Shown here: in pieces, positions 1 to 39,043 of the stretch
Layout of the letters: each line of letters starts with the position of its first letter
Numbering within the stretch: position 1 is the first letter of the stretch
Origin: Blastocatellia bacterium
GTDB lineage: Bacteria > Acidobacteriota > Blastocatellia > HR10 > J050
Assembly: GCA_025054955.1 (NCBI GenBank)
Contig: JANWZE010000013.1
Coordinates: forward strand, 1 to 39,043
Reading direction: 5' to 3'
DNA: 39,043 nt
Notes under the pieces: model-generated
Databases searched by the model: none
What the model was told of the DNA's origin: nothing
The model's input: only the letters and a program-made list of their open reading frames with translations
Program-made: the position numbers and the translations under genes

Positions 1-19
1 GGAATTCGTTCCATGCTGT

Positions 20-1411
20 TCATCGTTCATCGTTGAGGGTTATCTCAGATTGCTCATTGAGCAATGACCAGGCATCAGCAGCGCGGACTGCCTCTGGTAA
101 TCGGCGTTTGGTGGTCAACAAAATGCCGGAGGATTGCTCTCGACGGAGGTTCCCGTGCGTTGCTCGCAGCACCGCCACCACATCCAGCAGAGCGCTTCCG
201 TCGTAATAGCCGTCTTCAAAACTCACCAGCACGCTGGCGGGGTGTTCGACATGGTTGGTGAGTCCTTCCCAGAGGCGGCGCACGGCGTCCGGATAGATGT
301 GCGCATGCGTGGCTTCAAACAGATCAGCATCTGCAATGAATCCATCAGCGCGGACGCGTCCCTGCCGTTGCAGTTCGGCGATGATCGGATTCAGTTGAAG
401 CGGATCGCCCACATCCGTGACATAGCTGTAGTAGCCGTCCCGGTGCACGATACGCGCCCGCCCGGAGCGGGCGACCAGATAGACGGTGTCGTGTTGTTTG
501 TAAGCGGCCAGGTCAACGCCCGGCGTGCGCGCGGCCGCCACGGCCACATGCTGCTCGTAGGCTTCGCGTGTATAAAGGACGGCGCAACCAACCAGTCCGT
601 AGCGCGGTTGAACGACGCTGCGCTCATCTTTCATCCCTGAATCGAGTCGAAACCCCAGGCGTTCCAATTCAGGTTTCAGATTGACTTTGCGGTAGCGGGT
701 GAAATGATTGCCGTGATCGGAAAAGAGCGTGATGTCTACCTGCCCGTTCGCCTTCCGGATGAGCTGCTGGCAGGTTTTATCCAGCGTAGCAAGGAAATTG
801 CGCAGGAGCCACTCACCACCAATGTGCGCCAGTGGATCAGTGGAGCCAAGATAGGCAATGAACGTAGAAGCGGTTGACTTTTCAAACTTCCGGCGAATTT
901 TCATCAGTGTCAGCCGCGCATCGAGCCAGGGGCTTACCGGCGGCACTGCATACTCCAGCGTCATGGTGACACCCGATGGATGGTAATCGAATAGCTCGCG
1001 AAATGTGCCTTCAATGAACGTCTTTCGCCGGAAACGCGCGAAGAAGCCGCCGCGCATCCGGTCACTTGTGGGGTCATAGTAGTAGTCCTCGTACCCTCGC
1101 GCTTCGGGTGCGCCCAGCGGTTGGAGAATTTCAATCACAGCAGGATTCGTCAGCGTCGGAAACGGAGCGATCAACCGCGCCGGCGGTTGGAAAACGCGAA
1201 ACTGCCCTTGGTCATACATCTTCTGGAGCGTCGAGAATCCAACACCATCCAAGCAGATGATGAGATGGCGCCGGACAGATGCGCCTTCACTCCTTAAGGA
1301 ACGAGCAGATTGGTCATGGCACGTGGCTGATGAATTCCACCCGATCATCGGATGGGCCAGTATAACCAATGTGAAACGTTTCAGCATCCGTGTGAGTGCT
1401 CTTTTCATCAT
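20..1411 (-). CDS. Alkaline-phosphatase-superfamily phosphodiesterase/nucleotide pyrophosphatase-like protein
   Basis: 463 residues with the metal-site signature of type I phosphodiesterases. LDGVG has metal-ligand Asp55. FPTLTNP at 84-90 holds the likely Thr/Ser nucleophile. DPLAH gives Asp192 and His196, and FSDHGNH gives Asp232, His233 and His236. Enzymes of this superfamily hydrolyse phosphate mono- or diesters or sulfates with two metal ions; the substrate cannot be read from sequence. The first 22 residues (basic, then hydrophobic) could be a weak signal peptide, but no clear cleavage site follows, so the compartment is open. Start codons at 1411, 1408 and 1387 are all possible and none has a convincing ribosome site. 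It is divergent from the biotin-carrier-like gene across 485 bases. Confidence 0.8.
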   Translation of the reverse strand: MMKRALTRMLKRFTLVILAHPMIGWNSSATCHDQSARSLRSEGASVRRHLIICLDGVGFSTLQKMYDQGQFRVFQPPARLIAPFPTLTNPAVIEILQPLGAPEARGYEDYYYDPTSDRMRGGFFARFRRKTFIEGTFRELFDYHPSGVTMTLEYAVPPVSPWLDARLTLMKIRRKFEKSTASTFIAYLGSTDPLAHIGGEWLLRNFLATLDKTCQQLIRKANGQVDITLFSDHGNHFTRYRKVNLKPELERLGFRLDSGMKDERSVVQPRYGLVGCAVLYTREAYEQHVAVAAARTPGVDLAAYKQHDTVYLVARSGRARIVHRDGYYSYVTDVGDPLQLNPIIAELQRQGRVRADGFIADADLFEATHAHIYPDAVRRLWEGLTNHVEHPASVLVSFEDGYYDGSALLDVVAVLRATHGNLRREQSSGILLTTKRRLPEAVRAADAWSLLNEQSEITLNDER

Positions 1412-1896
1412 GCTCTTTTATGACCGGCGCATTTTATCACGTTCGATCAACTCATTCACCGTTGCCCGATCGTCCGAGAGAACTTAATGGCATTCGCGCG
1501 AGCCGGATGTCAACAGCATCGGCGGTCGGCTGCTTGATTTTGGCGATGCCCGCCTTTTCATCTTTCAGCCTCCTCTTTCGGCGAAGGCACAACACCCCCC
1601 ATCGGAGCCGTGGCGCGCGTGTCGGCGCCCTGGGCGTCTGATTTTCTGTTTGGCCCCGAATGGCATTGAGCCGGTTGTTCACGGACGTGCGGCTGCACAT
1701 TCCACTCCTGTCTTGAACTGACCTTCTCATCAGCGCAGAAACAGCGTCGAATCGCTCGCAGCGGCGATTGATCAAATGGAGTCTTTAACGTTCGTCTCAA
1801 GCCCGCCAGGACGACCATTGACAAGTAGGCTGACACTCTATAGCTTCATGACCTCCTTTCGAGAGCCGGCGACGAGAGGTCTTATCGGAATTCATC
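1412..1896. other. Intergenic region between divergent genes
   Basis: 485 bases with no recognisable gene. Two overlapping minus-strand ORFs of about 100 codons lie here, but their arginine-rich, low-complexity translations resemble nothing and have no ribosome site. Only a sigma70-like promoter near the right end (1818-1846) is called. Confidence 0.5.
1818..1846 (+). promoter_or_regulatory. Candidate sigma70 promoter for the biotin-carrier-like/TrpF-like pair
   Basis: A consensus -35 box TTGACA (1818-1823) is followed after 17 bases by TAGCTT (1841-1846), a weak -10. An alternative -10, TATAGC (1839-1844), has a 15-base spacer. Transcription would start near 1853, leaving a leader of about 45 bases before the ATG at 1897. 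This is sequence evidence only. Confidence 0.4.
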
Positions 1897-2514
1897 ATGC
1901 ACCCAACGCTTCCAGTGCTGATTGATCGAGGAAACGCTCAAGAAGGAATTTTTCTCGTTCGAGCGCCGGCCATTGGGCTTTATCGGCTTGCGCCGCGCGT
2001 CGGAGCAATGCTCAGTCCCGGCAGTGTTGTGGGGCGGCTGCGTGTATTGCACCGGGATTACGAGTTGCTGTTACCGCCAGATGTTTGGGGGCAGGTCGGT
2101 CGGGTGTTAGTTGAGGATAAGATCACGCCGGTTGAATATGGGCAAGTGTTGTTTGAGTTGCGCCAGCGTGGGGTAGAAGCCACGCTGGCAGAGGGCGACC
2201 TGGCTGCTATCGAGCGCGTCCCGGCTGGTGAAGGCGGCATAGCAATTGTCTCGCCAACCGATGGCGTCTTTTACCTGAAGCCCCATCCAACCGCTGAGCC
2301 GTATGTCCGCCTCAATGACCGCGTCAGCGAAGGACAGGTGTTAGGCTTAGTCGAAGTGATGAAATGTTTCAACCCGATTCAATATGGCGGGCCAGACTTG
2401 CCCGAGCAAGCAGAAGTGGTAGAAATTTGCGTTGCCGACGGCGCCGAGATTAAATCCGGTCAAGTATTGTTCCGTGTGCGGTCAGCAACTCAGGAAACAG
2501 GCCAGACAACCTGA
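1897..2514 (+). CDS. Biotin/lipoyl carrier protein, two tandem domains (AccB-like)
   Basis: 205 residues. The C-terminal half (about 117-195) is a biotinyl/lipoyl hammerhead domain. LVEVMKC carries the presumed biotinylated lysine Lys156, in the place of the usual E-A-M-K-M, and a typical second half ends in SGQVLFRV. The N-terminal half (about 17-88) has the same rhythm: APAIG, then a strand ending VLHRDYELLLPP, then VEYGQVLFEL. It has no Met-Lys motif, so it looks like a degenerate copy of the fold. The family carries CO2 on biotin in acetyl-CoA or related carboxylases, but no biotin carboxylase or carboxyltransferase gene is present here. Its stop shares one base with the start of the next gene, so the two are probably translationally coupled. 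The ribosome site is weak (GGAA about 8 bases upstream). Confidence 0.75.
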   Translation: MHPTLPVLIDRGNAQEGIFLVRAPAIGLYRLAPRVGAMLSPGSVVGRLRVLHRDYELLLPPDVWGQVGRVLVEDKITPVEYGQVLFELRQRGVEATLAEGDLAAIERVPAGEGGIAIVSPTDGVFYLKPHPTAEPYVRLNDRVSEGQVLGLVEVMKCFNPIQYGGPDLPEQAEVVEICVADGAEIKSGQVLFRVRSATQETGQTT

Positions 2515-3203
2515 TGGAACCAACACGCAAGCCCCGTGTCAAGATTTGTTGCATTAGCAGTGTAGAGGAAGCCTGGATGGCCATCCGGCATGGCGCGTCA
2601 GCGTTGGGCTTGGTCTCTGAGATGCCGAGCGGTCCTGGCGTCATTGCTGATGAATTGATTGCCGAGATTGCAGCGATTGTGCCGCCGGGGGTGGCTTCCT
2701 TTCTGCTGACGAGCCGGCAGGACGCGGCAGCAATCATTGAGCAGCAACGGCGGCTGGGCGTCAACGCAATTCAAATCTGTGATCGGCTTCACTCAGGTTC
2801 CTACCAAGAGATTCGCGCAGCATTGCCCGGCATCCGTCTGATTCAAGTGATTCATGTGACAGGCCAGGAGTCATGGGCTGAAGCAGTGGCTGTTGCCCCG
2901 CATGTGGACGCATTGTTGCTGGATTCAGGAAATCCATCGTTGCCGGTCAAAGAGCTGGGCGGGACCGGACGGCTGCATGATTGGCGCATCAGCCAGCGCA
3001 TTAGGGAATCGGTGAGCGTGCCGGTCTTTCTGGCCGGCGGTTTGACTCCTGAAAACGTGACTGACGCCATCCGCTGCGTCGGCCCATTTGGCCTGGATGT
3101 ATGTAGCGGCGTTCGCACTGACGGAAAGCTCGATCCCGTCAAGCTGGGTCGGTTTTTTGCTCGCGTTGCTGCCTACGCAGAGAGCGGGTCCGATGGACTG
3201 TAA
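2514..3203 (+). CDS. TrpF-like (phosphoribosylanthranilate isomerase superfamily) protein
   Basis: 229 residues in a TIM-barrel pattern matching TrpF. It starts with VKICC (Cys12 at the TrpF catalytic Cys position) and has LLLDS with Asp137 at the catalytic Asp position. It also has GGTG at 149-152, then LAGGLTPENV and a final GLDVCSGVR phosphate-binding turn. TrpF isomerises phosphoribosylanthranilate in tryptophan synthesis. Three signatures differ: the usual KICG is KICC; the S-P-R loop, whose Arg binds the anthranilate carboxylate, is S-G-P-G; and the usual Q-L-H-G is Q-I-C-D. No other trp gene is nearby, and the gene is fused by one base to a biotin-carrier-like gene. It may therefore be a distinct subfamily with another substrate. 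Fold is confident, reaction is not. Confidence 0.72.
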   Translation: MEPTRKPRVKICCISSVEEAWMAIRHGASALGLVSEMPSGPGVIADELIAEIAAIVPPGVASFLLTSRQDAAAIIEQQRRLGVNAIQICDRLHSGSYQEIRAALPGIRLIQVIHVTGQESWAEAVAVAPHVDALLLDSGNPSLPVKELGGTGRLHDWRISQRIRESVSVPVFLAGGLTPENVTDAIRCVGPFGLDVCSGVRTDGKLDPVKLGRFFARVAAYAESGSDGL

Positions 3204-3213
3204 CGGGTGTTTC

Positions 3214-3267
3214 ACTCTAGTCCGACTACTAGAGTCAGCATTGCAAAAATGAAACGATTTTTTCATT
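3214..3267 (+). terminator. Candidate terminator: two consecutive hairpins after the TrpF-like gene
   Basis: Eleven bases past the stop, ACTCTAGT (3214-3221) and ACTAGAGT (3228-3235) form a perfect 8-bp stem with a 6-base loop. A second stem follows, AATGAAA (3248-3254) with TTTCATT (3261-3267). The only T run is in the second loop rather than after a stem, so intrinsic termination is plausible but not classical. Confidence 0.35.
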
Positions 3268-3612
3268 GTGTCACGGTTCACTGCTGGTGACCTGAATCGG
3301 TAATCCTTCCAGGATCAGTCAATAAACCGACGGCAGGCAGCAGCTCCATTCTCGGCACATGAGTTGCTCAATCAAGTGCGGCAGCCAAAAGCATGACAGC
3401 CGAGTGGATGACAGACCGTTTGGTAAGATTGGAAACTGACACATCGGCGTCAGGTTTTTGGTAAACGCCAAATCTTTGTTAAAGGAGAGAAGCGGCAATA
3501 GAGGAACGCAGCCGATCATGGAACAATGCGACGAGCATTGTCTGAATTACTCAGGCTGATTCCTCGAACGAAAATTTCGGTTCATTGACACCCGTACCTA
3601 GAATCACTGGTT

Positions 3613-3651
3613 ACAGGCTTCAATCGGTTGATCGAGCCGGTTGAAGCCTGT
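3613..3651. repeat. Perfect 11-bp inverted repeat (REP-like hairpin)
   Basis: ACAGGCTTCAA (3613-3623) is exactly complementary to TTGAAGCCTGT (3641-3651). The 17-base loop can extend pairing through CGG/CCG. It sits about 120 bases upstream of the subtilase start. No T run follows, so it looks more like a dispersed palindromic element than a terminator. Confidence 0.7.
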
Positions 3652-3772
3652 GCTATTTCTGAGGGCTTGTATCGAGGCGTTCACTTTTCACAGGATTGAC
3701 AGGCTCTCCGGCCTGCGGCTACTTTTGGTTTGTGCAAAGCTTGATCTCATTCACGCCAAGGAGCGCCTGTTT

Positions 3773-5533
3773 ATGACAAGACCCATCGCTTTTATGTTAT
3801 TGCTGAGTGCTGCGTTGTTGAGTTGGAACAACGCGCCTGCCACCGCCTCTGGCCGAACGCCTTCGATCCAGGTTGTGCCCAATGAGTTGATTGTCGGGTT
3901 TCACCGAGGCGTCCTTGTCCCGGAGCGAAATCTCTACGACAAGGCACTCACCGACGTGCCCAATCCGGTGTTGTCACACTTGAGGACGACGCAAGGTCTG
4001 ATCGGTGTTGAGCGGCTCATTCCTGATGAAGTGCCGCGCGTGTCGGCTAAGGCTGCTCCGGTTTTGCCCAACCTGGCTGGACGCACGCCGACGTTGGATG
4101 ACGTTGCGCTCATTTTCAACTACTACGGCATGGATCGTGTATTTCTGCTGCGCTTCTCGCGGACGATTGATCCATGGCAGATGGCCGAACAACTGGAGCG
4201 TGACTATCCGGGTCTCGTCGAGTATGCTGAGCCTAATATCATCCGTCAATTGGACCTCATCCCCAATGATCCGCGCTTTCCTTTGTCTTATCACTTGCTT
4301 CATCGTATCACTGATCCGACGCGTCGCGCCGACATCCGCGCGCCGGAAGCATGGGACATTACCGTCGGCAGCAATGCTGTTGTTATCGCGATACTAGATA
4401 CCGGCGTGTTTTTTGACCACCAAGACCTGGCCGGCGGGAAACTGTTGACCGGGCGCAGCCTGACCGGCGGCTCCGGGCGACCCAATGATGTAGTCGGGCA
4501 TGGCACCGGCGTGGCCGGTGTTGCTGCGGCCAATAGCAATAATGGACTGGATGTGGCCAGTGTATGCTGGAATTGCAAACTACTGCCGGTGCGCGTGTGC
4601 GGTACGAACGGTTGCCCATTGTCGGCTATTGCCAGTGGCATCAGTTATGCCGTTACACAAGCGCCCCAGGGCGTGAAAGTCATCAACATGAGCTTTGGCG
4701 GGCCCAGCTCAACTCAGACTGAAGTCCGCGCGATTCAGAGCGCCTTGGCAGCTAATATCATGTGCACGGCATCGGCCGGTAACGGTGGAGAGGATGGCAT
4801 TGGCGATAACAACGACGAAGGGTTACATTTCCCCAGCAGTCACTCCGTTGACTTTGCTAACGTGATTGCCGTTGCGGCCTCCAATCGCTTTAACCGATTA
4901 GCTTCATTTTCCAACTTCGGCAAAGAGACGGTCACGCTGGCAGCGCCCGGCGATGGTATCTGGACGACCGTGCCAACCGATACGAATTTGGAATTGGGCT
5001 TTGCAGCAGGTGTTGCTCAACTAAGCGGCACATCGTTCGCTGCGCCGGTTGTAGCCGGTGCCGTCGGTCTGCTCTATTCTCAATTTCCAAACATCACCGT
5101 GCAGGAAATTCGCGCGCGATTGATCGGCAGCGTGGATCGTTTTGACGTGTTTGCCAACACCACGGTCGCCGGTGGCCGGCTCAATGCCTTCCGCGCCTTA
5201 GAAAACGATTTGAACCCGCCGGCGGCGGTGATGGATTTGGCGGTCGAGCCGGGCCAGTCAAGCAAGCTCGTGTGGACGGCGCCGGGCGATGATGGGTTGG
5301 ATGGGCAGGCCGCGTTTTATGAGATTCGCTACTCACGCCAGCCGATTACGGCAGCCAATTTCGATAAGGCAGCGAAGCTTGAGCATCGGCTCTTTCCGGG
5401 CGCGGCAGGCGCTGCTGAGTCGCTCGCTCTTCCAAATTTGCCATCGGGCACGTATTACTTTGCCGTTCGAGCCATTGACAATGTCGGCAACAAAGGCCCG
5501 GTGTCACCCTCCGTCCGCGTTCATCTGAACTGA
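3773..5533 (+). CDS. Secreted subtilisin-like serine protease (S8) with C-terminal FnIII-like domain
   Basis: 586 residues from the ATG at 3773. This start is preferred over an upstream in-frame ATG because AAGGAG lies 9 bases before it and a classic signal peptide follows (hydrophobic to about residue 20, ending ATASG). The pro-region is about 27-180. The S8 catalytic set is complete: Asp209 in ILDTG, His243 in GHGTG, oxyanion Asn337 in SAGNG, and Ser421 in LSGTSFAAP. Four cysteines between 265 and 281 may form disulfides, in keeping with export. Residues about 491-586 form a fibronectin type III-like domain, often used for substrate or surface binding. The likely role is extracellular or periplasmic protein degradation. 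It stands alone, 73 bases before the kinase gene. Confidence 0.92.
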   Translation: MTRPIAFMLLLSAALLSWNNAPATASGRTPSIQVVPNELIVGFHRGVLVPERNLYDKALTDVPNPVLSHLRTTQGLIGVERLIPDEVPRVSAKAAPVLPNLAGRTPTLDDVALIFNYYGMDRVFLLRFSRTIDPWQMAEQLERDYPGLVEYAEPNIIRQLDLIPNDPRFPLSYHLLHRITDPTRRADIRAPEAWDITVGSNAVVIAILDTGVFFDHQDLAGGKLLTGRSLTGGSGRPNDVVGHGTGVAGVAAANSNNGLDVASVCWNCKLLPVRVCGTNGCPLSAIASGISYAVTQAPQGVKVINMSFGGPSSTQTEVRAIQSALAANIMCTASAGNGGEDGIGDNNDEGLHFPSSHSVDFANVIAVAASNRFNRLASFSNFGKETVTLAAPGDGIWTTVPTDTNLELGFAAGVAQLSGTSFAAPVVAGAVGLLYSQFPNITVQEIRARLIGSVDRFDVFANTTVAGGRLNAFRALENDLNPPAAVMDLAVEPGQSSKLVWTAPGDDGLDGQAAFYEIRYSRQPITAANFDKAAKLEHRLFPGAAGAAESLALPNLPSGTYYFAVRAIDNVGNKGPVSPSVRVHLN

Positions 5534-5606
5534 TGATGACGTTGCGATGAATCATCAGCCGGCGTGTGGATGCGTCTGAGCCACACGTCGGCATCCCTCT
5601 CTGGTC

Positions 5607-6539
5607 ATGGCCTTCGGACTTCCACTGCCTCAGCATAGACCGTTTGATGTGGTCGGCCTTGGCCTCAATGCGATGGATTACCTCATCACAGTCCCATACT
5701 ACCCCGCTTTCAATTCAAAAGTCGAATTCCTCAATTACGCAGTGAAGCCGGGCGGTCAGGTTGCCACAGCGATGGCGGCGCTGGCGCGGTTGGGCGCGCG
5801 CGTCCGCTACATTGGCGCTGTCGGTTCTGATGATGTGGGTCAGAAACAGATCGCTTCGTTGGTGGAAGCCGGCGTTGAATGTTCGCGCGTGCGCGTGGTT
5901 GATCAAGCCAGCAGCCAACTCGCGTTCATCATCATTGATCAGCGGACGGGAGAACGCACGATCATCTGGTCGCGTGATGCGCGGCTCGCCATACAGCCGG
6001 ATCACTTAGATCACGAGGCCATCACTGCCGGTCGCATTCTTCATCTGGACGGCCATGATGTCGCTGCCGGCGTTCAAGCAGCGCGGTGGGCCCGCCAGGC
6101 GGGCATGCCGGTTGTGATTGACGTAGACAATGCCTATCCGGGAATCGAAGAGCTGCTGCCGCTGGTTGATTATCTCGTTACATCAGCCGATTTCCCTCAG
6201 CGCGTGACGGGACTAACCGATCATCGCGAAGGCTTGAAGGCGTTGAAAGAGCGGTTCGGTAATTATTTCGTTGCGATGACCCTCGGCGCGGACGGCGCGC
6301 TTGCCTATCACCAAGGCCAGTACGTTCACGTCCCCGGCTTCCAGGTCGAATGTCGTGATACAACGGGCGCGGGCGATGCGTTTCATGGCGGATTCATTTA
6401 CGGACTATTGCAAGGGATGAGCCTGATCGAAACGCTGCGATTTGCCAATGCCGTCGCGGCGCTCAATTGCCGTGAACTGGGAGCACGCGGCGGCTTACCA
6501 ACGCTCGAGGAAGTAGAAGCCTTGCTGCGTGCGCAATGA
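5607..6539 (+). CDS. PfkB-family carbohydrate/nucleoside kinase
   Basis: 310 residues, usual for the ribokinase-like family. The first signature spans about 48-64 (PGGQVATAMAALARLG). The second is DTTGAGDAF at 251-259, with catalytic base Asp257 and the anion hole made by GAGD. The family phosphorylates sugars or nucleosides (ribose, fructose, adenosine, KDG and others) with ATP in the cytoplasm; the substrate cannot be told from sequence. No clear ribosome site precedes the ATG. It ends 24 bases from the convergent proline dehydrogenase, so no sugar operon helps identify the substrate. Confidence 0.87.
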   Translation: MAFGLPLPQHRPFDVVGLGLNAMDYLITVPYYPAFNSKVEFLNYAVKPGGQVATAMAALARLGARVRYIGAVGSDDVGQKQIASLVEAGVECSRVRVVDQASSQLAFIIIDQRTGERTIIWSRDARLAIQPDHLDHEAITAGRILHLDGHDVAAGVQAARWARQAGMPVVIDVDNAYPGIEELLPLVDYLVTSADFPQRVTGLTDHREGLKALKERFGNYFVAMTLGADGALAYHQGQYVHVPGFQVECRDTTGAGDAFHGGFIYGLLQGMSLIETLRFANAVAALNCRELGARGGLPTLEEVEALLRAQ

Positions 6540-6563
6540 GCAGGAGCCACGATTGACGGGTCG

Positions 6564-7412
6564 CTATTTCTTGAATAAGTTGCTCAACACAAACCAGACA
6601 TTCTCTTTTCGTTCACGCAAGCGCCGATAAAAGTAAGGCGCCCAGTGCGGCCCATAGGGGACATACGTGCGGATGTGATACCCTTCCTGCGCGAGCCTTT
6701 CTTGTGAATCAACCCGAATGCCGTAGAGCATCTGAAATTCGAATCGGTCACGACTGATCTGCTGCTCCGCCACAAATGCTTTGACGGCATTGATGATCAG
6801 CTCATCATGCGTGGCAATGCCCGGATAAACGCCCTCGGTGATGAGCCGTTTGGCCAGCTTGATAAACATCGGACGGATTTCTTTATCCATGCTTTGAAAG
6901 GCGATCTCGCGCGGTTCTTTGTAGGCGCCTTTGCAGAGCCGCACGCGAATTTTCTGACGATTCATCGCTTCGATGTCTGCTTCGCTCCGACGCAAGTAGG
7001 CTTGAATGACGATGCCAACATTGGAATTCTGTTCACGGAGCCGATACAAAAGGTCTATCGTGCGCTGCGTGTACGGCGAGCCTTCCATATCAAGGCGAAT
7101 GAAAATATCGTGCTCGGCGGCCTTCGCTACAACGGGCGCGATGAGCTGATAGCAAACCTCGTCGCTGACATCCATGCCAATTTGTGTGGGTTTGATCGAG
7201 ATGTTGGCGTCCAGTCGCGCGCGCCGAATATGATCAATCACGCCGAGGTATTCGTCGCGGATTTGTTCGGCGACGGTTCGTTCTTTCACGTGCTCGCCGA
7301 GCATGTTCACGGTCACATGAATGCCTTTGTCGTTAAGCTGCTGAATGACCGGAATGGCGGCGGTGAAATCCTCGCCCGCTACGAAGCGTTTGGCGAGAAA
7401 GAATAGGCTCAT
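6564..7412 (-). CDS. Proline dehydrogenase (FAD), monofunctional
   Basis: 282 residues from the ATG at 7412, chosen because AAGGA lies about 8 bases upstream; the frame is open for 33 more codons without similarity. Oxidises L-proline to pyrroline-5-carboxylate, passing electrons to FAD and then quinone. The barrel motifs of the family are all present in order: SIKPTQIG, RLDMEGS, VIQAYLRRSE, RLCKGAYKEP, FQMLYGI, and near the C-terminus YFYRRLRER with the paired arginines that bind the proline carboxylate. The N-terminus is short: it runs almost directly into RFVAG, without the helix of about 30 residues usual in monofunctional enzymes. No P5C dehydrogenase gene is nearby. Confidence 0.9.
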   Translation of the reverse strand: MSLFFLAKRFVAGEDFTAAIPVIQQLNDKGIHVTVNMLGEHVKERTVAEQIRDEYLGVIDHIRRARLDANISIKPTQIGMDVSDEVCYQLIAPVVAKAAEHDIFIRLDMEGSPYTQRTIDLLYRLREQNSNVGIVIQAYLRRSEADIEAMNRQKIRVRLCKGAYKEPREIAFQSMDKEIRPMFIKLAKRLITEGVYPGIATHDELIINAVKAFVAEQQISRDRFEFQMLYGIRVDSQERLAQEGYHIRTYVPYGPHWAPYFYRRLRERKENVWFVLSNLFKK

Positions 7413-7669
7413 ATTGTTATTCCTTGTTGGATTTTGGTTGGAACTTGGAGCGTAGTTATATTCGCCAATCTGAGACTTGTCAACCAGCGTCACTTTGGCT
7501 CGTTGCGCCAATGCTCGTCATTGTCGGCACGGCCACCATGGCGCTGATCGGCTGCGATAGGTGTTGCATGCTGGGTTAAGCGGACCTGAGATGGCGGCGC
7601 CACCTGGGCTGCCACATCGGGTCGCGCCGGTTGCTGTTGCCGCTCGGCTGTATTATTATGCCCGCCGTC

Positions 7670-8494
7670 ATGAGCAACGATTACCGATCACTCACGTGGG
7701 AGTGCGCTGACGCAGTCGCTGAGGTCGTACTGAGAGGGCCGGGCAAGGGCAATGCGATGGGGCCGGACTTCTGGCGCGAGGTGCCCGAAGTGTTCACCGC
7801 GCTGGATCAAGACGAGACGGTCCGTGTGGTGATCCTGCGCGGCGAGGGCAAACAGTTTAGTTACGGACTTGACGTGATGGCCATGATGAACGAGCTGGGG
7901 CCGCTCGTCATGGGCGAGCTTGGAGCAGCCAGCCGAGCGCGACTGCTGGAGCTGATTGGCCAGATGCAACGGGCAACCAACCGCATCGCTCATTGTCGAA
8001 AACCGGTCATTGCCGCCGTCCACGGGTGGTGCATCGGCGGTGGACTCGATGTCATCGCAGCCTGTGACATTCGGCTCTGTTCCGCCGATGCGAGGTTCAG
8101 CTTGCGTGAGGTCAAGTTAGCCATCGTGGCTGACATCGGTAGCCTGCAACGATTGCCATATATCATCGGTGAAGGCCACACGCGCGAACTCGCGTTCACA
8201 GGCAAAGACATTGATGCTGCTCACGCTCTGCGAATTGGGCTGGTCAATACTGTGTATGACTCACCCGAAGCGTTGCTCGACGCGGCGCGACAGATGGCCC
8301 GCGACATCGCTGCCAATCCGCCGCTTGTTGTGCAGGGAATTAAGCAGGTGATGAACTATCGCACCGACAGCGCCGTCGCCGATCAATTGCGTTACGCCGC
8401 TGTGTGGAATGCAGCGTTTTTGCCGTCAGCCGATCTGGCCGAAGCGATTGCTGCGCTCAGCGAGCGACGCGCGCCGCGTTTTCAAGGAGAATAA
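7670..8494 (+). CDS. Crotonase-family Delta3,5-Delta2,4-dienoyl-CoA isomerase-like enzyme
   Basis: 274 residues from the ATG at 7670; in-frame ATG 7658 and TTG 7631 are alternatives and none has a ribosome site. It is a crotonase by its oxyanion-hole segments (FSYGLD and HGWCIGGGLD). Three acidic residues match the dienoyl-CoA isomerase triad (rat ECH1 Asp176, Glu196, Asp204) at identical spacing of 20 and 8. Numbered from 7670, they are Asp127 in GGGLD, Glu147 in SLREV and Asp155 in VADIGSLQRLP. That last block is typical of ECH1 proteins. The enzyme shifts 3,5-dienoyl-CoA to 2,4-dienoyl-CoA during beta-oxidation of fatty acids with odd-position double bonds. The next gene encodes a likely 2,4-dienoyl-CoA reductase, the following step, which supports the assignment. 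ECH1 spacing is from memory. Confidence 0.8.
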   Translation: MSNDYRSLTWECADAVAEVVLRGPGKGNAMGPDFWREVPEVFTALDQDETVRVVILRGEGKQFSYGLDVMAMMNELGPLVMGELGAASRARLLELIGQMQRATNRIAHCRKPVIAAVHGWCIGGGLDVIAACDIRLCSADARFSLREVKLAIVADIGSLQRLPYIIGEGHTRELAFTGKDIDAAHALRIGLVNTVYDSPEALLDAARQMARDIAANPPLVVQGIKQVMNYRTDSAVADQLRYAAVWNAAFLPSADLAEAIAALSERRAPRFQGE

Positions 8495-8578
8495 TCGCGA
8501 GAACAATGGCCAAAGGAACAACGATCACAAGGACACAAATCAGGTGATGACTATTCACGCAAACAGGATCAATGGCGC

Positions 8579-9385
8579 ATGAGCAATCGAATTTTTCGTG
8601 ATGATCTACTCAAGGACAAAGTGGCGTTCATTACCGGCGGCGGCAGCGGCATCGGACTGCGCATGGCTGAACGCTTCGCTGAGCATGGCGCGCGGCTGAT
8701 GTTAGTTGGACGCACGCCGGAAAAATTGGATCACGCGGTCGAGCAGATTGAAGCTGCTGGCGGCAAGGCCATCCGCGCTGTGGCTGATGTCCGCGATTAT
8801 GCCGCGGTGGAAGCGGCGCTGGCCGCTACGCGCGAGCAGTTAGGCGAAATTGACATCGTCGTGTGCGGCGCGGCTGGCAATTTTCCGGCGCCGGCGCTCG
8901 GCATGTCAGCCAATGGGTTTAAGTCGGTTGTTGATATTGATCTGCTTGGTACGTTTCACACGTGTCGCGCCGCTTTCCAGCATCTGCGCAAGCCGGGCGC
9001 CTCGATCATTGCCATCTCGGCAACGCATGCCTTCATGCCGGTGATGCTTCAATCGCATGTCTGCGCTGCCAAAGCTGGCATTGATATGCTTGTCAAAGTG
9101 CTGGCTATGGAATGGGGACCGGTTGGTGTGCGCGTCAACTGTATATCACCCGGCGCGGTTGATGATACTGAAGGGATGCGGCGGCTGACGCCAACCGACG
9201 AGATGAGACAGAAACTGATCAATACAATTCCGCTGCGCCGGTATGCGACCAAGGACGAGTTAGCTGATCTGGCTCTTTTCCTCTGCTCGGAGTCAGCCAC
9301 CTATATTACCGGCGCTGTGTTTGTCTGCGACGGCGGTCAGTCGTTGATGGGATCAGGCGCGTTCGCTCAAGCAATGGGACTGTAG
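8579..9385 (+). CDS. SDR oxidoreductase, 2,4-dienoyl-CoA reductase-like
   Basis: 268 residues, classical SDR length. TGGGSGIG (19-26) binds NADP(H), and AAGNFPAP (98-105) is the NAG-type motif in the form typical of peroxisomal 2,4-dienoyl-CoA reductases. The Y-x-x-x-K Tyr is absent: Lys165 is kept but position 161 is Val, as expected of dienoyl-CoA reductases and not of ordinary SDRs. The Tyr used by mitochondrial DECR1 aligns with His150 here. EWGPVGVRVN and GAVDDTEGMRRL also fit that subfamily. It would reduce 2,4-dienoyl-CoA to 3-enoyl-CoA using NADPH. It lies 84 bases downstream of the dienoyl-CoA isomerase-like gene, on the same strand. Alternative: another reductase in the same SDR branch. 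Confidence 0.82.
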   Translation: MSNRIFRDDLLKDKVAFITGGGSGIGLRMAERFAEHGARLMLVGRTPEKLDHAVEQIEAAGGKAIRAVADVRDYAAVEAALAATREQLGEIDIVVCGAAGNFPAPALGMSANGFKSVVDIDLLGTFHTCRAAFQHLRKPGASIIAISATHAFMPVMLQSHVCAAKAGIDMLVKVLAMEWGPVGVRVNCISPGAVDDTEGMRRLTPTDEMRQKLINTIPLRRYATKDELADLALFLCSESATYITGAVFVCDGGQSLMGSGAFAQAMGL

Positions 9386-9575
9386 CCGATGGCCCCATTG
9401 CCGGCGTTACGTCGGGTCTCGTACCGGCAGTCAGGAGGAAGGCTATGGGTGATGAAGCGACGCCCGCCAGCGATTTATCCGTCTCAAGACCGCTTTTCAT
9501 AGAGCATCTCGACATACTGGCGACGCGCCAGGAGTTCCAGCCTTCCACTTACACAGAGGCGCGGAGACATGGAGA

Positions 9576-9689
9576 CGCAATCAGGCCTCACACGGAGGCA
9601 CAAAGACCACAAAGAAGAAATCTTGGTGTCTTTGTGTCTTTGTGAGAGCCATTGAAGCGTGATTGTGTTCGCGTGTGATGCGTCATGTT
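9576..9689. repeat. Direct repeat copy 1 (114 bp), internally palindromic
   Basis: Nearly identical to 9737-9847; the copies differ by a 3-base indel and a few substitutions. Inside, CACAAAGA-type repeats pair with TCTTTGTG-type repeats, so each copy can fold into a stem of about 16 bp. Confidence 0.8.
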
Positions 9690-9736
9690 CAATTTTCGTT
9701 CATAAGTTTCTCACAGAAAGACGCGCAGAGACGGGG

Positions 9737-9847
9737 CGCAATCAGGCCTCACACGGAGACACAGAGGCCACAAAGAAATCTTGGTGTCTTTGTGTCTTTG
9801 TGAGAGCCATTGAAGCGTGATCGTGTCCGCGTGTGATGCGTCATGTT
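9737..9847. repeat. Direct repeat copy 2 (111 bp)
   Basis: Second copy of the unit at 9576-9689, same orientation, offset 161 bases. It ends about 130 bases upstream of the transposase fragment, so it may mark an old insertion or recombination site. Confidence 0.8.
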
Positions 9848-9977
9848 ATAGCTTGATCCGAGCGACGGTCAATCTCTTTGACGCAGCGTAATCGTTTCAA
9901 ATTTTGTGCTTGAAAGAGAGGGATTCCTCTGGCAAGCTGTAATACTTTTAAGGAAAATGCTTGCCGGAGGAAGCCCA

Positions 9978-10307
9978 ATGCAGCGATATATTATTCCCAT
10001 TGTAAAGGAAGAAGCGCAAGTGGATCGGCGATGTCCCACCTGTCAGAGAGAGAGCGGGCATATCCATCAGCGAGAGGAGCGAGGGGTGGTGGATATCCGG
10101 CTGGGGCGGGTGCTGAAGTGGCGGATGCAGTGTGGGCGGTGTGGGCGGACCTGGACGTGCCAACCGGAGGGGATCAAGGCGCATTCTGAGCGGAGCCAGC
10201 GGGTGCGGGCCTTGAATGTGTTGCTGTATGCCCTGGGGCTCAGCTATCGGGCGGTGGCGGCCGTGCTCTGGAGTGTGGGAGCGCCGGAGAGTCCCGTGTC
10301 GGTGTAG
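9978..10307 (+). pseudogene. Truncated transposase, N-terminal zinc-ribbon fragment
   Basis: About 109 residues from the ATG at 9978, which has GGAGG 7 bases upstream. It contains two cysteine pairs, CPTC and CGRC, a zinc-ribbon DNA-binding head as in several IS transposase families. A helical segment RVRALNVLLYALGLSYRAVAAVL follows, of helix-turn-helix type. It stops at TAG right after SPVSV, before any DDE catalytic domain. TAG is one base from TGG (Trp), so a nonsense change is possible. The sequence after it does not resume a transposase, so the rest has been deleted. Terminal inverted repeats were not found. The IS family was not determined. Confidence 0.65.
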
Positions 10308-10394
10308 CGACGATTGAAATGACAGCCCCGATCCCACCGTCGCTGCCGCGACGAACAACCCGTGATGAGACGCCTAGCGTGCTGAAGTGCACGG

Positions 10395-10429
10395 CTACAG
10401 TCACTCGGCCGCTCCGCGGCCAGCGTATG
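10395..10429. repeat. GC-rich palindrome
   Basis: Near the middle, GGCCGC and GCGGCC flank a 3-base loop, forming a perfect 6-bp GC stem in the region between the transposase fragment and the PPC-like gene. The borders given are approximate. Confidence 0.45.
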
Positions 10430-10457
10430 GTCCAGCTTCCCCTTATGCACACGCTAC

Positions 10458-10563
10458 CACACGTGAGCGGGCGTCCACACAGCGACGCCCCTACAAACGC
10501 GCGTCGCCGCAACACAAAAACACCACACGTCAGTGGGCAGTCCCACAGCGACGTCCTTACAAA
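10458..10563. repeat. Imperfect direct repeat, 40 bp x 2 with 66-base offset
   Basis: 10458-10497 and 10524-10563 are 40-base copies with a few substitutions, sharing CACACGT, CCACACAGCGACG or CCCACAGCGACG, and CTTACAAA or CCTACAAA. They end about 30 bases downstream of the stop of the minus-strand PPC-like gene. Confidence 0.65.
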
Positions 10564-10593
10564 GAACGTTATCTTTTCCGCTGCAATTGGGTA

Positions 10594-11838
10594 TTACTTG
10601 ACGACAGATACTCCGCCGTCGTACCGCCGAATAGTGGCCGGTTCTACCTTGATTGACACCTGCTCGCGCGAGCGGGCAGCGGGCGCTGCTGCGCCCATCA
10701 TCAGGTCGGCTGTGATACCCGAATTGGCGATGAACGGAAGCCGCGACTGATCACTGGCGATCATCATGCGACCGTAGGTTCTCCCTCCGTCGGTTGAAAT
10801 GAACGAGCGACGAAAGCCGGCCTTATCCACATCAAACGGGATATGCTGACCTTCAGTCGGATTAACCAGCTCGAACCCGACATACAGATCACCTGAGAGA
10901 ATCGTCAAACCAGGGCCACTGATGAAGTAGCTAATGAGCGACGTCTCTTCCACCGAGGGGATACGAACCTTGCGCCGGAAGACCTCACGCGCTCTGCTGG
11001 GGTCGCCGCTGCCGGTCGGGTCAACCAGCACAAGCATGTCTTGTCGCCGACTCGACACAGGTCCGGAGAATTGAAAGAGGTTAATTGCATCGAGCGTTGC
11101 CGGGTACTCGGCCGGCGTGATGCGTTCGAGCACAAGTAATCGTTCAGCGTCCAGCTCATCCGGGTCAATCGCCGTGAATCGTCCGTAGCCGTTATTGTCA
11201 TAGCGCACAAACTGATTTTCTTCGCGTCGGAGGCTGCCCGGTCCCGACACGGTGAGCTTCAGTTCGTACGTAGCCGGCCCCGACCAATCCGCCGGATCGT
11301 AATTGCTAATGGCCAGGTAGTAGCGTGAGCTGCGCGGCAGCGGCTGTAGCAGGCCTTGCGTTTCGTCGTCGCGCGTCGAGTATGTATAGAGCAATCGGTT
11401 GAGCAGCCGTTCTGGATTCGCGTTCGTGGCGGCATGCGCATGAAGTGTCAGCCCGTCGAACAACACGTGCTTGCTGATGTCGGTAAATATCCAGGCATCC
11501 ATGTCGGCTTCCTCCGGCCAGCTCATCTGAATGCTCAGCTCGGTCGGATTTTGGACCTCGATCACATACCAATCTTCGATGTCATCATCGAGTGAAAAGA
11601 GAAAGTCCAGCTCATCAACATACGAGCCGCGATCTTCGCGTGCAGCGCGTCCCCGGATGGTGGTCGTCATGCCGATGCTCAATGGCACTTGCTGTGCTCG
11701 CTCTTTGATGTCATTCGGCTCAGCTTCAGTAACGATCAGCTCGCGTTGCGCGCCGACAGGGGATATGACTGAAGGAACGCCAACGCCGATCAACATACAA
11801 CAGAAAACCATCCATGTATTCAAGATTACTCGTCGCAT
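10594..11838 (-). CDS. Exported protein with PPC-like beta-sandwich domain, function unknown
   Basis: 414 residues from the ATG at 11838, chosen over an upstream in-frame ATG because AAGGAG lies 6 bases before it and a signal peptide follows (hydrophobic 5-26, likely cleavage after VGA at about residue 30). The mature protein opens with AEPND (39-43), the usual entry of bacterial pre-peptidase C-terminal (PPC) domains, and the DWYVIEV strand near 90 fits. PPC domains occur at the ends of secreted proteases and on envelope proteins. The remaining part (about 190-414) has no motif I recognise and no protease residues. It probably sits in the periplasm or outside the cell. It lies downstream of the DUF1501/DUF1800 genes, separated by a dispersed repeat. 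Confidence 0.7.
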   Translation of the reverse strand: MRRVILNTWMVFCCMLIGVGVPSVISPVGAQRELIVTEAEPNDIKERAQQVPLSIGMTTTIRGRAAREDRGSYVDELDFLFSLDDDIEDWYVIEVQNPTELSIQMSWPEEADMDAWIFTDISKHVLFDGLTLHAHAATNANPERLLNRLLYTYSTRDDETQGLLQPLPRSSRYYLAISNYDPADWSGPATYELKLTVSGPGSLRREENQFVRYDNNGYGRFTAIDPDELDAERLLVLERITPAEYPATLDAINLFQFSGPVSSRRQDMLVLVDPTGSGDPSRAREVFRRKVRIPSVEETSLISYFISGPGLTILSGDLYVGFELVNPTEGQHIPFDVDKAGFRRSFISTDGGRTYGRMMIASDQSRLPFIANSGITADLMMGAAAPAARSREQVSIKVEPATIRRYDGGVSVVK

Positions 11839-11952
11839 AACAAACTCCTTGGCAAGACCCTCGATCCACGATAGACAACGGTGCATGAGGCTCAGCCAGC
11901 GCGATAGCCGTCGGTGACTAGTCTTGGATCAAGGGTCCTGGCCTCTGCCATC

Positions 11953-12032
11953 CCCTAGAGCGGTTTTCAATTCTCTTAGCCTGGAGGCCCTGCATCTTGC
12001 GGGCTGATGCACGCTGCAAGTGTGCACTCCCA
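11953..12032 (-). repeat. 80-bp dispersed repeat, copy A
   Basis: Read on the minus strand it aligns along its length with 27516-27595. Both begin TGGGAG(C/T)GCAC and share CAGC(A/G)TG, a CCCGCA...GATG hairpin core, CCAG and TGAAAA(T/C)CGCTC, and are exactly 80 bases. It lies between the PPC-like gene and the DUF1501 gene. Confidence 0.7.
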
Positions 12033-12057
12033 GCGTCAACGTCATTGGCAAACCGCG

Positions 12058-13344
12058 CTAGAGGAATCGAACCGGTTCAAATCGCCCGCCCAAAATGTCG
12101 CGTGCGCTGACGCCGAACCATTGCTCCAGAATGGTCGTGTAGACCGAGCGGAAATCAATGCTGTGCTTCATGTCGTCCTCGTCATACAAATCGGTCAGAT
12201 TCGGATGCACGCCGTAAATTCCGCCCTTGACCGCTCCGCCGACGATCAACTGCGGCGCCGCTGCGCCGTGATCCGTGCCGATGTCCGCGTTCTGTCTGAC
12301 TTTGCGTCCAAACTCAGACCATGTCATCAGCAGCACACGATTGGCCTGTCCGAGCCGCACCATGTCACGATAGAACGGGTCAATCGCTCCCGACAACGTG
12401 GCCAGCAAGCTGGCATGATCGTAGCTCTGCGCCGTATGTGTATCGAAGCCACCCATGGCGACGTAAAAGATGCGTGTGCCCAGATTCGCTGCGATAATCT
12501 GAGCGACTTGCCGCAGCGCCCCGGCCAATGGATTGTTGTCCGGATAGACAATCGTCGGGTCAGGCGTGTAATTCTGCGCGCTGCGTTGAACCGCTTGTGT
12601 GCTTTCGTACAATTCCAGCGCCGTCCGGCGAATGTGCTCATAGAGCGTCTGCTCAGGCGCACCCACGCGATTCAGCGCCAGAAATGTTTGCACCTTATTG
12701 GCAGCATCAGCGTCATCACCGGCATAAATTTGGTATTCATCCAGATTGTCAATGCCGGGAATAACACGGTTCTGCGAACGCAGCATCAACGGCAATTCAC
12801 CGCCCACGGAGACCGCCAAGAAGGGATTGTCCACAGAGGGATATGCGACATCCAGATAATCGCCCAGCCAGCCGGTCTTTTCAATCCGCTCAGGATTAGC
12901 CGTATGCCAGATGTCTTGCGAACGAAAGTGTGACCGATTCGGATTGGGATAGCCGACGCCTTGGATGACGGCAACAGGTTTTTCCGGCCGATCATAAAGC
13001 GCCTTGAGCGGGGCCATCGCCGGATGCAATCCGATGCGATGATTGGCTGCATCCGCGCCGAGCGGCAATATCTCTGCTTCAGGCACGGAGAGTTGAGGTC
13101 GCGCATCGCGATACAAACTGTGCAACCGCCCGCTGGCCGGGATCACCGTGTTTAATCCGTCATTGCCGCCGTCCAGTTGAACAACCACCAGCACATTGTT
13201 GGTGGTGCTCAGCGCAGCAGCGGCGGTCAAGGCGCTGGCTGAGGCTTGCTGTGTGCGGCGGAAGAAGGCGTGCTGACTCAGTCCGACGGTCAGCACAGTG
13301 CAGCCACTCGTTTTCAGAAAATCACGTCGTGTTGTTTTACCCAT
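12058..13344 (-). CDS. DUF1501 protein with Tat-type signal
   Basis: 428 residues from the ATG at 13344, which has GGAGG 5 bases upstream; upstream in-frame codons are discounted. The N-terminus TRRDFLKTSG is a twin-arginine signal, so it is exported folded. The body matches DUF1501, a branch of the alkaline phosphatase fold found in many environmental bacteria: LDGGNDGLN near 60, PNPNRSHFRSQDIWH in the middle, GGFDTH, then WSEFGR and GTDHG toward the end. Its reaction is not established. It lies directly downstream of a DUF1800 gene; the two are a conserved pair and very likely act together in the envelope. The 183-base gap contains a short GATTTCG tandem. Confidence 0.88.
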   Translation of the reverse strand: MGKTTRRDFLKTSGCTVLTVGLSQHAFFRRTQQASASALTAAAALSTTNNVLVVVQLDGGNDGLNTVIPASGRLHSLYRDARPQLSVPEAEILPLGADAANHRIGLHPAMAPLKALYDRPEKPVAVIQGVGYPNPNRSHFRSQDIWHTANPERIEKTGWLGDYLDVAYPSVDNPFLAVSVGGELPLMLRSQNRVIPGIDNLDEYQIYAGDDADAANKVQTFLALNRVGAPEQTLYEHIRRTALELYESTQAVQRSAQNYTPDPTIVYPDNNPLAGALRQVAQIIAANLGTRIFYVAMGGFDTHTAQSYDHASLLATLSGAIDPFYRDMVRLGQANRVLLMTWSEFGRKVRQNADIGTDHGAAAPQLIVGGAVKGGIYGVHPNLTDLYDEDDMKHSIDFRSVYTTILEQWFGVSARDILGGRFEPVRFL

Positions 13345-13493
13345 AGGTCCTCCATCAAAACCCGACATCGAAGCGCACAACGGCCAACAATCTCTCAACG
13401 TACCCAAGCGCCGACCCGGACCGGCGCAGACCGGAAGAACGACGGGTCAACACTCGATGGCGTTGGTATGTTTGCTCACGTGCGTATGTCTCC

Positions 13494-13512
13494 GATTTCG
13501 GATTTCGGATTT
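13494..13512. repeat. Short heptamer tandem in the DUF1800-DUF1501 gap
   Basis: GATTTCG, GATTTCG, then GATTTGC: a 7-base unit repeated just past the DUF1800 stop. A longer heptamer array of a different unit occurs at 32530-32585. Confidence 0.5.
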
Positions 13513-13527
13513 GCCGCCCAGCGGCGT

Positions 13528-15129
13528 CTAGTGCAAATGAAATGCCGGCATCGTCAAGATGAGAAAGATCAACCCTTGGACCTTTTTTCTCTCGACGTCT
13601 CCGCCCAGTCCATTGGCTGGCGTATTCAAGTATTGAACGAGCGCCTGCCGCAGCTCCGGCGCAACGCTCGATTGAAGCAACAATCGGGTGAAGTAGTCCA
13701 CATACGGCTCTTTCGGCGCCCTTGTGAAATTGCTGCCTTGAAATAGGCCGTTGTCCAGCAGAATTTGTCGCACGTCAATGCCGCCTTGTTGTGGCCATCG
13801 CGCGTCGGCAATCTGCGCGGCCAGATTGATACGGCTCAAGTGCAACGTGGTATTGATCCAGTTGGGGCCGTCTTTCCATCCACCGACGTTGGGCGGTCGA
13901 AATAGCTGTTGCCCCATCTTTCGCATGGTTTCTGGGAGTCGGTAGACGATTGGCAAATCATCCCGGTCGGCGTTCTGCAGAATCAATCGCATAGCGCCCG
14001 GATTGAGCAGCCGGTAGGCGCTGACCAGGTATTCGGTTGGACTTTTGATCTGCGCCCTGAAGGCCTTCTCTGAATAAAATGCCTCGGAGCTGGGATTGCC
14101 CGGCGTGAATATCCGGCGGAGCATCTGACGAATGCTATATCTTTCTCCGCCATGCACGCCGTCGAACACATCAGCCAGGTCGTTGATCACCTCTGGCTCG
14201 GGGTTATCGTAGCCGAAGAATTTGAACAGGCGATAGCCGAGGTAGCGTCCGCAGGCGCTCTGCGGTTGACCAGGCCGCTTGTACTGCACAATCACATCAA
14301 ACAGCCGACGACCATCGCCGCTGAAAGTAACGCCCAACACCTGATAAGGACCGTAATCGTGCACGTCGCGGCTGCTGTTGAAGAAGAACCGACGGGGAAA
14401 ATTATCCGGATTGTTTTCGCCCGGCATGTGCACGGACCAGCCAGTGAGCGCGCGCGAGGCTTGCCGCACGTCGCGCTCTGTATAATTCGGCTCGCCGGTG
14501 ACGGGATCAAACACGCCGAGCGAGAACAGTTCGAGCAACTCGCGCGCATAGTTTTCGTTGCTGCCGACTTCTGGCGTGTGCTTATGATTCTCCCAATTAT
14601 CCAGCCAGAACAACATCGCCGGGTCCTGGCTCAAATACTCCAGCATCTGACGATAATTGCCGACAGGAAATGGATTGGACGCATGAGGTCGAACGATTTG
14701 ACCGGTGATCGGATTGAAGTTCCCGCGAAAGTTTTCGTTTTGCAGGTACATTTGCCGAACGTCGTAAACGCCGTCGAACGATGTGGCAAACAGGTGATGC
14801 CAAAACAGCACCATCTTTTCCTGCAACGGGCGAGTGGTTGTTATCATCGCGTTAAGCCAAAACAGATTGATGTCTTCGATGAAATGTCCCTCGACATAGC
14901 GAAAATCTTCTTCGCTCATGGACAAGTACTCGGCGCCGTCGTGCTCATCGTGTCCTTTGGGAACGGTGGGCAAAACACCGAGATTGTCAGGGACGCGGTC
15001 GAAATTGATCAATTGCTCGGCAGTGGCCGCTAGTCCGCGAGCCACGCCGGCTTCAATCTCTTCGGGCCGGGCAGCAAAGCCGGCGCGTCGCAGCAGATGC
15101 GTGACCTTATCTTGCAAAGTCAATGGCAT
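13528..15129 (-). CDS. DUF1800 domain protein
   Basis: 533 residues starting MPLTLQDKVTHLLRRAGF, the usual entry of the family, with GGAGG about 6 bases before the ATG at 15129. It also shows the family segments LFWHHLFATS, NENYARELLELFSLGV, TERDVRQASRALTGW, LGYRLFKFFGYD and RPPNVGGWKDGPNWIN. Function is unknown. In many genomes it stands next to DUF1501, as here, and the two are assumed to form a surface or periplasmic system. No obvious signal peptide is seen, so it could be cytoplasmic or exported with its partner. Its upstream region carries three exact-period 60-base repeats that may affect expression. Confidence 0.88.
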   Translation of the reverse strand: MPLTLQDKVTHLLRRAGFAARPEEIEAGVARGLAATAEQLINFDRVPDNLGVLPTVPKGHDEHDGAEYLSMSEEDFRYVEGHFIEDINLFWLNAMITTTRPLQEKMVLFWHHLFATSFDGVYDVRQMYLQNENFRGNFNPITGQIVRPHASNPFPVGNYRQMLEYLSQDPAMLFWLDNWENHKHTPEVGSNENYARELLELFSLGVFDPVTGEPNYTERDVRQASRALTGWSVHMPGENNPDNFPRRFFFNSSRDVHDYGPYQVLGVTFSGDGRRLFDVIVQYKRPGQPQSACGRYLGYRLFKFFGYDNPEPEVINDLADVFDGVHGGERYSIRQMLRRIFTPGNPSSEAFYSEKAFRAQIKSPTEYLVSAYRLLNPGAMRLILQNADRDDLPIVYRLPETMRKMGQQLFRPPNVGGWKDGPNWINTTLHLSRINLAAQIADARWPQQGGIDVRQILLDNGLFQGSNFTRAPKEPYVDYFTRLLLQSSVAPELRQALVQYLNTPANGLGGDVERKKVQGLIFLILTMPAFHLH

Positions 15130-15913
15130 AAATTTCCTCCCATGAGCTAAGCATAGCCTTCACAGTTGATGCCCTCAGCCGGCGCTCATCATCGGGCTCT
15201 CATGAGCTAAGCATATTCTTCACAATTCATGCTCTCAGCGGGCGCTCATCGTCGGGCTCCCATGAGCTAAGCATATTCTTCACAGTTCATGCCCTTAGTG
15301 GGCGCTCATTATCGGGCTCTTCTTAGGGGTGGCCTCCCCTCTGGCTGTTACTATGTGGCCACTATCATACGGATTTGCTACACGCCGGTCAATCATTTTT
15401 TTAGGCCACCCACAACTATCCTGGCCACCTTGCCCCGCGTCGCTATGCCGTGTATGCTGATGGCTCTTCGTGGCTGGCCATGTGCATTGCGCATGACCAA
15501 CCAGAAATTGTCGTGGCGCACAGCCGGCATCGTAAGGTGACAGACCCAGCAATGCGTTCTACCTCGGTGATTATTTTCAAAGGAATCCCCCATGAGCTTT
15601 CATGCGCCATGAACAATGACGCTGCTTTTCGTGTCGTTTGTGGGTTTCGCGGGCTAGTTTCAGTGCAATCGCTTCACCACAGATGGAGGCGGATAAGCGT
15701 TCCTCATTCATGTGAACCTATCTGCGTCTGCGGTGATTCTCAGCAGAGTTGTTCATCTCGTCGGTGACGACGCGGGAGGAACGATGAAAAACAAACACGG
15801 ATGCACTGAGTGACTGATTGAACATCTGTTCACCGGCGAATCTGTGCCTGCCTTTTCGGAAGAGAATGAATCACGGGCGGCACGGCCGTGCTACATTCTG
15901 AGAGGAGCCAAAC
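15130..15913. other. 784-base intergenic region between divergent genes
   Basis: It contains the 60-bp triplicate at its left end and a partial inverted repeat (15675-15696 with 15719-15735). Small ORFs of up to 105 codons in both strands have no ribosome site or recognisable similarity. It probably holds promoters for DUF1800 (minus) and the Asp-box protein (plus), but I could not pick clear boxes. Confidence 0.5.
15141..15320. repeat. Tandem repeat, 3 x 60 bp
   Basis: Three units of exactly 60 bases (15141-15200, 15201-15260, 15261-15320), each starting CATGAGCTAAGCAT and containing GGCGCTCAT and TCGGGCTC. They differ by a few substitutions with no indels. They lie directly upstream of the DUF1800 start. 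In the DUF1800 frame a stop codon lies in the nearest unit, so they do not extend the protein. Confidence 0.9.
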
Positions 15914-18199
15914 ATGCGCAAGGTAGGAATCCTCACTAGCCTTTTGATGATCGCGCTCATCGGATCATTCAGCATCTCATTACGGTTGAAACTTCGGCCT
16001 CAACCGGTGCGTGTATCCGGCGCGTATGAAGCGCTCGCCGCTTGGAACGCGCAGCGCTCATATCCTTACGCGGAGATGCCCGGCGCAGCCTACTATGCTG
16101 CGTTTGAAAAAGCCAAAAAGGATTTGCAGGGTGTCCGGCAAGCCAAATTCCTATCGGTCGCTCCCTGGTCTGCGATTGGGCCGCATAATATCGGTGGCCG
16201 AACATTGGCCATCGCCTTTGACCCGCAGAATCCCGATACCATCTACGCCGGTTCAGCGAGCGGCGGACTTTGGCGCAGCCAAACCGGCGGTGTTGGCGCC
16301 AATGCTTGGCAGTACGTGCCGACGGGATTTCCAGTGCTGGCCGTGAGTGCGATTGCCTTTGCCCCCGGTGACTCACGAACGTTCTATATTGGCACCGGCG
16401 AGGTGTACAACTATCAAAACGCTATGCTCTTTGGTCAGGCCAATCGAGCACTGCGCGGTAGCTACGGCATAGGAATTTTGAAAACAACCGATGGCGGCGC
16501 AACCTGGTCGAAAAGCCTTGATTGGTCAGCTCATCAACAACGTGGCGTGCAGGCTGTGAAAGTTGATCCGGTCAATGCCAATGTTGTTTGGGCGGCAACG
16601 ACAGAAGGGGTCTACAAAACGACCGACGCCGGCCGGAACTGGTCGCGCGTGCTCAATGTGATCATGGCGACAGACCTGGTGATTCATCCTATGGACACCA
16701 ATATCGTCATTGCGGCCTGCGGCAACTTTGCCAGTCCTGGTCACGGCATCTATCGCACAACTGACGGCGGCGCAACGTGGTCGAAGCAGACGCGAGGCCT
16801 GCCGTCGCGATTTGCTGGCAAAGCGACGCTGGCGCTTTGTGAAACGTCGCCCAATGTTGTCTATGCCGGCATTGGTAACGGCTTCTCGTCCGGCAGCATC
16901 ACCTGGCTGTGTCGTTCAGAGGATAGCGGCGCGGCGTGGACCATTGTCTCGCAAGTTGACTACGCTGCCTGGCAAGGTTGGTTTTCTCATGATGTCGCTG
17001 TCAATCCAACCAATCCCAACGATGTCATCACAGCCGGGATTCAGGTCTGGCGGTCGCTCACGGGTGGAACGTCGCCGGTCGTCAAATCCACGTTCAATCC
17101 GTTCACCGGCCCGGTGCCTGCCGGTGCGCCCGAAGGACCGCCCAACTATGTGCACTCTGATATTCACGACATCGTCTATCACCCGCGCGACCCGCGACGT
17201 GTGTACTTTGCGACTGACGGCGGCGTCTTCCGCTCGCTGGATGGCGGCGAGACGTTCCAAGGGTGTAATGGCGGCTATCAAACGGCGCAGTTCTACAATG
17301 GCTTCTCCAGCTCACCGACCGATCCGAATTTGGCCATCGGCGGTCTGCAGGATAACAGCACGGCGATTTATCGCGGTCATTCGGCCTGGAGCCGGTTTCA
17401 CATTGGCGGCGACGGCGGCTGGACAGCCATTGATCCGAGAGCAAATCACATTCTGTACGGCTCATTTCAATTTCTCCAGATACGCAAGTCGGTGGACAAT
17501 GGTCAAACGTGGACAGCGATTGCGCCAGCTTCTCAAGACGGGAGGCCAACCTGCTTCATCGCCCCGTATGTGTTGAGTCCGAGCTGGCCTGATGTGCTCT
17601 ATGCCGGGCGAGACATCGTCTACAAGTCGGTGGACGGTGGAGTGAGCTGGACGGCGACCAATAATGGCCGTCCACTCGACGGGAATCCGATATTGGCAAT
17701 GGCTATTTCCTATCAAAACAGCGAGGTCGTCTATGTGGCCTCGTCGCCGGGACAAACACGTGGCCGGCTTTTTCGCACAACCGACGGCGGTAACAGTTGG
17801 ACTAACATCACTGGCAACCTGCCGGATCGTTTTCCTGCCGACCTGGTGGTTGATCCAACGAATGACGCGATTGTCTACGTGACATTCTCCGGGTTCGGTA
17901 CCTCGCATGTGTTCAAGTCAACCGATGGTGGACTGAGCTGGCAGGACATCGGCGCTGGCTTGCCCGATGTGCCGACGAATGCGCTAGTGGTTGATCCGTT
18001 GTGGCCCGACCATCTCTATGTCGGCAATGATCTGGGCGTTTATGTTTCCACCGATGGAGGGCGAAGTTGGCAAAATTTCAGTGAAGGATTGTTGGACGCG
18101 GTCGCGGCATTTGATCTGAGCATTTCACCGAGCAATCGCATGCTGCGCGTTGCCACGCACGGCAACGGTGTTTTTGAGCGGCGTTTAATCGGTGAGTGA
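15914..18199 (+). CDS. Exported Asp-box (BNR/VPS10-like) beta-propeller protein
   Basis: 761 residues. AGGAG lies about 7 bases before the ATG. The N-terminus (5-22) is hydrophobic after MRK, a signal peptide or anchor without a clear cleavage site. From about 80 onward at least nine Asp-box motifs (S/T-x-D-x-G-x-x-W) recur, among them TTDGGATWSK twice, TTDAGRNWSR, SVDNGQTWT, SVDGGVSWT, TTDGGNSWT, STDGGLSWQ and STDGGRSWQ. Such motifs mark sialidase-, sortilin- or xyloglucanase-like propellers, often two stacked. No glycosidase catalytic residues can be assigned, so enzyme or binding role is open. It probably works outside the cytoplasm. It is divergent from DUF1800, convergent with xthA. Confidence 0.82.
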   Translation: MRKVGILTSLLMIALIGSFSISLRLKLRPQPVRVSGAYEALAAWNAQRSYPYAEMPGAAYYAAFEKAKKDLQGVRQAKFLSVAPWSAIGPHNIGGRTLAIAFDPQNPDTIYAGSASGGLWRSQTGGVGANAWQYVPTGFPVLAVSAIAFAPGDSRTFYIGTGEVYNYQNAMLFGQANRALRGSYGIGILKTTDGGATWSKSLDWSAHQQRGVQAVKVDPVNANVVWAATTEGVYKTTDAGRNWSRVLNVIMATDLVIHPMDTNIVIAACGNFASPGHGIYRTTDGGATWSKQTRGLPSRFAGKATLALCETSPNVVYAGIGNGFSSGSITWLCRSEDSGAAWTIVSQVDYAAWQGWFSHDVAVNPTNPNDVITAGIQVWRSLTGGTSPVVKSTFNPFTGPVPAGAPEGPPNYVHSDIHDIVYHPRDPRRVYFATDGGVFRSLDGGETFQGCNGGYQTAQFYNGFSSSPTDPNLAIGGLQDNSTAIYRGHSAWSRFHIGGDGGWTAIDPRANHILYGSFQFLQIRKSVDNGQTWTAIAPASQDGRPTCFIAPYVLSPSWPDVLYAGRDIVYKSVDGGVSWTATNNGRPLDGNPILAMAISYQNSEVVYVASSPGQTRGRLFRTTDGGNSWTNITGNLPDRFPADLVVDPTNDAIVYVTFSGFGTSHVFKSTDGGLSWQDIGAGLPDVPTNALVVDPLWPDHLYVGNDLGVYVSTDGGRSWQNFSEGLLDAVAAFDLSISPSNRMLRVATHGNGVFERRLIGE

Positions 18200-18317
18200 G
18201 GCAATCGTTGGGATGCGGCTGGCGCTTTGAGCAAATCGAGCCGAACAGCTCACGCGGAACGTCGTGGCTCATTACCTCTGGCCTGATGAGCACCAGCCCA
18301 GGCAGTCAGCACGCGGG

Positions 18318-19091
18318 TCAATCCTCGTCCTCAAAGATGGCGATGACCGGCGCATGATCGGAAGCTTTGTCGCCTTTGCGCTCGTCTCGATCAATCATCG
18401 CGCCGATGCACCGCTCGGCCAGCGGGCGCGTGACCAGGATGTGATCAACCCGCAGCCCATCGTTGCGAGGAAAACTCAATTGCCGATAGTCCCACCAGGA
18501 GTAAAGACCTGCTTCAGCGTGGTGAAGCCGCAACGTGTCGGTCAAACCGAGTTCTAAAATGCGACGGAACTGATCGCGCATCTCCGGGTTGAACAACACC
18601 GACCCTTCCCAACGCTCTGGGAAAGCCACGTCGCGCGGCTCCGGCGCAATGTTTATGTCGCCACAGAGAGCCAGCGGTTTGCTCAGATCGCTGGCCGATA
18701 AATAGGCCTGCAGCCGAGCGAGCCATTGCTGCTTGTAGGCATACTTGTCGCTGCCTACTTCAGCGCCGTTGGGGACATACGCCGAGATAATGCGAACGCC
18801 TTTGACCGTCGCCGCAATCAATCGCGCTTGCGGATCATCAATGCCGTCGTTGAAGCCTCGCGCAACATCGCTCAACGGTGTGCGCGCCAGGATCGCCACG
18901 CCGTTGTACGTCTTCTGTCCGCAGACGGCCGCTTCATAGCCAGCTTGGCGCACAGCGTCAAACGGAAATGCCTCATCGGTGACCTTCAATTCCTGCAAAC
19001 ACACCACATCCGGTTGATGTTTGGCCAGCCAGTTCAACAGCCGCGACTCGCGGGCGCGAATTGAATTAACATTCCAGGTAGCAATTTTCAT
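18318..19091 (-). CDS. xthA: Exodeoxyribonuclease III (ExoIII/AP endonuclease)
   Basis: 257 residues, typical length. Motifs of the EEP nuclease fold: MKIATWNVNSIRAR at the start, CLQELK with metal-binding Glu near 34, YNGVAIL, GDINIAPEPRD, FSWWDYR-like YSWWDYR, and the closing RVDHILVT and SDHAPV with the catalytic Asp-His. It cuts DNA 5' of abasic sites and degrades 3' ends during base-excision repair. It is the last gene of the minus-strand operon, starting only 3 bases after the HAD phosphatase stop, so it is probably cotranscribed with birA and nadC. Confidence 0.95.
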   Translation of the reverse strand: MKIATWNVNSIRARESRLLNWLAKHQPDVVCLQELKVTDEAFPFDAVRQAGYEAAVCGQKTYNGVAILARTPLSDVARGFNDGIDDPQARLIAATVKGVRIISAYVPNGAEVGSDKYAYKQQWLARLQAYLSASDLSKPLALCGDINIAPEPRDVAFPERWEGSVLFNPEMRDQFRRILELGLTDTLRLHHAEAGLYSWWDYRQLSFPRNDGLRVDHILVTRPLAERCIGAMIDRDERKGDKASDHAPVIAIFEDED

Positions 19092-19094
19092 CGT

Positions 19095-20246
19095 TTAAGC
19101 CCTCACCGCTTGCAAGAAGATGGGGAGTTCGTTGACCGATGGAAGAATGACGTCCGCCATCGCCTCAACAAACATCATGCGTTTGGCTTTTGGATCATGG
19201 CTGCTGTCGGTGACGCCGGCGAACAAGTAGCGTGGGTCATGTTGATTGGCGCGTCGGGTCATGATGAAATCTTCGGCAGAATCACCGACATACAAAGCTC
19301 GTTTGAATGGGTTCATCGCTTGCGCCGCCGCCAGCAATGAATAAGGCGCCGGTTTGGCGCGTTCAGCGCGGAGCGTTTGAACGTCGGCATGAGTGTTCAG
19401 CTCATCGTCTTCCAGCAGAATTCGCGCGCGAGGATTGAAGGCGTCAAACATTGCTCCCAACGTGTAGCGCGTCGCCACTGTGCCGCGACCGGAGGCGATG
19501 CCCAGGTTTGGCGTGCCCACTATCTTGGTTAACTGTTTCAGTGTCGCGTCGGTAATGATAGGTCTTTCGTTGTCAATGGCGCCACGACCGGTGTAATACT
19601 GCGCCGGCTGCCGATGAACGCGCTGAAACAAATCAGGCCCATAGAAAATTTCGTCGAAGATGGTGGCCAGCAAGCTGTGTGCGCCTTGTTCCGGGTACTG
19701 CACAAGTTGTTTGAATCGGTGGAGTGCTTGCAGCCTGTAGCGCGGTTGCCGACCCTGCATGAGAATGCTTTCTAATGGTCCAAGGCCTGTGGTATTGGCC
19801 TGCGCGACGAAGCGGTAGAGGCCGTCATGCAGGCGCTCGGCATCAGCGCTCAGACGCTGACGCGCATGGCGTCCCTGAAGGAATTCTTCAAGGTACGGCC
19901 GCGGCAAACACGAAACCAAGTAAAGCGCGATGACATACGTTGAATTCCAATCGTTATTGAATCCGCCGCTTTTGCGCAGGGTCTCAACGATGGAGGGCGT
20001 AACGACTCGCGCCGGTATGGTGACGCCAACCAGCGCATCGAGAAGGAATCGAACCGTTCGGATGATCGTCGCCGTGTAGGATCGCCGTGTATCAATCAAC
20101 ACACCGTCACAATCGAAAATGATCGCCTGTATGTCGCGCAGTTGGGTTACCACAGCCGGTTTGATATAGACTGTTCGACCCATGAAGCGGCGGCGATGAT
20201 AAAGCGGCGATGAGTGCTCAGTGAGTTTGTCGTTGCGCGCGGTCAT
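19095..20246 (-). CDS. HAD-superfamily hydrolase with a large cap insertion
   Basis: 383 residues. All four HAD motifs are present: FDCDGVLID with Asp45/Asp47, Ser252 in SGRG, Lys298 in AKPAP, and VGDSAED (320-326). It should be a phosphatase or related phosphotransferase using the aspartyl-phosphate mechanism. The region between motif I and II spans about 200 residues, far longer than usual C1 caps, and resembles no cap I know, so substrate is unknown. Start chosen at 20246 because its ATG overlaps the birA stop by 4 bases (ATGA), implying coupled translation; another ATG (20183) lacks a ribosome site. Its place between birA and xthA gives no clear pathway. Confidence 0.78.
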   Translation of the reverse strand: MTARNDKLTEHSSPLYHRRRFMGRTVYIKPAVVTQLRDIQAIIFDCDGVLIDTRRSYTATIIRTVRFLLDALVGVTIPARVVTPSIVETLRKSGGFNNDWNSTYVIALYLVSCLPRPYLEEFLQGRHARQRLSADAERLHDGLYRFVAQANTTGLGPLESILMQGRQPRYRLQALHRFKQLVQYPEQGAHSLLATIFDEIFYGPDLFQRVHRQPAQYYTGRGAIDNERPIITDATLKQLTKIVGTPNLGIASGRGTVATRYTLGAMFDAFNPRARILLEDDELNTHADVQTLRAERAKPAPYSLLAAAQAMNPFKRALYVGDSAEDFIMTRRANQHDPRYLFAGVTDSSHDPKAKRMMFVEAMADVILPSVNELPIFLQAVRA

Positions 20247-21028
20247 CGTTCTCGAAGGTTTTGCACGTCGCCACTGAAAATTGTTTCGTGTGTGCCATCG
20301 CTCATTTCGACGATGAGCGCACCGGCTGGAGTCAGGCCGCGCGTGGTGCCGGTGATGGTGCGGCCACCGATGATGACTTGTACGGGCTTGCCGGTGGCAT
20401 AACTGGATAGCTCACTCCAACGGCAAATGATGGGAGCCGCGCCTTGCGTCAGGAACGTGTCGTACCAGGCATCCAAGGTGACGTACAACTTCTGACGAAC
20501 CTCATCCACATCAATGGCACGCCCTGTCTCCAGTTTAAGCGACGTTGCGTGAAGCGCCATGTCGGGTGGAAACGAAGCTTGATTGATGTTGACGCCAATG
20601 CCGGCAATGGCATAAAGCAGACGGTCTTCCATGACTTCCGTTTCCACCAAAATACCAGCCAGCTTGCAATCGCCAATCAGAATATCGTTGGGCCATTTGA
20701 TGTCTACCGGCAGCCGGTACTGTCCTCGCATCAATTCGGCTAGTCCCACGGCAAGCATCAGCGTCAGCACGGGCGCGTCCGCCGGAGGAATCGGCGGACG
20801 CAAAATGATCGAGTGATAGAGACCGTCATTCTTCGTCGAGACCCAGCTTCGGCCCAATCGGCCACGGCCACGCGTTTGCTCATCAGCCACCACCGTCGTT
20901 CCCTCGCTAGCGCCCACTTCCGCCAGCTCGCGCGCGATGTCGTTGGTTGAGGTCACCGACTCATACCGGTACACAACGTTGTTAAACCGTCGCAGCATGG
21001 TCGCTCGTGTGTGTGAAGGGGTATTCAT
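20243..21028 (-). CDS. birA: Biotin--[acetyl-CoA-carboxylase] ligase (no DNA-binding domain)
   Basis: 261 residues. Attaches biotin to the lysine of biotin-carrier domains through biotinyl-AMP. The signature GRGRLGR (54-60) and KWPND (111-115), then KLAGILVE and GIGVNIN, identify the ligase core; a C-terminal SH3-like domain follows (about 215-261). There is no N-terminal helix-turn-helix, so this is a group I enzyme that should not repress transcription. A plausible substrate, the biotin-carrier-like protein, is encoded elsewhere in the window. An internal Met11 could also be the start. The first codons are duplicated just upstream (see the leader ORF), and the stop overlaps the HAD gene by 4 bases. 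Confidence 0.93.
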   Translation of the reverse strand: MNTPSHTRATMLRRFNNVVYRYESVTSTNDIARELAEVGASEGTTVVADEQTRGRGRLGRSWVSTKNDGLYHSIILRPPIPPADAPVLTLMLAVGLAELMRGQYRLPVDIKWPNDILIGDCKLAGILVETEVMEDRLLYAIAGIGVNINQASFPPDMALHATSLKLETGRAIDVDEVRQKLYVTLDAWYDTFLTQGAAPIICRWSELSSYATGKPVQVIIGGRTITGTTRGLTPAGALIVEMSDGTHETIFSGDVQNLRER

Positions 21029-21109
21029 AAACGCTCAGCGTCGCAACGATACATGACGTTGTTAAACCGTCGCAGCATGGTCGCTCGTGTGTATGAAGGG
21101 GCATTCATA
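20976..21109. repeat. 54-bp direct duplication of the birA start region
   Basis: 20976-21029 and 21056-21109 are 54-base copies with two mismatches, offset 80 bases. The downstream copy (on the minus strand) contains the birA start; the other lies between nadC and birA. Confidence 0.92.
21025..21108 (-). CDS. 27-codon leader ORF created by birA start duplication
   Basis: It starts with the duplicated birA ATG and reads MNAPSYTRATMLRRFNN, closely matching the birA N-terminus. It then leaves the duplication and ends after 27 codons. Its TGA overlaps the birA ATG as ATGA, and its ATG is only 4 bases past the nadC stop. Ribosomes leaving nadC could therefore translate it and re-initiate at birA. 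Whether it is translated is unknown; as an ORF it is certain. Confidence 0.5.
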   Translation of the reverse strand: MNAPSYTRATMLRRFNNVMYRCDAERL

Positions 21110-21112
21110 GAC

Positions 21113-21967
21113 TCAGGCAGGGGAAATTTTCAAGCTGATGTCCACCGCCGGCGCTGAATGCGTCAAGGCGCCGACCGAAATCAAGTCCACGCCAGCTTCG
21201 GCATACCGGCGCACCGTTTCCAGCGTTATTGAGCCGGAGGCTTCCAGCAAGACCTCAGGCGCCGTGGCTCGAGCAATACGAACGGCCTCTTCGGTCATTT
21301 CCGGCGTCATATTGTCCAGCATGATGACATCAGCGCGGGCGGCCAGCGCGTCGCGCAATTGGTCGAGCGTGCGCACCTCGATTTCGATCTTGTGCAAATG
21401 TCCGACCGAGCGACGGGCGCGCTCGATGACCTCCTTGATGCTGCCGGCCAAGGCCAGATGATTGTCCTTGATGAGCACGCCGTCGTCCAATCCAAACCGG
21501 TGATTATAGCCGCCCCCCATCAGGACGGCGTATTTTTCCAGCATGCGCAGCCCCGGTGTAGTCTTGCGTGTATCCACGATCTTCGCTTTGGTTCCGGCCA
21601 CTGCTTCCACAAACGCGCGCGTCAAGGTGGCAATCCCGGAGAGCCGCTGTAACAGATTAAGCGCCGTTCGTTCGCCCATCAGCAGGACATCAGCCGGGCC
21701 TCTGACGCGGGCGAACACATCGCCCGCTTTGACGCGCTCGCCATCGGCGGCAAATGCTTCGATTTCCACCGGCGCTTCCAGCACAGCAAAGACGGCATCG
21801 GCGATTTCCAAACCGGCGAGTACCATGTCCTGCTTGGCCAAAAATCGCCCGCGCGCCATCATGGCTGTGGGAAGCGTACATTGCGTGGTGATGTCGCCTC
21901 GCCCGACATCTTCCGCGAGGAAATCACTGGCCAGTTTGAATAAGTCCGAGGGGGTCAGTTTGAGCAT
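21113..21967 (-). CDS. nadC: Quinolinate phosphoribosyltransferase (decarboxylating)
   Basis: 284 residues, standard for NadC. It converts quinolinate and PRPP to nicotinate mononucleotide and CO2 in de novo NAD synthesis. Diagnostic segments are EDVGRGDITT near the start, GERTALNLLQRLSGIAT, DTRKTTPGLR, GGGYNHRFGLDDGVLIKDNH, IEVEVRT-like IEIEVRT and MLDNMTPE, and the ending SVGALTHSAPAVDISL. It starts 20 bases after the valS stop without a clear ribosome site. No nadA or nadB is seen here. Confidence 0.96.
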   Translation of the reverse strand: MLKLTPSDLFKLASDFLAEDVGRGDITTQCTLPTAMMARGRFLAKQDMVLAGLEIADAVFAVLEAPVEIEAFAADGERVKAGDVFARVRGPADVLLMGERTALNLLQRLSGIATLTRAFVEAVAGTKAKIVDTRKTTPGLRMLEKYAVLMGGGYNHRFGLDDGVLIKDNHLALAGSIKEVIERARRSVGHLHKIEIEVRTLDQLRDALAARADVIMLDNMTPEMTEEAVRIARATAPEVLLEASGSITLETVRRYAEAGVDLISVGALTHSAPAVDISLKISPA

Positions 21968-21986
21968 GGCTATTGTGAGTTAGGAG

Positions 21987-24674
21987 TTAGGAGGTTAACT
22001 GTTGGAGCATGGCGATCAATCTGGTCCGCTGGGCTTGTAACTCGTGATGCCGTTCGCGCGTCGCGGCGACCACATCAGCAGCAGCCCGCTGGAGGAAATC
22101 AGAACTACTTAAACGGCGATCGAGCTGCTCGATTTCTTTTTCCAACTTGGCCAGATTCTTGCTCAACCGCGTGCTCTCTTTGTCGAAATCAATGAGTCCT
22201 TCCAGCGGCAAGGCCATTTCGATGTCAGCAACGACGTCGCGTGCCACATGCTGCCATTGATTGATGGACGAGACAAATTCCAGGTTGACGCGAGCCAGCC
22301 GCCGTAAGGGTTCACTGTTATCCTGAATCAGTTGGCGAGTCTCGTCATTCGGCGCGTGCAGCAACAATGCGAGTTCTCGGCCCAGCTCAATGTTTAACTC
22401 GCCTCGAATCGCGCGCACTTTTTTGATCAGCTCGATGATGGTCTGCATCTGCCGCTCAGCTTGTTCGTCCACCAGCGCGGCGTCGGCTGTCGGAAACGGC
22501 GCCACACAGATGGAATCGCGGCTTCTCACGATCGGCAGCCGCTGCCACAGCTCTTCGGTAATGAACGGCATGAATGGATGCAACAATCGCAACGCCGTTT
22601 CGAGCACATAAACCAGGCGCCGGCGCGCAACGATGGATTGCGACCCAGCAACCGACGCGCTCAGGTGTGATTTGGACAATTCGATGTACCAATCGCAGAA
22701 ATCATCCCAGAAGAAATGGTACAAACGCTGCGCCGCCTCATGGAACATGAACTCTTCGAGGTCTTGGTTCACCTGGCCGATGGTGTGATGGAGCCGGCTC
22801 AACATCCAGCGGTCGTGCAGCGCCAGTGGCTCCTCCGTCGGCGGCTCAGCCGTCGGTTCCAACTCAGCGCAATGAATCATGACGAAGCGAGCCGCATTCC
22901 AAATCTTGTTGCAGAAATTGCGATAGCTCTCCATCTTGGAGTATTGCAACGCGATGTCCATGCCCGGTGAGGCTGCCGAGGCCAGCGTGAACCGCACTGC
23001 ATCCGTGCCATATTGATTGAAGACATGCAGCGGATCAATCACGTTGCCTTTCATCTTGGACATCTTCTGACCATAGGGGTCGCGGATCAAGCCCGTGATG
23101 AATACCGTGCGAAACGGCACGTCGTTCATGAATTTCAACCCCATCATCATCATCCGCGCCACCCAGAAGAAGATGATGTCAAAGCCGGTGACGAGCACTG
23201 ACGTCGGATAGAATGTTCGCAAATCATCGGTGTCATCCGGCCAACCAAGCGTCGAGAACGGCCAGAGCGCCGAGCTGAACCACGTGTCCAGCACATCTTC
23301 ATCCTGCGTCAGAGCGTCGCTGCCACAGGTCGCACATCGAGTCGGCGCGTCGCGGGCTACTGTCGTATGTCCGTTCGAACAATACCACGCCGGAATGCGA
23401 TGGCCCCACCAAAGCTGCCGCGAAATGCACCAATCGCGGATGTTCTCCAACCAATCGAAGAACGTCTTTTCCCAGTTGGGAGGAACAAAGCGTGTCCGAC
23501 CATCTTTGACAGCCCGGATCGCTTCATCGGCCATTGCTTTCACGTTGAGGAACCATTGCGTCGAGACGAGCGGTTCGATGACCGTGTGACAACGATCGCA
23601 CTGCCCCACGCTGTGCGTGTAGTCTTCAACTTTGATGAGTTGACCGGCCGCCTCAAGGTCCTTCAACAGGCGTTGACGCGCCTCAAACCGATCCAAGCCG
23701 GCGTAGGGTCCAGCTTCATCTGTCATCCGACCATCTTTGCCGATCACGACAATGGAAGGCAGTTGAAACTGGCGACCGATCTCATAATCGGCCGGATCGT
23801 GCGCCGGCGTCACTTTGACCACGCCGGTGCCAAAGTCCTTTTCCACACGGTCGGATTGGATCACCGGCAACGCGCGATTCAAGATCGGCAGCATCACGGT
23901 CGCGCCGCGCAAATGCTGGTAACGCTCATCCGTGGGATTGACGGCCACGGCCGTATCGCCGAGCATGGTTTCTGGTCGCGTCGTGGCTACCACAAGCGCG
24001 TCGTTGACTGCCGACGGCTGTTCGTCGGCTCCACGGCGGTCACCGGCAACCAGTTTGTAAGCGATGTAATAGAGCTTGCCCTGCGTCTCCTGCTTCGGCG
24101 CTTCCAGGTCAGAGAGCGCTGTCATGCAACGTGGGCACCAGTTGACGATATAGCTGCCGCGATAAATCAAGCCCTCTTCGTAGAGCCGCACAAACGCCTC
24201 ACGAACCGCGCGTGAAAGCCCCTCATCCAGCGTGAACCGCTCGCGCGACCAATCCACCGACGCCCCTTCGAGCCGCGTTTGTCGCTGAATCGTGCCACCC
24301 GAATGCTCCTTCCACTGCCAGACACGCGCTTCGAATGCCTCCCGTCCAAGCGCTTCGCGCGTTTGTCCTTCTTCAGCCAAGAGGCGTTCGACGACCACCT
24401 GCGTGGCAATGCCAGCGTGATCGGTGCCCGGCAACCACAGCGCCTTGTAGCCCTGCATCCGCCGCCAGCGCGTCAGCACGTCCATCAACGTGTGTTGCAG
24501 CGCATGTCCCATGTGCAGATAACCGGTCACATTCGGCGGCGGGATCACAATACAGTATGGCTGACCGTTGGGATTCACCTCCGGCTTGAAATAGCCGCGG
24601 CTCTCCCAAAGCGGATACCATTTCTGCTCAGCTTCCTGAGGATTGTAGACCTTGGGAATCTCCTGTTGAGTCAT
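21987..24674 (-). CDS. valS: Valyl-tRNA synthetase
   Basis: 895 residues from the ATG at 24674 (another in-frame ATG at 24683). Class I synthetase charging tRNA-Val. HMGHAL (HIGH motif) is near residue 55. The CP1 editing domain follows, with [12 protein letters not shown], and the KMSKS loop appears as KMSKMKGN. The anticodon-binding domain follows WNAARF. A C-terminal coiled coil of about 70 residues is rich in Leu, Lys and Glu, as in bacterial ValRS. The editing CP1 also holds paired cysteine motifs (CDRC and CATCG), possibly zinc sites. A 13-bp inverted repeat precedes the gene and could act in its control. Confidence 0.97.
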
Positions 24675-24682
24675 AGCGAGCA

Positions 24683-24729
24683 TTCAGCCATCAGCACGCC
24701 GTTTCATCATCCGATGGCTGATGGCTGAA
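24683..24729 (-). repeat. Perfect 13-bp inverted repeat upstream of valS
   Basis: TTCAGCCATCAGC (24683-24695) is complementary to GCTGATGGCTGAA (24717-24729), with a 21-base loop. It fills most of the bamD-valS gap and reaches the upstream candidate ATG of valS. It could be a dispersed palindrome, a processing site or an attenuating hairpin. No T run follows, so it is not a simple terminator. Confidence 0.75.
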
Positions 24730-24746
24730 AAGTGATGGCTTGCGGT

Positions 24747-25892
24747 TTAGTTTGGTTTGGGATTCGTCTGCTGTTGCTGAGTCGGTTGCTGACCATCCTT
24801 TTGTTGATCCGGTTTCTTTTGATCAGGACTGCCCACCGTCACCCTTTGTTCACCGCGCGCGCCGCCTCTGGCGCCCGATGCTCTCGGGCCAACACCAACG
24901 ACGGACGATTCAGCCGTTGTCACAGTTGATGGGCGCGTGTATTGCTCGGCCGCTGCCACCAGTTCGTCTGCCGTGAGGTCTTCTTTGAGCAGTATGCCTT
25001 GTTTGGGCACGCGCATGTCGGGATTAGCGATCAGGCCCATCACGAAGCCCAATGTCGAACCGAGCATCCCGCGGTCCGGCGGCGGCAATGCTACCGCTAC
25101 TTCCACAGGCCCCGATTCGGGCACAGGTTTCCCCATCATCTCAATCATCGCCGCCGCCCGCTCGCGATACTTGCTGGTTGGATAGGAGCGCACCAATCGC
25201 GCCAAGTATTTGGCTGCCTCATCCGGCTCCTCTAGTTCAAACAGCACTTCGCCCAACCGGTAAAGTGTCTCGTCCATTTTGGTGTATTCCGGGTATTCTT
25301 CGGCAACTTCACGCAGCCGATTGCGAGCGCCTTTAAGCTGTTCACGCCGCATCTGCACGCGAGCGACTTCCATGTGATGCTCGGCCAGATGATTGCGAAC
25401 TTCTCGGAGCCGCTGCTGGATTTCTTCCTTGTGATTTGTGTTGGGGTAACGCTGCAAGATGGCCAGCAAATTCTTCTCAGCTTTCTTGGCTGCCGTGACA
25501 TCGCGATTGGGCGCCAGAATCTGACGCATGTCAATATAGGCTACGTGCAACAACGCATCATCGGCCAGCGGATGGGTCGGGAAGAAGTTGGCAAAGTCCT
25601 TATACTCGACCGCCGCCTGCGCCAGCGCCTCGCTTGTGCCTTCACGATAGAACGAATCGGCGATCATCAACTTGGCCATCGGCACATAAGGACTGTCCGG
25701 GTAGGTGGTGATCAACGTATTGAGTAACAGCCGACCCACGATGTATTTGTTACGCTCCAAATCTTTGGCCGCCTGTTGCAATAATTCACTGTCGCGCCGG
25801 GTCTCCTGACCGACCTGCTTTTTACCCCTGCCGCAGCCGGTCAGCGCCAACGCGCCGATGACGATCAGAATCGAGAGTTTCCACACGTTCAT
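24747..25892 (-). CDS. bamD: BamD-like outer-membrane assembly lipoprotein
   Basis: 381 residues from the ATG at 25892. This start overlaps the rpe stop by 4 bases (ATGA) and has AGGAG 8 bases upstream. The N-terminus is a lipoprotein signal ending LTGC (lipidated Cys near 20). Residues about 30-240 are TPR repeats in the BamD pattern: [38 protein letters not shown] and SYPTSKYRE. BamD is the essential lipoprotein of the BAM machine that inserts beta-barrel proteins. It is longer than the usual 240-260 residues because of a C-terminal tail (about 250-381) ending in a Gly-, Pro- and Gln-rich disordered stretch. Alternative: another TPR lipoprotein of the same family. Confidence 0.8.
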
Positions 25893-26593
25893 ACCTGCTC
25901 TCCTACGGTTGCACCAATCCAACGCGCTTGCGCGCGATGGGCTAGTTCCAACATCTCATGAATCACGGCGGCTGGGTCCGGCGCTCCAAAAATAGCCGAG
26001 CCAGCCACGAGTATCTCGGCGCCGGCGGTGACGACCTGTTCCACATTGGCTGTTGAAATGCCGCCGTCAATTTCGATGCGTGTTTTCAGTTGACGGTCCT
26101 GAATCAAGCGATCCAGGCGCCGCACCTTGTACAAGCTGGCCGGAATAAACGTCTGCCCGGCAAAGCCCGGATTGACCGACATAATCAGTACGTAGTCGGC
26201 CAGCGGCAACACCTCTTCCACCGCGCTCAACGGTGTGGCCGGATTCAACACAGCGCCAGCCTGACAACCCAGCTCTCGAATGCGAGCCAGCGCGCGATGC
26301 AGGTGCACGGTCGCCTCCACGTGCACTGAGATCAAATTTGCGCCAGCCTTGACGAAATCTTCAATGTACCGCTCAGGCTCCACAATCATCAGGTGAACAT
26401 CCAGCGGCAAATCCGTGACGCGCCGCACCGCCTCAACCACCAACGGGCCAACCGTGATGTTCGGCACAAACCGACCGTCCATGACATCCACGTGAATCAA
26501 CGCAGCGCCCGCTCGCTCCACAAGCTGGACCTGTTCGCCTAATCGCGTGAAATCAGCGGATAAAATGGACGGCGCAATTTCAATCATCTTCAT
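25889..26593 (-). CDS. rpe: Ribulose-phosphate 3-epimerase
   Basis: About 234 residues from the ATG at 26593. Interconverts ribulose 5-phosphate and xylulose 5-phosphate in the pentose phosphate pathway. Family motifs in order are [49 protein letters not shown] and AGSAIFG, including the metal-binding His and Asp residues. The gene follows the PASTA gene by 18 bases and overlaps bamD by 4, so the three are one unit. Confidence 0.96.
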
Positions 26594-26611
26594 CAATCTC
26601 TACCAACGTGA

Positions 26612-26968
26612 TTATTGAGGCGGCTTGCTTGATGGATGAGCCGGCCCAAGACTGACGCTGACGCGCAATGGTTGTCCCTGTCTGACGGGCATTCCCGCGC
26701 GCGGCCATTGCTCGACAATCGTGTTGATCGGAGCTGTCTCATGATAAACACGGCTCTTGACCTCAAGAGCCTCGAATCCTGCTCGCTGAGCCGTCTCTTC
26801 CGCCTGTGTCAGGCGCTGACCAACAAGATCAGGAACAATCACCACAGGCCGGCGCATGGATACATACAGAGCAGCCGTTGCACTCAGCATAAACGTCAAC
26901 ACCAATCCCACTAGGATCAGCACATCGCGGCCCAGCGGGAACACCACTTCCCGCCAATGGGATTGCAT
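26612..26968 (-). CDS. Single-pass membrane protein with one PASTA domain
   Basis: 118 residues from the ATG at 26968, chosen because AAGGA lies about 6 bases upstream; the frame is open 9 codons further. A transmembrane helix spans about 15-37, preceded by a short cytoplasmic part with Arg residues. One PASTA domain follows (about 42-109), with VPDLVGQRLTQAEETA, the pair EQWPRAG and a final VRQGQPLRVSVS. PASTA domains of serine/threonine kinases and penicillin-binding proteins bind muropeptides. Here the domain stands alone, so it may sense or bind cell wall. It is the first gene of the long operon and ends in a Pro-rich tail. Confidence 0.82.
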   Translation of the reverse strand: MQSHWREVVFPLGRDVLILVGLVLTFMLSATAALYVSMRRPVVIVPDLVGQRLTQAEETAQRAGFEALEVKSRVYHETAPINTIVEQWPRAGMPVRQGQPLRVSVSLGPAHPSSKPPQ

Positions 26969-27020
26969 GTTTGTCCTTGCTATCATCAAGGCCAAGAGTC
27001 TATCACCTACGCCACAACGG

Positions 27021-27114
27021 TTTCAACTCGAATTTGGCTGTGACCAGCGACATAAGCCCGCCCCTCGGAGCGTTCGCCTAACCGACTACGATTTCAATTC
27101 GAGTTTGGCTGTGA
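27021..27114. repeat. 23-bp direct repeat pair
   Basis: TTTCAACTCGAATTTGGCTG and onward at 27021-27043 recurs at 27092-27114 with two substitutions, offset 71 bases. Confidence 0.6.
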
Positions 27115-27243
27115 GCGCCAGCGCATCCCTCAACAGTGAACCAACTTATGGATCGCTTGCGCCGTGTGATATGATACCGCCTCTTGAATAATCACCCATG
27201 CGTTCATGCGTGTGACGAACCATCAAATTACCCGTGTTACGCC

Positions 27244-27335
27244 GCACGAATGTGTGGCGACGGGCGGCTGATGGCCTGAGGGCCTCTGTTGTGCTGCATG
27301 AACGTGTGGCGACGGGTGGCTGATGGCCTGAGAGC
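27244..27335. repeat. 40-bp direct repeat pair
   Basis: 27244-27283 and 27296-27335 are 40 bases each with a few transitions (GTGTGGCGACGGG, GGCTGATGGCCTGAG core), offset 52 bases. Confidence 0.7.
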
Positions 27336-27515
27336 AATAGCATTGTTAGTGGAGTTGGATAGAACGCCGATGAGGTGGGTGCGGCGGATTGGGTTGCTGA
27401 TACCAGATGTGACGCATCGGGGGCTCATTGGCGAGCCGAGGGCACAGCCCGCATGGGGCGTGTGATGAAAATTAAAGAGTTTGGGTCTTAGAGCGGTTTG
27501 TGAATGAGTGTGCCT

Positions 27516-27595
27516 TGGGAGCGCACGTTTCCAGCATGGCATTTCCCCGCAGATGTGGGGCCCCCAGCTAAAGGCAACTGAAAATCGCTCGAGGG
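27516..27595 (+). repeat. 80-bp dispersed repeat, copy B
   Basis: The counterpart of 11953-12032 in opposite orientation. Its middle, CCCCGCAGATGTGGGG, can pair as a hairpin. It ends 20 bases before the fadI start, just upstream of the ribosome site. Confidence 0.7.
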
Positions 27596-27615
27596 CCCGT
27601 ATTTGAGGAGGCATC

Positions 27616-28908
27616 ATGGTTGACAGAGCGCGTCGCGTTGCTATTGTTGATGGTTGTCGCACACCGTTCATCAAATCCGGTACGCTGCTGAAGGACTTCA
27701 CGTCTTATGAGCTGGGGAAAATCGCTACCATCGAATTGCTCAACCGAACAGAATTGGATGTCAACGAAGTGGATGAAGTGATCTTCGGAACAGTGGTTCC
27801 CAGTATCAAAACCTCGAATGTAGCTCGCGAAATCGCCATTGATGCAGGCGTGCCGCCGCATGTGCCGGCTTTCTCCGTCGCGCGCGCCTGCGCTTCAGCC
27901 AATCAAGCGATCACCAGCGCCGCCGAAGCCATCCTAACAGGCCGTTGCCATACGGTCATCGCCGGCGGCACTGAGTCGCTCTCTGACCCACCGATCCTAT
28001 TTTCCCGACGCATGCGTGAGGCATTTCAGCAAGCTGCCAAAGCAAAATCCTTTGGCGCGAAGCTTCGCGCCTTTGGCCATCTGAGGTTGCGCGACCTGGC
28101 ACCGGAAGCGCCGGCGATTGCCGAACGCGTGACCGGTCTGACGATGGGTCAATCGGCTGAACGGATGGCCAAAGAAAACGGCATCTCACGCAAAGAGCAG
28201 GATGAATTTGCCTACCGCAGCCACAGAAACGCCGCTGCCGCCACCGACGACGGCCGACTCAAACAGGAAATCGTCCCAACATTTCTGCCACCGGATTTCA
28301 CCACTGCTGTCACCGAAGACAACGGCATTCGCCGTGACACAACATTGGAAGCGCTCGCCGAACTCCCACCTGTATTCGATCGCCAGTATGGTTCGGTCAC
28401 CGCCGGAAATGCTTCTCCACTGAGCGACGGCGCGTCGGCCTTGCTCATCATGTCACAGGAGAAAGCCAGGGCGCTCGGCTACAGGCCACTCGGTTACATT
28501 CGTTCGTATGCTTATGCGGCGCTCTCGCCGTGGGACCAATTGCTGATGGGGCCGGCTTACGCCGCGCCGATTGCACTAGACCGGGCTGGACTCTCGCTCA
28601 AGGACATGGACCTGATTGAAATGCACGAAGCGTTTTCCGCTCAGGTGCTCTCTAACATTCAAGCATTCCAGTCGCGCGCGTTTGCGCGGGAAAAACTTGG
28701 ACGTGAAGAACCGCTTGGCGAAGTGGACCTGGAGAAACTGAACGTCTGCGGCGGCTCGATTGCCATCGGGCATCCATTCGGCGCCACCGGCGGACGTCTC
28801 ACGATCACCATCCTGAACGAGCTGAAGCGCCGTGGCGGCCAATTCGGGTTAATTACCGTGTGTGCTGCCGGCGCATTGGGCTTTGCCATGGTCGTCGAAC
28901 GCGAATGA
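27616..28908 (+). CDS. fadI: FadI-type 3-ketoacyl-CoA thiolase
   Basis: 430 residues. A GAGGAGG ribosome site lies 5 bases upstream. It cleaves 3-ketoacyl-CoA to acetyl-CoA and a shortened acyl-CoA. Cys92 in ARACASANQAI is the nucleophile. The other sites are HEAFSAQ, GGSIAIGHPFGATGG with the catalytic His, and CAAGALG with the second Cys. The segment LRLRDLAPEAPAIAERVTGLTMGQSAERMA and the length resemble the trifunctional-enzyme beta subunit (FadI/HADHB) rather than FadA. The usual partner FadJ is not in the window. It lies with other fatty-acid genes. Confidence 0.93.
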   Translation: MVDRARRVAIVDGCRTPFIKSGTLLKDFTSYELGKIATIELLNRTELDVNEVDEVIFGTVVPSIKTSNVAREIAIDAGVPPHVPAFSVARACASANQAITSAAEAILTGRCHTVIAGGTESLSDPPILFSRRMREAFQQAAKAKSFGAKLRAFGHLRLRDLAPEAPAIAERVTGLTMGQSAERMAKENGISRKEQDEFAYRSHRNAAAATDDGRLKQEIVPTFLPPDFTTAVTEDNGIRRDTTLEALAELPPVFDRQYGSVTAGNASPLSDGASALLIMSQEKARALGYRPLGYIRSYAYAALSPWDQLLMGPAYAAPIALDRAGLSLKDMDLIEMHEAFSAQVLSNIQAFQSRAFAREKLGREEPLGEVDLEKLNVCGGSIAIGHPFGATGGRLTITILNELKRRGGQFGLITVCAAGALGFAMVVERE

Positions 28909-29019
28909 CGTTACGACCTCTCAGTCTTTTCTTTGCGTGCTTTGCGCCTTTGCGGTTATTCTGTAGTGCGTGGCGCCAAGCTGTGCTCAGTTGTGTTCGT
29001 CAGTATGAAAGGAGCTTTC

Positions 29020-29922
29020 ATGCTATTGCTGGTTCTGTGGTGCGTGCTCGTGTGGGGCATTGCTGCTTCGCCGCGTCCTGCTCAGGATGAGGCTGCCTAT
29101 GCAGCCGAGGTTGAGCAATGGCATCAACAGCGGATCAAGTCGCTCACCGGTGAGACGGGCTGGTTGAATCTGGCCGGCCTCTTCTGGTTGAAAGAAGGGC
29201 GCAGCAGTTTCGGCGCGGCCAAGACGAATACCATTGTTTTTCCGTCGGGGAAAGCGCCGGCGCGAATCGGCTGGTTTATTTTGAAGGATGGCGTTGTGAG
29301 CGTTCGGATTCGGCCCGGCATTGATGTTCGTTGCCAGGGAAAGCCTGTCAGGTTCATGACGCTGCGCAGCGATGCGGATGGGCAGCCAACGATCCTGACG
29401 CATGGATCATTGAGCTGGTTCGTTATCAAACGAGACAAGGAGTTTGCCATTCGGCTTCGTGATAGTCAGCATCCTCACCTCCGCGCGTTCAAAGGCATCG
29501 AGCGATTTCCTATCAATATCTCGTGGCGTATCGAGGCCAAATTCGAGCCATACGATCCGCCCAGGAAAATTCCTATACTGACCGTTTTGGGCACAACGAC
29601 AAAGGAACCGTCTCCGGGCGCGCTCGTGTTTCAGTTGCAAGGTCGCACACATCGGCTCGACGTGATCGCCCGACCTGAGGATGAGCAATTGTTTGTGATG
29701 TTTGCCGACGAGACGAACGGCCAGGAGACGTACGGGGCCGGACGTTATCTCTACGTTGACAGGCCAGACAAAGACGGCACGGTGATCCTTGATTTCAACA
29801 AAGCCCACAATCCACCCTGCGCGTTCACGCCGTATGCGACCTGTCCGTTGCCGCCTGAGCAGAATCGCTTGCCGCTGAAGGTGACGGCTGGTGAAAAACA
29901 GTACGAAGGCCCCGCTCATTGA
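29020..29922 (+). CDS. Exported DUF1684 protein
   Basis: 300 residues from the ATG at 29020, chosen because AAGGAG lies 6-7 bases upstream and a signal peptide begins here (hydrophobic 1-16, ending AASPRP). The rest follows DUF1684, including WHQQRIKSLTGETGWLNLAG near the start, FFW-type GLFWLKEG, and near the C-terminus RYLYVD, LDFNKAHNPPCAFT and TCPLPPEQNRLP. DUF1684 proteins are secreted and of unknown function. The last 32 bases overlap the start of the next gene in another frame. Confidence 0.82.
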   Translation: MLLLVLWCVLVWGIAASPRPAQDEAAYAAEVEQWHQQRIKSLTGETGWLNLAGLFWLKEGRSSFGAAKTNTIVFPSGKAPARIGWFILKDGVVSVRIRPGIDVRCQGKPVRFMTLRSDADGQPTILTHGSLSWFVIKRDKEFAIRLRDSQHPHLRAFKGIERFPINISWRIEAKFEPYDPPRKIPILTVLGTTTKEPSPGALVFQLQGRTHRLDVIARPEDEQLFVMFADETNGQETYGAGRYLYVDRPDKDGTVILDFNKAHNPPCAFTPYATCPLPPEQNRLPLKVTAGEKQYEGPAH

Positions 29923-30709
29923 CGTTGTGACGCAGAATCCGCATTTGATGGTCAACGGTCGGAGATTGGAATTTGCCTGGCATGGACCGGGGCCTGAGCA
30001 AGCGCCTACGCTCGTCTTTCTGCATGAGGGCTTAGGGTGCGTCGCGATGTGGCGCGACTTCCCGGCCAAGCTGGCAGCAATGACCGGCTGCGGTGCGTTT
30101 GTCTATAGTCGGTTCGGATATGGCCAATCGGAATCGTGCGCGTTGCCGCGTCCACTTACGTTCATGCATGAAGAAGGCTTGCGCGTGTTGCCTGAGGTGC
30201 TCGCCACTGCGGGGATTCGTCAGTGCGTGTTGATCGGGCATTCCGATGGCGGCTCGATTGCCATCATTTATGCTGGCGGCACACTGGCTGCGCCGCTCCG
30301 CGGCTTGATCTTGGAAGCGCCGCATCTATTTTGTGAATCACTGACGCGGCAGTCCATCGAGCGGGTCACTGCTCAGTATCATCAGGGCGAGCTGCGGCAG
30401 CGGCTGGAAAAATATCACGGCGCGAATACAGCCTGTGCATTTGAAGGGTGGAGCGGCGCGTGGTTGCATCCGGACTTCGTCTCCTGGAACATCGAGCACT
30501 ACGTCGCGAAGATCAACGTGCCAATCCTGCTCATTCAAGGCGAGCAGGACGAATACGGAACAATAGCTCAGGTTGAGGCAATTGCGCGTCAGGCCCGCGC
30601 CGGCGTTGACGTGTTGCTGCTGCCCGATTGTGGACACGCGCCCCATCGAGATCAAGAAGCTGCAACGTTACAGGCCATGAGCGCTTTTGTCTCACGCATC
30701 ATCGGGTGA
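29891..30709 (+). CDS. Alpha/beta-hydrolase fold enzyme
   Basis: 272 residues from the GTG at 29891; internal ATG 29948 is possible. The hydrolase triad is clear: nucleophile Ser118 in GHSDGGS, Asp220 in GEQDEYG, His249 in CGHAPH, with the oxyanion region LHEGLG near 44. It is similar in pattern to small esterases or hydrolases of the MhpC type; substrate unknown. No signal peptide, so cytoplasmic. It overlaps the DUF1684 gene by 32 bases, which implies cotranscription, and its stop codon lies inside a short direct repeat. Confidence 0.85.
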   Translation: MKNSTKAPLIDVVTQNPHLMVNGRRLEFAWHGPGPEQAPTLVFLHEGLGCVAMWRDFPAKLAAMTGCGAFVYSRFGYGQSESCALPRPLTFMHEEGLRVLPEVLATAGIRQCVLIGHSDGGSIAIIYAGGTLAAPLRGLILEAPHLFCESLTRQSIERVTAQYHQGELRQRLEKYHGANTACAFEGWSGAWLHPDFVSWNIEHYVAKINVPILLIQGEQDEYGTIAQVEAIARQARAGVDVLLLPDCGHAPHRDQEAATLQAMSAFVSRIIG

Positions 30710-30771
30710 ACGCGCCCGATCGGTTGCCGGACAACAGCTCATCGGGTGAACGCGCCGATCAGTTGCCGGAC
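30700..30771. repeat. Direct repeat, 33/32 bp, carrying the hydrolase stop codon
   Basis: 30700-30732 and 30740-30771 share CATCGGGTGAACGCGCC(C)GATC and TTGCCGGAC. The first copy spans the end of the hydrolase gene, so the repeat contributes its last codons and TGA. Confidence 0.75.
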
Positions 30772-30831
30772 GCGGGTGAACCATTTTAGAATCAGCCGCC
30801 ACGCCCATCATGAAACGAGGAGGTCGAAACG

Positions 30832-32517
30832 GTGAGACGTTTAACCAGTAGACGCTTGCTTATCGCATGGCTCATCGCGCCGGTGTTGACGTTGGCGCAG
30901 TCGGGCCAGCAACAGCCGGAACCGCTACCCGGTGAAGAAGGCATTCAATCGGCCATGCGACGCGGCTTGACGCCAGCCGTGGATGCGCCACCACGTAAAG
31001 AAGGACTGGGTCCGTATAAGCGACTCGTTATACGCGGCGGCACGCTCATTGATGGAACCGGCGCGCCGCCTGTTGGGCCGGTTGACATCGTCATCGAAGG
31101 CGACCGCATCGCCGAGATTCGCAGCGTCGGCGTTCCCAAAATGCCGATCCGCCCAGAACGACGCCCAGCCGCCGGCGACTACGAACTGGATGCGTCGGGC
31201 ATGTACATTCTGCCGGGTTTCATTGATGCACATGCTCACATTGCCACGCCGATGCATGGTGCCGTCGGTAAGATGTTGCCTTCGGAGTATGTCTTCAAGC
31301 TCTGGCTGGCGCACGGCATTACTACGGTGCGCGAGGTCGGCTCCGGCAATGGTCTGAGATGGACACTGGCTCACAAGAAAAAGAGTGAAGCCAACGAAAT
31401 CACCGCGCCGCGCATTGAGGCGTATGCCACATTCGCCTATGCAGAACGTGGCAAAGGATTGGCTACGCCTGAACTGGCGCGGCAATGGGTTGCGCAGGTG
31501 GCCGAAGCGGGAGCGACCGGCATCAAGTTTTTCGGCGCGCCACCAGACATCATGAAAGCCGCGCTGGACGAGGCGAAGAAACGCGGTCTGCGCACGGCTT
31601 GTCATCATGCTCAGCTCGCTGTGACCCGGATGAATGTCGTGGATACCGCACGGTGGGGATTGACCAGCATGGAGCATTGGTATGGTTTGCCAGAAGCGTT
31701 GTTCACCGACCGCGTCGTGCAGGATTATCCGCCTGATTACAACTATAATGATGAGCAACACCGTTTCGGACAAGCTGGCCGGCTGTGGAAACAAGCGGCT
31801 AAACCGGGCAGCGAAAGGTGGAATGAGGTCATCTCCATTCTGGTATCGCATGACTTCACCATAGTGCCAACGTTGACCATTTACGAAGCGAGCCGCGACC
31901 TGATGCGTGCCATGCGCGCCGAGTGGCACGATGAATATACACTGCCCACGCTCTGGCGATGGTACGCGCCCAATCGCGATGCGCACGGCTCTTACTGGTT
32001 TGATTGGACAACTACGGACGAAATTGAATGGAAGCGGAATTATCAACTTTGGATGACATTCATCAATGATTACAAGAATCGTGGCGGACGTGTCGCCGTC
32101 GGCAGCGATGCCGGATTCATCTACAAGCTCTTCGGGTTTGATTACATTCGCGAGTTCGAGTTGTTGCAAGAGGCCGGCTTCCATCCGCTGGAGGTGATTC
32201 GCTCGGCCACGCTGCTGGGCGCAGAGTTGATCGGTCGGGAGAAAGAGCTTGGCAGCATCCAGGTCGGCAAGAAAGCCGATATGGTCATTGTTGGCGAAAA
32301 TCCGCTGGCCAATTTCAAAGTGCTTTACGGCACAGGCGCAATACGACTCAATGATCAGACAGGTCGTGTTGAGCGCGTCGGCGGCGTCAAATGGACGATC
32401 AAAGACGGCATCATTTATGACGCTAAGGCGCTACTGAATGATGTTCGCACGATGGTCGCTCAAGCTAAACAAGCAGAGGCAGCAGCCAGCAACAAGCCGA
32501 ACGCTGCAACCAAATAA
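30832..32517 (+). CDS. Exported amidohydrolase-family metal-dependent hydrolase
   Basis: 561 residues from a GTG start with GAGGAGG about 8 bases upstream. The N-terminus looks like a signal peptide (RRLTSRRLLIAWLIAPVL, ending LAQ). The amidohydrolase metal site is complete: His134 and His136 in DAHAH, Lys232 in IKFFG, His258 or His259, His282 in MEHWYG, and Asp426 in GSDAG. Family members hydrolyse amides, lactams or dipeptides (imidazolonepropionase or Xaa-Pro branch) with one or two metals; the substrate is not clear. It ends with an Ala/Lys-rich tail. Confidence 0.86.
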   Translation: MRRLTSRRLLIAWLIAPVLTLAQSGQQQPEPLPGEEGIQSAMRRGLTPAVDAPPRKEGLGPYKRLVIRGGTLIDGTGAPPVGPVDIVIEGDRIAEIRSVGVPKMPIRPERRPAAGDYELDASGMYILPGFIDAHAHIATPMHGAVGKMLPSEYVFKLWLAHGITTVREVGSGNGLRWTLAHKKKSEANEITAPRIEAYATFAYAERGKGLATPELARQWVAQVAEAGATGIKFFGAPPDIMKAALDEAKKRGLRTACHHAQLAVTRMNVVDTARWGLTSMEHWYGLPEALFTDRVVQDYPPDYNYNDEQHRFGQAGRLWKQAAKPGSERWNEVISILVSHDFTIVPTLTIYEASRDLMRAMRAEWHDEYTLPTLWRWYAPNRDAHGSYWFDWTTTDEIEWKRNYQLWMTFINDYKNRGGRVAVGSDAGFIYKLFGFDYIREFELLQEAGFHPLEVIRSATLLGAELIGREKELGSIQVGKKADMVIVGENPLANFKVLYGTGAIRLNDQTGRVERVGGVKWTIKDGIIYDAKALLNDVRTMVAQAKQAEAAASNKPNAATK

Positions 32518-32529
32518 CGTCGCAGGGGC

Positions 32530-32585
32530 CGTGGATCGTGGATCGTGATTCGTGATTCGTGGGTCGTGATTCGTGGATCGTAATT
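32530..32585. repeat. Heptamer tandem repeat, 8 units
   Basis: Eight consecutive 7-base units of form CGT(G/A)NNT, mostly CGTGGAT or CGTGATT. A similar run of two to three units resumes at 32737, on the other side of the MITE-like element. Confidence 0.8.
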
Positions 32586-32589
32586 CGGA

Positions 32590-32737
32590 GACTCAAGTAA
32601 CGTGACAAACGTTCAGGGCGTTTTTGGAGTGCTGCGACGTGTCGCAGCTTTGGCCGGAAAGCGGTGACACGTCACTGCACGCCAAAACTGCCCATTGGCC
32701 CAAAATGTCCCAGAACTTTTGTCCACCTACTTGAGTC
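32590..32737. mobile_element. MITE-like 148-bp element with terminal inverted repeats
   Basis: The ends GACTCAAGTA (32590-32599) and TACTTGAGTC (32728-32737) are perfectly complementary. Weaker pairing continues inward through GACAAA, GTTC, GGG and TTTTGG for about 37 bases. The middle has a palindrome, GCTGCGAC GT GTCGCAGC (32631-32648). It has no coding capacity. It sits inside a heptamer array. No clear target-site duplication was seen. Confidence 0.6.
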
Positions 32738-32906
32738 GTGATTCGTGATTCGGGGGATCGTGGCTCCAGCCTCGATCCTTCATCCTCAATTCACACCGAC
32801 TCCGGCCCTGCACGGGTTGTCTTTGACCATTGCGCTTTGCTATTGTTTTGCGTCTCGATGTATTGATGCTCAGACGTCCTACAAACAACTTAAGGAGGAG
32901 TTATCA

Positions 32907-33659
32907 ATGATTCATCGCGAAGATCGTGGCTTAGTCGCTGTCGTGCGGATGGAGCACGGTAAGGTCAATGCCGTGGATACGGAGTTATTGATGGCGCTCA
33001 CGCAGGAGTTCCGCGAGATTGAAGCGTCCAGGGCCAAAGCTGTTGTGCTGACAGGAACTGGCAGTGCATTTTCGGCCGGCGTTGATCTATTTCGCATCCT
33101 GCGCGGCGGTCGGGATTACTTGGAGACGTTCTTACCGGCGCTGACAGAGACAGTGCAAACATTTTTAACACTCACCAAACCTGTGGTGATGGCTGTCAAC
33201 GGACACGCCATTGCCGGCGGGTGCATCATCGCCTGCGCCGGCGATTACCGTTTGATGGCCGACGGCGGAGGGAAAATCGGCGTGCCTGAGCTGCTCGTTG
33301 GCGTGCCGTTTCCTGAAATGGCGTTGGCCGTATTACGCGCGGTCGCGCCGCCTCAACACATTCAGGAGATGATCTACACGGGGCGCACATACTCGCCTCA
33401 AGAAGCATTGAAGCGCGGGATCATTGACGAGCTGGTTGCGCCGGATGAGTTGATGGATCGCGCGTGCACGCTGGCTGAGCAATTTGGCGCCATCCCGTCA
33501 GTGTCGTTCCGTATTGCCAAGCGTCAACTGCGCCAGCCTTTGCTCGATCGCTTGGAACACTATAAGCAGATGGACAAAGAGATCATCCAATTGTGGGCCT
33601 CGGATGAAATTCGGGCAGCGATTGAAAGCTATCTGGAGCGAACGCTCGGTAAGAAATAG
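32907..33659 (+). CDS. Crotonase-family enzyme, Delta3,Delta2-enoyl-CoA isomerase-like
   Basis: 250 residues from the ATG at 32907, which has AAGGAGGAG about 6 bases upstream; the long in-frame extension is discounted. The oxyanion segments are FSAGVDL and NGHAIAGGC. Hydratases use two glutamates. Here the first position (after GGC) is Ile107 and only Glu128 in GVPEL remains, as in Delta3,Delta2-enoyl-CoA isomerases (ECI1). The stretch GGCIIACAGDYRLMAD and its 25-residue spacing to Glu128 closely resemble ECI1 (compared from memory). It would move 3-enoyl double bonds to the 2-trans position for beta-oxidation. The acyl-CoA-binding protein gene follows 36 bases later. Confidence 0.78.
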   Translation: MIHREDRGLVAVVRMEHGKVNAVDTELLMALTQEFREIEASRAKAVVLTGTGSAFSAGVDLFRILRGGRDYLETFLPALTETVQTFLTLTKPVVMAVNGHAIAGGCIIACAGDYRLMADGGGKIGVPELLVGVPFPEMALAVLRAVAPPQHIQEMIYTGRTYSPQEALKRGIIDELVAPDELMDRACTLAEQFGAIPSVSFRIAKRQLRQPLLDRLEHYKQMDKEIIQLWASDEIRAAIESYLERTLGKK

Positions 33660-33695
33660 GAGTCGTCTGCTCGATCAATCTACAAAGAATCAATC

Positions 33696-33953
33696 ATGAC
33701 AGATTTGAAATCGCAATTTGAAAAAGCAGCGCGCCAGGTCAAACAACTCGCCAAACAGCCTGACAGTGACACAATGCTGCGGCTCTATGCGTTGTACAAG
33801 CAGGCGACACAGGGTGATGTCGCGGGCACGCGCCCTGGGCCAATGGATTTTGTCGGTCGCGCCAAATACGACGCCTGGGCCGAACTGAAAGGCATGAGTC
33901 AACGGGAGGCGATGCAAGCCTACATTGACTTTGTGGAAAGTCTCCAGCAGTAA
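33696..33953 (+). CDS. Acyl-CoA-binding protein (ACBP)
   Basis: 85 residues, exactly the usual size of this four-helix protein. Binding residues of eukaryotic ACBP are kept: Tyr31, Tyr34 and Lys35 in LYALYKQAT, Lys57 in AKYDAW, and Tyr76 in QAYIDFV, plus GDVAGTRPG in the loop. ACBP binds medium and long acyl-CoA esters and buffers or delivers them in the cytosol. It is common in eukaryotes and scattered in bacteria. It follows the enoyl-CoA isomerase-like gene by 36 bases, in line with a role in fatty-acid breakdown. Confidence 0.95.
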   Translation: MTDLKSQFEKAARQVKQLAKQPDSDTMLRLYALYKQATQGDVAGTRPGPMDFVGRAKYDAWAELKGMSQREAMQAYIDFVESLQQ

Positions 33954-33954
33954 C

Positions 33955-34062
33955 GGTCGCTGTGCAACCAGTGTGGATGACGGCACCTGAACGGCTGACA
34001 ATGGCGTCGAGACAATATCCAAAAGGGTCGCTGAGCAACCAAGCGGATGACGGCACCTAAAC
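33955..34062. repeat. Imperfect direct repeat pair (38/37 bp)
   Basis: 33955-33992 and 34026-34062 share GGTCGCTG(T/A)GCAACCA and GGATGACGGCACCT, offset 71 bases, directly after the ACBP stop. Confidence 0.7.
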
Positions 34063-34084
34063 GAGCTGAACCTCTGTTCAGCTC
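34063..34084 (+). terminator. 9-bp stem hairpin between ACBP and PPK2 genes
   Basis: GAGCTGAAC and GTTCAGCTC flank a CTCT loop, making a perfect 9-bp stem. No T run follows, so it may be a terminator, an mRNA-stabilising hairpin, or the end of the direct repeat. Confidence 0.4.
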
Positions 34085-34182
34085 ACTGAAGACCGGCAAC
34101 CGTCAGCCTCAGGTGCGGCGCAGGCCGAAGCCTCAACGGCCGGCGTGACCGAGCACACGATTTGAAAACAAGGAGGGCGTGG

Positions 34183-34986
34183 ATGGAGCGGTACCGAATC
34201 AAACCGGGCAGCAAGGTCAACCTGAACAAGTGGGACGCCGATGACACCAGCGCATTTGACGGAGACAAAGAAGCAGCGGCAAAAAAATTAGCTGAACTGA
34301 ATCGCCAACTCGATCAGTTGCAGGACGTGCTCTTCGCCGAGCGCAAACACAAACTGCTGATCGTGCTACAAGCGATGGACACGGGTGGCAAAGATGGTGT
34401 CATCCGCCACGTGTTTGAAAATGTGGACCCACTGGGCGTGCGCGTCGCTAATTTCAAAGCGCCCACGCCTCAGGAGCTGGCGCATGATTACCTCTGGCGC
34501 ATTCACAAGCAGACGCCGGCCAACGGCGAGATCGTCATCTTCAACCGCAGTCATTACGAAGACGTGCTCATTGTGCGCGTTCACAATTTGGTGCCCCCGG
34601 CCGTGTGGCGCAAACGCTACGATCACATTAACCAGTTCGAGCGCATGCTCTCGGACGAGGGAACAACGATACTGAAATTCTTCCTACATATCAGCAAGGA
34701 TGAGCAAGCCAAGCGGCTTCAAGCCCGACTGGATGATCCGACCAAACGCTGGAAGTTCAATCCTGGCGATTTGAAAGAGCGCGAGTTGTGGCCGGCCTAC
34801 ATGAAGGCTTATGAAGATGTGTTGAGTCGCACCAGCACCGAGTGGGCGCCCTGGTACATCATCCCAGCCAATCACAAGTGGTATCGCAACGTCGTTGTGG
34901 CCACGATCATTGTGAATACACTCAAAGGCCTGAAGATGCGCTATCCGCAACCCGATTTCGATCCCACCATGATTCAGATCAAATGA
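34183..34986 (+). CDS. ppk2: Polyphosphate kinase 2 family, class III
   Basis: 267 residues from the ATG at 34183, which has AAGGAGGG about 8 bases upstream. PPK2 transfers phosphate between polyphosphate and nucleotides. It has Walker A AMDTGGKDG (64-72), Walker B VIFNRSHYEDV (118-128) and the lid with RLDDPTKRWKF. The pattern WYRN...TLKGL and the size match class III enzymes such as that of Meiothermus ruber, which phosphorylate both AMP and ADP. It may make ATP from polyphosphate in starved cells. It stands alone, after a repeat-rich gap. Confidence 0.93.
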   Translation: MERYRIKPGSKVNLNKWDADDTSAFDGDKEAAAKKLAELNRQLDQLQDVLFAERKHKLLIVLQAMDTGGKDGVIRHVFENVDPLGVRVANFKAPTPQELAHDYLWRIHKQTPANGEIVIFNRSHYEDVLIVRVHNLVPPAVWRKRYDHINQFERMLSDEGTTILKFFLHISKDEQAKRLQARLDDPTKRWKFNPGDLKERELWPAYMKAYEDVLSRTSTEWAPWYIIPANHKWYRNVVVATIIVNTLKGLKMRYPQPDFDPTMIQIK

Positions 34987-35137
34987 ACGCGAATTGGACT
35001 TGAACACGCTGCCACGCGGTACAACTTGTCATGACCACGTATCGGTGAGCTCGTGTGACGATACTGGGATGATGATCGAGCGAATCGGCGCTATGCCGCA
35101 TCCGTGCTCATTCACTTTCGATGCCTGCTCGGCCAGC

Positions 35138-36133
35138 TCAACGAAACGCTGGAATGATGTCACGCCCGTAAACTTCCAGCGTGCGCTCTTCTTCGCCGCA
35201 CATCAGATAGATGTTGAATTGAGTGACGCCAAGCTGTTGCAGTTCTCGCAATCGTTGGATGTGTGTTTCAACTGGTCCAACAATGCAGAAGCGGTCTACG
35301 ATTTCGTCAGGCACAAAGTTGGCATTTGAACTACCCACTTCACAATGATGCAAATAATCGTAGCCTTGCCGATGACGCACGTAGCTGGTCAATGCTTCAG
35401 GCAATTCATCAGGCGAGTAGCGCGAGATCAGATCAACCACATGATTGGAGACCAGCGCAGGGAACCAACGCACTGGCTCGCGCGCGGCGGCCAGGTCATC
35501 GGAGACCCACACAGCGGTAGCGCTCATCACGCGCAATGTGGCTGGATCGCGGCCGGCTTCTTCCGCGCCCTGCCGCACGAATCCCAAACACCATTGAATC
35601 AACGCTGGGTCAGCAAACTGGAGGATGACGCCATCGGCGACTCGGCCGGCGCAACGCAACACCTTGGGGCCATAGCCGGCGACCCACACCGGCGGAACGG
35701 CCGTGTCAGCCCATGTCATCTGGATCGGTTGGTCATCGTAGATGATTTGCTTGCGTGCATTCAAATCCCGAATCACCTGAATCGCCCGTTCCATGCGCGC
35801 CAGCGTCGCCGGACTTTTGCCCATCACGCGTCGCGAGCTGTCGCCGCGCCCGATGCCCAGGTCCATCCGTCCGCCGGAAATGCGATTGAGCGTTGCTAGC
35901 AAGCTGGCCGTCACCGTCGGATCACGCACAATCGGATTGGTCACACAGGGGCCGAGCCGCATTTGGCGCGTGTGCATAGCCATCAACGTCAACAGCGGGT
36001 AAGGCTCTTGCCAGAGAATGTGCGAATCAAAGACCCATCCATAGCTGAAGCCAAGAGCCTCGGCTTGCTTGGTCAGGTTGACGATTCGTTCAGGTTCCAT
36101 GTCAGGTTTGAATGTGATCGCAAATTCCAGCAT
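35138..36133 (-). CDS. Luciferase-like (LLM) F420/flavin-dependent oxidoreductase
   Basis: 331 residues from the ATG at 36133, 6 bases after GAGGAG; further upstream Met codons are not used. The bacterial-luciferase TIM barrel is visible in GFSYGWVFDSH, LGPCVTNPIVRDP, GRMDLGIGRGDS and PPVWVAGYGPKVL. The ending GVTQFNIYL fits the F420-dependent subfamily near methylene-H4MPT reductase. The F420 or FMN choice cannot be settled. Its neighbours upstream on the same strand are an amidase of the ureidopropionase type and an NCS1 permease, so it may work in pyrimidine or hydantoin-like breakdown. 277 bases separate it from the amidase, so it might have its own promoter. Confidence 0.83.
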   Translation of the reverse strand: MLEFAITFKPDMEPERIVNLTKQAEALGFSYGWVFDSHILWQEPYPLLTLMAMHTRQMRLGPCVTNPIVRDPTVTASLLATLNRISGGRMDLGIGRGDSSRRVMGKSPATLARMERAIQVIRDLNARKQIIYDDQPIQMTWADTAVPPVWVAGYGPKVLRCAGRVADGVILQFADPALIQWCLGFVRQGAEEAGRDPATLRVMSATAVWVSDDLAAAREPVRWFPALVSNHVVDLISRYSPDELPEALTSYVRHRQGYDYLHHCEVGSSNANFVPDEIVDRFCIVGPVETHIQRLRELQQLGVTQFNIYLMCGEEERTLEVYGRDIIPAFR

Positions 36134-36410
36134 GCTCATCTCCTCAGAAAAAGTGACACAGGCGTTCCGCCCTGTGGCGTTTTTCAACGTTTCCAGGTGT
36201 CGTCCAGACGGCTTGTGGAACCACTCTGAAAATCAGCGCCAACGAATGAAAGATTCCACCAGATAGAACATCCGTTGGCACGTTTCATCCGTTGGCAAAT
36301 CAATTCTCGTCGTTTTGGAGCGTCGTCTGCGACACGCTCACCATTCGGTTAGAAACCGCCTCGGATGCGACGCGCTGCCATCTGATTTCGACACCCCATC
36401 TTTGCATCGT
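36134..36410. other. Gap between the LLM and amidase genes
   Basis: 277 bases without a gene. It holds a short hairpin, CACAGGCG with CGCCCTGTG (one bulged base), and a short direct repeat ATCCGTTGGCA. Nothing else recognised. Confidence 0.4.
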
Positions 36411-37280
36411 TCAAATCTTGACTAATTCGTCATAAGTTTCCGGGCGACGGTCACGGAAAAATTGCCAGATATTCCGCACCTGGCGAATCATGTCCAGGTC
36501 AAGCTCAGCCGTGACCAACTGGTCGCGGTCACGGCTCGCTTCGGCCACCAGTTGACCGCGCGGATCACAAAAGTAACTAGTGCCATAAAACTCGCCAATG
36601 CGCCATGGGTCTTCGTAGCCCACGCGATTGATGGCGCCGACAAAGTAAGCATTGGCCACCGCATGAGCCGGCTGTTCCAATTTCCATAAGTATTCGGACA
36701 AACCGGCAACGGTGGCCGACGGATTGAACACGATCTCCGCGCCGTTCAGCCCCAGCGCGCGAGCGCCTTCAGGGAAGTGCCGGTCATAGCAGATGTAGAC
36801 ACCCACATGCGCGTACTTCGTCTTGAAGACCGGGTAGCCCAGATTACCCGGACGGAAATAGAACTTCTCCCAAAAGCCCGGCGCGCAGTGCGGGATATGA
36901 TTCTTGCGGTACTTGCCCAGGTACGTCCCATCGGCGTCAATCACTGCCGCCGTGTTGTAGTAAACGCCCGTGATCTCCTCTTCATAAATCGGTACGATGA
37001 TGGCCATCTGATACTTTCTGGCCAGCTCTTGCATCAGCCGCGTCGTCGGTCCGTCGGGAATGTGTTCAACCATCTCGTACCACCGCGGCGTCTGCTCAGC
37101 GCAGAAATACGGTCCATTGAACAGCTCCTGCAAGCAGAGAATCTGCACGCCTTCGCGGCCCGCTTGCTCGATCAGTTTCAGATGTCGTTCGACGCTGGCC
37201 TGTTTGATGGTTTCGACCGACTCCGCCGTCGAACACGCCAGCGAGGTTTGAATCAATCCGCATTTGACAATCCTGGGCAT
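36411..37280 (-). CDS. Nitrilase-superfamily amidase, beta-ureidopropionase-like
   Basis: 289 residues. GAGGAG lies 9 bases before the ATG. The catalytic triad is complete: Glu52 in LQELF, Lys126 in KYRKNHIP, Cys164 in YICYDRHFPE. The segment LNGAEIVFNPSATVAGLSE and AINRVG resemble beta-ureidopropionases, which release CO2 and NH3 from N-carbamoyl-beta-alanine. N-carbamoylputrescine amidase and D-carbamoylases are close alternatives. The permease gene ends 18 bases upstream, so the two form an operon. No dihydropyrimidinase was seen here; it could lie beyond the window's right edge. Confidence 0.85.
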   Translation of the reverse strand: MPRIVKCGLIQTSLACSTAESVETIKQASVERHLKLIEQAGREGVQILCLQELFNGPYFCAEQTPRWYEMVEHIPDGPTTRLMQELARKYQMAIIVPIYEEEITGVYYNTAAVIDADGTYLGKYRKNHIPHCAPGFWEKFYFRPGNLGYPVFKTKYAHVGVYICYDRHFPEGARALGLNGAEIVFNPSATVAGLSEYLWKLEQPAHAVANAYFVGAINRVGYEDPWRIGEFYGTSYFCDPRGQLVAEASRDRDQLVTAELDLDMIRQVRNIWQFFRDRRPETYDELVKI

Positions 37281-37298
37281 GAATGATGACTCCTCACT

Positions 37299-38801
37299 CT
37301 AAGATTTTGCTTGCGCTCGACCGCGCATCAGCGCCCAGTATAGCATAAAGCTCAGGGCGAACGTGACAAACCAACCATAGGTGTAAAGCTGATCGAACAG
37401 GCTCGGTGACTGAGCCAGCGCCGACGGACTCAACCAGGCGTAGCGCAACATGCCAGGCAACACCGGCGCAACGGCCACAAGAAAGACAACGACAGCGCGC
37501 CAGTTGACGCCGTTGCCATAGCGATAAACGCCATCAATATCGAACAGTGCCTGCAAGGAAAGCTGCCGTCGCCGAATGACCCAATAGTCACAAATCAGAA
37601 TGCCGCCCAGCGCGCCCATCAAACTTGAATAGCCGATCAACCAACGGAAGATGTAGGCATCGGCGCTCTCCATCAATTTCCAGGGCATCATCACGAGCGC
37701 AAAAGTCGCGGTGATCAAACTGCCGGTGAGAAATGAAATGGCTCTGGGATTGAGGTTGGAAAACCCTGTCGCCGGAGCCACCACATTGGCAGCCATGTTG
37801 GTGGTGATCTGAGCCACCATGATGACCAGCATGGAAAAAACAATCACCGCCGGGCTGCCGATCATGCTGACCAACTTGACCGGGTCCCAAATCGGCTGAC
37901 CGAACACAACCACCGTGGCGCTGGTCACCGCCACGCCCAAGAATGAGAACGCGAACATCGTGGTCGGCAATCCCAAGGCTTGGCCGAGTATCTGCGAGCG
38001 CTGACTGCTGGCATACCGCGTGAAGTCAGGAATGTTCAAACTGAGCGTCGCCCAATAGCCAACATTAGCTGTCAACGCCGGCCAGAAAATCTCCGACCAC
38101 GGCCGGCGTTGCCCAGACTGTTGCAGGATGTGAGCGCCACGCAACATCGGTTCCAGCCCACCGGCAGCATCAAGCGCCCAGACGAACAGCAGCAATCCAC
38201 CGACCAACAGCAGCGGCGCGCCCCACGCTTCCAGCCGCTTGATGCCTTCGATCCCACGCCACAAAATCGCCACCTGCGCCAACCAAAACACAAAAAATCC
38301 AATCCAGCCATGACCGGGCACATTCTGCCAGCCTGCCCAGGCCGCCGTCAGTAACGCATCAAGCGCCTGCCCGCCAATCCACGTCTGAATGCCAAACCAG
38401 CCACACGCCACAATCGCGCGCAGGGTTGCCGGCAGATGCGCGCCACGTGTGCCAAAACTGGCGCGACACAACACCGGAAACGAGATGCCATATTTCGTTC
38501 CGGCATGCGCATTGAGCACCATCGGAATCAGCACGATGACATTGCCGAGAAAAATCGTCATCAGCGCCTGCCACCACGTCATGCCTTGTTCAATCAAGCC
38601 GGCGGCCAGCAAGTAGGTCGAGATCACGACGCTCATACCGATCCAGAGCGCCGCAATGTGATAGGTGCTCCAGGTACGCTGCTCGGCCGTGGTGGGCGCT
38701 AAATCGGCATTCCAGAGCGGACTGGACGTGACATCATCGCCGAGATGACCAACGTCTTGTGAATCACCAGCGACCGGAATGGGAATGGATTCGTTAGCCA
38801 T
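37299..38801 (-). CDS. NCS1-family nucleobase/hydantoin cation symporter
   Basis: 500 residues with about 12 hydrophobic segments. The family entry is visible: LWNADLAPTTAEQRTWSTYHIAALW, then GISFPVLCRASFGTRGA and ACGWFGIQTWIGG. The NCS1 (PucI, Mhp1, CodB) transporters carry uracil, cytosine, allantoin or hydantoins with Na+ or H+. Substrate is not certain, but the cotranscribed amidase favours a pyrimidine or a ureide. It probably starts at 38801 with a weak ribosome site. It ends 18 bases before the amidase. Confidence 0.9.
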   Translation of the reverse strand: MANESIPIPVAGDSQDVGHLGDDVTSSPLWNADLAPTTAEQRTWSTYHIAALWIGMSVVISTYLLAAGLIEQGMTWWQALMTIFLGNVIVLIPMVLNAHAGTKYGISFPVLCRASFGTRGAHLPATLRAIVACGWFGIQTWIGGQALDALLTAAWAGWQNVPGHGWIGFFVFWLAQVAILWRGIEGIKRLEAWGAPLLLVGGLLLFVWALDAAGGLEPMLRGAHILQQSGQRRPWSEIFWPALTANVGYWATLSLNIPDFTRYASSQRSQILGQALGLPTTMFAFSFLGVAVTSATVVVFGQPIWDPVKLVSMIGSPAVIVFSMLVIMVAQITTNMAANVVAPATGFSNLNPRAISFLTGSLITATFALVMMPWKLMESADAYIFRWLIGYSSLMGALGGILICDYWVIRRRQLSLQALFDIDGVYRYGNGVNWRAVVVFLVAVAPVLPGMLRYAWLSPSALAQSPSLFDQLYTYGWFVTFALSFMLYWALMRGRAQAKS

Positions 38802-39043
38802 ACCCGTGACACGTCCTACTTGCCATCAGATAAACGTCACAGCGATTGCGCCAACCGAGCGCGCGCCGAACCGGATCAAGCGCTGGCTTGCGTTGACGCT
38901 GTCGGAGATGCGCCCCTCTGGCGCAGTCTCCAATGATGATTGGCGTGACAGGCTTACCAGCGAACTGACGATCTCGATCATGGTGCTCTCGTGTGCGTGG
39001 ACGCATCAGCCCTCTGAGCGGCGCTGGCGGCCTCTGCCAAGCT

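Follow-up and report, generated by a model that had tools for sequence, protein, structure and literature searches.

The window analysed here is a stretch of 39,043 nucleotides from a Blastocatellia bacterium (contig JANWZE010000013.1 of assembly GCA_025054955.1). It contains a gene for a biotin carboxyl carrier protein followed by a gene for a TrpF-like protein of the PRAI family, and the question raised by this locus is whether the two form one functional unit. The carrier gene occupies positions 1897..2514 (+) and encodes 205 amino acids, and the TrpF-like gene occupies positions 2514..3203 (+) and encodes 229 amino acids. At the junction TGATG (2512..2516, +), the stop codon (2512-2514) and the start codon (2514-2516) have one A in common, as the original prediction had described, and this one-base overlap may couple the translation of the two genes locally in the window's genome. 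Such gene overlaps often join related functions. We consider the start codon of the TrpF-like gene credible, since Coleofasciculus homologues have the same N-terminus, MEPT-PRxKICC. No carboxylase subunit genes adjoin the pair within the window, again in agreement with the original prediction. The window also encodes a 463-aa protein at 20-1411 (-), which looks phosphodiesterase/alkaline-phosphatase-like by eye and for which Pfam gave no match at E 0.001.

The biotin carrier and its probable carboxylase partners

The carrier consists of two lobes. The C-terminal biotinyl lobe (about residues 113-196, positions 2233..2484, +) matches Biotin_lipoyl with 41.4 bits against a cut-off of 22.1 (E=1.3e-10) and carries Lys156 in the motif EVMKCF (codon at 2362-2364, +), in which M155-K156 is invariant across 19 carrier sequences. 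The N-terminal lobe (about residues 17-92, positions 1945..2172, +) is a degenerate biotinyl-like copy with no lysine at the biotin site. When profiles of the two lobes, built from the 19 carrier sequences, were compared by hhalign, the N-lobe aligned with the C-lobe at a probability of 95% (E=1.8e-8) and proved to be a degenerate copy of it, which bears out the claim of two lobes with the biotin lysine in the second only. The claim is based on this profile comparison because the AlphaFold model of the carrier alone reached only pLDDT 34. A lysine-less N-terminal biotinyl-like lobe is found in all 19 sequences of the carrier subfamily, where it perhaps has a docking role toward AccC or the carboxyltransferase. 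With the NCBIfam BCCP models, the window carrier scored 85.8 against a cut-off of 87 (NF005457) and 64.7 against 115.2, while its orthologue in the related genome G001 scored 91 against 87. The single match to biotin protein ligase (BPL) in the genome lies in the same window at 20243-21028 (-), about 18 kb from the carrier (70.6 bits).

In two genomes of the same family as the window's genome (G001 and G002), the carrier orthologue, 57% identical over its length, immediately follows accC and the gene of a carboxyltransferase of 574-577 aa. The original prediction had named accC/accD genes next to the pair in close relatives as a sign of an ordinary AccB, and for the carrier this is the arrangement found in both genomes. 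A search of 297 genomes of the phylum yielded 16 further two-lobed carriers. The same carboxyltransferase, 65-73% identical, is encoded upstream of the carrier at all 16 loci, and AccC is encoded upstream as well at 14 of them, that is, on every contig that extends that far. Including G001 and G002, the carboxyltransferase is upstream of the full-length carrier at 18 of 18 loci and AccC at 16 of 18, the contigs of the two loci lacking AccC beginning inside the carboxyltransferase gene. The genes touch or almost touch at most loci and are about 0.3 to 3 kb apart at a few. Among solved structures, those of PccB, MccB and glutaconyl-CoA decarboxylase A are similar to the carboxyltransferase.

The window's own genome has the same two partner genes on another contig (C100), with the carboxyltransferase 84% and accC 78% identical to those of the sister operon, and no carrier was found near this pair. 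Three AccC-type biotin carboxylases are encoded in the genome (contigs C100, C108 and C11), and three carriers have a biotin motif, namely those on C108 (EAMKLM), on C11 (EAMKMQ) and on C13, which is the window (EVMKCF). The remaining biotin/lipoyl matches in the genome are lipoyl-type or secretion-adaptor sequences. Contigs C108 and C11 each hold a carboxylase together with a carrier, and the window carrier is therefore the missing third. Given accC and the carboxyltransferase gene on C100, an orphan carrier with a new role was rejected.

The occurrence of the orthologues in operons, the unlinked location of the partner genes and the number of carriers are all directly observed, and from them we infer that the window carrier is a subunit of a three-subunit acyl-CoA carboxylase whose gene has been displaced from the accC-carboxyltransferase pair on C100. 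In such a complex, formed by an AccC-type biotin carboxylase, the carboxyltransferase and the two-lobed carrier, BirA would biotinylate Lys156, the AccC encoded on C100 would carboxylate the carrier biotin, and the PccB/GcdA-like carboxyltransferase would then move CO2 to an acyl-CoA. The carrier shares with the BCCPs of AccC/PccB-type acyl-CoA carboxylases (TIGR00531, NF005457/PRK07051) the C-terminal biotinyl lobe with its VEVMK motif and, in its orthologues, a position downstream of accC and of a gene for a carboxyltransferase. It differs from them in the additional degenerate N-terminal biotinyl-like lobe, and its gene in the window's genome is detached from the partner genes.

A separate clade of TrpF-like proteins

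The protein encoded downstream matches PRAI (PF00697) with 87.9 bits against a Pfam cut-off of 22.7 (E=9.1e-25). Its fold, predicted from an alignment of four sequences, reached pLDDT 83 and pTM 0.82, with low confidence at the loop of residues 141-152, right around GGTG, and the best structure match of the model is TrpF of Thermotoga maritima (TM 0.82/0.91). Compared with TrpF (1nsj, 1lbm), the protein has the same fold and keeps both catalytic residues (Cys and Asp) as well as the GG motif of the phosphate site, but Arg36 and the QLHG motif are lost, Glu184 is replaced by Arg, and there are additional residues ahead of GGTG. In the alignment, Cys12 (codon 2547..2549, +) corresponds to T. maritima Cys7 and Asp137 (codon 2922..2924, +) to Asp126. 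The loop MPSGPG (residues 37-42, 2622..2639, +) takes the place of the Arg36-bearing S-P-R loop of TrpF, with SGPG at the S-K/P-R site and Gly42 opposite Arg36. The residue changes in the original prediction, that is, Cys and Asp kept, SGPG in place of S-P-R and QLHG absent, were thus all recovered, and one further change had escaped it: the position of T. maritima Glu184 is occupied by Arg201 (codon 3114..3116, +), which is invariant in the clade described below. Cys12, Asp137 and GG175-176 are also invariant in this clade, and Ser198-Gly199 nearly so.

In a tree of PRAI sequences, 35 TrpF-like sequences fall on one side of a branch with support 100/98, against 18 other PRAI sequences. This clade (TL) is strongly conserved. 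In the 12 genomes that have both proteins, mean identity is 63% for the TrpF-like protein and 47% for TrpF, and the TrpF-like copies are more alike than the TrpF copies in 66 of 66 genome pairs. About 37 of 118 relatives and 20 of 297 genomes of the phylum were found to carry the TrpF-like gene, as were Coleofasciculus and one Chloroflexi MAG. Plasmid-borne copies were found in Acaryochloris, Sphingomonas and Sphingobium; all three are named TrpF in PLSDB, and the clade has probably been misannotated as TrpF. Two Coleofasciculus copies group with the window's protein in the tree (support 95/90), and because of this grouping we suggest that the window's gene was acquired by horizontal transfer. 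Both Coleofasciculus genomes have a second, stronger PRAI member as well. On our reading, the clade is derived from PRAI, evolves separately and was spread partly by horizontal transfer. The open-access literature, to which the search was limited, yielded no description of such a TrpF paralogue or clade, which is apparently a strongly conserved, undescribed relative of TrpF.

Several other copies and relatives were observed. A Coleofasciculus copy (L041, 5532-6206) with changed motifs and a broken second copy in another genome (G114:C73:4026-4623) are decaying. A PRAI-like protein from Poribacteria (L043, 2645-3286) lacks the Cys needed for catalysis and is distant from both groups in the tree; it is perhaps another altered TrpF paralogue.

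No general neighbour of the TrpF-like gene was found at the inspected loci, and a conserved operon partner was accordingly rejected. The neighbours observed vary, including dapB/dapA, LarC/FolE, MutS2, DNA polymerase I, a Mn-efflux protein, thiolase, Hydantoinase_B, DUF3352, a methyltransferase and a NUDIX protein. Some arrangements recur locally. In several genomes of one family (f5; L061-L063, L074, L079, L080), a lysine/diaminopimelate (DAP) cluster includes the gene, placed between dapB and dapA or close to them, and in one genus (g35; L056, L058, L072) it is flanked by a LarC-type nickel-insertion gene and a GTP cyclohydrolase I gene. The Sphingomonas and Sphingobium plasmids (L132, L133) have a common block containing an efflux operon, a DUF4403 gene and the TrpF-like gene, next to recombinase/transposase genes.

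Possible functions of the TrpF-like protein

TrpF, HisA and PriA are textbook models of substrate change in barrel enzymes, and the placement of Arg is a known switch. HisA and PriA belong to the same barrel class and share the Amadori-type chemistry, but the TrpF-like protein matches neither family, and its strong sequence matches are all PRAI. In HisA, PriA and TrpF, Arg placement determines substrate choice, and simulations of PRA-bound TrpF indicate that a salt bridge between Arg36 of loop 3 and Glu184 shields the substrate carboxylate from negative charge (PMC9088769). Because, in the TrpF-like clade, Arg36 is lost from loop 3 and Arg replaces Glu184 opposite, the other end of the substrate would not be anthranilate. 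This paired change, together with the kept catalytic residues, points to an isomerase with an altered substrate end rather than a dead enzyme. The protein might still use its Cys and Asp for the acid-base isomerisation of a phosphorylated sugar derivative, in an Amadori or aldose-ketose reaction; judged from the kept residues and the predicted fold, the chances of such isomerase chemistry are about even. We slightly favour the reading that these proteins are a new PRAI-fold family, with Arg36 lost and Arg at the Glu184 position, that acts on a non-anthranilate sugar phosphate in an undescribed reaction and has moved horizontally between the window's phylum, cyanobacteria, Chloroflexi and sphingomonads.

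A narrower form of this explanation, and no alternative to its carrier part, is that the protein serves in metabolite repair (house-cleaning), as an isomerase or tautomerase whose substrate is a damaged sugar-phosphate adduct. A single gene with no fixed neighbours, a patchy distribution, plasmid copies and strong conservation would be in keeping with such a role, but this pattern fits any accessory enzyme equally, and we consider the repair role possible though rather unlikely.

The protein could also still be a PRA isomerase in which Arg201, where strand 8 ends, has taken over anthranilate binding from the Arg of loop 3. The kept catalytic Cys and Asp, the GG phosphate-site motif and a fold nearest to TrpF would agree with this, as would an Arg at the neighbouring Glu184 position. 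However, the protein, which alone was scored, does not reach any of the NCBIfam TrpF cut-offs (its best score is 120.9 bits, against 215), and at no inspected locus is the TrpF-like gene part of a trp operon. The original prediction had asked whether a real trpF exists elsewhere in the genome, and an ordinary trpF is indeed present on contig C71, within a trp gene cluster. Another PRAI member is encoded in about 40 of the 49 genomes with the TrpF-like gene, a count that is approximate since one of the second matches is weak and two are fragments. In the other 9 genomes the TrpF-like protein is the only PRAI member, and TrpC was not detected in 8 of them; the ninth (G103, 85% complete) has TrpC, which speaks for the PRA isomerase. 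The sole-PRAI genomes lacking TrpC are drafts, 78-95% complete, in which absences could partly be gaps, but gaps are unlikely to account in full for eight genomes in which both TrpF and TrpC are missing. Together these data make a tryptophan role unlikely. The separate clade, the second TrpF and the persistence of the gene where neither TrpC nor TrpF is detectable uphold the earlier view of the barrel as an altered TrpF paralogue that is probably not TrpF. A non-TrpF role is well supported by the distribution, the protein is probably not a tryptophan enzyme, and we regard a retained PRA isomerase activity as improbable.

A role in or near lysine/diaminopimelate synthesis is more doubtful still. 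The position between dapB and dapA in the lysine gene cluster of several f5 genomes would favour it, but there are no dap neighbours elsewhere, the window included. Additionally, the gene is absent from most other genomes of the class, and the known lysine/DAP pathway therefore does not need it.

Gene context of the carrier and TrpF-like genes

The original prediction tied the barrel functionally to the biotin carrier and proposed to check whether the order of the two genes is conserved across genomes. The tie is not supported, and the pair was seen in no genome but the window's own. No carrier-like ORF was present in the fetched stretches of 36 other TrpF-like loci in a first survey, nor was a carrier present at 12 further loci from the phylum survey or at the 3 plasmid loci; the carrier is thus beside the TrpF-like gene at 0 of 51 other loci (48 genomic and 3 plasmid). 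Conversely, a TrpF-like gene was found at 0 of 18 carrier loci, and G001 and G002 have the carrier operon with only an ordinary TrpF and no TrpF-like gene. On these gene-context data, a coupled biotin/isomerase unit was rejected. Base composition marks neither gene as recent.

The carrier and the TrpF-like gene are probably two unrelated units, and their contact appears to be a lineage-specific accident. Against this division stands the one-base overlap at the junction, and no closer relative of the window's genome with the pair was available for comparison. Taken jointly, and with the chemistry not included, the division into two units, the identity of the carrier and the non-TrpF role of the barrel are in our judgement highly likely. 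That the two proteins work as one unit, for example with the isomerase acting on a biotin- or carrier-bound intermediate, would suit the TGATG overlap and the lack of carboxylase genes beside the pair, but it is very hard to reconcile with the absence of the pair from all other TrpF-like and carrier loci inspected, the unlinked partner subunits in the same genome and the two same-family genomes in which the carrier operon occurs but the TrpF-like gene does not.

The coupled unit is thus not supported as a functional idea, and a split operon accounts for the biotin carrier that looked like an orphan, which is a correction. The part worth following is the TrpF-like clade. A natural, widespread clade with a changed charge pair, with the catalytic residues kept and present where no tryptophan pathway is detectable, would show what direction TrpF evolution takes outside the laboratory.
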